Source of the DNA: Nitrospirota bacterium
Lineage (GTDB): Bacteria; Nitrospirota; JACRHL01
Direction of reading: 5' to 3'
DNA length: 64,000 nucleotides
Assembly: GCA_029858285.1 (NCBI GenBank)
Contig: JAOUFN010000014.1
Coordinates: 1-64,000, forward strand
Position numbers and translations under genes: made by a program. The notes below the pieces were generated by a model, which made no database searches, was not told the origin of the DNA, and saw only the letters and a program-made list of their open reading frames with translations. Positions within the stretch are counted from its first letter, which is position 1; each line of letters opens with the position of its first letter. Positions 1 to 64,000 of the stretch are shown in pieces.

Positions 1-863
1 CCCGCCAGACCGCCAGAAGCCCCCCCCCCGACCGGCACCGCCAGCCACGCCCAGAAGCCACGCCCGTGGAGATCGGGGGGCCTGGCCCAAGACAAACCCC
101 GACGCACCCCACGCCGGTGACACCCGTCACACCAGCGGGCCCTCCAGCATAAAACGGCACAGACCCCCCAGGAAACCGACTAACCGACCCTTTGCCTCCG
201 AAGTTCCCGCAACCGGGCACGGACAACCGGAAGAGGAGGGGGTAGTCGAAGCGCCCTCAGCGCCTCGACACACCCCAAAAATAACTTCCGATAAGAAGTA
301 TTATGTAAAATACATTAACTTCATCGGAAGTGGCTATGGGTGGTATAAAAGAGACTTGTTTTCATATGGTTGTGTGTTTTTGTCGCGGATGTTTGCCGCC
401 CCCGCCTCACCCTGTTTGTCGATACGACCGCCCAATCCATTGCCTTTGCGATACGCGAGGTAGCAGGCCCGAAACCGGCGTGGAATCACCCTGGAGCCAA
501 CATCCGCCAGGACGCCAGAACACCTCGGGGACGCTCGGACACCCTGGGATCACTCGACACACTTCAAGCGACCCACAACCGATCGCGGTGAACCCCAACG
601 ATAAAGCGGAATAAACCCCACCAAAGCCACCACCGCCCAGACAGAGCCCCAGGAGGAACCCAGCGGACGACAATGCAATCGCCCGCACACCATCACACCC
701 AGTCACCGGATGCACAGGGGCAAATACACACCTCAATCAACCATTTCAGTAATGGAACAAACCTGGCTGATTTTGTGGGGAATCACGTACAACCGGCCAC
801 ACACAACCGGACCTACAAGGCCGATTATTGGCCGGTCCAGCGCAATTGACCGAGCGGGCCGCC

Positions 864-1538
864 TCAGGACGGACTTTTTACCGTGCCGCCCTTGAGGCCG
901 GATTTCCGCCGTGAGGAAGAGGAATCCTTTTCAGATCGACTTGTTACAGCCGAAACATCGCCCTTTGATCTGAGTTTTCTGTCCGGGCGCGCGAACATCG
1001 CCGCCACCGACAACAGCATGGCTGTTTGATTGGCGACGATGGCCAATACCTCGCGACGGGTCTCCAGCAGACCTGCCACTTCTTCACCAATCAATACCAA
1101 CGCTCCGGCCACCGACCCGCCGTTCCCGGCCGCATCCCGCCGCAGCGGAATGGCCACACGAACCGTGCCCTCTGCCGTACCTGAAGCCACCGCCCCCCTG
1201 GACAAACACCGCTCCAGCAAGGATGACAGATCCGGACCGATTGAACGGGGGGCCGGAATGTCTCCCGCCCTGCCCTCCGGCGCCGCATGCCCCACACACC
1301 CCCATTCCCGACGCGCCCCCTCCCGTAGGTACAGAGCACAGGCGTCCAGTTGCAATGCGCCCTGCAACACCCCGCAAATGGCGGCGGACAGGGCTTTGCG
1401 GTCATTCACGTGAAGCACGCACTCCCCCAGATCCCGCAGGAGCGAGATTTCCCACACCTTCTCCCGCACCAGCGAGGCAGTGTGGTGCAGCGCTGCTCCC
1501 AACGTGCGGGAGGAATCGTCCATGAAAATTGCCGGCAT
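864..1538 (-). CDS. GAF-like domain protein (hypothetical)
   Basis: 224-aa ORF; LYLREG, IPLRRDAAG, GALVLIGEE and ANQTAMLL resemble a GAF domain. Confidence 0.6.
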   Translation of the reverse strand: MPAIFMDDSSRTLGAALHHTASLVREKVWEISLLRDLGECVLHVNDRKALSAAICGVLQGALQLDACALYLREGARREWGCVGHAAPEGRAGDIPAPRSIGPDLSSLLERCLSRGAVASGTAEGTVRVAIPLRRDAAGNGGSVAGALVLIGEEVAGLLETRREVLAIVANQTAMLLSVAAMFARPDRKLRSKGDVSAVTSRSEKDSSSSRRKSGLKGGTVKSPS

Positions 1539-1618
1539 GGTTGCTTAACCTTCAGGTGTTTCTAATCGCAAAACAGATAGATAACAACAAATCTTTCAAG
1601 TGGATGTGGCGTTACTTA

Positions 1619-2437
1619 TCAACCTTTTTCATAGGATGCGGGGTCCAGCGCCGGGAGTCCCCGAGTCAGCTCCTCCAACTCTCCCAGGTCATACCCGAGG
1701 GAGGCCGCCACGGCCGCAGGTTCATGGGAAGTAATAATCGGTTTGCCGTCGAACTGGAACTGGTCCCGGGTCAGCCATTCGGCCAGAAACACCAGCCGCG
1801 CCAGCGGGTGCTGGGTGGACAACGGCGCCTCTGTGAGGTGGTGTCCTTGAATGGCCGCAACCAGGTCGGTTTCAAAATTCCAGTGCCGGGCCAGGCGTCC
1901 GCCCGCCTCCGGGTGGGTGAAACCGAAAATTTCGATCTCTTCCGCCGGGGTCATCCCCTCCCCGCCCCCGTACGGCTTGTCCGGCAGGCGCACCGCCAGC
2001 AACAGGGCGCCCATGTCGTGCAACAGGCCGGCGGCCAACGCCTGTTCCGCCTGAGGGTGACCGAAACGCTCGGCAATGGCGCGGGCCACCACCGCGCAGC
2101 CCATGGAGTGGGCCCGGAACCGCCGCGGCTGAAACCCCGGCGAAACCGGCAGGGAGGTGAGCACCGAGGTCCCCAGCGCCAAGGCACGGATGGTGTCGTA
2201 GCCCAGCAACAACACCGCATCCAACACCGCCACCACGCGGCGCGTGCAGCCGTAATAGGCAGAATTCACCAGCCGCAGCAGGTTTGCGGACAGGGCCGGG
2301 TCGTACTCGATGACCACCGCCAGGTCGTGTACGGTGGAGCGGTCGTTGCGGCTCACTTCCAGAATTTTTCCCACCACCTCCGGAAGCGTGGGCAACTCGT
2401 CGGTGCGTAAGAGTCTCTTGAGGGAAGGGGTGTCCAT
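1619..2437 (-). CDS. HDOD domain signalling protein
   Basis: LRTDELPTLPEVVGKILEVSRNDRSTVHDLAVVIEYDPALSANLLRLVNSAYYG is a typical HDOD start; internal Met chosen over the longer ORF start at 2578. Confidence 0.85.
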   Translation of the reverse strand: MDTPSLKRLLRTDELPTLPEVVGKILEVSRNDRSTVHDLAVVIEYDPALSANLLRLVNSAYYGCTRRVVAVLDAVLLLGYDTIRALALGTSVLTSLPVSPGFQPRRFRAHSMGCAVVARAIAERFGHPQAEQALAAGLLHDMGALLLAVRLPDKPYGGGEGMTPAEEIEIFGFTHPEAGGRLARHWNFETDLVAAIQGHHLTEAPLSTQHPLARLVFLAEWLTRDQFQFDGKPIITSHEPAAVAASLGYDLGELEELTRGLPALDPASYEKG

Positions 2438-2662
2438 CAGAAAATCAACAGGATGGCGACAACTCCGGTGATCGCGCGCGCCAAAACGGCGTGCGACGCG
2501 GAAAAAAGACGGCTCTTTACCTGTCCTCTTTTCGGTCCGGGGACAAATTGTCTGTAATTTAGCCCCTATTGGGGGCACGTGGGGAAAACCGGGGGGCGCC
2601 GAAAAAAGATTCCGGAGGGGGGATGCAAAAAGACGGATCGGGGAGATCCGCCGCTGGAGCGA

Positions 2663-2881
2663 TTACCGCTCGCGGTAGATGATGCGGCCGCGGGTCAGGT
2701 CGTAGGGGCTCAGTTCCATGGTGACTTTGTCCCCCGGCAGGATGCGGATATAGTGCTTGCGCATTTTTCCGGAGATATGGGCCAACACGGTGTGGCCGTT
2801 CTCCATCTCCACCTTGAAAAAGGCATTGGGCAGGGTTTCCATTACGGTGCCCTCCACCTCGATCGCATCTTCCTTGGACAA
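2663..2881 (-). CDS. infA: translation initiation factor IF-1
   Basis: [72 protein letters not shown]. Confidence 0.97.
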
Positions 2882-2981
2882 ACCGGTCTCCTTCGCTGAT
2901 CAAATCTTTGGGCGGGGGCGCGGCCGGATGCCGTGCCGCCCATCAAGCGGGGCATTGTACCGCCCTTTGCCGAATGTTTGC

Positions 2982-3032
2982 AAAAAAGGAAGGGGAGAAT
3001 GCCAAGTAGAGCCGCTACCCCGTAACCTCCCC
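2982..3032 (-). terminator. Rho-independent terminator-like hairpin downstream of ettA
   Basis: GGGGAG...CTCCCC arms (2992-2997/3027-3032) followed on the minus strand by a T6 tract (2982-2987). Confidence 0.55.
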
Positions 3033-3186
3033 AAGACCTGTGGCCGGGGAAGGGGAAACGCTTCCAGGACACGGAGATACGACGGCATCCTATAGGACGT
3101 GGGGAGCCCGGAAGGCAGCCTGACAACCCCCGCCCGGCAGACCCGGCGCCTTATCAAGGATCGGTGCTGCGAATCGGTGCGACGAA

Positions 3187-4860
<1,674 letters not shown>

Positions 4861-5330
4861 CTCGCCCTCTCCAAAAATCGTCCGCCGTGATTTTTTGCCG
4901 AACAGCCCCCGTCGTGTGGCGGCCACTCACCGCCCACGGGAAACGAATCGGCCCCCGCTACCCGTGCAAAAACGTCCCACCCCCCTGTCCGGGGTGTACA
5001 CATCGGTGCACCCGTACGCTCTCCGAAGGCGTTGCGGGGCGGTAGACAGGCACTTGTGCATAGCATACGGCGTGGACGTCCGGGGGGCAATCCGAACCGG
5101 ATTTACCGGGCACTTTTTTCCCGGTGCGGGGAAAATCTACATGGATTTCCCATACTTAAGATTGCCCCTGCAACACGCCGATAAATAAGCAGGAGATGGA
5201 ACGAACAGCGCCCGGAGCCTTTTTTCGAGCCACCCGGAAAACTGGCACCGGATTTGCTGAGAGTTATGGTGACAGACACGGCGGACCCGAAATTCCGGGC
5301 CCCGGGACGAGAACGAACAGGCAGAGCATC

Positions 5331-5492
5331 ATGGAACACATTCAGCAACTTTCCCCCGCCCAGACACTGCAGCACACCGCGGCGGGACCGTCCCAGACCC
5401 TTGCCATCCTTGGCAGCACCTTTGCCTGGGTTCTGCGCATCGGGGTGGTGGCCATCCTGTTCGTCATCCCCCTCGCCGCCTACGCCATGTAG
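5331..5492 (+). CDS. small putative membrane protein (53 aa)
   Basis: MEHIQQLSPAQTLQHTAAGPSQTLAILGSTFAWVLRIGVVAILFVIPLAAYAM; one hydrophobic segment. Confidence 0.35.
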   Translation: MEHIQQLSPAQTLQHTAAGPSQTLAILGSTFAWVLRIGVVAILFVIPLAAYAM

Positions 5493-5551
5493 CTGCGGGC
5501 GTCCCGTCGGGATGCCCGGAAAGACCGACTGCGGAACGACTGGCGGAGGCC

Positions 5552-6958
5552 TCAGGCCTTGGCCTGTTCGGAGCCGGGCTCCAGCAAGCCTTCCTCGCGG
5601 TAGCGCGCCAGCTTGTTGTGCAGCGTCTTGAGGCTGATTCCCAGCAGCCGCGCCGCCTGGGTCTTGTTGCCCCCCACCTTGTCGAGGGTGCGGAAGATCA
5701 ACATGCGCTCCATTTCGCCAATGGTTGCTGCCTCGGGCCGTCCCTCCGCCGCGCCACCGGGCGCGCCGACCCCGGCCACCGAAGCCGCCGCCAGATGGGG
5801 CGGCAGGTGGCGGCGCTCGATCACGTTGCCGCCACACACAATCACCGCCCGCTCCAGCACGTTGCGCAGTTCGCGCACATTGCCCGGCCAGTCGTGCGCC
5901 TTCATGCGCGTCATGGCGTCCTCGGAGATCTCGCGCACCTCCTTGCCGTAGGTCTGGGCGTAGTGCCGCATAAAACCGTCTGCCAGCAGCGGCACATCCA
6001 CCCGGCGTTCCCGCAGGGGCGGCGCGTTGAGGGTAAAGACGTTGATGCGGTAATACAGGTCGTCGCGGAATTTGCCTTCGGCAATGGCCTGCTCCAGGTT
6101 GCGGTTGGTGGCGGCCACCACGCGGATGTCCACAGATATCTCCGCGGCGCCGCCCACCCGCTTGAGCATGCGGGTTTCCAGCACGCGCAGGAATTTGACC
6201 TGGGTTTCCAGGCTCATCTCCCCCAATTCATCGAGGAACAGGGTGCCGCCGGAAGCCTGCTCGATGTATCCGGCGTGCTGGCGGATGGCCCCGGTAAATG
6301 CCCCCTTTTCATAGCCGAACATCTCGCTTTCCCACAGCGTGGACATGATGGCGGAGCAGTTCACCGCCACAAACGGGGCGTTCCGCCGGGAGCTCATGTC
6401 GTGGATGGTGCGGGCCACAAGTTCCTTGCCAGTGCCGGATTCGCCGGTCACCAGCACGGTGGCGTTGGTGTCCGCCACCTGCTCAATCAGGGCGTAAAGT
6501 TGCTCCATCGGCTCGCTGCGCCCGAACAGGTGGCCGAACCGGCCCATTTCCTTGAGGGTGGACCGCAGGCGGCCCAGTTCTTTGCGATAACCCCGGCGCA
6601 CCATCGCCTGGTCCAGCAGAATCCCCAGGCGCTGCGTGTTGATGGGCTTTTCGAGGTAGTCGAAGGCCCCCGCCTTGATCGCCGCCACCGCTGTTTCCAC
6701 GGTGCCCTGGGCGGTAAATACAATCACCTCCACGTCCGGGGCGCTCTCCTTGACCGCTGCCAGCACCTGCAAGCCGTCCAGCTTGGGCAGGCGCAGGTCC
6801 AGCAGCATCAGGTCCGGTGCCTCGCGCTCCACCTGAAGTACTGCCCCTTCGCCGTCGGCGGCAGTGGTTACGCGGTAGCCCATGGCGTCCAGACGCATGC
6901 CCAGGGTGGTGAGGATGTTGGGGTCGTCATCGACCAGCAAAATATGGTGTTTCGACAT
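5552..6958 (-). CDS. sigma-54-dependent response regulator (NtrC family)
   Basis: REC (ILLVDDDPNILTTL), GESGTGKE, intact GAFTGA, Fis-type HTH; start at MSKHHILLVDDD. Confidence 0.93.
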   Translation of the reverse strand: MSKHHILLVDDDPNILTTLGMRLDAMGYRVTTAADGEGAVLQVEREAPDLMLLDLRLPKLDGLQVLAAVKESAPDVEVIVFTAQGTVETAVAAIKAGAFDYLEKPINTQRLGILLDQAMVRRGYRKELGRLRSTLKEMGRFGHLFGRSEPMEQLYALIEQVADTNATVLVTGESGTGKELVARTIHDMSSRRNAPFVAVNCSAIMSTLWESEMFGYEKGAFTGAIRQHAGYIEQASGGTLFLDELGEMSLETQVKFLRVLETRMLKRVGGAAEISVDIRVVAATNRNLEQAIAEGKFRDDLYYRINVFTLNAPPLRERRVDVPLLADGFMRHYAQTYGKEVREISEDAMTRMKAHDWPGNVRELRNVLERAVIVCGGNVIERRHLPPHLAAASVAGVGAPGGAAEGRPEAATIGEMERMLIFRTLDKVGGNKTQAARLLGISLKTLHNKLARYREEGLLEPGSEQAKA

Positions 6959-6977
6959 GGTCTCCGGCTGCATGAGT

Positions 6978-8504
6978 TCAGGAGGCACGGGCAATGGGTC
7001 CCGCGCCGGTGGTGGACGCCGCCGCAAGCGGCGTGGTGCTGGTGGTCACGCCAGGGTGCAGGCCCGACAGGGGCAGGGAAAGGCAGAACACGCTGCCCCC
7101 TCCCTTCGGACACCATACCCACACCCGGCCACCGTGAGATTCCACGATGCGCCGCGCGATGGGCAACCCCAGCCCGGCGCCACGCAGCCCGGACAGGGCC
7201 GATGGCGCCAGTTGGTGAAACTTTTCGAAAATCACCTCACGGGCGCTTTCCGGAATGCCCGGCCCGCGATCCGCCACGGAACAGATCGCCTCGCGCCCTT
7301 CGATCCCCCACGACAGGGTGACGGCGGCGCCTTCCGGCGAAAATTTGATGGCGTTGGATATCAGGTTGGTCAGCGCCTGACGGATGCGGTGGTGATCCAC
7401 CATCACATGGGCCGGAGGACCGGGGTGGGTGACCAGGTGAATGCCACGCTTCTCCGCCACCGGCTGCAATTCCGCCACCGCGCCGGACAGCACCGTGGCA
7501 AAGTCGTTCCCCTCTTTGAAGAAGGTCATCATGCCTGCGTCCATGCGCGACAAATCGAGCAGTTCGCTAATCAGGCGTTCGATGCGCAGCCCCCCGTCCT
7601 GGACGATGCCGAGCAATTGCCGCTGGCGCGGCTGAAGGGGACCGGCGACGCCGTCGAGCAGCAGGGAATTGGCCTCCTTCATGGACGTCAGCGGGGTTTT
7701 CAATTCGTGGGAGATGTAGGCGATGAATTCTTCTCGCACCGCGTCCAGCGACTCCAGGCGGTCGGCCATGCGGTTGAAGGCGGCGGCCAGATCACCAATC
7801 TCGTCGTCGGAGGCCACGGGCACCCGGTGCCCGTACAGCCCCTGCCCCACTTCCTCGGTGGCCGCCTTCAGCCTGCGCACCGGGCGCGTGAGGTACACCG
7901 ACAGCCCCAGGGCGGCCAACAGCCCGACCAGCACCGTGATCAACCCCAGCACGGCGGTGATCTGCGCGGTGCGGCCGCCGTCGCTGCGGGCCTGTTCCAG
8001 GCGGGCGTTCTGGGCGTCATTGATCGCGGTGGAGAGGTTGCGCATGCCCCGCGAGATGTTCTCGATCGACTCCCGCGTGTCCAGCCGCTCGGTTTCGGCC
8101 AGGGAGCCGGTTTCGAGTTGCATCACAAAGTTGGCCGCCACCCGGCGGGCATACTCCTTGTGCATGCCCGACAGGCGGGTAAGCATTTCCCGTTCTTCGA
8201 GGGTATAGGTGTGGCGGCTGATTTCGGACACCAGCGCCTCCCACTCCTGATTCTGTTCCACGAACAGCCGGGCGATGTCCGGGCTGCCCACCACGTAGAA
8301 CTTCTTTTCGTTGCCGGACTGCAGGCGAAACACCTCTTCCAGGCTGTACAGACCGCGCAACGCCGGGGCGGCGTCCTCGACGAACGCGCTATAGGTCCCC
8401 ATCACTTTATAAAGGGAGATGCCCGCGTAGGTGGCGATGCCGCCCAGCAGCAGCATGACCGCCAGGTAGCCGCCGAAAATCTTGTGTGTCAGGCCGAGGC
8501 GCAT
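6978..8504 (-). CDS. sensor histidine kinase with HAMP domain, partner of the upstream regulator
   Basis: TM segments, HAMP-like region, ISHELKTPLTSMKEA, GPGIPESAR and GAGLGLPIARRIVESHGG boxes. Confidence 0.93.
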   Translation of the reverse strand: MRLGLTHKIFGGYLAVMLLLGGIATYAGISLYKVMGTYSAFVEDAAPALRGLYSLEEVFRLQSGNEKKFYVVGSPDIARLFVEQNQEWEALVSEISRHTYTLEEREMLTRLSGMHKEYARRVAANFVMQLETGSLAETERLDTRESIENISRGMRNLSTAINDAQNARLEQARSDGGRTAQITAVLGLITVLVGLLAALGLSVYLTRPVRRLKAATEEVGQGLYGHRVPVASDDEIGDLAAAFNRMADRLESLDAVREEFIAYISHELKTPLTSMKEANSLLLDGVAGPLQPRQRQLLGIVQDGGLRIERLISELLDLSRMDAGMMTFFKEGNDFATVLSGAVAELQPVAEKRGIHLVTHPGPPAHVMVDHHRIRQALTNLISNAIKFSPEGAAVTLSWGIEGREAICSVADRGPGIPESAREVIFEKFHQLAPSALSGLRGAGLGLPIARRIVESHGGRVWVWCPKGGGSVFCLSLPLSGLHPGVTTSTTPLAAASTTGAGPIARAS

Positions 8505-8614
8505 ACCACAATATCCCCGGCAACCTCAAAAACAGAAGGGAGAGAAAAAACGCGGTCCAGGAACGGCACTTCGGCGACCCACCATCGGCAATCAGGCATT
8601 GTTCAAGGACGCTG

Positions 8615-8944
8615 TCAGCGGACATCCACCCGGATTTCGTGGCTGGGCACCAGCAGCCGGTCCGTGGCCGAAGCCGCCCACACCTTGATGCGATGCGGCC
8701 CGGGATCCAGGCCGGAAAGCGTGGTCTCCTCCGCCGCGACGGCCTGACGGAATTCTCCATCCACGAACAGGTGAAAGCCGTCCGCTTCCCGCGCCCCCGC
8801 CAAATCCACCCGGACATCCAGAACGCCATCCACCGCGCCGTCCACGGTTTCCCCGTCCTTCGGGGTCACGATGCGAATTACCCCCGGCCACGCCGGTGGT
8901 GCGAGAAAACCGGAAACCGTATGGGAATGGATCATTCTGCCCAT
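8615..8944 (-). CDS. hypothetical protein, probable Ig-like/beta-sandwich domain
   Basis: IRIVTPKDGETVDGAVDGVLDVRVDL...LSGLDPGPHRIKVWA; start uncertain (alternative 9001). Confidence 0.5.
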   Translation of the reverse strand: MGRMIHSHTVSGFLAPPAWPGVIRIVTPKDGETVDGAVDGVLDVRVDLAGAREADGFHLFVDGEFRQAVAAEETTLSGLDPGPHRIKVWAASATDRLLVPSHEIRVDVR

Positions 8945-9125
8945 GCGCGGCCCTCCTTTTTGGTGGGGCCCGGCCAATGGCACCGGAACCGGCGAATCCA
9001 CCGCCGCAGGCCACGCCCGCTACGCCGCAGATTTGGGCATCGTACCAACCCCCACCGGGGGAGTCAACCGACGCCGGTGGCCGCGCGGAGCCCCCTCCCG
9101 GACCGGTTTTTCCGCGCCGCGGCGG

Positions 9126-11162
9126 TCAGATCACCCGGTCGTTGCCGCCGTCCACGGGCACCTGGGCGCCGGTAGTGTTCTGGAACGCGGGGCCGCACAT
9201 GTCGGCCACGAGTTTTCCCACCTGGCGCGAGGTGATTTCGGTCTTGAGCAGGTTCTTGCGCTTGTATTGCTCCACCGTCAGGCCGTAGTGGGCGGCTCGG
9301 GCCTTGAGGGTATCTTCGGTCCATACCCCGGTGTCGAACACCGCGTCCGGGTGCACGGTGTTGACGCGGATGCCGTACTGGGCCAGTTCCAGCGCCGCCA
9401 CCCGCCCCAACTGGGTGAGGGCCGCCTTGGCGCAGCTATAGGCCGCCGCGCCGGGGCCGGGGGCGGGGACGTTTTTGGACCCCATCAGCACCACGTCGGC
9501 GCGCCCCCCGGAACGCTTCAAATAGGGAATGGCCGCCTTCAGTGTCCACATCTGGGCCGACAGGTTGAGGTTCATGCCACCATTCCAAATCGCCGGGTCC
9601 ATCTCCTCGATGGTGCAACTCTTTGAAAATACTCCGGCATTGGCAAACAGGATATCAATGCGGCCGTAGCGGCGCGCCCCGGCCTCGAATGCCCCGGCCA
9701 GCGCCCGGGGATCGGTGATGTCCGCCGGGGCGGCGGTGAAGGCGCTGCCCAGTTCCTTTTGCAGGGCCGTGAGGGTGGCGGCATTGAGGTCCACGCCGAT
9801 CACATGGGCGCCCTGTGCGAGCATCTCGCGCACCGCCCCGGCGCCGATGCCGGAGGCCGCGCCGGTCACCACCGCCACGCGCCCTGCCAGTGCGGGTTTG
9901 CTTCCCCCCTTCCTGAGCTTGGCCTGTTCCAGGTCCCAATACTCCATGTTGAACAGGTCCAGGGGGGTCAAAACGGAGTATTCCCCGTGCCCGGCGGCCC
10001 ACTCCAGCACGTCGATGGTGTGGCGGTAGATGTCGGCCACGATCCCGGCATCCTTCACCGAGCCGCCGGTGGTGACCATGCCCAGTCCGGGGATGAGCAG
10101 CACCCGCGGATTGGGGTCCAGCAGGATTTTTTTGACGGCGCTTTCGGCGTTAAAGGTCTCGAAATACACCTTGTAATCGGCGATGTAGCGGTCGATCTGC
10201 GCCGCAAGGTCGGCTTCGAAGGCGGCCAGGGACGAAAAATCCGGATTCTCCCAATACAGCGGCAGGGCCTTGGTGCGGATCACATGGTCCGGGGTGGCGG
10301 GGCCGATCCGGGACAACTTTTTTGCCTCGGCGCAGTTTACGAAGCGCATCACCCGGGGGCTGTCGTCCAGTTGGGCCAGCTTGATGCCCCCCTCGCGCCG
10401 CAGCACCCCGGTGAGGGCGGCCATGACGTGCCCGGTGTCCAGCCCGGACGGTGTCGGCACCCCCTTGCGGGCATTGAAGATGACCCGCGTCCCCTTTTTG
10501 TCGTTAAGGTAGTCCTCCGCCTGCTGTACAGCGGCGATCATGCGGTCATAACTTTCCTTCCCGCTGTCGGCGAAGGTAAAGACGCCGTGCTTCATGAGGA
10601 TCATGCCCTCGCTGTGCGGGGCTTTTTCGAACAGTTCGGCGCACACCCTGGCCAGGTCAAAGCCCGGCTGCACGTAGGGGACGATGCCAAAACGGTCGCC
10701 ATACACCTCGCGCACGGCGGCCTCGCCGTGTTTGACATTGGTGAGGGCGACCACGGCGTCAGAATGGGTGTGGTCGACAAATTTGAACGGCAAAAAAGCG
10801 TGCAACAGGGTTTCGATGGACGGATTTGGCGACGACGCGTTCATCATGTGGGTTTTTTGCGTGTTGACCATGTCTGCGTCGGACAGGGTTTTTAAATACC
10901 GCAACCGAAGCAGGTGGTCCATGCGCACGGCGGGAAAGCCGGCCTCCTCGATGGTCTCCAGATCCCAGCCGCTGCCCTTGATGTAGAGCACGTCGATGCT
11001 TTTCCCCAAAATGTCCGTCATGGTGGACTTAACCGAGGTGTTGCCGCCGCCGTGCAGCACCAGAGCGGGGTCCAGGCCGAGCAGGCGCGAGGTATAGACA
11101 CGCAGGGGCAGATCGCCTTTGTAGCAGGCGGCTTCTTGATCGTTCCAGCGATTCAGCATCAC
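9126..11162 (-). CDS. bifunctional class II aldolase / short-chain dehydrogenase (rhamnulose-1-phosphate aldolase/dehydrogenase type)
   Basis: N-terminal aldolase (LVLHGGGNTSVKS, HTHSDAVVALTN) fused to SDR (AVVTGAASGIGAGA, YSCAKAALTQL). Confidence 0.9.
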   Translation of the reverse strand: MMLNRWNDQEAACYKGDLPLRVYTSRLLGLDPALVLHGGGNTSVKSTMTDILGKSIDVLYIKGSGWDLETIEEAGFPAVRMDHLLRLRYLKTLSDADMVNTQKTHMMNASSPNPSIETLLHAFLPFKFVDHTHSDAVVALTNVKHGEAAVREVYGDRFGIVPYVQPGFDLARVCAELFEKAPHSEGMILMKHGVFTFADSGKESYDRMIAAVQQAEDYLNDKKGTRVIFNARKGVPTPSGLDTGHVMAALTGVLRREGGIKLAQLDDSPRVMRFVNCAEAKKLSRIGPATPDHVIRTKALPLYWENPDFSSLAAFEADLAAQIDRYIADYKVYFETFNAESAVKKILLDPNPRVLLIPGLGMVTTGGSVKDAGIVADIYRHTIDVLEWAAGHGEYSVLTPLDLFNMEYWDLEQAKLRKGGSKPALAGRVAVVTGAASGIGAGAVREMLAQGAHVIGVDLNAATLTALQKELGSAFTAAPADITDPRALAGAFEAGARRYGRIDILFANAGVFSKSCTIEEMDPAIWNGGMNLNLSAQMWTLKAAIPYLKRSGGRADVVLMGSKNVPAPGPGAAAYSCAKAALTQLGRVAALELAQYGIRVNTVHPDAVFDTGVWTEDTLKARAAHYGLTVEQYKRKNLLKTEITSRQVGKLVADMCGPAFQNTTGAQVPVDGGNDRVI

Positions 11163-11299
11163 AACACCTTATGGGGCCGGAGGGGGCCGGGATTGGTTTC
11201 ATCACACACGGGAGAGGCTTTTTTTAATGAACCCCTAGGATACCAAATATCCGGGATTTACGCCGCCCCGGTGGCGACTCGTTCGCTGGCGTGGGGGGC

Positions 11300-11331
11300 A
11301 AAAAAGGCCCCGCCGGGGGGCGGGGCCTTTT
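11300..11331 (-). terminator. Rho-independent terminator of the MCP gene
   Basis: GGCCCCGCC/GGCGGGGCC perfect stem with A5 and T4 flanks. Confidence 0.85.
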
Positions 11332-11374
11332 ACGGTGCGCGCGGGCGTGTGCGTCACCGAACTACTCATCCATA

Positions 11375-13354
11375 CTACTCATCCACAGCCTCGGTCGGGG
11401 TCTCTGTGGACTCCGGCTTTCCCTGTGGTTGGCCCTGCTGCGCGCTCGGGGCGGCGCGGCGGGAACCGGCCTCCGGGTTCACGATGATCCGCTGTTCGTC
11501 GGGGATGCTGTCGAGAAACGCCATCACCCTGCCTGCGGGCCGGGTCCTGCCCATCACGCCCTTTGCCGTGATGTTCCGCCTGTCGGCGCGGCTGGAAGCC
11601 GGGAGCATCCGCCCGCGCTTCCGGTCGCCCACGCTGCGGAAGCCGGTTTCCGGCACCCGTTCGGATCTGGCCGGTCCCTCCGGGGCGCCCTCCAGACTGC
11701 CCAGGTTAAACTGGTCCATCAGGGCCACCAGTTCCTGGGCGTCTTCCGCCAGAACCTCGGAAAGGGCGGCGGTCTCCTGTACCAAGGTGGAGTTTTCCTG
11801 CACCACAGCCTCCATTTGCGAGGCGCCCCGACTGACCTCCTCGACCCCCCGACCCTGCTCGTCGAACAGGCCGGAGACTTCACCGATCAGCCCGGCCACC
11901 TCGTTCACGGAGGTGGAGATTTTGCCCAGGGTCGTTCCGGTCTGACCCACCAGCTCGTTGCCACGGGTCACCTTGCTGGAGGAATCCTCGATCAATTTTT
12001 TGATCTCGGCGGCGGCCTCGGCAGAGCGGCGCGCCAGGTTGCGCACCTCGCTGGCGACCACGGCGAACCCCTTGCCATGCTCCCCGGCGCGGGCCGCCTC
12101 GACGGCGGCATTCAACGCGAGCAGGTTGGTCTGGAAGGCTATTTCACCAACCACCCCGGTGATCTCGGTCACCCGCCGCGATGATTCGGTGATCTCCCCC
12201 ATGGCCTGGGCGGTCTCCCGCACCACACGGTCGCCGTCACCCGCCACCTGCCGCGCGGTAACGGCCAGAGTCGCCACCCTGCGCGCGTTGTCGGCGGCGG
12301 ACAGGATATTGGCCGACATCTGCTCCATGGTGGCAGCGCTCTCCTCCAGCGCCGCAGCCTGCTCCTGGGTGCGCGCCGACAGGCCGTTGTTGGATTCGCT
12401 CAGGGTCAGGATGCGCGCCGCCATCCCGCGCGCCGAACGCTTGACCGACGCCACGGTTTGCCCCAGCCCCTCCATAGAAGAATTCAGCGCCCGCAGCGCG
12501 CGGCCCACGTCGTCATTGCCGGTCACCTCCGCGCGGCGGCTCAGGTCGCCGGAAGAAAGATTCTCCACGGCTCCCAGAATGTTCCGTACCGGCCGCAGTA
12601 CAAAGACACGCATGGCGAGCAGGATGAGCACCACGCCGACGGGAAAACCCAAGACAAAACTCTCCATGAGGGTATCCTTCACCGCCGCCTGCATCGGGGC
12701 CAGGTCGGCGATCACCTCGAATCCGCCGTGAACCTCGCCCTCCTTCCAGCCCTCCATCTTGAAGCCCAGCGGGTCGGTGGTGGTACCGGTGATGGAGTCT
12801 TCGATGGTGCCGTGGCAAGTCATACACTCTTTGGTGAGCACCACCGGCTTCATGTAGCGCAGCACGTTTTCCTGTTTGTCCACCTGGTACAGCTCTTCCG
12901 CGCCACTTCTGGTCAGGGAGAGAAGCATCTCGCGCTCCATCGGGTTGGGTTCGTTGTCCGGGTTGCGCGGCTGAATTTTTGGCACCTTGAAGGTATAGCC
13001 GGAACGCTCGGCGTAGCGCTGCCCCACGTTCCACGCGGCCACCACGGGAATGGTCCAGTAATAATCGGTGCGCTTGGCGTCTTCCAGGCGGTTGGTGGTG
13101 CTGGTCATTTGTCTCGCCACGTCGGCGAGCAGGGCCTTGTCGTCGAAGGCATTGTGTTTGGCGCGCAGTTCGGCCACGTAGGTGCGCGCGTTTTCCGCCT
13201 CCTGGGTGATGGCGCGGGCCCTTTGCACCATGGCCTCCGTTGCATTGGATTCCAGACTCCTGGCCACCACCAGGAAATTGATGGAAAAACTGAGCACAAA
13301 TCCGCCGATCACGGCCAACACGATTTTGGCCGTGAAACTGAGTCTGTCAAACAT
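11375..13354 (-). CDS. methyl-accepting chemotaxis protein with DUF3365/Tll0287-like c-type-heme sensor domain
   Basis: CMTCHGT (CxxCH) in the periplasmic region, [24 protein letters not shown] signalling hairpin. Confidence 0.92.
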
Positions 13355-13783
13355 GGCGTGGTCCCCTAATGACGTTTGTAAGTCATGGTTGCGTGATTGC
13401 AAGGCAATCTGGTTACAACAAGTCGGATACCGCCTTTTTTGATGCGAATGCGAGGGCGAAAAACCGACAACAGGACAGCTTATCGTCAGGCAATTAACAA
13501 GACTTTAGAAGATAAGTAAACATCAATTTTTACACCACAAAAAACAATTAAATATCAACTATTTGCGCGTTTTTGTTTGACAAAAAACAGATGTGCTTGC
13601 AACAAAAAACAAACGTTTGTAAGGTGAAGCTCGAACGACTTGGTTATAATGTCAATTATAAAAAGTAATAGAACTGTTACAAACTCGATATATGGCGGGG
13701 GAATATGGTGAGTTACAAATAGCGGGGTTCCGGGGGGCGCCACCCGGAACGGGAGACGGCTCGAACCTCCGGGCCGTGCGTTG

Positions 13784-13910
13784 GAGATGAAAATCCAACC
13801 CTTCGATGCCCTCCACCCGTTCCGACAGGCAGGCCCGAAGGCACTCCGGCACGCGTTTTTCGTTATGGCGTACCCGCCTCGCGGATCACGCCGTGGCAGG
13901 CGGCGATCTC
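13784..13910 (-). pseudogene. decayed partial duplicate of the 3' end of the adjacent rpoH-like gene
   Basis: About 125 bp aligns to 15342-15470 with substitutions and at least one indel; encodes ...CLRACLSERVEGIEGLDF... versus LRAYLSERVEGIEGLDF in the intact gene. Confidence 0.85.
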
Positions 13911-13941
13911 TTTCGAGGATTTGCCCCGCCCCGGCATGGCA

Positions 13942-15150
13942 TCACCGGCGTCCTCCTGCCAGCCGAATGGCCTCCGGGCGCGCCCGCAGCCGGGCCATGG
14001 CCCACACCCCGAAAAATGGTCCAAGCGCCAGCGGCATGAAGGCGTAGCGCCACCCCACCGCCCCTACCAGCAACGGCATCAGGTGGATAGTGACGAGGGT
14101 CAGGGTGAACCCGGCGCAGGTCTGGGTCGTGAGCATGGTGCCGACCAGTTGCGGCTCGGACAATTCGGTCACGGAGGCGGAAAACTGTGCGGAATCGGCA
14201 ATCACGGTGATCCCCCACAGCAGGCACAGCCCCCCCACAAGGGCCGGGTGGGTGCCGAACAGCAGCCCGACCGTGGCCGCACAGATTCCGCTTGTCGCCA
14301 TCGCCCCCATGGTCAACAGGGTGCGCCCGTAACGGTCCGCCACCCACCCCCCGAGCAGGCACCCGGCCAACCCACCCATCCCCATCACCACAAAGGTGCC
14401 GGAGCGGGCCAGAAAGGCGGGATCGTATCCGGCGGCCTGAATCCGGAAGCTGGCGTCCAGAAACATGCCGATGCAGGCCCACATGGCGTAAAGCTCCCAC
14501 ATGTGGCCCAGGTAGCCCAGGTTGGCCAGCCTCAGGGCGGGGTTGCGGAACGCCAGTGTCAGGTGGTGGGGGGAAAACGGCGGTGGCTTGGCAAGGCCCG
14601 GTCCCAGCGTGACCAGGTTGATTCCCCCCGCCGCAAGCAGCGCGGAGACCGATGCCGCGCCGATGGTAAAGCGCCAGTCCACCCCGCCAAAGGCGTTAAA
14701 CAGGTGCGGCGAGGCCGACCCCAGGGTGAGCGCCCCCACCAGCACCGCCACCAGCATCCCCAGGTCCCCCCTGGCCCAGGAGGCGGCCATCTTCATGCCG
14801 ACCGGATAGACGCCCGCCATACACATGCCGGTGAGGAAGCGCGCGGCATATACCCCGGCTGAGCCGGGTTCCAGGACCAGCAAAAGCCCATTGGCCGTGG
14901 CGGCCACCAGGGCGGAGAACATGAAAAAACGGCGTGGGGCAAGGCGGTCGGCCAGACCGAGCGTTGCGCTGAGCAGGGTGCCGACGACGAAACCGGCCTG
15001 CACCATGCTGGTGAACAGGGATATCTGCGCGGCGCTCAAGGGGTATTCGGCGCTGATGGATGGCACCACCGCCGAGGCGGAAAACCACAGCGCCATCGCC
15101 GCCACCTGGCACAAGGCCAGCAGGCCGACGGCCGTTCGTTTGGACTGCAT
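13942..15150 (-). CDS. MFS transporter
   Basis: 12-TM-like hydrophobic profile; LGLADRLAPRRFF, GGWVADRYGRTLLT. Confidence 0.88.
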   Translation of the reverse strand: MQSKRTAVGLLALCQVAAMALWFSASAVVPSISAEYPLSAAQISLFTSMVQAGFVVGTLLSATLGLADRLAPRRFFMFSALVAATANGLLLVLEPGSAGVYAARFLTGMCMAGVYPVGMKMAASWARGDLGMLVAVLVGALTLGSASPHLFNAFGGVDWRFTIGAASVSALLAAGGINLVTLGPGLAKPPPFSPHHLTLAFRNPALRLANLGYLGHMWELYAMWACIGMFLDASFRIQAAGYDPAFLARSGTFVVMGMGGLAGCLLGGWVADRYGRTLLTMGAMATSGICAATVGLLFGTHPALVGGLCLLWGITVIADSAQFSASVTELSEPQLVGTMLTTQTCAGFTLTLVTIHLMPLLVGAVGWRYAFMPLALGPFFGVWAMARLRARPEAIRLAGGRR

Positions 15151-15331
15151 GACCCCACTCCCTCCCCGTACCCCGTACCCCGCACCCCATGAACCCGGCC
15201 ATCATACACACGGCGGCGGCAAAAATTCGCCGGAAGCGGGGGGCTTTTCCCCAGGAAAGGTTGCTTCGTGGAAATTTTGCTTCGGTGGTTATCCCCGCTG
15301 CGCCGGGGTGGGGTATTTTGCCGGGAGGACC

Positions 15332-16369
15332 CTACTCCGCCGAGATGGAAAAATCCAACCCCTCGATGCCCTCCACCCGTTCCGACAGGTAGGCCCGAAG
15401 GCGTTCCAGCATGCGTTTTTCATTCTGGCGCACCCGCTCGCGGGTCACTCCGTGGCGGCTGGCGATCTCCTGCAGCGTCACCGGCTCGGCGCTCATCAGG
15501 CGTTCGAAGAAAATCTCCCGGTCGCGCCCCTCCAGCGCCGTGCCAAACGTCGCCAAGTGCCCGGCGATCAGTTCCCGCAACTGGCGCTGGGCTGCCGCCT
15601 CGGCGGGGTCGGCGCGCGGGTCGGCCAACTGGTCGCCGTGGGTCATGTCGGAGCCGTCCGCCACCGGCTCGTCCAGGGAGCGGTCCCAGGTGGACAGGGT
15701 TTGTTCCATCTGCACCACCGTGGATTCCTTCACGTTGAGGTGTTCCGCCAGCAGGCGCGGCCCCACCTCGTAGCCCTGGGATTCCAGACGTTCCTTTTCC
15801 TTGAGCAGGTTGAAGAACAGCTTGCGCTGCTCCTGGGTGGTGCCGATGCGCACCATCTTCCAGTTGGCCATGATGTAGCGCAGCATGTAGGCCTTGATCC
15901 ACCACGCCGCATAGGTGCCCAGGCGCGTCCCCCGGTGTGGATCGAATTTGCGCACCGCCGCCATCAGTCCCAGATTTCCCTCCTGAATCAGGTCCAGCAG
16001 GTTGATGGGGGTTTTTTTGTATTCGTAGGCCAGCCGCACCACCAGCCGCAGGTTGGCCATGATCAGCCGTTGCGCCGCCTCGCGGTCGCCGTGCTCGAAG
16101 AACGCCAGCGCCAGGGCGTGCTCCTCCTCCCGGTCCAGATAGGAGTATTGGCGCACCTCGGCCAGGTAGCGCCGGAGCGGGTCGAACGGTACCAGTTCCC
16201 CGCCGGAAGCGGCGGAAGGGGCCGAGGGGACGGGCAGGAGATCCCTGGACCCCACCTCCGGGATGTCTCCGGGGTCGAGCCCGATCTCGGCGTCCGCAAC
16301 CTCCGCAAATTCCGCCGGATCATCGGGAAACGTGGCAGCATCGGGATCGGTGTCGGTAGAATGTGACAT
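15332..16369 (-). CDS. rpoH: RNA polymerase sigma factor, RpoH (sigma-32)-like
   Basis: DLIQEGNLGLMAAVRKFDPHRGTRLGTYAAWWIKAYMLRYIM; region 4.2 GVTRERVRQNEKRMLERL. Confidence 0.85.
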   Translation of the reverse strand: MSHSTDTDPDAATFPDDPAEFAEVADAEIGLDPGDIPEVGSRDLLPVPSAPSAASGGELVPFDPLRRYLAEVRQYSYLDREEEHALALAFFEHGDREAAQRLIMANLRLVVRLAYEYKKTPINLLDLIQEGNLGLMAAVRKFDPHRGTRLGTYAAWWIKAYMLRYIMANWKMVRIGTTQEQRKLFFNLLKEKERLESQGYEVGPRLLAEHLNVKESTVVQMEQTLSTWDRSLDEPVADGSDMTHGDQLADPRADPAEAAAQRQLRELIAGHLATFGTALEGRDREIFFERLMSAEPVTLQEIASRHGVTRERVRQNEKRMLERLRAYLSERVEGIEGLDFSISAE

Positions 16370-16426
16370 GGCAACTGCCTAAGGCCGTGATTATACCCCC
16401 CACCGGAACCCCCGAACACCCCTGCC

Positions 16427-17236
16427 ATGCCCGACGACAGCGCGGATCTCCCATCTACCCCCGGCTCCTCCGCCCCCGGCTCCTCCGCCCCCGGCCCCTC
16501 CGCCCCCTCCCCGGCGGGCGATCGCGTGCGCCTGAACAAGTGGATCGCCTCCCGGGGCATCGCCTCCCGGCGCGAGGCGGACCGCCTGATCGCCGACGGG
16601 CGGGTGCGGGTGAACGGCAGCGTGGTCACGGAACTGGGGGTCAAAATCGTCTCCGGCGTGGACCGGGTGGAGGTCACCACCCAGGGGCTTCCCGAACATT
16701 TGTATGTCGCCCTGCACAAGCCCGCCGGGTATCTAACCGCCCCCTTCCCGGTGCCCGGCGAACCCCGGGTGGTGACGCAACTGGTGAACCTGTCGGGCCT
16801 GTTCCCGGTGGGGCGACTGGACAAGGACAGCACCGGCCTGCTCCTGCTGACCAACGACGGCACCCTCACCACCGCCCTCAACCATCCGGAACGGCAGAAG
16901 GAAAAAGAGTACGAGGTGACCGTGGACCGGCCGATTCCGGAGGGGGCGTTGCGCCGCCTGTCCGACGGCGTGCCCCTGTTCGACGGCGAAAAAACCCTGC
17001 CCGCCCAGGTGGTGCGCACCGGCCCGGACAGCTTTCGCATCACCATCACCGAGGGCAAAAACCGCCAAATCCGCCGCATGTGCCGCAAGGTGGGGCACGA
17101 GGTGGTGGCGCTGAAGCGGGTGCGCATCGACGCGGTGCGGCTGGGCAACCTGTCCCCTGGCCAGTGGCGCCATCTGACAGCGGACGAGGTGGCCGCCCTG
17201 AAATCCCCCGCCAACGGGGATAATCGGGACGTTTGA
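16427..17236 (+). CDS. RsuA/RluB/RluF-family pseudouridine synthase
   Basis: S4 domain; GRLDKDSTGLLLLTNDG; EGKNRQIRRMCRKVGHEVVAL; repeat-bearing N-terminal extension. Confidence 0.9.
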   Translation: MPDDSADLPSTPGSSAPGSSAPGPSAPSPAGDRVRLNKWIASRGIASRREADRLIADGRVRVNGSVVTELGVKIVSGVDRVEVTTQGLPEHLYVALHKPAGYLTAPFPVPGEPRVVTQLVNLSGLFPVGRLDKDSTGLLLLTNDGTLTTALNHPERQKEKEYEVTVDRPIPEGALRRLSDGVPLFDGEKTLPAQVVRTGPDSFRITITEGKNRQIRRMCRKVGHEVVALKRVRIDAVRLGNLSPGQWRHLTADEVAALKSPANGDNRDV

Positions 17237-17288
17237 CTTTCCCCCGCCCCTTTTGTTAAAAGTGTTCACTTGTCAAAAGATCTGCTGA

Positions 17289-17300
17289 TTCCTATAGGAA
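17289..17300. promoter_or_regulatory. perfect palindrome TTCCTATAGGAA
   Basis: 12-bp palindrome in the intergenic region upstream of the hemerythrin gene. Confidence 0.4.
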
Positions 17301-17376
17301 CTCCAGATTGTACGGTGTGTTGTGGCGTGTCGCCTATTCATTGTCGGCGCGTCAGACTTGCTGTTTTTGTAACCCG

Positions 17377-17392
17377 CCACCCTATAGGGTGG
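17377..17392. promoter_or_regulatory. perfect palindrome CCACCCTATAGGGTGG
   Basis: 16-bp perfect palindrome about 45 bp upstream of the hemerythrin ORF. Confidence 0.45.
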
Positions 17393-17435
17393 GCAGGCGC
17401 CGCCGGGGGTACCGGCAGCGCGGGGAAATGACGCC

Positions 17436-17891
17436 ATGAGTGTGGATGCCCTCCAGATGCTCCAACAGGAGCACACCGAAATTCGTCGCCAGATTGCCGA
17501 ACTGGAAGCCCTGTTCTCCGGCAGCGGGACCGACCCCGAGGTGGTGGCGGAAAAAACCCACACCCTGCTGCACACTTTGGCGCTGCATGAGCGGCGCGAG
17601 GAAGAGGTGCTGTTTCCTGCCGTGCCGCAGGCGGGGCCGATTCAACTGGTATTGCAGGAACACGCCCGCCTGCGCACCCTGCTGGACAAAATGCGCACCA
17701 CCCTGAGCGCGGCCAGGGCCACCCCGGACGCGGAACACATGGGAAACCTCAAGCTCGCGGTGCAGGAGGTGGCGTATTGCCTTTCGGGCCACATCATGAA
17801 GGAAGACCAGCTTGCGTTTCGCATGGCCGCAGGGCTCCTCAAGCCGGAGCAGTTGGCGGATCTGGGCGCGCGCATGACCGATATGTCGTAA
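17436..17891 (+). CDS. hemerythrin domain-containing protein
   Basis: LQQEHTEIRRQIAELEALF, LALHERREEEVLFPAV, QEHARLRTLLDKM, SGHIMKEDQLAF. Confidence 0.88.
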   Translation: MSVDALQMLQQEHTEIRRQIAELEALFSGSGTDPEVVAEKTHTLLHTLALHERREEEVLFPAVPQAGPIQLVLQEHARLRTLLDKMRTTLSAARATPDAEHMGNLKLAVQEVAYCLSGHIMKEDQLAFRMAAGLLKPEQLADLGARMTDMS

Positions 17892-17911
17892 CACGACCGG
17901 GAGGCTTACCG

Positions 17912-18334
17912 ATGCTGCTGTTTTTGCTGATCGCCGTTTTGCCGGTGGCGGAACTGGTCTTGCTGATCCAGGTGGGACAGGAATTCGGGGCGTTAAATAC
18001 GGTACTGCTGGTGCTGGGTACTGCGGCGGTGGGCCTGGTGCTGGCGCGCATGGAGGGGCTGCGGACCCTCCAGCGCGCCCAGGAGTGCCTGCAGGCCGGA
18101 TATCTGCCGGCGGAAGAGGTGCTGGACGGGGCTTTGATCGTGGTTGCGGCCGTGGGGCTGCTGGTCCCCGGCCTGATTACCGACGCCGCAGGTCTGCTCC
18201 TCCTGTTCCCACCCACACGCTTTCTGTTCAAACGCTGGCTGCGGAGCCGCTTCGATCGCGCCACCATGCAGGGGGGCGTGTACGTCTGGCGCGGGCCGGA
18301 CGGCAACCACCCCGGCGGCCCCACCCTGCCCTGA
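17912..18334 (+). CDS. fxsA: FxsA family membrane protein
   Basis: LLFLLIAVLPVAELVLLIQVGQEFGALNTVLLVLGTAAVGLVLARMEGLRTLQRAQ, LLVPGLITDAAGLLLLFPPTR. Confidence 0.88.
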   Translation: MLLFLLIAVLPVAELVLLIQVGQEFGALNTVLLVLGTAAVGLVLARMEGLRTLQRAQECLQAGYLPAEEVLDGALIVVAAVGLLVPGLITDAAGLLLLFPPTRFLFKRWLRSRFDRATMQGGVYVWRGPDGNHPGGPTLP

Positions 18335-18490
18335 CCCCCCCCTCCCGCGCCCTCCGCCCGCCCCCTTATGAATCCTCGGGGAGCGGGAAAACTGTCTCAC
18401 GCCGTCTTCTACTGATACACTCCCCGCATACCCGTTCTGGAGGGGGCCGCGCCCCTGCGGCCCGGGGGAACGTTATTTTTCGGGGAAGGC

Positions 18491-21217
18491 ATGACGTCGG
18501 ACACGGTGGACAAGGCCCTGTTTGTTTCCACGGGGGACCCCGAGATGGGCACCGTGGCGGAATACCTGCGCGGCCAGGGGGTGGGCACGCTGGAGTTCTG
18601 CAGTGACGCCGATTCGGCCCTGACCGCCGCCCGCGCGGAACACTATCCGATCATGGTGATGGACGGCCGCTTTGGCGCCGAGGCCTGCCGGGCCTTTTGC
18701 GCCGGGATACACGCCCTGCCGCCGTCCCGTCAGGGGCTGGTGGTGGTCGTGGGGGGAGACGCCGCCCCCCTGTTGCCGCTGCTGGGGGACAGCCTGGACG
18801 ATTTTCTGCCCACGGGCGGCCCGAACACCCTGCTGGCCGCGCGGCTGACGGTGCTTCGGCGGCGGGCGCTGGAACGCGCCCGGTGGCTCACCGCCGAGGG
18901 GGCCATCCGCGACAGCGGCGAACGCCTGCGGGCGGTGGTGGACACCATCCACGACGGCGTCGTCGCCCTCGACGAATTCGGCACGGTGGAACGTCTCAAT
19001 CCGGCAGCGGAACGCATTTTTGGCTACTCCGCCGCAGAGGTGGTGGGGCAGAACGTGCGCATGCTGATGCCCGAGCCGTACCACAGCGAACACGACGGCT
19101 ATCTGGAAAACTACCGGAAGACCGGTGAGCGCAGGGTCATCGGCCACCTGCGCGAGGTTACCGGACGCCGCAAGGACGGCACCCTGTTCCCGCTGGAACT
19201 GGCGGTGGACGAAGGCATCGTGCATGGTCGGCGACTGTTTACCGGCGTGTTGCGCGACATCACGGAGCGCAAGGCGGCAGCAACCCGCATCCACCAGTCC
19301 AACCGCATGCTCCAGGGGGTCACCGGAGCCCAGGCGGCCTTTATCGCCGAAGGCCACCCGGGGGTGGCGCTCCGGGAACTGCTGGCACACCTGCTGGAGC
19401 TGACAGGAAGTGGCTATGGCTTCATCGGCGAGGTGGAACCCCAACCCAAAGGGGCTCCCGTACTGGCCCTGTGTGCTGCGGGAACGGCAGAAAATGCGCG
19501 CCAGATAGATAATGAAAAACTTCTTATATATGCTGATAACAGCATAATTTATAAATCATTTGACTCCGCAACTCCTGCCACAGCGGATCCCGCCGAGCCG
19601 CTCCTTCCCCCCGGCACAATTCCGTCTGACGCCCCCCCCCTGGAGCGCGTCATGGTACTGCCCGTGGTCAGCGGCGAAGAGGTGGTGGGCATGGCGGTGC
19701 TCGGCAACCGCGCCCAGACCTACAAGAAGGACATCATCGAATCCGCCGCCCCCCTGCTGTTCACTGCCGCCAGCCTGATTCAGGCCGCCCGCGCCGAAAC
19801 CGATCGCCGCCAGGCCCGCCGCGCACTCGAAAAAAGCCACGCCGACATGCAAACCGTGCTGAACGGCCTGCGCATCGGCACCCTGATGACCGATCCACAG
19901 GGGGTGGTCACCTTCATGAGCGCCGCGGCACGCCTGCTGTGCACCGCCCCAACCCGCACCACCCCGGCAACCCCCTGCCAGTCGCTGTTTGACTGCCTGC
20001 ATCTGGAGGACGCAGACCGGGCACGGGTAACCACCACAACGGCCCTCCCCGAACCCCAGCGCGCCAAGGTGCCCGTCCACCTGGCTGCCAAGGCCGGTGG
20101 CCAGGAACGCTGGATGGAGCTTGAAATACTCGATGATCCACGCAATGAAAATAGTCGTATCTATTTGATTTACGATGTAACAGACCTTCACGACCTGCGC
20201 CAACTCCTGTCCGAAAAGAACACCTTCCACGAACTGGTGGGACAGAGCAAGCCGATGCGGGTGCTGTTCCAGCAAATACAGGATGTGGCCCAGGTGGACT
20301 GGACGGTTCTGATCGAGGGAGAGACCGGGACCGGCAAGGAACTGGTAGCCCGCGCCCTGCACCGCGCCAGCCCGCGCCACAACAAGCCCTTCATCGCGGT
20401 GAATGCCGCCGGCCTGACAGATTCGGTGCTGGCCAGCCAGCTCTTTGGGCACAAGCGCGGCGCCTTTACTGGCGCCGTTGAGGACCACAAGGGGTTCTTC
20501 GAGTCCGCGGAGGGGGGCACCATCTTCCTGGACGAGATTGGCGACATCCCCATGGGGGTGCAGACCAGCCTCTTGCGGGTGTTGCAAGAGCGCGAAATCA
20601 CCCGGCTGGGGGAGTCCGTGCCGCGCAAGGTGGACGTGCGCGTGGTGGCGGCCACCAACCGCGACCTGGCGCGGGAGGTGGAAAAGGGGGCGTTTCGCGC
20701 CGACCTGCTCTACCGGCTGCGCGTGGCCCGCGTGCGCCTGCCGCCGCTGAACCAGAGGCGCGAGGACATCCCCCTGCTGGCGTCCTTCACCCTTACCCGC
20801 AGTCGCGCCAGCTCCGGCAAGGCGGTGGAGACATTCAACCCGGACGCCATGCGCGTACTGACTACATATAGTTGGCCGGGCAATGTGCGCGAACTGGTGC
20901 ATGCGGTGGAGTTCGCCGTCATCCACGCGCGCACCCGCCAGATCGAGATCGCCGACCTGCCTCCGGAGATCACCACCAGCACCCCGCCACCCCCCTCCCC
21001 AGCCGCCCCCCATGCGGGCATCCCGCTTCCGCAGGAGGGCGCCGTCGGCCGCGCCCCGCGCGCGCCACGCCTGTCCCCGGAGGCGGAGCGGGAGCGCATC
21101 CTGAGCGCCCTAACGGCGTGCGACGGCAACCGGCAGCAGGCCGCCCGCATGCTCGGAGTCGGCCGCGCCACCCTCTACCGACACATGTACGCACTGGGCA
21201 TCCCCACCGCCAAATAA
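18491..21217 (+). CDS. sigma-54-dependent transcriptional activator with FixL-like PAS, GAF-like and second PAS domains
   Basis: PAS with LMPEPYHSEHDGYLENYRKTGERRVIG...GRRKDG; GETGTGKE; GAFTGA; GNRQQAARMLGVGRATLYRHM HTH. Confidence 0.93.
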   Translation: MTSDTVDKALFVSTGDPEMGTVAEYLRGQGVGTLEFCSDADSALTAARAEHYPIMVMDGRFGAEACRAFCAGIHALPPSRQGLVVVVGGDAAPLLPLLGDSLDDFLPTGGPNTLLAARLTVLRRRALERARWLTAEGAIRDSGERLRAVVDTIHDGVVALDEFGTVERLNPAAERIFGYSAAEVVGQNVRMLMPEPYHSEHDGYLENYRKTGERRVIGHLREVTGRRKDGTLFPLELAVDEGIVHGRRLFTGVLRDITERKAAATRIHQSNRMLQGVTGAQAAFIAEGHPGVALRELLAHLLELTGSGYGFIGEVEPQPKGAPVLALCAAGTAENARQIDNEKLLIYADNSIIYKSFDSATPATADPAEPLLPPGTIPSDAPPLERVMVLPVVSGEEVVGMAVLGNRAQTYKKDIIESAAPLLFTAASLIQAARAETDRRQARRALEKSHADMQTVLNGLRIGTLMTDPQGVVTFMSAAARLLCTAPTRTTPATPCQSLFDCLHLEDADRARVTTTTALPEPQRAKVPVHLAAKAGGQERWMELEILDDPRNENSRIYLIYDVTDLHDLRQLLSEKNTFHELVGQSKPMRVLFQQIQDVAQVDWTVLIEGETGTGKELVARALHRASPRHNKPFIAVNAAGLTDSVLASQLFGHKRGAFTGAVEDHKGFFESAEGGTIFLDEIGDIPMGVQTSLLRVLQEREITRLGESVPRKVDVRVVAATNRDLAREVEKGAFRADLLYRLRVARVRLPPLNQRREDIPLLASFTLTRSRASSGKAVETFNPDAMRVLTTYSWPGNVRELVHAVEFAVIHARTRQIEIADLPPEITTSTPPPPSPAAPHAGIPLPQEGAVGRAPRAPRLSPEAERERILSALTACDGNRQQAARMLGVGRATLYRHMYALGIPTAK

Positions 21218-21233
21218 GCCCCCCACCCAACAT

Positions 21234-21284
21234 GAGACACAAAAAGTGTCTCGATACATGTCTCGAGACACTTTTTAGAGACAC
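21234..21284. promoter_or_regulatory. cluster of GAGACAC/GTGTCTC inverted repeats (candidate activator-binding UAS or terminator hairpin)
   Basis: GAGACAC-A5-GTGTCTC (21234-21252), TGTCTCGAGACA (21259-21270), GAGACAC (21278-21284); 14-bp perfect arms AAAAAGTGTCTCGA/TCGAGACACTTTTT. Confidence 0.7.
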
Positions 21285-21427
21285 TCCGCACCCCTCGCTT
21301 CTGCGTCCAGTCACCCTGAATCCCCCCTTTTCTCCGCAAAATGCGAAAATTATTTTTTTGTAACAATTTGTTTTATAACAATTAGCACCTTGTTTATCCG
21401 GAAAATAGCATGCAAGGCATTTGAGCC

Positions 21428-21443
21428 TGGCACGGCATATGTA
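21428..21443 (+). promoter_or_regulatory. near-consensus sigma-54 (-24/-12) promoter candidate
   Basis: TGGCACGGCATATGTA versus TGGCACGNNNNTTGCW: perfect -24 element, degenerate -12 (GT instead of GC). Confidence 0.35.
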
Positions 21444-21676
21444 TTGTTTCAGGCCCAGAGACACACACCGGCTTCACAGGATGTGAGGTGGGTGGGGGTA
21501 GCCTCCCGAAAGGGAGCATGGAGAGAGAGTGGAGAGGTGGGTGGATGGATAGCCGTCCACCCAGCACAGGGTGAGAGAGGCGCCTCCCGGACCCGGGGGG
21601 GGCGGGAGGCGCTTCTCGATCCCGGTGGGTGGCGATGGGCTTTTTTTGATCGGGCGGGGCGAATCGCCTCTTGCCA

Positions 21677-21734
21677 TGTGCATCAGGGTATACCGGGTTG
21701 GTCCCCCATCCTGACCTGGGGACCCTGGTGCACA
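21677..21734 (+). repeat. tandem nested stem-loop unit 1
   Basis: Outer TGTGCATCAG/CTGGTGCACA; inner GGTTGG/CTGACC; loop TCCCCCATC. Confidence 0.7.
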
Positions 21735-21778
21735 ACGCAAGGGGTGATGATGGGTAGCGAGGGATCCGTTTACTGCGC

Positions 21779-21845
21779 TGTGCACCAGTCGGGCGCAGGC
21801 GGGTCGGTTCCCCCATCCCGACCCGATGATACCGGCTGGTGCACA
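21779..21845 (+). repeat. tandem nested stem-loop unit 2
   Basis: Outer TGTGCACCAG/CTGGTGCACA; inner GGGTCGG/CCGACCC; loop TTCCCCCATC. Confidence 0.7.
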
Positions 21846-21995
21846 CCGTAGTGAACGGGTTGCGGGGTATACGAACGCCCCGAGGACCTGTACCATACCG
21901 GGCTCGGCGGGTGAATGGTCCCCGCCTGCCGGGCCCGGGCTGAATGTTCGCTGGTTCCCGGGGTGGTCTTACATACAACACACACCCGCGCCGAC

Positions 21996-22886
21996 GTGGA
22001 ATTCAACTCCTGGTTCGCTCTACGTCTTTGGCCGCCTCGGGAACTGGCGGATCCGCTCTCCGGCCTGCTCATCCACATGGGCGCGTCCGGAACCTGGCAG
22101 GATGGCGACAGTCTCCTCGCCTACTTTGCCTCCCAAACCCAGCCCGACGAGGTCGGCCACGCGGTCTCCGCGTGGTCCGGCCATTTTATGGATCTGGGGC
22201 TGCTCGAATCCGCCCTTGCCGTCACCTGGGAATCCCCCGACAATCAGGACTGGGCCACCGCCTGGCGCGCTCATTTTGTGTCCTTCCCCGTCGGCAAGCG
22301 GCTGATGGTGCTGCCGGAATGGGAGCCCCTGTCTACCGCTGCCGACCGGTTGCCCATCCGCATCCGCCCCGGTCTGGGGTTCGGCACCGGCGGCCACGCC
22401 ACCACCGCCACCTGTCTGGAGGTGCTGGAAAATCATCTGGCCACCCTCCCCCACCCGGACCGCGCCACCATTCTGGATGTCGGCACCGGCTCGGGCATCC
22501 TGGCCATCGCCGCGGCGCGCCTTGGCTGCCGAAAGGTGACGGCCTTCGACAACGACCCGGATGCGGTGCAAAACGCCCGTGAAAACGCCGAGTTGAACGA
22601 TGTTTCCGAGACCGTTCGGCTGTTCGTCGGTACCACCGACGCAGTACAGGGACAGTACGACGTGGTGCTGGCCAACCTGCTGGCCCACGTGATCGTGGAG
22701 TTGATGCCCGACCTGCTCCGCCTGACGGCCTCCGGCGGCCGGATCATCCTGTCCGGCATCCTCAACGAGCAGGGCGATCGGGTGGAGGCCGCTCTGGCCG
22801 CCCACGGCCTGCATGTGGTGGAATATCTGTCCCGCGGCATGTGGCTCACCATTCTCTCCAGGCGCGAGAGCGACCCGCAGGACTAG
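21996..22886 (+). CDS. prmA: ribosomal protein L11 methyltransferase
   Basis: GFGTGGHATTATCLEVLE, ILDVGTGSGILAIAAARLGC, DVVLANLLAHVIVELMPDL; start probably GTG at 21996 (ORF track start 21915). Confidence 0.92.
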   Translation: MEFNSWFALRLWPPRELADPLSGLLIHMGASGTWQDGDSLLAYFASQTQPDEVGHAVSAWSGHFMDLGLLESALAVTWESPDNQDWATAWRAHFVSFPVGKRLMVLPEWEPLSTAADRLPIRIRPGLGFGTGGHATTATCLEVLENHLATLPHPDRATILDVGTGSGILAIAAARLGCRKVTAFDNDPDAVQNARENAELNDVSETVRLFVGTTDAVQGQYDVVLANLLAHVIVELMPDLLRLTASGGRIILSGILNEQGDRVEAALAAHGLHVVEYLSRGMWLTILSRRESDPQD

Positions 22887-23034
22887 CGCCTGTCCACACA
22901 ACACGGAGAGGGCGCCCACCCCAATCCGCCGGGGCGCGCGTCCCCCCCTATTGCCGGGGGCGGTGGCCGGGCCTTGTTTCTCCCCTCTCCGCCCGCCACA
23001 ATAGAAGATAAATACCGCAAAAGGCGCCTCCGGG

Positions 23035-23883
23035 ATGAGTGCCCCAAAAAAACACCTGTTCGTTTTCGACATCGAGACCGTTCCCGACCTGGACGCCGGG
23101 CGCCGCCTGCTGGACATGCAGGGAGCCCCCGACGACGAGGTCGATATCGCCCTGCGCGCCTACCATCTGGAGGTCACCGAAGGGCGTAACGACTTTCTGC
23201 GCCAGCCGTTCTGGAAAGTGGTGGCCATCTCCTATGTGCAGGCCCAGGTGGAACGGGGGGGCGGGTCCCAGGCCAAAGGGGGGGGGGAGGTGCGGTTTAC
23301 CCTTACTCGTGTGGGCTCCGGCGGCGACGCCGATTCCAGCGAAAAAGATCTTGTGGAGGGGTTTTTCCGGCACCTGGAGCAAAAAAAACCGCGTCTGGTG
23401 TCGTTCAACGGCCGCACCTTCGACCTGCCGGTGCTCAAGTACCGCGCCATGGTCCACGGCCTGTCCGCCCCGCACTTTTTCGACACTTCCAACAAGTGGG
23501 AAAACTACACCCAGCGCTACGCCGACGCCTGGCACGCGGATTTGCTCGAAACCCTGTCGGATTATGGCGCCAGCGCACGGGTGCGGCTGGACGAGGTGTC
23601 CCGCACCCTGTCCCTGCCCGGCAAGCTGGGCACCTCGGGCGGGGACGTGGCGCCCCTGTTCGCCGCCGGACGCATCGACGACATCCGCAACTACTGCGAG
23701 ACCGATGTGGTGAACACCTATCTGCTGTTCCTGCGCTGGGAACTGCTGCGCGGCACCATCAGCCCGGCCTCCCACGAGGCCTCGGTGCTGGAAATGGCCA
23801 ACTATCTTGAAACCGAACGCGCCGAACGCCCCCATCTGGGAGAGTTTCTGGATGCCTGGCGCCTGATGGAGCACTCCGCATGA
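23035..23883 (+). CDS. 3'-5' exonuclease, PolB exonuclease-like
   Basis: HLFVFDIETVPDLDAGRR, LVSFNGRTFDLPVLKYRAM, YCETDVVNTYLLFLR. Confidence 0.88.
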   Translation: MSAPKKHLFVFDIETVPDLDAGRRLLDMQGAPDDEVDIALRAYHLEVTEGRNDFLRQPFWKVVAISYVQAQVERGGGSQAKGGGEVRFTLTRVGSGGDADSSEKDLVEGFFRHLEQKKPRLVSFNGRTFDLPVLKYRAMVHGLSAPHFFDTSNKWENYTQRYADAWHADLLETLSDYGASARVRLDEVSRTLSLPGKLGTSGGDVAPLFAAGRIDDIRNYCETDVVNTYLLFLRWELLRGTISPASHEASVLEMANYLETERAERPHLGEFLDAWRLMEHSA

Positions 23884-24473
23884 CCGCCCCCGGCCAGTTT
23901 CCCATTGTCCCCCCGGTCGGCCCGCTGGAGACCGGCAGTTTGCTGGTGGCCATGCCGTCGTTGCAGGACCCGAACTTTCGCCAGACCGTGGTGTTTTTGT
24001 GTGACGTGAGCGACGAGGGCGCCATGGGGCTGGTGGTCAACCGTCCCAGCGAATTGCTATTGTCGGACGCCCTGCCGGACGAAGATCTCCTGACCGGCAG
24101 CGGCATTTCGGTGTTTGACGGCGGCCCGGTGCAGACCGAGCGCATCCTGCTGCTGCGGCGCGGCGGGCCGGACTCCCACGATTTTACCCAGATCCACGAC
24201 GACCTGTCCCTCGGCGGCACCATGGACGCCCTGAAGGAGGCCGCCACCGAGAGCGGCATTTTGGGCTTTTTTCGCCCCTATCGCGGCTACGCGGGGTGGG
24301 GGGCCGGGCAGTTGCAGGGGGAAATCGAGGAGTCCGCCTGGGCGGTACTGCCGTTTGACGCCGAACTGGTGTTTGCCCCATCCCCCCACACGGCCTGGCA
24401 GGCCGCCATGGCCAAACTGGGTGGCCCCCTGACCATCTATGCCACCATGCCGGCGGATATTCACTCGAATTAG
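23880..24473 (+). CDS. YqgE/AlgH family protein
   Basis: LLVAMPSLQDPNFRQTVVFLCDVSDEGAMGLVVNRPSE; ATGA overlap with the upstream gene. Confidence 0.93.
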   Translation: MTAPGQFPIVPPVGPLETGSLLVAMPSLQDPNFRQTVVFLCDVSDEGAMGLVVNRPSELLLSDALPDEDLLTGSGISVFDGGPVQTERILLLRRGGPDSHDFTQIHDDLSLGGTMDALKEAATESGILGFFRPYRGYAGWGAGQLQGEIEESAWAVLPFDAELVFAPSPHTAWQAAMAKLGGPLTIYATMPADIHSN

Positions 24474-25360
24474 GATCCCCGTGGACGGGCACGGCGTCAA
24501 CACCCCTTTTCGGCGCTTTTGCGAAACCGCGACGGGGCGGGGAGAAAATCGCCCCTGACGGCCGCAGACCACCACCCGCTTCAGGGGCGGGCGCGCCGGA
24601 ACGGGTTCCTTGATGCGCCCGTCTGGCGCGGTATGGATGCCTTCGGTGACGTGCATGACGATCTTCCGGATCCCCCCCGTCCACGGACCTTGTCCCCGCC
24701 TCCCCCTCCAACTTGCCAGCCTTCCACACCATGGGCAAGCGCGGATTTTTCGCGCCCCCGGCCATTTTGCCGGTGGAAAGCTATTAACATGTTGATAAAA
24801 TTCGGATTTATCCCGCATCCAGAGGGGTGAAAACCGGCCATTTTTCGCCTCCGCCGTCGCCCCGGTGTTTCTTCGCGGTCCGGGAAGCCAATGTGCAATC
24901 CTTTATCCGTCAATGGGTTGCACCCCACCGTGGGCGGATTTCCTGAACGATGCCAATGGGTTGTGAAACGCGCCGGGCATTTCGCATTTCGCTATACCAC
25001 GACATTGCTCTCCCCGGCGTTCACGCCGGGCGGGGCCGCATCTCGGGTTTCGCTGGCCGGGAAACACGGGGGGGTGGTGAAACACCGGGGAAATTTGGCT
25101 CAACTGATTGATATGGCGGATAAATTTTCGCCATACGGCGGTTTGTATCGCCGTGTTTTTCGCAGGATTTCGGGGGGTTCTGGTACGGATTTTCAAGCAG
25201 TTGCAAGACCGATTCCGGGCCTTGAGGTGACGGATTCGCCCTAGCGAAACGGGCACTGTTCGCCTCCTCCCCCCTGTCATTTCCTCGCCTGGGGGGGGCA
25301 GCCGTGGGTTCCCCTGCTTTTGGCAAGCACCGGGGCGGGCAGCCACCGGGAACCGCCCCG

Positions 25361-25393
25361 GTGCCTGCCCGCCTGCGCCGGAATGACACTCGG
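25361..25393. repeat. REP-like extragenic palindrome (GTCATTCCGGCGCAGGCGGG family)
   Basis: GTGCCTGCCCGCCTGCGCCGGAATGACACTCGG; preceded by 11-bp arms CACCGGGGCGG/CCGCCCCGGTG (25328-25363). Confidence 0.6.
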
Positions 25394-25450
25394 AGAGGGG
25401 GTGAAAATGCCGCCGGGAGGGGGAGAAGGGCGCCGCCGGGAGGGGGTCTC

Positions 25451-25492
25451 AAAAAAGGCGCGGCCAGACTCGCGATGAATCTGGCCGCGCCG
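25451..25492 (-). terminator. Rho-independent terminator for the 25540-26139 gene
   Basis: 12-bp perfect stem GGCGCGGCCAGA/TCTGGCCGCGCC followed by T6 on the minus strand. Confidence 0.85.
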
Positions 25493-25539
25493 GTGTTTTC
25501 CGCGAATATGCCGGGGGAGGCTCCCCCCCCCCCCTGCCT

Positions 25540-26139
25540 CTATTTCAGCTTGTTGGGGTTCTGATAGATCATCAGGTGCGCGTAGGGGGTGCCGTCCCAC
25601 ATGACGTACACGCCGCCCGGATTGGGCATGGTGGGCAGTCCGCTGGCCTGAGCGCTCACGGGCCACATCAGCATCCAGTGCGCGGGCTCATCCACCAGCT
25701 TGGCGCCGGGGCTTTCCTGCATCGGAATCATGCCGTCCTTTTCGTAATGCTGCCCGCCCTTGGCCATGTAGGAGATGCCCGGCACGGTGTTGGTGGGCTT
25801 GGGGGCGCCACTCAACAGGGAGTTGGCCCACTCCATGGCCGCCGGGTCCATGCACATGGGGTCGGGCGCAACGCCGCCCGGAACATCGGGGATGCAGGTA
25901 AACCCGTTGGTTCCCGCCTTTGCTTCCACCATCGTCCCGTCCTCACCCGGCACCATCACGGCGGCGCCTGCGGCAATGGACGCCGGTGCGGCGCTCAGGG
26001 CCAGCTTGACGGCATCTTCACGGGACATGACTTTCTTTTCCATGGCGTCCGCCGCATAAAGGCTGGAAGTTCCCGCCGCGACCATCACCAGAACGCCGAC
26101 TGCAAGAAAAACGGCCTTTTTCATCTTCATCTCTCCCAC
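25540..26139 (-). CDS. secreted protein of unknown function
   Basis: Signal peptide KKAVFLAVGVLVMVAAGTSSLYAADA; coding-like; own terminator. Confidence 0.75.
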   Translation of the reverse strand: MGEMKMKKAVFLAVGVLVMVAAGTSSLYAADAMEKKVMSREDAVKLALSAAPASIAAGAAVMVPGEDGTMVEAKAGTNGFTCIPDVPGGVAPDPMCMDPAAMEWANSLLSGAPKPTNTVPGISYMAKGGQHYEKDGMIPMQESPGAKLVDEPAHWMLMWPVSAQASGLPTMPNPGGVYVMWDGTPYAHLMIYQNPNKLK

Positions 26140-26491
26140 TGAATACAGGAGGCCACGCGTTTTTCCACGCGCAAGCCATGTGTTGAATTAACGGGAATAT
26201 CGGCACCACGGAAGGCGCGCCCCGCAGTCTGGCGAACCGCCCCTCCGCTTCCGGAAACCGCCGGCCCCCCCGGACTCCCCGGACTCCTTTTGACCCCTGA
26301 AAACAACGTTTTCGCCCACGAGACTGGCACGACACCGGAACGGGTGTCAACTGTTCCGGTGTAAGCACACCATTACCGGCAACGCTGGCTGGTGCAAGGG
26401 GGGAGTCCCTCGTTTTTACGGGGTGTTCCGCGATGAACCCGGATGCGCCACGGGTTTTTCGTAAATGCGCCCGGCGGGGGCGCCCGCGCCC

Positions 26492-27823
26492 CTACTTGCG
26501 GATGCCCAGTTCGGCCAGCATGGCGGTGAGGTCGGCCAGGGGGAGGCTGAGGATTTCGGCGGCGCGGTTCACCTCGCCCTCGGCTTCGCGCAGGGCGGTC
26601 ATCACAATGTTGCGGCGGGCGGCGGTCAGGCGCTCCGCATAGGTGCCCTTTACCGGCACCATGCCGTCCGGCGCCTGCGCCCCCAGAATGCCGCGCACCG
26701 CCAACCCCAGGTCCACCACGCCGATTTCGTCGTCGGCGCCGGTGGTCACGGCGCGCTCCACGATGTTGGCCAGCTCCCGCACGTTGCCCGGCCAGTGGTA
26801 GCTGCCCAGGGCCTCCATGGCGGCGTCGCTCACGCCGGAGAGGGGACGACCCACCTCGCGGTTGAATTTTTCGACGAAAAAGCCCACCAGCTCGGGAATG
26901 TCCTCGCGGCGCTCCCGCAGGGACGGGATCACGACGTGGGCGGCGGAAAACAGGTCGCGCAGTTCGGCGCTGAACCCACCCGCCTTCACCCGCGCGTCCA
27001 GATCGACGGTGGTGGTGCCGATCACGCGGATGTCGGACGGAATCGTGGTGGTGCCGCCGGTGCGGGTAAACCCGTGGGTGGTGAGCAGGCTGACCAGCCG
27101 TTTCTGGGTGTCGGGGACCAGTTTGCCCACCTCGTCGAGGAACAGCACGCCGCCGGCGGCCATCTCGACCTTGCCCTTGCCCTCCGGGGTGCCGAACAGC
27201 TCCGGCCCCTGCCGGTCGGCGGGCAGCGCGCCGCAGCGGACGGTGACAAACGCCCCGGAATGGCGGTCCGATTCGCGGTGGATGACCCGTGCCACCACCT
27301 CCTTGCCGGTGCCGCTCTCGCCCTGAATCAACACCGGCGCCTCGTTTTCGGCGGCGCGCACCATGCGCTCGTAGGCGCGGGCCATGCCCGAACTGCGGCC
27401 CAGCACAAAGTGGTATCGGGCGTTGAGCTCCTCGGTGAGAAAGCGGTTCTGGGCCTCGAGGTTGTTGCGCTCCAGGGCGCGTTCCACCACCAGTTCCAGA
27501 TGGGTGGGGTCGAAGGGTTTGGTGATGAAGTCCAGCGCCCCGGCCTTCATGGCCTCCACCGCGCGCTCCACCGTGGCGAAGGCCGAAATCACCACCACCG
27601 GCAGGGAAATGCGCTCCTCGCGCAGGCGCTTGAGCACGGTGAGGCCGTCCACCCTGGGCATCTGCATGTCGAGGATCATCAAATCCGGGTGCTGGTCGCC
27701 GATCAGCTTGAGGGCCACCTCCCCGTCCCGCGCCTCCAGGGTTTTGTGGCCCGCGGCTTCAAGGCGCAGGGACAGCAACTCGATGTTTTGCGGATTGTCG
27801 TCGACGAGGAGGATCTTGGCCAT
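26492..27823 (-). CDS. NtrC-type response regulator with degenerate sigma-54 interaction loop (no GAFTGA)
   Basis: REC domain; GESGTGKE Walker A; LFLDEVG Walker B; ELFGTPEGKGKVEMAAGG in place of the GAFTGA region. Confidence 0.9.
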   Translation of the reverse strand: MAKILLVDDNPQNIELLSLRLEAAGHKTLEARDGEVALKLIGDQHPDLMILDMQMPRVDGLTVLKRLREERISLPVVVISAFATVERAVEAMKAGALDFITKPFDPTHLELVVERALERNNLEAQNRFLTEELNARYHFVLGRSSGMARAYERMVRAAENEAPVLIQGESGTGKEVVARVIHRESDRHSGAFVTVRCGALPADRQGPELFGTPEGKGKVEMAAGGVLFLDEVGKLVPDTQKRLVSLLTTHGFTRTGGTTTIPSDIRVIGTTTVDLDARVKAGGFSAELRDLFSAAHVVIPSLRERREDIPELVGFFVEKFNREVGRPLSGVSDAAMEALGSYHWPGNVRELANIVERAVTTGADDEIGVVDLGLAVRGILGAQAPDGMVPVKGTYAERLTAARRNIVMTALREAEGEVNRAAEILSLPLADLTAMLAELGIRK

Positions 27824-27896
27824 GGCTGTTTCCTGGAAATTTGTCTAACTTTTCAGTCGGTTCGGCCTTGCGAAACCCGAAACGGTCACTTGAACG

Positions 27897-29597
27897 TCAC
27901 GCCCGCCCGGCGGCGCCCGGCTGCGGGGGAGGATTTTCCGGCAGGCGCACCACAAACGTTGCGCCGCCGCCGGCGGTTTCCTCCACCCAGATGCGGCCAC
28001 CGTGCAACTCTACCAGTTTCCGCGTGATCGACAAACCCAGTCCGGAGCCGCCCGCCGCCTCGCCGTCCGGGAGCTGGCGGAATTCCTCGAACACCTCCTC
28101 GCGGTGCGCCTCGGGGATGCCGGGGCCGTGGTCCCGCACGCGCAATTCCAGAAAGTCGGCGTCGGTGTGGCAGGCCAGTTCCAGGCTGCCGTTTTCCGGG
28201 GAGAATTTGATGGCGTTGCTCACCAGGTTGTAGAGCACCTGCTTGAACTTGCCGCGGTCGGCCAGGTGGGTGCGGGAGCGCTCCAGCGCGTCGCACTCCA
28301 GCGCCACCGAAAGGCCCCTGGCGGTGCGCTGGGGCTCGGTGATGGTGATGATTTCCTCCAGTGCCTGCACCACGTCCAGGGGCTCCAGACGCACGTCGAT
28401 GGTGCCCGCCTCGATGCGCGACAGGTCCAGAATGCCGCCGCTCATCTCCAGAATGTGGCGGCCGCTGGTGACGATGTTGTTCACGTATTTGAGCTGGCGT
28501 TCGCCCAGTTCTCCCAGCAGGCCGTCGCGCAGGGCTTCGGAAAAGCCGATCACCGAGTTCAGGGGGGTGCGCAGTTCGTGGGCCAGATTGGCCATGAATT
28601 CGCTCTTGCGGCGGGTTGCGGCGATCAACTCGCGGTTGGTGGCCTCCAGATCAAGGGTGCGCCGGGCCACGCGCTCCTCGAGGTGGCCGTTGAGGTCGGC
28701 CAGTTCGCGGTTGGCGGTGGCCAGACCCTCCTGGGTGCGGCGAATCTCGTCGTCGCGCAGGCGCAGGGCGTCGGTCATGCTGTTGAAGGAGTGGCCCAGC
28801 ATGGCCAGTTCGTCGGTGCCCCGTGTCTGCACCTTGGCGTTAAGGTCTCCGGCGGCCACCTGGGCGGTCACCTGGGTGAGGCGGTGCAGGGGCTCCAGAA
28901 ATAACCGCACCAGCGCGGCGGAAATGGCCGTGCCGATGATGATCACGATCAGGGTCAGCAGGGCCACGTCGCGGGTGACCGCCGCCATGCCGTTTTCGAT
29001 CTTGGCGCGGGACAGGGCCAGGTAGATGCGGCCCCGCAGCACGTGGCGCTCCACGCGGGTGGTTTCCAGCCGGGCCTCCGGGGACAACCCCGCATCCAGC
29101 AGGGACAGCAGCTCCCACTCCTCTGCCTCGGGGTCGGAGATGACGAACTCCCGCGTCATCACCGGGGTGGTCAGCAGCAGGAACGGCTCGCTGCCGCCGT
29201 CCATCTCGCGCACCGACTCGCCCTCCTCGCCGCTGGCCGAAAGGCCCTCGCGGTGCGCCGCCAGGGTGGTTTCGTAACCGGTGCGGGCGCTGCTGGCCAG
29301 CACCCGGCCGTCGCCGTCGGCAATGACCGCGAACAGCACGTTGGGCTCTTCCATCACGCCGTCGAGCAGTTGACTGAGGGAAATCTGGTCACGGGTGTAG
29401 ACGCCGTATCCGGCGTTGAAGGCCAGGTTGCGGGCCAGCACGAAGCCGCGCTCGGTGAATTCTCCGGTGAGCAACTGGCGGGAGCCCTTGAGGGAGTTGT
29501 AACCGCTCACCACGCTCACCACCACCACCATCAGCACCAATGCCGACAGGGCCTTGGCGGCGATGCTCTGGTGGGGTAAAACGGCAGGCGTCTTCAT
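27897..29597 (-). CDS. sensor histidine kinase with HAMP domain
   Basis: LAHELRTPLNSVIGFSEALRDG; GPGIPEAHREEVFEEF; GSGLGLSITRKLVELHGG; start MKTPAVLPHQ. Confidence 0.93.
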   Translation of the reverse strand: MKTPAVLPHQSIAAKALSALVLMVVVVSVVSGYNSLKGSRQLLTGEFTERGFVLARNLAFNAGYGVYTRDQISLSQLLDGVMEEPNVLFAVIADGDGRVLASSARTGYETTLAAHREGLSASGEEGESVREMDGGSEPFLLLTTPVMTREFVISDPEAEEWELLSLLDAGLSPEARLETTRVERHVLRGRIYLALSRAKIENGMAAVTRDVALLTLIVIIIGTAISAALVRLFLEPLHRLTQVTAQVAAGDLNAKVQTRGTDELAMLGHSFNSMTDALRLRDDEIRRTQEGLATANRELADLNGHLEERVARRTLDLEATNRELIAATRRKSEFMANLAHELRTPLNSVIGFSEALRDGLLGELGERQLKYVNNIVTSGRHILEMSGGILDLSRIEAGTIDVRLEPLDVVQALEEIITITEPQRTARGLSVALECDALERSRTHLADRGKFKQVLYNLVSNAIKFSPENGSLELACHTDADFLELRVRDHGPGIPEAHREEVFEEFRQLPDGEAAGGSGLGLSITRKLVELHGGRIWVEETAGGGATFVVRLPENPPPQPGAAGRA

Positions 29598-29604
29598 GGG
29601 GCGC

Positions 29605-30522
29605 CTACTGCACCACCACGGTGGCGAAGTCGCGCACCAGGGGGGGGATTTCGATGCCCAGGGAACGGGCGGTATGCAGGTTGAGGGACAGGCTGGCCAT
29701 GTCCGGGAAGAACATGCGGTCCGGCGGCAGGCCCTCGCCACGGATCAGGTAGCTGGCCAGCCGCCCCGCCTGACGCCCCATGTCCGCCGGGTCCGGGGTG
29801 ATGGAAATGAACGCCCCGGCCTTCACCAGGGACGGCGAGTCCCCCACCAGCGGCACATGGTGCTCGAAGGACAGGCGCAGCAGAAACTGGTAGGCCTCGG
29901 CCCCGGACAAGGAACCGGGGACGATCCACAGCGCGTCCGACTGCAACACCAGCTTGCGGGCCAGGGCCGGAAGGTCCCGGTCGTCCTTGATCTCCACCGG
30001 GATGATGGTGGTCTCGAAGCCGGCCAGACGGTCGATCTCGCCGCGCAGCATGGCGCTGTGTTCGGGGCCGTGCAGCACCCCCACGTGGTGGATGCCGGGG
30101 GAGATCAGCGCCAGGGTGGCCACCATGTCTCCCAGCGGCACGAACATGGAGATGCCCACGCTGTAAGGGGTCAATTTCAGGCGTTCGGGGCGGATCACCA
30201 TGCAATAGATGATGGGCTTGTCGGGAAAGCGCCGGGCGGCCTCGCCGGTGGCGGAGGCCCCCACCGAGATGACCACGTCCGGGTCCGGCAGGCTGCTGGT
30301 GAGGGTGTGCCCCAGCTTCAGGTCGTCCACGTCCACCAGGGTGACCCGCTCCCCCTGATCGGCGCGGAACGATTCCTCGATGCCGTCCACCGCGTGGTTG
30401 TACAGGGGCTGGTCGCGGCTGCGCAGCAGCAGAATCTCGTAGGCAAGGGCGGCCGGAGCGGGCGCCACCACGGCCCACCCCGCCACGAACAGCAGGGCAA
30501 GGACGGCGGGCCGTCCCCTCAC
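29605..30522 (-). CDS. ABC-type substrate-binding-like periplasmic protein (COG2984 type)
   Basis: Signal peptide; DPDVVISVGASATGEAARRFPDKPIIYCMV; VGVLHGPEHS. Confidence 0.8.
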   Translation of the reverse strand: MRGRPAVLALLFVAGWAVVAPAPAALAYEILLLRSRDQPLYNHAVDGIEESFRADQGERVTLVDVDDLKLGHTLTSSLPDPDVVISVGASATGEAARRFPDKPIIYCMVIRPERLKLTPYSVGISMFVPLGDMVATLALISPGIHHVGVLHGPEHSAMLRGEIDRLAGFETTIIPVEIKDDRDLPALARKLVLQSDALWIVPGSLSGAEAYQFLLRLSFEHHVPLVGDSPSLVKAGAFISITPDPADMGRQAGRLASYLIRGEGLPPDRMFFPDMASLSLNLHTARSLGIEIPPLVRDFATVVVQ

Positions 30523-31220
30523 AACCCCCGCTCTCCGCCAACGTGTCCGGCGGCCTCGGCCTGCGCCACAAAGGCGCGGGCGTGTTCGTAGTTGCTGGAC
30601 GAAGCCCCCACCTGATCGACGTTGGCCAGGTAGTTCTGGAAGCTGCGAATCGCCTCTTCGTTGCGGTTCATCTGCTCCTGGGTGTAGCCCAGATTGAACC
30701 AGGCCACCGCGTCCGTGGTGTTGATGCGCACCGCGTCGCTGTAGCGTTCCAGGGCCTCGTCCGGACGCTTGAGGCGGGTGAGGACGTTGCCCCAGTTGAC
30801 GAACACCTGGGAGCGGGTGGGGTCAAGCCCCGCCGCCTGGGCAAACTTGGCCTCGGCCTCTTCCAGCCGGTTGAGCTTTTCCAGCGCCGTGCCCCAGTTG
30901 TGGATGAGTACCGGGTCCGGGTCCTCCCGCGTCTGCTCGTAGGCGGCGGAAAAATGCTGGAGGGATTCCTCGTAGCGGCCCAGTTGCAGCAGGGAATAGC
31001 CCAGGTTGTTGTGCAGGTTGGGGGCGTTCGGAACCTGCTTGAGCACGTCGGTATAGATCTCCGCCGCATGGTCGTAGGCCCCCTGCTGCATCTCGAGGGA
31101 AGCCGTTTCGAGTTGGGACTCGATGGACCCCTTGCACCCCGGTGCCAGCAGTGCCAGAACCCCGAACAGCGCCAGTGCCGGCGCAAACGTGGCCAGGGAG
31201 TGTCCGCTGCGGTGCGTCAT
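30519..31220 (-). CDS. TPR-repeat lipoprotein
   Basis: Lipobox LLAPGC; repeated TPR motifs (NLHNNLGYSLLQLGRYEESLQHF etc.). Confidence 0.85.
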   Translation of the reverse strand: MTHRSGHSLATFAPALALFGVLALLAPGCKGSIESQLETASLEMQQGAYDHAAEIYTDVLKQVPNAPNLHNNLGYSLLQLGRYEESLQHFSAAYEQTREDPDPVLIHNWGTALEKLNRLEEAEAKFAQAAGLDPTRSQVFVNWGNVLTRLKRPDEALERYSDAVRINTTDAVAWFNLGYTQEQMNRNEEAIRSFQNYLANVDQVGASSSNYEHARAFVAQAEAAGHVGGERGL

Positions 31221-31231
31221 CGGAGGGATCC

Positions 31232-31759
31232 TCACATGGGCAGGACGACGTGGGTGGTCACGCCGTCCAGCTTGCGGCGTGGCGGAAGATCCTTGAGTTC
31301 CACCAGGTCGATCAGGAATGCCACGCCCACCACCTCGCCGCCCAGTTTGCGCACCAGCTCGATGGTGGCCCCCACGGTGCCGCCGGTAGCCAGCAAGTCG
31401 TCCACAATCAGTACCTTTTCGCCCGCCTGAATGGCGTCCTGGTGGATGCACAGGGTGTCTTCGCCGTATTCCAGCTGGTAGGAGACCTGATGGGTGGGGG
31501 CGGGCAGCTTGCCGGGCTTGCGCACCGGCACGAAGCCGGCGCCCAGGTGGATGGCGATGGGGGCGCCGAGGATGAAACCGCGCGCCTCCATGCCCACCAC
31601 CCGGTGGATGCCGGATTTGAGGAACGGCTCGGCCATGCGCTCCACCGCGTGGGTGAGGGCCTCCGGCTCCTTCAGCAAGGTGGTGATGTCGAAAAAATTG
31701 ATGCCCGGCTTGGGAAAGCCGGGAACGGTGCGGATGTACTGCTTGAGGTCCATGGACAC
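31232..31759 (-). CDS. apt: adenine phosphoribosyltransferase
   Basis: IRTVPGFPKPGINFFDITTLL; GEKVLIVDDLLATGGT. Confidence 0.96.
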   Translation of the reverse strand: MSMDLKQYIRTVPGFPKPGINFFDITTLLKEPEALTHAVERMAEPFLKSGIHRVVGMEARGFILGAPIAIHLGAGFVPVRKPGKLPAPTHQVSYQLEYGEDTLCIHQDAIQAGEKVLIVDDLLATGGTVGATIELVRKLGGEVVGVAFLIDLVELKDLPPRRKLDGVTTHVVLPM

Positions 31760-31775
31760 ACGGTTTTTTGAGGGT

Positions 31776-32804
31776 CTACAGGAATTCGGCGGCGGTCAGG
31801 GTCTGCTCCGCCACCAGCGCCCGCAGCTTGGCCAGCGCCGACGACTCGATCTGGCGCACCCGCTCGCGGGTGAGGCCGAAAATTTTGCCGATCTGCTCCA
31901 GGGTCTTGGGCTCCTCGCCCTCCAGCCCGAAGCGGAACACGATCACCTGCCGTTCCTTGTCCTTGAGCACGTCCAGCCAGCGGATGATGCGCTCGCGCTG
32001 GATGATGCCCTCGGCGCTGGAGGACGGCGCGGCGATGCGGGTGTCCTCGATCATGTCGCCCAGGGGGGTGTCTTCCTGATCGCCCACCGGGCTGTCCAGC
32101 GAATAGGTGTTCTGCAGCAGCCCCTGAATGTCCTCGACCTCGGCCACGGTCTTGCCCATGGCGGCGGCCACCTGCTCCACGGTAGGGTCGCCGCCGTGCT
32201 CCTGGAGCAGGCCCTCGACGGTGCGGAAATACTGGTTGACCCGCTCCACCACGTGTACCGGCAGGCGGATCACCTTGGACTGGTTGATGATGGCGCGTTC
32301 GATAGACTGGCGAATCCACCACGAGGCATAGGTGGACAGCTTGAAACCCTTGGTGTGGTCGAATTTCTCCACCGCCCGCATCAGGCCCAGGTTGCCTTCC
32401 TCGATGATGTCGGAAAACGGCAGGCCGCGGCCCACGTAGCGCTTGCCGATGGAGACCACCAGCCGCAGGTTGGATTCGATCATCTGCCGCCGGGCGTCGG
32501 CATCGCCCTCCTTGATGCGGCGGCCAAGCTCCTGCTCCTGCTCGAAGGTGAGCAACTGGGAGCGGCGGATATCGCGCAGGTAGCTGCGCACCACGTCCGA
32601 ATTGGCGCCGGGGTCCCGCTCCGCCTCTTCGACGGCGCGCTCCGCCGCCTCTTCGGTGACTTCGGCGGACGGGTCGGCAGCGCCCACCTCGGCGTCAACG
32701 TCCGCGTCGGTTTCGGTTTCGGTTTCGGCATCCGCGGAGGAAGAATCGCCCTGATTCTCCCGGTCCGCCAATACCCGCAGAAGATCTATTTCGACGCCTG
32801 CCAA
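31776..32804 (-). CDS. rpoS: RNA polymerase sigma factor, RpoS-like
   Basis: [51 protein letters not shown] start at 32804 preceded by GAGGAGGGA. Confidence 0.82.
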
Positions 32805-32934
32805 CGTGATCCCTCCTCGCTTCGGACTCGTGGCTGTTCCTGCGCACAGGAATTGACAGTATAACCCGGAAACCGACTGGGGAAACCGTTTGGTGAAACT
32901 CGCGGGGGCCATGCGCCCCGGCCGGGGATTTTCG

Positions 32935-34110
32935 TTACCGGCCCGCGCGCCGCGCCTGAATGGAAAACAGGGCCACGGCGGTGGCCACCGAAACATTCAG
33001 CGACGGCGTGTGGCCGCTCAAGGGGATGGCCAGCAGGCGGTCGCACTGGCGCGCCACCAGCGGTCGCATGCCGCTCTCCTCGCTGCCGGCCACCAGGGCG
33101 ATGGGGAGGGCGACGTCGGCGCCGTACAGGTCGTCCCCGGCGGCATCCAGCCCGTACACCCAGAAACCGTTGTCCTTGAGGGTTTGCAACGCCTGGGCCA
33201 GGTTGTCCACCCGCGCCACCGGCAGGTACATGAGCGCCCCGGCGGAGGCCCTTGCCGCGGTTGCCGTGAGGGGCGCCGAGCGGCGTTTGGGGAGGATCAC
33301 CCCGTGTGCCCCGGCGGCTTCGGCGCTGCGCACCACCGCCCCCAGGTTGTGGGGATCCTCCACCTCGTCCAGCACCACCACCAGCCCCGGAGGATTGGCC
33401 CGGGCACGCTCCACAATTTGCTCCAGCGTGGCGTAGGACAGGGGGGCGATGCGCGCCGCCACCCCCTGATGCCGGGAGGTGCCCGCCAGACGCTCCAGAC
33501 GTTCCCGCGGGTGAAAATCGAAGGGGATGCGGTGCTGTTTGGCCAGGGCTACCAGCGGCTCCAGTCCGCGCCCGTGGTCCAGAAAGGTCAGCCGGGAAAT
33601 CCGCTCCGGGGAGGTTTCCAGAAGGGCCTGTACCGGATGGATGCCCGACAGCACGTCGGCGGGTTCGTGGGCCTCCGGGGCGGACGCATCGGCCCGGCGC
33701 GGGGGCGCTGCGCGCTCTGCCGGTCGGGCTGCCGGATGGCCTTGCGAACGGGCTGCCGGACGGTCTGCCGGACGATTTTGCGAACGGTCTGCCGAACGGT
33801 CTGCCGAACGGTCTGCCGAACGGTCTGCCGAACGGTCTGCCGAACGGTCTGCCGAACGGTCTGCCGAACGGTCTGCCGGATGGCCTTGCGAACGCCCGGC
33901 GGCGCGGGACGGGCGCCCCGCCCCCCGTTCCGTCGGCGCCCCGGTCCCACGGCGCGGGGCCGGGCGGTCGCCCTCACCCCGACCGGAGTGGCTGCCGGAA
34001 GGTCCGCCGGAAAACCCGTCGCGCCCGGCGCCGGTGGTCCGGGAACCGCGCGGTCCCTTCCCCCCTCCCCGACCGCCCACGGGCGTTTTTTTGCCGTAAT
34101 CCCGACTCAT
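32935..34110 (-). CDS. rlmB: 23S rRNA 2'-O-methyltransferase RlmB (TrmH family) with repeat-rich N-terminal extension
   Basis: [69 protein letters not shown]. Confidence 0.93.
33781..33876. repeat. 8 perfect tandem copies of 12-mer CGAACGGTCTGC inside rlmB
   Basis: Direct reading; encodes (ADRS)n on the minus strand, with degenerate copies on both sides. Confidence 0.97.
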
Positions 34111-34772
34111 CTGGCACCCCTTTCTTCCCCTGTCCCCTTCGGTTGCCCGGTTTTGGGCCGGTTGTTTTGTCCATTGTTGCGGGCGCGGTGCAGCAGCCAC
34201 ACCGCCACCGCCAGAATCACCACCGCCGCCACCGAAAACAGATCGAAATAATGCACGATCAGTTCGCGCATGCGGGCGCCGTACAGGGCCACCAGCGTGG
34301 CGACCAAAAGGAAGCGCGCCCCCCGCGACAGCATCGACACCAGCACAAAGCGCCAGAAATGGATCCAGAACACCCCGGCGGCGATGGTGAACACCTTGTA
34401 GGGTACCGGGGTAAACCCGGCAATGCCGATGGCCCACGCCTCGTAGCGGTTGAACCACGCATGGATGCGCTCGGTTTTTTGGCGCTCCACAAAGCGGTCC
34501 AGCAGCGGCTTGCCGCCCCAGCGCCCGATGCCATAGCCGAACATGCCCCCCAGCACGCTGCCCGCCGTGCAGATGCCGGCAAAGCGCGTGGCGTGGTCGG
34601 GGGACGACAGCGCCATGGCGATGAGCAGCACGTCCGGCGGCAGGGGAAAGAACGACGATTCGGCAAAGGCGATGGCAAACAGCGCCCACTCCGCCTTGGG
34701 GGTGGCGGCCCAGGCCAGCATCCAGTCGCTGAGCACGCCGATCTGTTGGGATAACCAGTGGACCAGTTCCAT
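34107..34772 (-). CDS. YqaA/DedA-like membrane protein
   Basis: FAESSFFPLPPDVLLIAMAL; ITGFTPVPYKVFTIAAG-like segment. Confidence 0.88.
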   Translation of the reverse strand: MELVHWLSQQIGVLSDWMLAWAATPKAEWALFAIAFAESSFFPLPPDVLLIAMALSSPDHATRFAGICTAGSVLGGMFGYGIGRWGGKPLLDRFVERQKTERIHAWFNRYEAWAIGIAGFTPVPYKVFTIAAGVFWIHFWRFVLVSMLSRGARFLLVATLVALYGARMRELIVHYFDLFSVAAVVILAVAVWLLHRARNNGQNNRPKTGQPKGTGEERGAR

Positions 34773-34780
34773 CGGCGCCG

Positions 34781-35485
34781 TCACTCCTTCCAGCCAAACT
34801 GCCCGATCAGGGGCACAAACACGCAATCCATCAGGCGTTCGGACACGATTTGGTCCCCCTGGCGGCGGTGACGCTCCAGCGTTTGCACGCCGTGGCCCCC
34901 GACCGGAACCACCAACCGCCCGCCGTCGGCCAGTTGCCGCAACAGCGGCTCGGGCACCGCCGGGGAGGCGGCGGTGACCACAATGGCGTCGTAGGGCGCG
35001 TGTTCCGGGCAGCCCAGGGTGCCGTCCCCCACCACGCCGGTGACGCGGGCGAAACCCGGCCCCCCCGATGCCGTGAACTCCGCCAGCAGCGCCCACGCCC
35101 GCTCTCCCAGCGCGCGGTGGCGCTCCACGGTGACGACCTTTGCCGCCAGACAGGACAGAATCGCCGCCTGATAGCCGGAGCCGGTGCCGATCTCCAGCAC
35201 CTTCTCGCCGCCGGTCAGTTGCAGCGCCTCGGTCATGGCCGCGACCATGTAGGGCTGCGAGATGGTCTGTCCCAGCCCGATGGGCAGGGGGGTGTCGGCG
35301 TAGGCCAGGTCCCGCTCCGGGGCGGGCACGAAGCGGTGCCGGGGCACGCCCTCGAAGGCCGCCAGCACGCGGGGGTCGCGGATGCCCATGGCGCGCAGAG
35401 TGGCCACCATGGCGCGGCGCTCCTCCCCCCAGCGGGCGGCTTCCGGCCCGTCGGCGGAAAAAAACTCAGGCCGGGGGGCGGCCAC
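34781..35485 (-). CDS. pcm: protein-L-isoaspartate O-methyltransferase
   Basis: GQTISQPYMVAAMTEALQLTGGEKVLEIGTGSGYQAAIL. Confidence 0.96.
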   Translation of the reverse strand: MAAPRPEFFSADGPEAARWGEERRAMVATLRAMGIRDPRVLAAFEGVPRHRFVPAPERDLAYADTPLPIGLGQTISQPYMVAAMTEALQLTGGEKVLEIGTGSGYQAAILSCLAAKVVTVERHRALGERAWALLAEFTASGGPGFARVTGVVGDGTLGCPEHAPYDAIVVTAASPAVPEPLLRQLADGGRLVVPVGGHGVQTLERHRRQGDQIVSERLMDCVFVPLIGQFGWKE

Positions 35486-36254
35486 CGGCGTCCAGCCTCC
35501 AGTCGCGGAGGCGCCGCAGCGCGTCGTGGTTGGTCAAATCCAGATGCACCGGGGTGACGGAGATGTACCCCTGGGTGACGGCGCTGTGGTCGGAGTCGGG
35601 GTTGCCCTCCCACTCCAGGTCGGAGCCGCCCACCCAGTAATATTTGCGGCCCCGGGGATCGGTTTTTTCCACCACCTGCTCCTTGGTGAAGCGGCGCTTG
35701 CCCTGCACCGTCCAGCGCACGCCCCGAAACGCCTCCCACGGCAGGTCGGGGACGTTGACGTTCAGCAGGGTGTCCGGCGGCAGCATCTCTCCCGCCGCGC
35801 CGCGCTCCAGCATCTGCCGCACCAGGTCGGCGGCGAAGCGCGCCGCGCCGTCGAACGGCGTGGGCCGCCACATGATCTGCGAAAAGGCCACCGAGGGAAT
35901 GCCCAGCAGGGTGCCTTCCATGGCCGCCGACACGGTGCCGGAATAGGTGACGTCGTCCCCCAGGTTGGCGCCCCGGTTGATGCCCGACACCACGATGTCG
36001 GGCGGCGCGGGCATGATGTGGTGCACCGCCATGTTCACGCAATCGGTGGGGGTGCCCGACACCGCAAAGCGGCGCGGCCCGCGCTCATAAATGCGCAGCG
36101 GCTTGTGCAGGGTGAGGGAGTGGCTGGCGGCGCTTTGCTCGCGCTCCGGGGCCACCACGGTCACCTCGCCCACCGCCTCCAGGGCGGCTGCCAGGGCGCG
36201 GATGCCGTCGGCGTCGATGCCGTCGTCGTTGGATACCAGAATGCGTTTCATCAC
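35466..36254 (-). CDS. surE: 5'/3'-nucleotidase SurE
   Basis: MKRILVSNDDGIDADGIRALAAAL; VVSGINRGANLGDDVTYSGTVSAAMEG. Confidence 0.97.
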   Translation of the reverse strand: MMKRILVSNDDGIDADGIRALAAALEAVGEVTVVAPEREQSAASHSLTLHKPLRIYERGPRRFAVSGTPTDCVNMAVHHIMPAPPDIVVSGINRGANLGDDVTYSGTVSAAMEGTLLGIPSVAFSQIMWRPTPFDGAARFAADLVRQMLERGAAGEMLPPDTLLNVNVPDLPWEAFRGVRWTVQGKRRFTKEQVVEKTDPRGRKYYWVGGSDLEWEGNPDSDHSAVTQGYISVTPVHLDLTNHDALRRLRDWRLDAGGRPPA

Positions 36255-36366
36255 ACCGTCGAAACTGCGGTTGGGGGGGCCGGGTATTGTACCCCGGATC
36301 GGACATGTGGCGCGGTCGCCCGTGCTTCACAACCGCACAAACCAGCGCACCGGGCGCACCGGGCGC

Positions 36367-36412
36367 ACAAAAAGAAGCCGGGCGGCCCGCAGGGTATGCG
36401 GCACCGCCCGGC
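36367..36412 (-). terminator. Rho-independent terminator of tRNA-Pro
   Basis: GCCGGGCGG/CCGCCCGGC stem then CTTCTTTTT on the minus strand. Confidence 0.8.
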
Positions 36413-36450
36413 ATGGGAGGGGAGCCCTTGTGGGGTCCCAAAGCCAAAAA

Positions 36451-36527
36451 TGGTCGGGGCGACTGGATTTGAACCAGCGACCACACCCACCCCAAGGGTG
36501 TGCGCTACCGGGCTGCGCTACGCCCCG
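36451..36527 (-). tRNA. tRNA-Pro(GGG)
   Basis: CGGGGCGTAGCGCAGCCCGGTAGCGCACACCCTTGGGGTGGGTGTGGTCGCTGGTTCAAATCCAGTCGCCCCGACCA folds as a cloverleaf with a 7-bp acceptor stem and CCA encoded. Confidence 0.95.
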
Positions 36528-36547
36528 TCGAAATTGGTGCCCCGCGT

Positions 36548-37114
36548 TTATTCCCCCCGGCCGCCGGAGCGTTCGGAACGGACATCCGCTCGGCGAGCGT
36601 CCGTATTGTCCAACAACCGGAGCAGGTCCTGCAAGCCCTGGCGCACCTTTCGCACCCCGGCAGGAGGCGGACCGGCCACATTCGCGGCGTTCGCGGCGGC
36701 CTGCGGCGCGGGCGCAGGGAAATTTTTGACCACCGGCGGGACCGATGCGACGGCGGGCGCCGCGGGAGGGGCGGCGGGCGGCAGCGCGGCCCCCGCCGCT
36801 GCAGACAGGGGGTGTTTTTTTTCTTCCAGACGGCGGCGGGCACCGGCAATGGTGAAGCCGTCGCGGTACAGCATGTCGCGGATGGTCAGAGCCAGCTCCA
36901 CATCGGCGCGCTGGTAGCGCCGCTGGCCACCACTGCCCTTGTGGGGCGCCAGTTGGGGAAATTCGGACTCCCAGTAGCGCAATACATAGGGCGCCACAGC
37001 CACGATGCGGGCTACCTCGCCGATGCGGAAAAAAAGTTTATCCGGGATCGGCGGCAGGGTGTCAGTTCGAGTGGATGGAGTCGAGGACACTGTCTTTGAA
37101 AACCGGGCTGGCAC
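36548..37114 (-). CDS. MerR family transcriptional regulator
   Basis: FFRIGEVARIVAVAPYVLRYWESEFPQLAPHKGSGGQRRYQRADVELALTI; start uncertain (overlaps ihfA). Confidence 0.9.
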   Translation of the reverse strand: MPARFSKTVSSTPSTRTDTLPPIPDKLFFRIGEVARIVAVAPYVLRYWESEFPQLAPHKGSGGQRRYQRADVELALTIRDMLYRDGFTIAGARRRLEEKKHPLSAAAGAALPPAAPPAAPAVASVPPVVKNFPAPAPQAAANAANVAGPPPAGVRKVRQGLQDLLRLLDNTDARRADVRSERSGGRGE

Positions 37115-37352
37115 GGAAGGTCACCACCCGCCGCGGAGTAATGCCGATCTCCTCGCCAGTTTTGGGGTTGCGCCCCTTGCGCTCACGCTTCTTGCGCACG
37201 TTGAAATTGCCGAACCCGGCAATCTTGACCTCTTCACCACGCGACAGGGTGTCCTTGATCTCGTCCAGGATCAATTCAACCATCGCCGCCGCCTCGCGCT
37301 TGGGGAGGCCGTGGCGCTCGTGGATGAGGCTGGCAATGTCCGCTTTCCTCAT
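37062..37352 (-). CDS. ihfA: integration host factor alpha subunit
   Basis: MRKADIASLIHERHGLPKREAAAMVELILDEIKDTLSRGEEVKIAGFGNFNVRKKRERKGRNPKTGEEI. Confidence 0.95.
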   Translation of the reverse strand: MRKADIASLIHERHGLPKREAAAMVELILDEIKDTLSRGEEVKIAGFGNFNVRKKRERKGRNPKTGEEIGITPRRVVTFRASPVFKDSVLDSIHSN

Positions 37353-37438
37353 AAACCTGCTCCGAGGTTACGGGCGCACACCGACACCGGCGTCACCGAA
37401 ACCTTTGTTTTTCAATCGGGAATTGGTCAAGCATACGA

Positions 37439-37479
37439 ACCGGTTTTAACAAAGTCAAATACAAAATGGCAAAACCGGT
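37439..37479. promoter_or_regulatory. inverted repeat ACCGGTTTT...AAAACCGGT upstream of ihfA
   Basis: 9-bp perfect arms, 23-nt spacer. Confidence 0.5.
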
Positions 37480-37491
37480 CGGGGCCGACCA

Positions 37492-37531
37492 TCCCGTTTT
37501 GTCCTGTTTTATCACGTTTTATCCCGTTCTG
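37492..37531. repeat. four tandem 10-mers (TCCCGTTTTG TCCTGTTTTA TCACGTTTTA TCCCGTTCTG)
   Basis: Direct reading, exact 10-bp period, upstream of ihfA and overlapping the rseC 3' end. Confidence 0.9.
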
Positions 37532-37989
37532 GCTCCGGAAACCCCGCTCAACCCGGCCTTCCGAACGATTCGGGGCCGCAACGAGGCGCGCCCCTCGTAG
37601 AGCGGGCGCAGCAGGTGCAGCAGCACAAAAGCCCCACCCAGAAACAGCACGGCCCCCAGCGCCGACCACAGTTCCGCCCGCTCCCCGTCCCCTCCGCCAC
37701 CGCCACCGCCCAGATACCACCCCAGGGCGGCCCCGGTGAACAGCATGGCCAGCGGCCAGCCGTAGGTCAGGGCCATGGCCAGCCAGATGCCGCTGTCGGG
37801 CAGTTGTATCGTTACTTCCTGACCGATACTGACCCCCAGGGAATCCCGCACTTCCAGCATGCGGGCCTCCCCCGCGTCACCCGGATGGCAGGCGCCGTTC
37901 TGACTGCACCCCCCGCAGGCGGCATTGGCCGCCAGACGCACGGTGGCAATGCCGGATCGGGTGTGTATGACGGTTCCGGTTTCTTCCAT
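37519..37989 (-). CDS. rseC: RseC/MucC-like SoxR-reducing system protein
   Basis: ACGGCSQNGACHPG Cys cluster followed by two TM segments. Confidence 0.85.
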   Translation of the reverse strand: MEETGTVIHTRSGIATVRLAANAACGGCSQNGACHPGDAGEARMLEVRDSLGVSIGQEVTIQLPDSGIWLAMALTYGWPLAMLFTGAALGWYLGGGGGGGDGERAELWSALGAVLFLGGAFVLLHLLRPLYEGRASLRPRIVRKAGLSGVSGARTG

Positions 37990-38241
37990 ACGGGCTTCCC
38001 TACCTCCCCACTATAGACGAGGAAACCATTTTAGCAAAATCAATCCGTTAGGGGGCGCGAGCGGGGGAGCCCCCGCGGGCGTTTTCGCAAAAACACGTGA
38101 CGAATCCGGGTTCATCGCGAATCCGGCCACACGGGAGGTCGGCAGCCCCCATCCCCCCGGGATGGGGCTTTTAAGGGCACAGAACCGTCCCTGACGGCTT
38201 TCCATCCCCCTTCCCCCCCGGCCTTGCCGTTGGCACCGGCC

Positions 38242-38267
38242 GGACTCCCGCCCGCGCGGGAATGACG
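38242..38267. repeat. REP-like extragenic palindrome (GTCATTCCCGCGCGGGCGGGAGTCC)
   Basis: GGACTCCCGCCCGCGCGGGAATGACGG between rseC and cimA. Confidence 0.65.
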
Positions 38268-38300
38268 GACGGGCCGGAGATCGGCCGGAGAGGCCCCCTT

Positions 38301-39962
38301 CTACTCATGAGGTTCGGGCTCCTCACCACGCATGAGGCGGAACTCGATGGCGTCCACCAGGGCCTGATAGCTGGCCTCGATGATGTTGCTGGACACCCCC
38401 ACCGTGCCCCAGGTGCCATGCGCGTCGCCGCTCTCCACCAGCACCCGCACCCGGGAGGCGGTGCCGTGGGAACCGGTCAACACCCGCACCTTGTAATCCA
38501 GCAGGCGGAACTCGGCAATCTGGGGATAAAACCCCGCCAGCGCCTTGCGCAGGGCCAGATCCAGAGCGTTGACCGGACCGTCTCCCTCCGATACCTCGTG
38601 CCGCTCCTGCCCGCCCACGCGCACCTTGACGATGGCTTCCGACACGGAGGGGTCGTGGTTCCCCCGCCGCCCGGCAATCACCCGAAAACCGGCCAGCTCG
38701 AAGAAGCGCCGGTGGGTGCCCATGGCCTTGCGGATGAGCAGCTCGAAGGAGGCCTCGGCGCCCTCGAACTGGAAGCCGCTGGCCTCCAGGTCCTTGAGCT
38801 GGGCGAGGATGTCTGCCGACAGGGCGCTCTGGTCCGACAGGTCGATGCCGAACTCCTTGGCCTTGTAGAGGATGTTGCTGCGCCCGGAATAGTCGGAGAT
38901 GAGCACCCGCCGGTGGTTGCCCACCGTCTCCGGGGCCACGTGTTCGTAGGTGGCGGCGTTTTTTTCCACCGCCGAGACGTGGATCCCGCCCTTGTGGGCA
39001 AAGGCCGATTCGCCCACATACGGCATGTGCTTGTTGTGGGTGAGGTTGGCCAGCTCGTACAGGCCGCCGCTGGTCTCCTTGAGCAGCCCCAACCCGCCGG
39101 GGGGCAGCACGGGGATGCCCATTTTCAGCTCCAGGTTGGCGATCACCGAGATCAGGTTGGCGTTGCCGCAGCGCTCGCCAAAGCCGTTGATGGTGCCCTG
39201 CACCTGCGTGGCGCCGCACTGAATGGCCGTGAGGCTGTTGGCCACCGCCACCTCGCTGTCGTTGTGGCAGTGGATGCCCAGGGGGGCGGTGACGCGGGGG
39301 CGCACCGCCTGCATGATGTCGCGCACCTCCCACGGCATGCTGCCGCCGTTGGTGTCGCACAGCACCAGACAGTCCGCCCCCCCCTCCTGGGCCGCCTGAA
39401 TGGTGGCGATGGCGTATTCCGGATCGGCCTTGTAGCCGTCGAAAAAATGCTCGGCGTCGTAGAACACCCGGGAGCGGTGCGCCTTCAGGTAGCGCACCGT
39501 GTCGCGGATCAACTCCAGGTTGCGCTCCAGGGGGATGTTCAGGGCGCTGGTGACGTGAAAATTCCAGCTTTTGCCAAAAATGGTGATGACGTCCACCCCG
39601 GAGGCGAGCAGACCCGCCACGTTGACGTCGTCCTCCACCGCGTTGGAGGCGCGGTGGGTGGAACCGAAGGCGGTGATCTGGGCGTGTTTGAGCTCCAGGT
39701 CGCGCACTCGTTCGAAAAACTCCGTTTCGCGCGGGTTGGAACTGGGCCAGCCGCCCTCGATGTAGCGCACCCCCAGGTCGTCCAGATAACCCACGGCGCG
39801 CACCTTGTCGTGGACCGACAGGTTGACGTCCTCGGCCTGACAGCCGTCCCTCAGGGTGGTGTCATAAATCGCCACCCGGGCGCCGCTGGCGTGGGCAGGC
39901 GTCGGCCCGGTGGGCGGCGCGGCGTCTTTTCGTTTTCCGGGGCGGCCCGCCGGGGGGGTCAT
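38301..39962 (-). CDS. cimA: citramalate synthase (TIGR00977-like)
   Basis: [74 protein letters not shown]. Confidence 0.93.
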
Positions 39963-41191
39963 TTTTTCTTCCCCTTGTCGGGTCCGGCCAGCCCGAAGGC
40001 GTCGTGCAGGGCACGCACCGCCAGCTCGGTGTAGCGCTCGTTGATGACGCAGGAGATCTTGATCTCGCTGGTGGAGATCATGAGGATGTTGATCTTGTCC
40101 TTCGCCAGGGCATCGAACATCTGGGCGGCCACGCCGCTGTGGGAGCGCATGCCCACCCCCACCACGCTGACCTTGGCGATGTCCTCTTCCACCGCTACGT
40201 TCAGCGGCTTGTCGTCCACGCTGATGTCGGCCATCAGCTTGCGGGCCTGGCTCAGGTCGGCACGGGGCACGGTGAACGAAATGTCCGTGGTGCCCTGGTG
40301 GCTGACGTTCTGGATGATCATGTCGATCAGGATGTTGGCCCCGGAGACTTTCTGGAAGATCTGCGACGCCACCCCCGGATGGTCCGGCACCTGATGGATG
40401 GTGATTTTGGCCTGATTGCGGTCGTAGGTGACCCCCGAGACGGCGAGTTGTTCCATTTCCTTGTCTTCCTCCGTGACCAGCGTTCCCGGTTCATCCGAGA
40501 AACTGGACAACACCTGTAACGGCACATTGTGGCGCATGGCGAACAGTACCGAGCGGGTTTGCAGCACCTTGGCGCCCAGACTGGCCAATTCCAGCATTTC
40601 CTCGAAGCTGATGCGGTCCAGCTTGCGGGCGTGGGACACGATGCGCGGGTCCGCCGTGTAGACCCCGTCCACATCGGTGTAAATGTCGCAGCGGTCGGCC
40701 TGCAACGCGGCGGCCACCGCCACGGCGGTAAGGTCCGAACCGCCGCGCCCCAGGGTGGTGACGTCGGAAGCCCGGCTGATGCCTTGAAAACCGGCCACCA
40801 CCGCCACACTGCCAGCCGCCAGACACTCCTTCAAACGCTCGCCGGTGACCCGTTCGATGCGCGCCTTGGTGTGCTCCGAGTCGGTTTCGATGCCGACCTG
40901 ACGGCCGGTGAACGCCTGCGCCGGGATGCCCCGGGCCTCCAGCGCCATGGCCAGCAAGGCGATGGTCACCCGCTCCCCGGTGGACAGCAGCAAGTCCATC
41001 TCGCGGGGGGGCGGCAGTTCCATGATCTGGTGGGCCAGCCCCACCAGACGGTCGGTTTCGCCGGCCATGGCCGACACCACCACCACCACCTGGTGCCCCT
41101 GGGCGCGCACCCGGTTTACCCGTGCCGCGACGTTCTGGATGCGGGCCACGTCGCCTACGGACGTGCCACCGAATTTTTGCACGATCAACAC
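39959..41191 (-). CDS. lysC: aspartate kinase
   Basis: [50 protein letters not shown] start at 41191. Confidence 0.95.
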
Positions 41192-42330
41192 GACAGTGCG
41201 TACTCCCTGTTCCAGGACCGGACCGGCGCCGCCATGGCCGCCCGTTCGGAAAATCCCGCCCCTGCGATCACCCTCCTGGCACGCGACCACTCCCCTTCCG
41301 CAAGCTCGGCGCACAGCCAGGGGACTTCGCCCTCCAGATGGCCGCCGCTCAGGGAACTGGTCACATGGTCGCAGGTGACCACCATGCGCCCCGCACCCAG
41401 CCCCGCCGCCAGGGGGCCGATCAAATCCCGGTCCAGCGCCGCCAGCACGGCGGCCTTGGCCAGGGGGTCGCGGCGGTGCGCGGCCAGGTCCGGCGCCTCC
41501 ACATGCACCACCACCCCCCGGTGCCGGGTGAGCAGGGCCAGTGCGGATTGGGCCTTGGAGCGCAGACAGGTGTCCATGTCTCCGGTGGCGCCCGCCACCC
41601 GGGGGACTTCCATCCCCAGAAAATGGCCGATGCCGCGCACCAGATCCACCCCGGTCACCACCGCCTGATACGGCGATGCCCCCGCAGGCCGGAACCGCGC
41701 ACCGCCCCCCCACGGCCACAGGGTCCATGCGCCGCCCATGTGCTTCTGCAACGCCGTCAGCGCCTGCGCGCAGGGCAACACCCCGGCCAGCGGCACGGGC
41801 AGGCCGGTGAGGCCGTGGGGCGGCGGGACATCGGCCGCAGAGTCGGCGGCGGAGTCGGCGGCGGAGACCAGCAGGAGGTGGCGGCCGGAGGCCTCCGGGC
41901 ACAGGCACATGCCGAGCGCGGCCAGAAACGCCACCGCCCGACGCGCCAGGGCGAGGGAGGCCGGGCCGTCCAGCACCTCGAGCAGGTGCGTGGAGGGATC
42001 GGTCAGCGGGCCGCTCAGGCGCACCCAGGTGGCGCGCAGCGCCTGTTCTCCGGGGGCCACGTCGATGCCCCGCCCGCGCGCTTCGACCGCGGCGCGGCCA
42101 TAGGCCGGTGCACTCACCCCCAAAAGGGTGGGGATGCCGCTGTCGCTGCCGGGACGGCGCCCGGTCGGGGTCGGCTGCATGCGCCCCACCCGTCCCAAAG
42201 CCGCCAGACGGTCCAGATTCGGCGTGGGGGCGGCCTCCAGCGGGGTTTTGGCACTTCCGTCTTTACTGCCCAGCAGGGGGCACGGCTCGTCCGCCGCGCC
42301 GTCCAGAATCACCAGTAGGTCGCGCACCAC
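41185..42330 (-). CDS. cofactor-independent phosphoglycerate mutase-like protein, putative homoserine kinase (TIGR02535-like)
   Basis: [12 protein letters not shown]...[36 protein letters not shown]; position between thrC and lysC. Confidence 0.8.
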
Positions 42331-42339
42331 GATTGCCGC

Positions 42340-43401
42340 CTAAAAGCCGAGGACGTGCAACACGGCGTTGAGGGTGGCGTCCACCGTCTTCGGGGCGTCG
42401 ATGACCTTGAGGGCCACGTCCGGGTCCTTCAGGCCGTGGCCGGTGAGGGTGCACACCACGCGGTCGCCGGGCTGGAACAGGTTGGCCTTGTTGGCCTTGA
42501 TCAATCCCGCCACCGAGGCGGCGGAGGCGGGTTCGCAGAACACCCCCTCCAGCGCCGCGATCATGCGGTAGGCGTCCAGAATCTCGGCGTCCGAGACCAT
42601 GTCGATGCGGCCGCCGGACTCGCGGGCGGCGTCGGTGGCGCCCTTCCAACTGGCCGGGTTGCCGATGCGGATGGCGGTGGCGATGGTGGACGGCTTTTCC
42701 ACCACATGCCCCAGCACGATGGGGGCCGAACCCTCCGCCTGCCACCCCATCATTTTGGGCAGGGCGCGGGACAGCCCCTTGTCGCGGTACTCCCGGTACC
42801 CCTTCCAGTAGGCGGTGATGTTGCCCGCGTTGCCCACCGGCAGAAAATGGTAGTCCGGGGCGTTGCCGAGCTGGTCCACCACCTCGAAGGCGGCGGTTTT
42901 CTGCCCCTCGAGGCGGAACGGATTGATGGAATTGACCAGGGTGATGGGAAAGCTGGCGGAGATCTCGCTGACGATGCGCAACGCCTGATCGAAATTGCCC
43001 TGCACCTGAATCACCTTGGCGCCGTAGGCCATGGCCTGGGCCAGCTTGCCCAGGGCGATCTTGCCCTCGGGGATGAGCACGAACACGTCCATCCCGGCGC
43101 TGGCGCCGTAGGCCGCGGCGGCGGCGGAGGTGTTGCCGGTGGAGGCGCAGATGATCGAGGTCGCCCCCTTCTCCCGGGCCTTGCTCACGGCCATGGTCAT
43201 GCCCCGGTCCTTGAACGAGCCGGTGGGGTTGGCGCCATCGTACTTGAGGTAGATTTCGATGTCCGGGTTGATCGCCATGTTCAGGCGCCGGGTGGGGATG
43301 AGGGGGGTGTTGCCCTCCTGCAACGTCACCACCGGCGTCTTGTCGGTCACCGGCAAAAATTCGCGGTATTCACGGATCAGGCCGCGCCACATTGTGGCCA
43401 T
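42340..43401 (-). CDS. thrC: threonine synthase
   Basis: [55 protein letters not shown]. Confidence 0.96.
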
Positions 43402-43502
43402 TACGGGGCCTCCTCATTCGGAAACAGATCAGCACACATCATCACACACCCCATCCTCACCCCCCACCTATCGGCATCATGCGCCGCCACCATGGGGCGC
43501 CG

Positions 43503-44816
43503 TCATACGTCTTCGGCTTCCACGCGGATCAACGTGGCGGGGTCGGCCACGCAATCCAGCTTTTCGATCTCCTGCAGGGCGTCCTGCACCGACTGCTCCA
43601 CGGCGCGGTGGGTCATCACCACCAGGCTCACGGTTTTGCCGGAGGCCTGGCTGTCCTGAATCACGCGCGCGATGCTGATGCGGTGACGTCCGAACACCCC
43701 GGCAATATCGGCCAGCACGCCGGGCCGGTCCACCACCCTCAGGTGCAGGTAATACAGGGACTCGATGCGCGCCATGGGGCGGATCACCAGAGGCCTGCGC
43801 TCGCCCTGCTGAAAGCCCATGGGCGGCACCTGCGTGGCCTTGCCGCCGTGCACCCGGCGCGCCAGATCGACGATGTCGCCCACCACCGCGCTGCCGGTGG
43901 CCTGGGCGCCCGCGCCACGGCCATAAAACAGGGTTTCGCCCACGCGGTCGCCGGTGACGGCCACGGCGTTGAACACGCCGTCCACCTGGGCGATGAGCTG
44001 GTTGTCGGGCACCATGGTGGGGTGCACCCGCGCCTCGATCTCCCCTTCCACCTCCTTGGCGATGGCCAGCAGCTTGACCTTGCAGCCAAAGGCCTCGGCG
44101 TAGGCCAGATCCACCGGGCTCACACGGGTGATGCCCTCGGTATAGATGTCGTCCACGTCGACCTGGCCGCCAAAGGACAGGGAGATGAGGATCGCCAGCT
44201 TGTGGGCGGTGTCGATCCCTTCCACGTCGTAGGTGGGGTCGGCCTCGGCGTAGCCCAGCTTCTGGGCCTCGGCCAGCACCTCGTCGAAGGAGGAGCCGTT
44301 GTCGGTCATCTCGGTGAGAATGTAGTTGGCGGTGCCGTTGATGATGCCGAACAGGGAAAGGATGCGGTCGCCGGTAAAGCCCTCGCGCAGGGAGCGCAGG
44401 ATGGGGATGCCGCCGCCCACGGCGGCCTCGAAGCGGTATTGCACCCCGGCACTGGCGGCGGCGGCAAACAACTCTTCGCCGTGGGCTGCGATCAGCGCCT
44501 TGTTGGCGGTCACCACGTGCTTGCCCGCGGCAAACGCGGCCAGCGTGAAGTCCCGCGCCACGCCGGTGCCCCCCACCAGTTCGACGACGATGTCCACCCC
44601 CGGATCGGCGATCAGGGCGGCGGCGTCGGAGGTGCCCACCCCCTTGGGCAGCTTGAGGCTGGCCAGACGTTTGGCATCCTTCTCCGCCACCCGTGCCAGA
44701 TGGACCGGAAAGCCGGTGCGGCGGCGGATGACGTCCGCGTTTTCCAGCAGGATGGAGGCGGTGCCGCCCCCGACCGTGCCGGCGCCGATGATGCCGATGT
44801 TCACTGCGCTGGACAT
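43503..44816 (-). CDS. hom: homoserine dehydrogenase with ACT domain
   Basis: NIGIIGAGTVGGGTASIL; GIINGTANYILTEM; C-terminal ACT. Confidence 0.96.
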   Translation of the reverse strand: MSSAVNIGIIGAGTVGGGTASILLENADVIRRRTGFPVHLARVAEKDAKRLASLKLPKGVGTSDAAALIADPGVDIVVELVGGTGVARDFTLAAFAAGKHVVTANKALIAAHGEELFAAAASAGVQYRFEAAVGGGIPILRSLREGFTGDRILSLFGIINGTANYILTEMTDNGSSFDEVLAEAQKLGYAEADPTYDVEGIDTAHKLAILISLSFGGQVDVDDIYTEGITRVSPVDLAYAEAFGCKVKLLAIAKEVEGEIEARVHPTMVPDNQLIAQVDGVFNAVAVTGDRVGETLFYGRGAGAQATGSAVVGDIVDLARRVHGGKATQVPPMGFQQGERRPLVIRPMARIESLYYLHLRVVDRPGVLADIAGVFGRHRISIARVIQDSQASGKTVSLVVMTHRAVEQSVQDALQEIEKLDCVADPATLIRVEAEDV

Positions 44817-44867
44817 GATGGACTCTTTCTGGTCTCTGTCGGGCCTGGCAAAGCGCCTCCCCGTTGC

Positions 44868-46094
44868 CTACAACACCTTGCGGATGGCGCGGCACGCCTG
44901 GCGGATGCGGTGTTCGTTCTCCACCAGCGCAATGCGCACGAACTGGTCGCCGTATTCACCAAAACCGATGCCGGGGCTGACCGCCACCTTGGCCTCGCGA
45001 ATGAGGAATTTGGCGAACTCCAGGGAGCCCATGGCCTGATGCTTGTCGGGAATTTCGGCCCATACGAACATGCTGGCCCTGGGGCTGTCCACGGTCCACC
45101 CGGCCCGGTGCAGGTTTTCCACCAGCACGTCGCGGCGCGCCTGGTACATGTGGCGAATTTCGTTCACGCACTCCTGGGGGCCGTTGAGGGCATGGGTGGC
45201 CGCGATCTGGATGGGCTGGAACATGCCGTAGTCGAGGTAGGACTTGATCTTGGCCAGGGCCGCCAGAATCTCGCGGTTGCCCACGCAAAAGCCGACCCGC
45301 CAGCCGGGCATGTTGTAGGTCTTGGACAGGGAATAGAATTCCACCGCCACGTCCTTGGCCCCTGGCACCTGGAGGATGGAGGGGGCCACGTAATCGTCGA
45401 AGGTGATTTCGGCATAGGCCACGTCGGACACCACCAGGATGCCGTGCTCGCGGGCGAAATCGACCACCTTTTCGTAAAACGCCAGGTCCACCACCTGGGC
45501 CGTGGGGTTGGAGGGAAAATTCACCAGCAGTACCTTGGGGGTGGGCCAGCAATCCCGAACCGCCTTGGTCAGTTCCTCGAAATAGTCGAGGTTCTTGTGC
45601 ATCGGCACGTGGCGGATGTCGCCACCGGCCAGGATGAATCCATAGGGGTGAATGGGGTAAGCCGGGTTCGGGGCCAGGATCACATCGCCCGGATTGGTGA
45701 TGGCGGTGGCCAGGCTCGCCAGCCCCTCCTTGGAGCCGATGGTCACCACCGCCTCGGTTTCCGGGTCCAGATCGACATTGAATTTGCGCTTGTAGAAGGC
45801 GCAGACCGCCTTGCGCAGACCCATGATGCCGCGGGAAAGGGAGTAGCGGTGGTTGCGCGGGTCGCGGGCCGCCTCGCACAGCTTGTCGACGATGTGCTGG
45901 GGGGTCGGCTGGTCCGGATTGCCCATGCCGAAGTCGATGATGTCCTCGCCCCGGCGGCGGGCGGACATTTTCAACTCGGTGACGGTGGCAAAAACGTAGG
46001 GGGGCAGCCGCTTGATGCGATGAAAATCGGTGTGCAACAGCCGGTCGCTTTCGCGCCGGCGCGGCGGAATGGGCTGGGTGGTGGAGTCGGTCAC
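44868..46094 (-). CDS. alaC: class I/II aminotransferase (AlaC/DapL-like)
   Basis: [41 protein letters not shown] start at 46094 preceded by GGAGGAAGG. Confidence 0.85.
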
Positions 46095-46098
46095 GACA

Positions 46099-46989
46099 CT
46101 ACCTTCCTCCCACAGCGGCCAGCAGCGTCGCCGCGTTGAAAGAACTACGCACCCGTGGCCCGGACGCCACATGCCGGAAACCCATGTTCAAGGCCTTCTC
46201 CTTCAAATCCGCGAACCCTTCGGGGGCCAGAAAGCGCGCCACCGGCCGGTGGGCCGACGTGGGGCGCAGATACTGCCCCAGGGTAAGCACGTCGCACCCC
46301 GCCTCCCGCAGGTCGCGGAACACCTGTAACAACTCCGCATCCGTCTCCCCCAGCCCGGCCATCACGCCGGACTTGGTAACCAGTTGCGGAAACTCTTTTT
46401 TGACGCCCGCCAGCAGCGCCAGTGATCCCCGGTAATCCGCTCCGGGCCGGACCGCCGCGTAGAGCCGGGAGACCGTCTCCACGTTGTGGTTGAAGACCTC
46501 CGGCCGCTCCGCCGCGATGCGCCGCACGGCGGCGGCATCCCCCCGAAAATCCGGGGTGAGCACCTCCAGCGTGGTCCCCGGCGACAGCCGCCGCACCGCC
46601 CGCAGCACCGCAACAAACTGGCCCGAGCCGCCGTCGGGCAGGTCGTCGCGGTCCACCGAAGTGACCACCACATGCTTCAACCCCATGGTCCGGGCCACCA
46701 GCGCCAGCCGCTCCGGCTCGCCCGCGTCCACCGCCGCCGGGGTGCCGGTGGCCACGGCGCAGAAAGCGCAGGCGCGGGTGCAGACCTCACCCAGAATCAT
46801 GAAGGTCGCCACCCCGCGGCCAAAACAGTCCGCCAGATTGGGGCAGCGGGCCTCCTCACATACCGTGACCAGCTCCGCCTGCCGCAACACCACGCGCAGC
46901 GGATCCCCCGCGCCCATGGGACGCGCCCGCCCGGCGACCCAGCGGGGCAGCCGACCTGCCGTTGCCACTGTTTCCGCCGGTGCGCGCAT
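46099..46989 (-). CDS. lipA: lipoyl synthase
   Basis: [36 protein letters not shown]. Confidence 0.96.
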
Positions 46990-47001
46990 AAACGGGCAAT
47001 T

Positions 47002-49602
47002 CTACTGGTTGCCGCCGCCCATGTCTATTTGCAGAAAATCTTCCATGCTCGGATTTTCGTCCACCCGGGTCGTGGGACGGGTGGCCGGGGTGAAAATTTC
47101 CGGCGTGTCGTCGCCACCCTTGACCTGCCGACCGGTTTTCGGGTCGACCGGGGCGTGGTAGACAATGCCGGCCGGAATCTTGAACGGCTCATCCGGCAGT
47201 TGCTGCAACGCCACGCGCATGAAGTCGATCCAGATCGGCAGTGCGGCGCGCGCGCCGCTCTCCTTGGCGCCCAGCACGGTGTGGTCGTCCATGCCCACCC
47301 ACACCGCCACCGTGATGTGGGGGCTGCTGCCCACGAACCAGGCGTCGGTGAAGTCGTTGGTGGTGCCGGTTTTGCCGCCCACGTAGGCATTCAGCACCCG
47401 CGCCCTGACGCCCGTGCCCCGCCGGATGACGTCCTCGAGGACGTTGCTGATCATGTAGGCGGTTTCCTCGGTGATGACCTGCTCTACCTTGGGTTCGGCC
47501 AGTTCCAGGGTCTGCTTGTCGTTGTCCACCACGCGCCGGATGTAGTACGGGTCGGTGCGCTTGCCGCCGGACGCGAACACCCCGTAGGCGCGGGTCAGCT
47601 CCATGAGGGTGAGGCTGGAGGAACCCAGCCCCAGGGACAGGTCGTTGGCGAGGTCGGATTCGATCCCCAGCTTGCGGGCAAACGCCTGCACGTTGCGCAG
47701 CCCCAGGCTCTGCAACAGCTTGACCGTGGCCACGTTACGGGAATGGACCAGCGCCTCGCGCAGGGCAATCGGCCCCTGGAAGTCGTGCTCGTAGTTCTCT
47801 GGCTTCCACACGTTGCCGGTGGCCGCGTCACGGAACACCAGGGGGGTGTCCATGACGATGGACGACGGTGTGTATCCCCGGCTGAACGCCGTGGCGTAAA
47901 CAATGGGCTTGAACGCCGACCCCGACTGGCGCCTGGCCATCAGGGCGCGGTTGAACTGGCTGAGGGCGAAGTTGTAGCCCCCGACCATGGCGCGGATTTC
48001 GCCGGTGTGCGGATCCATGGCCAGCAGCGCCCCCTGCGCCACCGGCACCTGCTCCAGGGTGAACGTCATCGGCTCGGAGGTCTTGACGGCAACGTGGATC
48101 ACGTCCCCCACGGCCAACTGCTTGTCCGGGACGAAATCCTTGAGGTCCTCCACGTCGTTGAGCAGGTCCCGCCCCTTGAGCAGGTGGCGCGCCCACTGCA
48201 TGTCTTCCCTGGCGATGGGGCCGAAGAAGTCGTCCACGTTGATCTGGACGGCATCGGCGGAAACGGCCACCACCACGCCTTCATAAATGCGTCCCGGCAC
48301 CAGTTCGGTGCGGATGCGGGCACGGCCATCACTGCCTTCATCGGCGGGCAGTTTCTTTTGCAATTCCTCCCCGGACAGGCGCCGCAACGGCCCTCGCCAC
48401 CCCTGGCGCTTGTCCAGGGCGCGCAATCCGTCGGTCACCGCCTGTTCCGCAGCCTCCTGCATCCCGGCGTCCATGGTGGTGTAGACGCTCAGGCCGCCCT
48501 GATTGACCGCCTCTTCGCCATAGACCGATGTCAGGTGCTTGCGCACCTCCTCCATGAAATACGGGGCCTGGCGCTCGATGCGTTGCGGGCGGCGGAAAAG
48601 CAGATCGGCGGCGTAGGCCAGGCGCAGGGTGTCGTCATCGATCACCCCCTCCGCACGCATGCGCTTGAGCACCACCCCCTGGCGGTTCTTGGCGGCGACG
48701 GCGTCGGCATAGGGGGTGTAGCGGCTGGGGGCGCGGGGCAGTCCGGCGATAAAGGCCGCCTCCGGCAGGGACAGTTGTTCCACGTCCTTGCCAAAATACC
48801 CCTTGGCCGCCGCTTGCGCCCCGTAGGCGCCGTTGCCCAGATAGATCTCGTTCAGGTAGAGCTCGAGGATTTCGTCCTTGCTCAGCACCCGCTCCATTTT
48901 GAGGGCGAGCAGTGCCTCGCGGATTTTGCGGGAGATTTTTTTCTCCCGCGTCAAAAACAGGGTGCGGGCCAACTGCTGGGTGATGGTGCTGCCACCCTGG
49001 CTGAAGCCGCCGCGCGCCAGATTAGCCACCATGGCGCCGCCGATGCGCACCGGATCGATGCCATAGTGCTTGTAGAAGCGGCTGTCCTCTACCGCCAGCA
49101 GGGCGTTCACCAGGTGCTTGGGCATGCGTTCGAGGGGCACATAGACCCGGCGCTCGGCGAAATATTCGCCCACCAGGTCGCCGTGTACGTCGTAGATGCG
49201 GGTGATGGTGCTGTATTCGTGGTTGCGCAGCGCCTTTACATCCGGCAGGGTGCGGGCCAGGGCGGCAACCCACAGGCCTACCCCCACCACCAGACAGGCA
49301 AAGGCCGCGCCGCCGTAGATCAGGATTTCGCGCCGCCGCTGCCACGCCCGCTCCCGCGCCACCAGATAGAGGGCGCGGAATTTCTGCCACTGCAGCGAGA
49401 TCCAGGCCCGCAGCCGCTGCCACGGACCGCGCGCTCCGCCGTCGTTTCCGCCGCCGTCGTTTCCACTGCCGCCGGGACCACCTCCGCCGGGACCACTGCC
49501 GTACGGGGGCGGGGTTGCACCGGATGCGGGGGGCATCGGAGCGGGGTCCTGGGAGTTTACCGGGGAATGGTCCGGGGGGTTTTCCGGGTAATTGTCAGAC
49601 AA
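47002..49602 (-). CDS. mrcA: penicillin-binding protein 1A
   Basis: ALLAVEDSRFYKHYGID; GGSTITQQLARTLFL; RRQSGSAFKPIVYATAF; VGGKTGTTNDFTDAWFVG. Confidence 0.95.
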   Translation of the reverse strand: MSDNYPENPPDHSPVNSQDPAPMPPASGATPPPYGSGPGGGGPGGSGNDGGGNDGGARGPWQRLRAWISLQWQKFRALYLVARERAWQRRREILIYGGAAFACLVVGVGLWVAALARTLPDVKALRNHEYSTITRIYDVHGDLVGEYFAERRVYVPLERMPKHLVNALLAVEDSRFYKHYGIDPVRIGGAMVANLARGGFSQGGSTITQQLARTLFLTREKKISRKIREALLALKMERVLSKDEILELYLNEIYLGNGAYGAQAAAKGYFGKDVEQLSLPEAAFIAGLPRAPSRYTPYADAVAAKNRQGVVLKRMRAEGVIDDDTLRLAYAADLLFRRPQRIERQAPYFMEEVRKHLTSVYGEEAVNQGGLSVYTTMDAGMQEAAEQAVTDGLRALDKRQGWRGPLRRLSGEELQKKLPADEGSDGRARIRTELVPGRIYEGVVVAVSADAVQINVDDFFGPIAREDMQWARHLLKGRDLLNDVEDLKDFVPDKQLAVGDVIHVAVKTSEPMTFTLEQVPVAQGALLAMDPHTGEIRAMVGGYNFALSQFNRALMARRQSGSAFKPIVYATAFSRGYTPSSIVMDTPLVFRDAATGNVWKPENYEHDFQGPIALREALVHSRNVATVKLLQSLGLRNVQAFARKLGIESDLANDLSLGLGSSSLTLMELTRAYGVFASGGKRTDPYYIRRVVDNDKQTLELAEPKVEQVITEETAYMISNVLEDVIRRGTGVRARVLNAYVGGKTGTTNDFTDAWFVGSSPHITVAVWVGMDDHTVLGAKESGARAALPIWIDFMRVALQQLPDEPFKIPAGIVYHAPVDPKTGRQVKGGDDTPEIFTPATRPTTRVDENPSMEDFLQIDMGGGNQ

Positions 49603-49815
49603 GGCTCAGCATATCCGTTGCAAAGGTGACTCGTTGGCTTCCCGCCGGATGCAAGCATACACGATGCACCCCCACCCTGTGGCCCCCCGTTTTGTCGATG
49701 CTTGCTCCGACCCCGCACACTCCATATAATCCGGCCAGGGAATCTGCCGCAACCGCAGGCCAGCCGACTGTGCCGCGCGGATCATTTGCACGAGTTACAG
49801 AAGGAGCGAACCCGT

Positions 49816-49908
49816 ATGGACGAAATGCCCCTCAAACAGTGGATGCTGGGCCTGACGGCAATCGCCGGCGCGGCCACCCTGGCCATCTTCATCATGATGT
49901 TCTTCTAG
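49816..49908 (+). CDS. 30-aa putative membrane microprotein
   Basis: MDEMPLKQWMLGLTAIAGAATLAIFIMMFF; SD-like GAAGGAG upstream; ends 7 nt before yajQ. Confidence 0.45.
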   Translation: MDEMPLKQWMLGLTAIAGAATLAIFIMMFF

Positions 49909-49914
49909 TCCGGA

Positions 49915-50409
49915 ATGGCTACCGACAGCTCTTTTGACGTGGTTTCGGAACTGGACCTGCAAGAGGTCCGCAACGCCGTGGATCAGGTCATGAAGGAAAT
50001 CGGCCAGCGCTTCGACTTCAAGGGCAGCGTCAGTCGCGTCACCCTGGAGGATGACGAAAAACTGGTGCTGCACTCGGACGACGCGGGCAAGCTGCAAAGC
50101 GTGATCCGGGTGCTGGAAGAGCGACTGGTAAAGCGCAGCATCTCTCTCAAAGCCCTGGACTGGGGCAAGGTGGAGCCCGCCGCCAGCGCCACCGTGCGGC
50201 AGACCGCCACCCTGCGCCAGGGGATTCCGGCGGACAAGGCCAAGCTGATCGTCAAGGCGATCAAGGACGCCAAACTCAAGGTGCAGGCCTCCGTGCAGGG
50301 GGATCAGGTGCGGGTTTCGGGCAAGAAACGCGACGATTTGCAGGAGGCGATCCAACTCCTCAAGGGGGGCGACTTCGGGCTGCCCCTTCAGTTCACCAAC
50401 TATCGGTAA
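49915..50409 (+). CDS. yajQ: YajQ family nucleotide-binding protein
   Basis: SSFDVVSELDLQEVRNAVDQVMKEIGQRFDFKGS; RVSGKKRDDLQEAIQLL. Confidence 0.95.
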   Translation: MATDSSFDVVSELDLQEVRNAVDQVMKEIGQRFDFKGSVSRVTLEDDEKLVLHSDDAGKLQSVIRVLEERLVKRSISLKALDWGKVEPAASATVRQTATLRQGIPADKAKLIVKAIKDAKLKVQASVQGDQVRVSGKKRDDLQEAIQLLKGGDFGLPLQFTNYR

Positions 50410-50467
50410 CTCCGGCCACCGGTAACCCCGGCCACGGGCATACTTACCTACCTTCAGGCAGTAACTC

Positions 50468-51469
50468 ATGACGCTCACCACCATCGAACGCCACATCGTC
50501 GAGGAGGAGCGCCGTCACGGACTCACCTCCGGCACCCTGACCAACCTGCTGTACGACATTGCCGTGGCCGCCAAGGTCATCTCCCGCGAGGTGCGGCGCG
50601 CCGGCCTGACCAACATCATCGGCTCCACCGGCGACGTCAACGTGCAGGGCGAGACCGTGCAGAAGCTGGATATCTACGCCAACGACCTGTTAAGCGGCTA
50701 TCTGGCCAAGAGCGGCCGGGTGTGCGCCATCGGCTCGGAAGAGCTGGCCAAGCCAATCATGGTGCCGGAAAAGCAGGCGGGCAAGTATGTGGTCAATCTG
50801 GACCCGCTGGACGGCTCCGGCAACATTGCCGTCAACGCCAGCATCGGCACCATTTTTTCCATTCTCCCCAAGCTGGGGCAAGGCGCGGCGACCGAGGCCG
50901 ACTGCCTGCAACCGGGGCGCAACCAGGTGGCGGCGGGGTACGTCATGTACGGCTCCTCGACCGTGTTCGTCTACTCCACCGGTCTGGGGGTGTACGGTTT
51001 TACCCTGGACCCGACGGTGGGGGAATTTGTCCTTTCCCACTCCCGCATCCGCTATCCCGGGCACTGCAAGTTCTACAGCATCAACGAGGGGTACGCGAGC
51101 TACTGGGACGAGCCGACGCGGCGCTACATCGAGTGGGTCAAAGGCATCGACCCGGCCTCCCACCGGCCCTACGGACACCGCTATATCGGCGCCATGGTGG
51201 CGGATTTCCACCGCAACATGCTGGAAGGGGGGGTGTTTCTGTATCCCAGGGACAACAAGGACCCGCAAAAAACCACCGGCAAGCTGCGCCTGCTGTTCGA
51301 GGCCAACCCCATGGCGTTTCTGGCGGAACAGGCCGGGGGCGCCGCCACCACCGGCACCGAGCGCATCCTGACCATCACCCCCACCGACCTGCACCAGCGC
51401 GTGCCCGTGATCGTCGGCATGGCCAGCGAAGTGGAACGCTACGAAAACTTTGTCCGCCAGTCGCACTAG
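50468..51469 (+). CDS. fbp: class 1 fructose-1,6-bisphosphatase
   Basis: VNLDPLDGSGNIAVNASIGTIFSI; YIGAMVADFHRNMLEGGVFLYP. Confidence 0.95.
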   Translation: MTLTTIERHIVEEERRHGLTSGTLTNLLYDIAVAAKVISREVRRAGLTNIIGSTGDVNVQGETVQKLDIYANDLLSGYLAKSGRVCAIGSEELAKPIMVPEKQAGKYVVNLDPLDGSGNIAVNASIGTIFSILPKLGQGAATEADCLQPGRNQVAAGYVMYGSSTVFVYSTGLGVYGFTLDPTVGEFVLSHSRIRYPGHCKFYSINEGYASYWDEPTRRYIEWVKGIDPASHRPYGHRYIGAMVADFHRNMLEGGVFLYPRDNKDPQKTTGKLRLLFEANPMAFLAEQAGGAATTGTERILTITPTDLHQRVPVIVGMASEVERYENFVRQSH

Positions 51470-51503
51470 CACCCGCCGCCGGGGGTTCCCCGGAGGGCTG
51501 GAA

Positions 51504-52031
51504 ATGACCCGCCGGACGGGCCTGGCCCCTGCCCGGCTCACGGTTTTGGCACTTGTTTTGGCACTGGTTCTGATGGCCGTGGCCGTGCCAGTACGCGCGT
51601 TGGCGGGGGAATGGCGCTGGCTGCTGCTGCCGGACGGCGCCCGCATGCCCGCCGAGGTGATGTTCACCGCCGAGCAGCGGGCGCGCGGCCTCATGTACCT
51701 CAAAAATTATCCCGACGACCGGCTGATGCTGTTCCACTATCCGGACAACGGCGATCACCGGCTGTGGATGAAGAACTGCCACTTCCCCATCGACGCCGCG
51801 TGGATCGACTCCGGCGGCACGGTACTGGCGGTGGAGCGGGACATTCCGCCCTGCCCGGCGGAGCCGTGCCCGCTGTTCGGCCCTGCCACCCCCTCCCGGC
51901 ATTTTGTGGAGGGCACCGTCGGCTGGCTGGACCGCCACGGCGTGGCGCCGGGGCAGCTCCTGCGGCTGGAAGGGGTCGCCCCGGAGCCGGGGGAAGCACC
52001 GGAACCGGCGCCACCGACGCCCCCACACTGA
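51504..52031 (+). CDS. DUF192 family exported protein
   Basis: VMFTAEQRARGLMYLKNYPDDRLMLFHYPDNGDHRLWMKNCHFPIDAAWID. Confidence 0.9.
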   Translation: MTRRTGLAPARLTVLALVLALVLMAVAVPVRALAGEWRWLLLPDGARMPAEVMFTAEQRARGLMYLKNYPDDRLMLFHYPDNGDHRLWMKNCHFPIDAAWIDSGGTVLAVERDIPPCPAEPCPLFGPATPSRHFVEGTVGWLDRHGVAPGQLLRLEGVAPEPGEAPEPAPPTPPH

Positions 52032-52209
52032 CGGGCCCCTGCTACGGGAGCCCCCGCCTGATGGCGCCCCCCTGCAATTCCCTGGCATGCCTCGCCGCAC
52101 CGTGTTCCGCGCGGGAAAAGGCGTGGACCGGGTTGTTTTTTCCCGGACCCATTCATATACTCGCGAAACGACCAATTAAATCGCGAAAAGATCAATGGGG
52201 AAAAGGGCT

Positions 52210-54354
52210 ATGAGCCGGCTTTATGTACAGCGTTTTCTGTTTATAACTCTGACGCTGACCGCTGCCTGCGGCAGTGAGACCGCCGGTGTCGGCGGCGCCC
52301 CCGACAGCACCCTCCGGCGGGGAGAACCTAGCGCAGTCACGGCTGCGGGAGAGACGTTTACGGTGTCCCTCCCCGGCGTCACCATCCGCAAAAGCCCCTA
52401 CGACCCCTACGGTATCCTGCACTGGGACGAGACCCACCCCGCCGACGCCATCACTGTGCCGAACGGGCGGCCAATCTACGCGCTGCTGGTCTCAGGCTAC
52501 ACCGCCAATACCGAACTGGACGAACTTTACTACTACGATTTTGCCAAATACGTGGCCGAACAGGGCGGCTATGTACACTTCGCCTGGTGGAACAACCTGC
52601 TGGCGCCCTATATGGAGCGGCCGCTGCACGATGGGAACAGCTCCCCCGGTTGGGATATCGTTCCCCCCTTCTCCAAGGCGCTGGAGGTTCTTCTGGCCCC
52701 TACTTTCATCCCGAATTTTGCCGTCTACGGCGAAAAAGCCCTCCCTCGGGAAGACAACCAGTTCCAGGCGGACGCCAAGGCCTTCCTGCGCGCCATCCGG
52801 CGGAACAACCCGAACGCCAGAATCGTCATCGTGGGCCACAGCATGGGGGGGGGCGCCGTGTCCCGGCTGGGTTCGGACCCCGCCATTGCCGATCTGGACA
52901 TCGACATTCTGGCCCCCATCGACCCGGTGGGGAACCGGAGCTGGCCCGCGACCTCGCTCGTCCACGAGGCACGCAGCGACTTCAACTGGACCCGCTGGCG
53001 AGCCACCCGCAACGAATTTCTGGGCTACAGGCAGAAAGACTGCGTGCGCGGGGGCGGTATTTTTGGAAATATGTGCAAAAATTATGCGACCAGCAGCTTT
53101 TCCCTGCCGGTCCACAAATGCCGGGCAATCGGCCCCTGGCGCAACGATCCCTCCATTAGTTCCGTTCTGTTCGCGTGGGTACCCTCCCTGGACCCGCTTT
53201 ATTGCCCCGGACCGTACATCCACAATCCGGCGCCGCGAACCTTCGGGACCAACATCAAGTACCTGTATCACCGCTACCAGAGGGAGTTCTTATTCCCGTT
53301 CGACTTCGGGGACAATCAATACTTCCGCCACTGGGCTCCACGGGTGACCAGCAACCGCGTGGAAGACGGAAACAACTTCCAGAAACCGGTGGTCACCTGC
53401 GCCGACGGGGCCGACCCGTTGATCCCGGCGATCCAGTGCCATAGCCAGGACGGGCACGGCGAAATCATCGGGGCGCGCCAATACGACCTCGACACCGGCA
53501 AAAAAGAGCTGGTGTTTTATGCCACCAAGGTCACCGGCAACTGGCCAAAATTCTCTCCGGGGGAAAGCGCCCAGAACCGGAGTCTGCGCAGGGATCTGGT
53601 GCGCACCTTCGTGGAGACCGGAGACGCGGGCGGACACGCCCCCCGCTATCCGCAACTCGACATGGTGTCGGCGGACCTGATCCGGATCGCCCGGATGTTC
53701 GGCAAGCCGGTGGCGGTTGCGGGCGGTCCGTACACGGGCAAGGGGTGCGCCCCGATCCTGTTCGACGCCAGCGGCTCCTATGACACCGATGGCCAGATCG
53801 TCTCCTACGCGTGGGATTTTGACAACGACGGCGTGATCGACGCCACCGGCACGACCCCCACCGTGGAGCACGCCTACGAAGCCAGCTACGTTGGCATAGC
53901 CCGTCTGGTGGTCACCGACAATGACGGCAACACGGATGAGGCCACCGCTGCCGTGGCGGTGTTGGCGTTGCCCGCCACCACACCGCCGGAGATCACCTCC
54001 ATCCAGGCCACCCCGGATGTCCTGTGGGCGCCGGAGCACGTCATGGTGCCGGTAAATGTGTCGGTTACCCTGGCTGTCCCTTGCGCCACGACCTGCCGGA
54101 TCGTGGATGTGCAAAGCAACGAAGACGAGGATGAATCCGGGTCCGGCCACACCGAAGACGACTGGGAGATCACCGGTGACCTGTCGGTGAACCTGCGGGC
54201 AGAGCGTTCGGGAGGCGATACCGGGCGGGTGTACACCATCACCGTCGAGTGTACCAACCCGATCGGAAAAACGGCCACGGCCAGCGTTCAGGTGGTGGTG
54301 CCGCACGACCAGGGGCACGGCGAAGGGCATGATGGCGAAGGGCACGACTCCTGA
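52210..54354 (+). CDS. secreted lipoprotein: alpha/beta-hydrolase-like domain plus PKD domain and His-rich tail
   Basis: Lipobox LTAAC; VGHSMGGG; FDASGSYDTDGQIVSYAWDFDNDGVID; C-term HGEGHDGEGHDS. Confidence 0.75.
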   Translation: MSRLYVQRFLFITLTLTAACGSETAGVGGAPDSTLRRGEPSAVTAAGETFTVSLPGVTIRKSPYDPYGILHWDETHPADAITVPNGRPIYALLVSGYTANTELDELYYYDFAKYVAEQGGYVHFAWWNNLLAPYMERPLHDGNSSPGWDIVPPFSKALEVLLAPTFIPNFAVYGEKALPREDNQFQADAKAFLRAIRRNNPNARIVIVGHSMGGGAVSRLGSDPAIADLDIDILAPIDPVGNRSWPATSLVHEARSDFNWTRWRATRNEFLGYRQKDCVRGGGIFGNMCKNYATSSFSLPVHKCRAIGPWRNDPSISSVLFAWVPSLDPLYCPGPYIHNPAPRTFGTNIKYLYHRYQREFLFPFDFGDNQYFRHWAPRVTSNRVEDGNNFQKPVVTCADGADPLIPAIQCHSQDGHGEIIGARQYDLDTGKKELVFYATKVTGNWPKFSPGESAQNRSLRRDLVRTFVETGDAGGHAPRYPQLDMVSADLIRIARMFGKPVAVAGGPYTGKGCAPILFDASGSYDTDGQIVSYAWDFDNDGVIDATGTTPTVEHAYEASYVGIARLVVTDNDGNTDEATAAVAVLALPATTPPEITSIQATPDVLWAPEHVMVPVNVSVTLAVPCATTCRIVDVQSNEDEDESGSGHTEDDWEITGDLSVNLRAERSGGDTGRVYTITVECTNPIGKTATASVQVVVPHDQGHGEGHDGEGHDS

Positions 54355-54424
54355 GCCACTGACGGGCCGGTAACGGCGGGGGCCCCCGGCGGGCATGTGC
54401 ACACTATGTGTCCTCTTAACCTTC

Positions 54425-54700
54425 CAGGCTGACATCCACCGGGGCGGCCAGCTACGCCTGCACCGCCAACGGCGAACTCCTGACCAGAACCGGCGCGGGC
54501 GGCACGACGGCCTACGGCTACGATGGACTGGGTAACTTGTTGTCCGTCACCCTGCCCGACGGCACGCTCATTTCGTACCAGATCGACGGCAGAAACCGGC
54601 GCGTGGCCAGGGAGCCAGGCGGCGGCATGAGGTATGGCTTTCTGTACTCCGGAAAACTCGCCCCCGTGGCGACACTGGATGGAGGGCCTTGCCATCCGGG
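54425..54700 (+). pseudogene. Rhs/YD-repeat protein remnant
   Basis: LTSTGAASYACTANGELLTRTGAGGTTAYGYDGLGNLLSVTLPDGTLISYQIDGRNRRVAREPGGGMRYGFLYSGKLAPVATLDG; no complete gene around it. Confidence 0.85.
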
Positions 54701-54727
54701 CGGAACCCCGGCCATCAACGGACCCGG

Positions 54728-54767
54728 CCGGACAATACCGGACAATATCGGACAATCCCGGACAGCA
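54728..54767. repeat. four tandem 10-mers (CCGGACAATA x2, TCGGACAATC, CCGGACAGCA)
   Basis: Direct reading; exact 10-bp period immediately beyond the tRNA-Leu terminator. Confidence 0.9.
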
Positions 54768-54799
54768 AAAAGCCCGCAACCCCTGGGGAACTGCGGGCT
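54766..54799 (-). terminator. Rho-independent terminator of tRNA-Leu
   Basis: AGCCCGCA/TGCGGGCT stem then T5 on the minus strand. Confidence 0.8.
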
Positions 54800-54834
54800 C
54801 TGTGGACTTCACCGGACGTGGCCGGGAGTGCTAT

Positions 54835-54922
54835 TGGTGCCGAAGGGGAGACTCGAACTCCCACGGGGTTACCCCCACTAGACCCTGAACCTAGCGTGTC
54901 TACCAATTTCACCACTTCGGCA
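54835..54922 (-). tRNA. tRNA-Leu(CAG)
   Basis: TGCCGAAGTGGTGAAATTGGTAGACACGCTAGGTTCAGGGTCTAGTGGGGGTAACCCCGTGGGAGTTCGAGTCTCCCCTTCGGCACCA; class II variable arm, CCA encoded. Confidence 0.95.
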
Positions 54923-55184
54923 GTGGACTGGCAATCGGAAGCCGGGAATTCTAATGGCGTCGGCGCGCCCTGTCAACGGTTCTTTGCGGGTTGCTTGCCG
55001 GTGCCTGCCGGTTGTTTGCAGTCAAAAGCCCCCACCGGGACGGCGCTCCGGAAAAATGTCCCCCGGAAACTCAACAGCGCCTTGGAAGGGGGGGCTGCTT
55101 GCAGGTACAATGCGCCCCACGGGCAGCCCGGCGATCCGCTCTTTCGCGGCCCGGAACCCACCCTTGGAGAGGGGACACACAACG

Positions 55185-56906
55185 GTGCGGCCAACGGGAC
55201 AACCTGCGGTGATCCGCGTGCTGCTGGTCGAAGACGACCGCGAGGACGCAGGTCTTGTGCGCGGCATGATTGCCGGCTCCGAACCCGACCGGTTCAATCT
55301 GGTGCATGTGGTGGGGCTGGTGGAGGCCCGGCACCGGGCCGCGCTGGAAAACTTCGACGTCCTGCTGCTCGACCTGTCCCTGCCCGGCCTGCCAGGCCTT
55401 TCCGCCCTGTCAGCGGCGCAGAGCGCCGTGCCCGGCGTGCCGGTGGTGGTGATGGCCAGCCCCGCCGAAGAGTCCCTGGCACTGATGGCCATGGACATGG
55501 GGGCAGAGGATTATCTGCTCAAAAGCCCCGGCAACGTGCTCAACTCGGCCCGCATCCGCCGCGCCATGGAGCGCAATTTCGTCAGCGAGCAGGCCACCGC
55601 CCAGGCGGCGGCCGACCCCATCACCGGCCTGTGCAACCGCGACAGCTTTCGCCGCGCACTGGATACGGCGCGCCAGCAGGCCGACGCCGGAGGGCCGTCG
55701 TTCACCCTGATCCTTATCGATCTGGACCGCTTTCGCGCCGTCAACGACGTACTCGGCCACAGCGGCGGCGACCAGTTTCTGCGGGCGGTGGCAGAACGCC
55801 TGGAGCGCAACCTGCCGGAGGGCGATGTCCTGGCCCGGCTGGGGGGCGACGAGTTCGCCGTTCTGGCCCGCGCCACCCTCACCCCGGAGGACGGCAGCAA
55901 CCGCGCCCGCGCCCTGCTGGAGGTGCTGTCCCGCCCCTACCATGTGGAAGGCCACGAGCTGTTCGTCACCCCCAGTATCGGCATCGCCCGCTACCCCAAC
56001 GGCTCCGGGGACGCGGACGAGCTGATCACCAATGCCGAATCCGCCCTGTTCCGCGCCAAGCAGGCCGGGCGCAACAACTTTCAGTGGCACGACCCCGAGG
56101 GCGACGGTTCTCCACCTGCCGCGGAACGCATGCGCCTGGAGGGGGCACTGCGGCGGGCCCTGGATCGTGACGAATTTCTTCTCTATTACCAGCCCCAGAT
56201 CGATCTGGAGACCGGTCGCATCACCGGTACCGAGGCGCTGCTGCGCTGGCACCACCCCCAGCTCGGCCTGGTTAACCCCGGCCAGTTCATCTGGCTGGCG
56301 GAAGAGACCGGCTTGATCGTCCCCATCGGCGAGTGGGTGTTGCGCACCGCCTGCCTGCAAACCAAGGTCTGGGAACGGGCCGGCATGGGGCCGCTGCGCA
56401 TGGTGGTGAACCTGTCGGCGCGCCAGTTCCGGCAGGAGCGGCTGGTGGAGCGAATTTCCAGCGTGCTCTCCAGTTGCGGGCTGGCCCCCGACCGGCTGGC
56501 GCTGGAAATCACCGAGGGGGCGCTGATGGACAACACCCGCCACACCCTGTCTTCCCTCGCCTGCCTGCGCGAGGCCGGGGTGCGCATCTCCATCGACGAT
56601 TTCGGCACCGGCTATTCGTCCCTGGGTTACCTCAAGCGCTTTCCGGTGGATATCCTCAAAATCGACCAGAGTTTTGTGCGTGACCTGGCCACCGACCGGG
56701 GCGATCAGGCCATCACCCGCGCCATCCTGGCCCTGGCCCGTGGCCTGAGCCTGGACGTGGTGGCAGAGGGGGTGGAAACCCGCGCCCAACTGGATTTTTT
56801 GCGCCGCGAGGGGTGCCGGAACGTGCAGGGCTACCTGCTGTCCCGCCCCATCCCCGCACGGCAGTTCGAAGCCCTGATGAAGGTCGGAGTGGAGGTGCCC
56901 GCCTGA
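55185..56906 (+). CDS. response regulator with GGDEF and EAL domains
   Basis: REC (VLLVEDDREDAGLV), GGDEF motif (LGGDEFAVLAR), EAL motif (TEALLRWHHP), IDDFGTGYSSLGYLKRFPVDILKID; GTG start at 55185 or 55209. Confidence 0.92.
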   Translation: MRPTGQPAVIRVLLVEDDREDAGLVRGMIAGSEPDRFNLVHVVGLVEARHRAALENFDVLLLDLSLPGLPGLSALSAAQSAVPGVPVVVMASPAEESLALMAMDMGAEDYLLKSPGNVLNSARIRRAMERNFVSEQATAQAAADPITGLCNRDSFRRALDTARQQADAGGPSFTLILIDLDRFRAVNDVLGHSGGDQFLRAVAERLERNLPEGDVLARLGGDEFAVLARATLTPEDGSNRARALLEVLSRPYHVEGHELFVTPSIGIARYPNGSGDADELITNAESALFRAKQAGRNNFQWHDPEGDGSPPAAERMRLEGALRRALDRDEFLLYYQPQIDLETGRITGTEALLRWHHPQLGLVNPGQFIWLAEETGLIVPIGEWVLRTACLQTKVWERAGMGPLRMVVNLSARQFRQERLVERISSVLSSCGLAPDRLALEITEGALMDNTRHTLSSLACLREAGVRISIDDFGTGYSSLGYLKRFPVDILKIDQSFVRDLATDRGDQAITRAILALARGLSLDVVAEGVETRAQLDFLRREGCRNVQGYLLSRPIPARQFEALMKVGVEVPA

Positions 56907-56976
56907 GGGCCGAGCCGCGTCGTCCCACGGCACCCCAACCGCCGCCATGCCTCACCCGTAACGAGTTGGACCCGCC

Positions 56977-57813
56977 ATGCCCGATATCGCCTGTCTCAAC
57001 GGCACCTTCTCCTTCCTCGAAGAGGCCAGAGTTCCGGTCAACGACCGGGGCTTTCTGTTCGGGGACGGGGTGTATGAGGTCATCCGCACCTACGGCACCC
57101 GGGTATTTCGCCTCGACGCCCACCTGGAGCGTCTGGAGCGCAGCCTGCGCGAGGTGCGCATCACCGTGCCGTGGAACCGGGAGCAGATGGGCGACTGGAT
57201 CCATCAGGGCATCGCCCGCGCCGCCTACCGGGATTCCAAAATCTACATTCAGGTGACCCGTGGCGTCGCCCCCCGGGAGCACGCCTTCCCCAAGGTGCCC
57301 CCCACCACGCTGGTCACCGTGAGCGACATCCACCCGCTGCCGGAATCCCTGCGCTCGGACGGGGTGGCGGTGCGCTCCACCCCTGACATCCGCTGGGGGC
57401 GGTGCGATATCAAGTCCCTCAACCTGCTCCCCAACATCCTGGCCCGTCAGGAGGCCCTGGACAACGGCTGCTTCGAGGCCCTGTTCGTGGCCGATGGCGG
57501 CGAGGTGCGCGAGGGGGCGGGCAGCAACCTGTTCGCCGTCATCGACGGGAGGGTGGTCACCCCGCAACTGGGTACGCATTTGCTCGCCGGGGTCAGCCGC
57601 GCCTGCCTGCTGGAGGTGGCCGGGAGCCTGAACCTCCCGGTGGTGGAACGGCCCGTCACCATGGCCGAACTGCTCGCCGCCGACGAGGTGTTTTTGAGCG
57701 GCACCACCATCGAAGTAGTGCCCGTCACCCGCATCGACGGGCACCCCGTCGGGGACGGCAAGCCAGGACCTGTCACCATCCGGTTAATGGGTGCGTTTCC
57801 GCCTCCGAACTAG
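56977..57813 (+). CDS. dat: class IV aminotransferase (D-amino acid transaminase-like)
   Basis: NGTFSFLEEARVPVNDRGFLFGDGVYEVIRTY; REGAGSNLFAVIDGRVVTP. Confidence 0.9.
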   Translation: MPDIACLNGTFSFLEEARVPVNDRGFLFGDGVYEVIRTYGTRVFRLDAHLERLERSLREVRITVPWNREQMGDWIHQGIARAAYRDSKIYIQVTRGVAPREHAFPKVPPTTLVTVSDIHPLPESLRSDGVAVRSTPDIRWGRCDIKSLNLLPNILARQEALDNGCFEALFVADGGEVREGAGSNLFAVIDGRVVTPQLGTHLLAGVSRACLLEVAGSLNLPVVERPVTMAELLAADEVFLSGTTIEVVPVTRIDGHPVGDGKPGPVTIRLMGAFPPPN

Positions 57814-57848
57814 CGGAAAACAAGGGGAAAAACATTTGTGGAGGTAAC

Positions 57849-57880
57849 GGGGTCCCATAGGCTGACCACCTATAGACCCC
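57849..57880. promoter_or_regulatory. inverted repeat GGGGTC(C)CATAGG...CCTATAGACCCC upstream of rmuC
   Basis: Direct reading; 12-bp arms with one bulge, 7-nt spacer. Confidence 0.5.
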
Positions 57881-57890
57881 TATAGCTGTC

Positions 57891-59357
57891 ATGGAAGCCG
57901 CCATTGCCGTCATCGTCGTCCTTCTGGCCCTCTGCGCCGGACTGGTGTTCGTCGCCCTGCGGCGGGCCGGAGGGGGGGATGCCGCCGGGCGCATGGAACG
58001 GCTGGAAACCCTTCTGCGCGACGGGCTGGCCAGCAGCGGCGAGGTGACGGCGGCGCGCATCGGCGAGCGTTTTGAGGCCAAACACCGGGAACTGTCCGAG
58101 TCCCTGGCGCGCACCCTCGAGGAGCGTACCCGGCGCATCGAGGAGACGGTGCGGGAGCTCAAGGAGGCCAATCAGCAGCAACTCATCAAACAGGAACGGG
58201 AATTGCGGGAGCTTACCGGCACCAAGCTGGGCGAGGTGACCGAGGCCATCTCCCGCCTCAAGGCGGATACGGAAAAAACCCTGGGGGAACAACGGGTTAA
58301 AATGACCGATGCCCTCAACGCCGGGGCCACCCGCACCAGCCAGTCGTTGCAGGAGACGATGAAGCTGGCCACCGATACCCTGAACACCCGCTTTGGCGAG
58401 CTGCAGAAGGTAACCGACGGTAAATTAACGGAAATTTCCGGAAAAGTCGCGGAGCGGCTGGACGAGGGCTTTAAAAACACCCAAAAAACCTTCACCGATG
58501 TGGTGCAGCGCCTGACCATCATCGATCAGGCGCAGCAAAAAATCGCCGACCTGTCGAAGGAGATGGTGTCGTTGCAGGACATTCTGTCGGACAAAAAATC
58601 CCGTGGGGTGTTTGGGGAGGTGCAGCTCAACCAACTGGTGGTCAACGCCCTGCCGGAGGGGGCCTATGCGTTGCAGCACGACCTGGGCAACGGCACCCGC
58701 GCCGACTGCGTGATGTTCCTGCCGGAGCCCACCGGGACCGTGGCCATTGATTCCAAGTTTCCGCTGGAAAACTACCGGCGCATGTTCGACGCGGAGGTGT
58801 CGGAGGTGGAGCGTGCGGCGGCCACACGAGTTTTCAAGCAAGACGTGAAGTTACACATCGAAGCTATTGCAAATAAATACATTATTCCCGGGAAAACATC
58901 CGACGGCGCGGTCATGTTCCTGCCCGCCGAGGCAGTGTTTGCCGAGATCCATGCCCATCATCCGGACCTGGTGGAGCTGGCTCAAAAACGCCGGGTGTGG
59001 ATCACCAGTCCCACCACCATGATGGCGATCCTGACCACCGCCCGCGCCGTGCTGAAGGACCAGCAAACCCGCGAGCAGGTGCACATTATTCAGGACCACC
59101 TGCGCGGGCTGAAGGTGGATTTCGGGCGCTTTCAAAAACGCATGGACAACCTTGCCAAGCACATCAACCTGGCCCACAAGGACGTGGAAGAGGTACACAC
59201 CTCGGCAAAGAAAATCACCAGCCGCTTCGAGAAGATCGAGCGGGTGCAACTGGAAGAGTCCGACGCCGGCGCGGAGCCGAAAATACTGGAGGCCGGAGAG
59301 TCTCCGGACGAGGACGACGACGGGGAGGAGTCGGGGCAGCAGGGGATGGGGTTTTAG
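57891..59357 (+). CDS. rmuC: DNA recombination protein RmuC
   Basis: N-terminal TM, coiled coil, RGVFGEVQLNQLVVNALPEGAYALQHDLGNGTRADCVMFLPEPTGTVAIDSKFPLENYRRM. Confidence 0.95.
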   Translation: MEAAIAVIVVLLALCAGLVFVALRRAGGGDAAGRMERLETLLRDGLASSGEVTAARIGERFEAKHRELSESLARTLEERTRRIEETVRELKEANQQQLIKQERELRELTGTKLGEVTEAISRLKADTEKTLGEQRVKMTDALNAGATRTSQSLQETMKLATDTLNTRFGELQKVTDGKLTEISGKVAERLDEGFKNTQKTFTDVVQRLTIIDQAQQKIADLSKEMVSLQDILSDKKSRGVFGEVQLNQLVVNALPEGAYALQHDLGNGTRADCVMFLPEPTGTVAIDSKFPLENYRRMFDAEVSEVERAAATRVFKQDVKLHIEAIANKYIIPGKTSDGAVMFLPAEAVFAEIHAHHPDLVELAQKRRVWITSPTTMMAILTTARAVLKDQQTREQVHIIQDHLRGLKVDFGRFQKRMDNLAKHINLAHKDVEEVHTSAKKITSRFEKIERVQLEESDAGAEPKILEAGESPDEDDDGEESGQQGMGF

Positions 59358-59396
59358 AAAAAAAGGGGGTAAACACCCCGCCACCCCGGTCCGCTC

Positions 59397-59426
59397 CGTT
59401 CGCCCCGAGCCTGTCGAAGGGCAACC
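59397..59426. repeat. widespread REP-like element TTCGCCCCGAGCCTGTCGAAGGGC
   Basis: Matches the common proteobacterial GTTCGCCCTGAGCCTGTCGAAGGGC extragenic repeat; between convergent genes. Confidence 0.7.
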
Positions 59427-59437
59427 CGCGCTGCCGG

Positions 59438-60013
59438 TCAGAGTTTTTTCAATTGCCGGTCCAGCGCCCGCTGGCGGCGGGACTGGCGGCGGGGGTTGCC
59501 GCGCTTTTTGGTGTCGCCGGACCAGCCGTCGTCGGCGTCATCCTCCCCCCCTGTGTCTTCCCCGGAATCGCCCGGCTCCCCAGCCCTGCCCGTCCCCTTT
59601 CGGGCGCGCAGCGAGGCGGCGGTGGCGGTCGTCAGGCGCTCCACAAAGGCCCACGATTCCACCGGTTCGGACCCGGCGTTCCTGGCCCACCCCTGAATGC
59701 GCCGGTCACCGCTCACCACCACGATGCCGGCTCCCCCGTCCTCCTCCAGCAGGTCGTGAATCACCTCGTCGGCGGTGACACCTTTGGGGGAAAAAGTGAT
59801 CAAAATACCCCGGTCGCGGGTGCGGTGGCCCAGAGGGTCGCCGGAGCGCCAGCCGTCGAACACCACATGAATGTCGTGGGGGCGCTGCTCCCGGTAGCAC
59901 ACCAGCAGGGCGACCAGTTCATTCCGCTGGCGTTCCAGCACCGGGCCGCTTTTGCCCATGCCCCACAAGGCCGCCGCCAGGTTGTAGCCGTCGATGATGA
60001 GCTGCAGCACCAT
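59438..60013 (-). CDS. NYN domain (YacP-like) protein
   Basis: LIIDGYNLAAALWGMG; DIHVVFDGWRSGD; GIVVVSGDRRIQGWARNAG. Confidence 0.85.
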   Translation of the reverse strand: MVLQLIIDGYNLAAALWGMGKSGPVLERQRNELVALLVCYREQRPHDIHVVFDGWRSGDPLGHRTRDRGILITFSPKGVTADEVIHDLLEEDGGAGIVVVSGDRRIQGWARNAGSEPVESWAFVERLTTATAASLRARKGTGRAGEPGDSGEDTGGEDDADDGWSGDTKKRGNPRRQSRRQRALDRQLKKL

Positions 60014-60140
60014 GGACCGAGTATACGGCGGGAAAGCTGCCCTGCGGAACCTTGGTAAACGGGGGCGGATCGGCTAGACTGGGCCGCCTCCGGATTGTCC
60101 AATTTGACCCGGTCGGTTCACCAGTTCAATTCGACCCCCG

Positions 60141-62636
60141 ATGCGACCTTCCGGCTTCGGGGACCGTTCCCAGCCAGATCGGACCATTTTCGCAGTGACC
60201 CCTCCCTTCCCTCCCCCGCTCGCGCTGCCGCCATTGCCGCCAGAAGCCACGCAGTGCCTGCGGGAACGCTTTGGTTTCAGCGCTTTCCGCGCCGGACAGG
60301 AAGACATTGTCGCCGCCATGCTGGCCGGGCGCGACGTGCTGGCGATCATGCCCACCGGTGGCGGAAAATCCCTGTGCTATCAGCTCCCGGCCTGTATCTC
60401 GGAAGGGGTCACGCTGGTGGTTTCGCCCCTCATCGCCCTGATGAAGGATCAGGTGGACGCACTGGCGGCCCGCGGCATCCCCGCCGCCGCCGTGAACTCG
60501 TCCCTGTCCTTCGAGCAGGTGCGGCAGATCATGGATCAGGTCAAAAGCGGCCACACCCGTCTGCTCTACGTCGCCCCGGAGCGCTTCGGCTCGCGCTGGT
60601 TCATGGCCGCCATGAGCGGCGTGAAGGTGGCCCGCGTGGCGGTGGACGAAGCCCACTGCATCAGCCAGTGGGGACACGACTTTCGCCCCGCCTACATGGC
60701 CATCGGCGAGGCCGTGGTGCGCCTCGGCCGCCCGCCGGTGGCGGCCCTCACCGCCACCGCCACGCCCCAGGTACAGGACGACATCGGCGAAAAACTGGGG
60801 CTGGTCAGCCCGTTCCGCACCGTCACCGGTTTTGACCGGCGCAACCTGTTCCTCGAGGTCCGCGAAGGGGGCAAGAAGAAAGACGCCCTTGGGGAGTTTT
60901 TGAACACCCAGCCGGGGCCGGGCATCATCTATTGCGCCACTCGCAAGCACGTGGAGGAGGTCGCCGCCGCGCTCTCCGCCGGAGGGGCGAAGCACGGCGG
61001 GGTGACCGCCTATCACGCGGGCATGCCCGACCCCCAGCGCACCCAGGCGCAGGAGGCGTTCATCGGCGGAAACACCGGCATCATCGTGGCCACCAACGCC
61101 TTCGGCATGGGGGTGGACAAGGCCGACGTGCGCTTTGTGCTGCATTACGACATGCCGGGCACGCTGGAAGCTTATTATCAGGAGGCCGGGCGCGCCGGAC
61201 GCGACGGCAAGCCGGCCCGCTGCACGGTGCTGTTCGGCGGCGGCGACCGGTTCACCCAGGAATTTTTCATCAACGGCACCTACCCCACCGCCGAGTTCGT
61301 GCGTCAGGTGTGGCAGGCCCTGTCCCGGAACGCCGAGGACGGCGTGACGGAGCTGTCCAACCGCGACCTGCTCGCCATGGTCAGCGAGGAGGGCAGCGAA
61401 TTTGCCGTGTCCGCCGCCCTCAAGCTGCTGGAGCAGGCCGGGGGCATCCAGCGCCTCAACCCGCGCTCCAACCCGGCGCTGATCCGGGTGCTGAACCGTT
61501 CCCGCATCAGTGGCCGCGCGACGGTGCAGTTGCAGATTCTGGCGGCGCTGGATTTTCATCTGCCCGCCGACGACCGGAACGGCGCGGTGGAGATTTCGCC
61601 CCTCGACCTGGCCCACGACGCCAATCTGGACCCCGACGCCCTGATGCGCGGCCTGCACGCCATGCACGAGGCCGGGGCCATCGCCTACACGCCGCCGTTC
61701 CGGGGCCGGGGGGTGCGCCTGATGTCCACCGGCGTGCCCCCGGTGGATTTCGACGCCGTGGAGAACAAACGCGCCTGGGCGCTGGGGTGTCTGGACTCCA
61801 TGGAGGCCTATTGCCGCTCGGGGGGGTGCCGCCGGGCGGCGATTCTGGCCCACTTTGGCGAAACCCTGTCGGAGCCGTGCGGGGCCTGCGACCGCTGCCG
61901 GGACGGCGGGGCCACCCTGCCGGTGGAGGCCACCGAACTGGCGCGCAAGGTGCTGTCGGGGGTGGCCCGCTGCCGCCGGGGGAGCGTGTCGTTCGGCGCC
62001 CAGACCGTGGCCGCCCACCTGACGGGCGGCAATACCGACACCGTGCGCCGCTACGGGCTGGACAAGGCCAGTACCTACGGCTTGTTGCGGGATTTGGGGC
62101 AAAAACAGGTCGTCGACCTGCTGGAACAACTCACCGCCCAGGGGTTGTTGAAGCGTCAGGACGCAGGGGGCGAGGGCTCCGGGGGGCGCAGGCCGGTGCT
62201 GGTGATGACCGAGGCGGGACTGTCGGTGCTCAAGGGCGAGCGCGGCGACGTGCGCCTGCGCCTGCCGACGGCGGAGTCGCCCGCCCCGGCGGCGCGGCGC
62301 GCGGGGGTCGGCGGCGGACCCGGCCGCGAAATGGTGCGTGAGACATCCGGTGAGACATTTCGTGAGACAGTGCGTGAGGCCGGGCGCGCGGAGGCGGACC
62401 TCTACGTCGCCCACGCCGACCCCGAGTTGCTGGCGCTGCTGAAGGGGGTGCGCAACCGCACCGCCCGCGAGGAGGGGATTGCCGCCTATCTGGTGTTTGC
62501 GGACCGCACGCTGGCCGAGATGGCCGTCCTGCGCCCCGCCGACCGTGCCGCCATGCTGGCGGTGAACGGCGTGGGGGAGCGCAAATTCGAGCGTTTTGGG
62601 GCTATATTTCTGCGGGCGATCCGCGACCACGCATAG
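60141..62636 (+). CDS. recQ: ATP-dependent DNA helicase RecQ
   Basis: FRAGQEDIVAAMLAGRDVLAIMPTGGGKSLCYQLPA; VDEAHCISQWGHDFRP; C-terminal HRDC; true start may lie slightly downstream. Confidence 0.96.
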   Translation: MRPSGFGDRSQPDRTIFAVTPPFPPPLALPPLPPEATQCLRERFGFSAFRAGQEDIVAAMLAGRDVLAIMPTGGGKSLCYQLPACISEGVTLVVSPLIALMKDQVDALAARGIPAAAVNSSLSFEQVRQIMDQVKSGHTRLLYVAPERFGSRWFMAAMSGVKVARVAVDEAHCISQWGHDFRPAYMAIGEAVVRLGRPPVAALTATATPQVQDDIGEKLGLVSPFRTVTGFDRRNLFLEVREGGKKKDALGEFLNTQPGPGIIYCATRKHVEEVAAALSAGGAKHGGVTAYHAGMPDPQRTQAQEAFIGGNTGIIVATNAFGMGVDKADVRFVLHYDMPGTLEAYYQEAGRAGRDGKPARCTVLFGGGDRFTQEFFINGTYPTAEFVRQVWQALSRNAEDGVTELSNRDLLAMVSEEGSEFAVSAALKLLEQAGGIQRLNPRSNPALIRVLNRSRISGRATVQLQILAALDFHLPADDRNGAVEISPLDLAHDANLDPDALMRGLHAMHEAGAIAYTPPFRGRGVRLMSTGVPPVDFDAVENKRAWALGCLDSMEAYCRSGGCRRAAILAHFGETLSEPCGACDRCRDGGATLPVEATELARKVLSGVARCRRGSVSFGAQTVAAHLTGGNTDTVRRYGLDKASTYGLLRDLGQKQVVDLLEQLTAQGLLKRQDAGGEGSGGRRPVLVMTEAGLSVLKGERGDVRLRLPTAESPAPAARRAGVGGGPGREMVRETSGETFRETVREAGRAEADLYVAHADPELLALLKGVRNRTAREEGIAAYLVFADRTLAEMAVLRPADRAAMLAVNGVGERKFERFGAIFLRAIRDHA

Positions 62637-62648
62637 GAGATTTGTTTA

Positions 62649-63134
62649 ATGCAGCCAAAACGCGCCACCACGCTGAGCACCTGGGAACTGGTGTTCCCCA
62701 ACGACGCCAATCCGTACGGCTCCATGTTCGGTGGCAATCTGATGGCGTTGATGGACAAGGTGGGGGCGATGGCGGCGGGCAACTATGCCCAGCGCATCGT
62801 GACCACGGCCTCCGCCGAGGCCATGGATTTTAAAAGCCCGATCCACGTGGGGGAGCAGATCGAGATTCGCGCCCGGGTGGTGGCCACGGGCAACAGCAGC
62901 ATGGTGGTGAAGGTGGATGTGTATACCGACAACCCCCTCACCGGCGAGCGCCGCCACTGCACCACGGCGCATTTCAATTTTGTGGCCCTGAACACGGCGG
63001 GCCGCCCGACACCGGTTCCTCCCCTGCTGGTGGAAACCAAAGACGAAAAGCGCGACCACGAGATCGCGGGCATCGTGCAGCAAAAGGCCAAGAACAGGCG
63101 CGAGATGATCGCCGAGACCGAGCCGAAGGGGTAA
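62649..63134 (+). CDS. hotdog-fold acyl-CoA thioesterase (YciA-like)
   Basis: ELVFPNDANPYGSMFGGNLMALMDKVGAMAAGNYAQRIVTTASAEAMDFKSPIHVGEQIEIRARV. Confidence 0.92.
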   Translation: MQPKRATTLSTWELVFPNDANPYGSMFGGNLMALMDKVGAMAAGNYAQRIVTTASAEAMDFKSPIHVGEQIEIRARVVATGNSSMVVKVDVYTDNPLTGERRHCTTAHFNFVALNTAGRPTPVPPLLVETKDEKRDHEIAGIVQQKAKNRREMIAETEPKG

Positions 63135-63405
63135 CCGGTAACGGAGACGCCACGATGGGGAAGACACAATTTTTGAAGGGCTGGAACCACAGATAAACCT
63201 TGAGACAACTCCTTCACCACCGAGGTGGCTCGGGTGTTCGAACAAACCGGGCCCGTTTAGAGAAGTGGATTCCCTGTGGGTGTCAGGCGGTAACCCCGTC
63301 GGCTTTACTTGGCCCGCCAAACCGGGTACGGTACGGTGTCATCCGCACATCGGGATACCCTCCCATATCCAGAAAATCCCCACCGTGGGGAAAGGAGATA
63401 TCTTT

Positions 63406-64000
63406 ATGAACAGCCAGGCCCGGCCACAACCCGCCACGCCCCCCTCCATGGACACCATCAAGGCCAAAATGAAGGCCACCTGGATGGACGGCGATTACGT
63501 CGCCTTCGCCCGCTTCATGGAGCCGGGCGCCATCGAAATCCTCAATAGCTGGAACATCGCCCCCGGCGAGAAATTGCTGGACCTGGGGTGCGGCGCCGGG
63601 CAAATCGCCATTCCCGCAGCCCGCAAGGGGGTGGACGTGACCGGCGTGGACATTGCCGCCAACCTGATCGAGCACGCCAACGGCCGCGCCCGCTCCGAGG
63701 GGCTGAAATCCGCCCGCTTCGAAGAGGGCGACGCCGAAAGCCTGCCCCATGCGGACGCCTCTTTCGACGTGGTCACCAGCCTCATCGGCGCCATGTTCGC
63801 CCCGCAGCCCGACAAGGTGGCCTCCGAAATGGCCCGCGTGTGTCGCCCCGGCGGCCGCGTGCGCATGGCCAACTGGACTCCTCAGGGCTTTGTCGGCCAG
63901 TTTTTCAAGGCGCTGGTGCGCCACGTGCAGCCCCCCGCCGGAGTGCCATCGGTATTCCTTTGGGGCGACGAGGAGACCGTCAAAACCCGGCTGGGCAAGC
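63406..64000 (+). CDS. class I SAM-dependent methyltransferase (truncated by window end)
   Basis: MNSQARPQPATPPSMDTIKAKMKATWMDGDYVAFARFMEPGAIEILNSWNIAPGEKLLDLGCGAGQIAIPAARKG; SD aaaggag; absent from the track because the stop lies outside the window. Confidence 0.88.
   Translation, partial: MNSQARPQPATPPSMDTIKAKMKATWMDGDYVAFARFMEPGAIEILNSWNIAPGEKLLDLGCGAGQIAIPAARKGVDVTGVDIAANLIEHANGRARSEGLKSARFEEGDAESLPHADASFDVVTSLIGAMFAPQPDKVASEMARVCRPGGRVRMANWTPQGFVGQFFKALVRHVQPPAGVPSVFLWGDEETVKTRLGK

Follow-up and report, generated by a model that had tools for sequence, protein, structure and literature searches.

A candidate sigma-54-controlled structured RNA element running into prmA in two genera of Nitrospirota

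In Pseudomonas, crcZ adjoins cbrB. CbrB is a direct activator of the crcZ and crcY sRNA genes, and their RNAs sequester Crc (PMC6296734); the locus analysed here is alike in having a sigma-54 activator (bEBP) gene next to a sigma-54-transcribed regulatory RNA, which in our case is predicted from sequence. It differs in that the structure enters the downstream gene and no kinase lies beside the activator; CrcZ is a shorter, separate sRNA sequestering Crc/Hfq, and no Rfam match links it to our element. The E. coli pspF-pspA locus is another parallel. Its pspA promoter is sigma-54-dependent, and both loci have a promoter of the -24/-12 type TGGCACG-N5-TGTA with the activator gene next door; however, pspA has no such RNA and pspF is divergent, whereas activator and RNA are co-directional here. 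Start-occluding 5' leaders (riboswitches, RNA thermometers and ribosomal-protein leaders) likewise hold the start in conserved helices and offer an alternative pairing partner, but the present element is much longer, has no Rfam match and no known ligand or domain, and takes the 3' arm of a helix from codons 12-19. Finally, genome-wide pipelines have yielded rare GC-rich intergenic structured RNAs (PMC6429828); going by the parts of that report available to us, these are also long, structured, intergenic and narrowly distributed, and the element is not among the RNAs given in those parts.

We analysed the first 64,000 nucleotides (the window) of contig JAOUFN010000014.1, which belongs to a Nitrospirota genome of 2.56 Mb. 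The nearest matching relative is G003, a Nitrospirota MAG (JAOUMB010000045.1, isolate 8_1_July_SF_Bin21) from another genus of the same family. A structured RNA element of about 600 nt (approximately 21454 to 22052) is predicted between the sigma-54 activator gene and prmA on the plus strand, the strand of all features below unless stated, and G003 keeps its folding rather than its exact sequence. An earlier sequence-only reading had placed a candidate structured RNA at 21480-21860. The tandem units and upstream hairpins lie where it had put them, while its boundaries leave out the activator sites, the promoter and the last third of the element, which folds into prmA; past its 3' end come a hairpin of 16 bp (21898-21938) and a helix of 23 bp that reaches prmA codons. 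The folding check proposed at that time gave a clear answer: 499 nt (21452-21950) fold at -299 kcal/mol, whereas dinucleotide-shuffled versions gave -230 +/- 6 (z -11.5) and none of 100 folded as well, and the G003 counterpart has a z of -9.2, so the region folds far beyond chance. In a local scan, U2 and H5 (described below) had lower z on the plus than on the minus strand. When the pairs were read on the plus strand, 44 cells were G-U versus 4 A-C, a count partly biased because the helices were taken from the plus-strand fold. Judged by folding and comparison, the element probably acts as RNA, read from the plus strand.

The region was expected to recur in relatives, and a search of 41 genomes, counting that of the window, found it besides the window only in G003, at the equivalent locus and with 72% identity over 349 nt. 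Both genomes have the gene order RluB-like pseudouridine synthase, hemerythrin-like, FxsA, activator, RNA and prmA, in which the hemerythrin and FxsA names were assigned by eye from translations. A full-length orthologue of the activator was also found only in G003 among 396 Nitrospirota genomes. The representatives of the other two genera of the family, G001 and G002, contain neither a full-length activator orthologue nor the RNA, and a PAP2-like gene lies directly before prmA in both. Presence in two genera and joint absence in two suggest that activator and RNA come and go together, in a small sample of four genomes. The PAP2-like gene overlaps or abuts prmA (L030 of G002, 533-2252; L029 of G001, 2129-3733), which may reflect translational coupling, and activator and RNA of the window genome and G003 sit where G001 and G002 have this gene. 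A covariance model of the two units, a test suggested earlier, recovered G003 from the 396 Nitrospirota genomes and nothing else convincing besides the window genome; a weak match in G272 (E 0.05) had no related sequence context and was taken as chance. The pattern scan of GTDB contigs returned only the MAG of G003, the viral contigs gave no match, and the own genome held no further copies beyond short matches.

All stems and loops named in the sequence-only reading were present where it had put them when the sequence was read and folded, except that the second hairpin has 11 bp instead of 10. Near the 5' end is a G-rich element GTGGGTGGGGG (21488-21498), for which each of the C-rich loops and 21983-21989 are possible partners. 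Three hairpins follow: H1 (21503-21516; 5 bp, GAAA loop), with 5 of 5 pairs kept in G003; H2 (21538-21563; 11 bp, ATAG loop), matched by an 11-bp hairpin at the equivalent place in G003 (L010:1400-1430); and H3 (21575-21617; 15 bp), with all 15 pairs kept, 4 of them by compensatory double changes. A run of seven T after H3 (21641-21647) is absent from G003 and was rejected as a terminator on that account. The tandem units had been described by their outer stems, at 21677-21686/21725-21734 in unit 1 and 21779-21788/21836-21845 in unit 2. Each unit has an extra basal helix of 12-15 bp beyond these stems, so the units really span 21663-21748 (U1) and 21763-21861 (U2). The basal, middle and inner helices have 12, 13 and 7 bp in U1 and 15, 14 and 8 bp in U2, the middle stem TGTGCAYCAG/CTGGTGCACA is common to both, and both carry the loop TCCCCCATC (21702-21710 and 21809-21817). 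A helix P1 (21655-21661/21876-21882), of which 5 of 7 pairs are kept in G003, possibly closes U1 and U2, with weaker support than the other helices. Hairpin H4 (21898-21938; 16 bp) holds an in-frame AUG in its loop, which is UUG in G003. This AUG could extend PrmA by 27 residues (21915-21995), and RNA pairing accounts for the substitutions in that stretch better than coding does.

For the whole element we aligned the two genomes and tested 143 pairs. It turned out that 95.8% of the cells were paired, versus 40-47% with partners slid, and 13 pairs were changed on both sides, versus 0-2 with partners slid; H1 is shifted by one column in the 95.8% count and is 5/5 in the separate pair count. The element thus agrees with the proposal of a conserved RNA fold in which paired bases change together; with only two genera carrying it, the covariation evidence comes from two full sequences (four units). 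That differences between the stems of the units keep pairing was also borne out by the alignment of the four units, in which 98.8% of cells pair versus 31-54% with partners slid. Comparison of the sequences shows that compensatory changes preserve helices H3, U1, U2, H4 and H5. Substitutions by codon position are 49/46/45 across the element versus 68/50/133 in prmA, and most gaps in the element alignment are not multiples of three. The even codon positions and the non-triplet gaps mean that the element is not a protein gene, in line with the earlier statement that no coding gene covers the segment.

Upstream of the element we found a candidate sigma-54 promoter (-24/-12), TGGCACGGCATATGTA (21428-21443), with TGGCACGAGACCTGTA as its equivalent in G003. 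For its form, TGGCACG-N5-TGTA, 0.02 matches are expected in the window, and it is conserved in G003 although the neighbouring spacer is only 42% identical. From this promoter the transcript would start at about 21454. The -12 box is TGTA instead of the usual TTGC; the same variant (T for C) is present in the pspA promoter TGGCACGCAAATTGTA, as read from the E. coli record. All four genomes of the family have rpoN, and no sigma-70 promoter was found on the plus strand. About 160-180 bases upstream of the promoter, tandem TGTCTCGAKACA boxes of 12 bp each (TGTCTCGATACA-TGTCTCGAGACA, 21247-21270, strand unassigned) are candidate activator-binding sites (enhancer). The box region is 64% identical to G003, versus 42% for the adjacent spacer, and the genome has one further occurrence of the TGTCTCGAKACA-box motif, a number close to chance. 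The boxes lie inside a tract of nested inverted repeats around GAGACAC/GTGTCTC (21234-21290), wider than both 12-bp boxes; the tract in G003 is related but rearranged. The sigma-54 activator gene itself (18491-21217) encodes PAS, GAF, AAA+ sigma-54 interaction and Fis-type HTH domains (Pfam Sigma54_activat, 2e-67; PAS; GAF_2; HTH_8), and the GAFTGA motif can be read in its translation. At the sequence level, the locus thus has two marks of a sigma-54-dependent regulatory RNA, namely an upstream -24/-12 promoter and a bEBP gene with candidate upstream sites.

The downstream gene prmA (21996-22886) encodes the ribosomal protein L11 methyltransferase (Pfam PrmA, 2e-67) and has orthologues in G001, G002 and G003, by which its start was assigned to a GTG at 21996. 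Helix H5 (21946-21968/22030-22052), of 23 bp in the window and 21 bp in G003, encloses this start and the first codons; the fold of the extended segment gives it pairing probabilities of 0.96 (window) and 0.98 (G003), and its changes in G003 comprise 2 double and 3 single compensating ones. Since H5 encloses the prmA GUG, the element reaches into the coding part of prmA, and since the 3' arm of H5 is coding (codons 12-19), the element is at least also a prmA leader. Inside H5, an 8-bp hairpin H6 (21993-22026) contains the putative GUG in its 5' arm; H6 is invariant, so covariation cannot test it. The conserved H5/H6 structure thus takes in the prmA start, as is expected of a cis leader. No intrinsic terminator was found ahead of prmA on the plus strand, and no Shine-Dalgarno sequence is visible before the GUG. 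A 23-bp helix burying the start would nearly silence prmA unless opened, and read-through from the activator gene could express prmA too.

Among the columns free of helices, the three best conserved complementarities all use 21488-21498. This G-rich element can form 8 bp with the U2 loop, 7 bp with the U1 loop, or 7 bp with the sequence CACCCGC just 5' of the prmA start (21983-21989), where a U-G pair of the window is C-G in G003; the three pairings are mutually exclusive. The best complementarity score was reached by shuffles in a fraction of 0.007 (single columns) to 0.07 (blocks of five), values at which the pairing switch is suggestive only. The C-rich loops had been thought to target Shine-Dalgarno sites in trans. 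This is conceivable but not supported, and their best conserved partner is GGUGGGGG at 21491-21498, within the own RNA.

We consider it an even prospect that the element is a sigma-54-switched structured leader gating the translation of prmA. In such a leader, an RNA of about 600 nt would be transcribed on the plus strand from the sigma-54 promoter when turned on by the activator encoded next to it upstream, with the signal entering through the PAS/GAF domains of the activator. Rather than a separate gene that stops short of prmA, the RNA would be the 5' leader of the prmA message together with its first codons. H5 and H6 would bury the start codon and lower translation, staying closed until something opens the start. 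The G-rich element may toggle between the C-rich loops of U1 and U2 and the region just 5' of the prmA start. The two C-loops would then compete with the prmA entry region for one strand, and capture of the loops, perhaps by a protein or another RNA, would set how open the start is. Whether this amounts to a new class is doubtful: it would be a sigma-54-gated switching leader in which two C-loop modules compete with the prmA ribosome-entry region for one 5' G-rich strand, the coding sequence supplies the start-burying arm, and L11 methylation is tied to an environmental signal.

A free sigma-54-dependent sRNA of the CrcZ type is clearly a less probable explanation than the leader, yet one to be taken seriously. 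The identical C-rich loops of its repeated hairpins would act by titrating an RNA-binding protein or by base-pairing to G-rich target mRNAs, prmA would be a mere neighbour, and H5 would be the 3' structure of the RNA. The duplicated units with invariant loops, the side-by-side position of activator gene and sigma-54 RNA, activator boxes that look dedicated to the promoter of the element, and the precedent of CbrB directly activating crcZ and crcY (PMC6296734) all agree with it, and it would make the locus a case, in Nitrospirota, of an activator that has a regulatory RNA of its own. However, a U-run terminator ending the RNA before prmA is lacking, the conserved fold goes on into prmA codons, and the best loop partner is found within the RNA itself. 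We think it unlikely that the tandem units bind a ligand or a protein (e.g. L11 or PrmA) in a riboswitch-like or protein-binding cis leader for feedback on prmA. The position before prmA, the structure reaching the start codon and the similarity of the tandem units would suit it, but these long, near-continuous helices, whose internal loops have little conserved sequence, do not resemble metabolite aptamers, and Rfam offered no match and no ligand or protein is known.

That the region holds no functional RNA and reflects DNA-level inverted repeats (recombination or replication) or chance GC-rich folding is very improbable: it is GC-rich and rich in inverted repeats, but the compensatory changes include G-U pairs on the plus strand (the 44 versus 4 A-C cells, with the bias from the plus-strand helix choice), the plus-strand z-scores are stronger, and there is a promoter footprint. 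A short protein encoded across the segment is scarcely credible. Open frames exist on both strands, and the members of one minus-strand pair resemble each other in a short stretch (37% over 78 residues); this similarity is explained by the conserved U1 DNA, and the coding reading was rejected on the even codon positions and the prevailing non-triplet gaps.

If the sigma-54-switched leader is right, it would provide a signal-controlled route to methylation of ribosomal protein L11, and a clear case of a start codon gated by a helix shared by leader and coding sequence. To our knowledge, the purpose of L11 methylation in bacteria is still unclear. Among the papers listed in the search on prmA regulation, none reports such a leader, and no uncatalogued RNA of such size with a dedicated sigma-54 activator before prmA was found in the searches made.

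The sequence-only reading had recognised no known riboswitch class. In agreement, nothing in 20800-22600 reached the gathering threshold of an Rfam 15 covariance model; with E allowed up to 5, only chance matches far below that threshold appeared. Across the whole window, Rfam scores above threshold were obtained solely for two tRNA genes on the minus strand, at 36454-36527 and 54838-54921.
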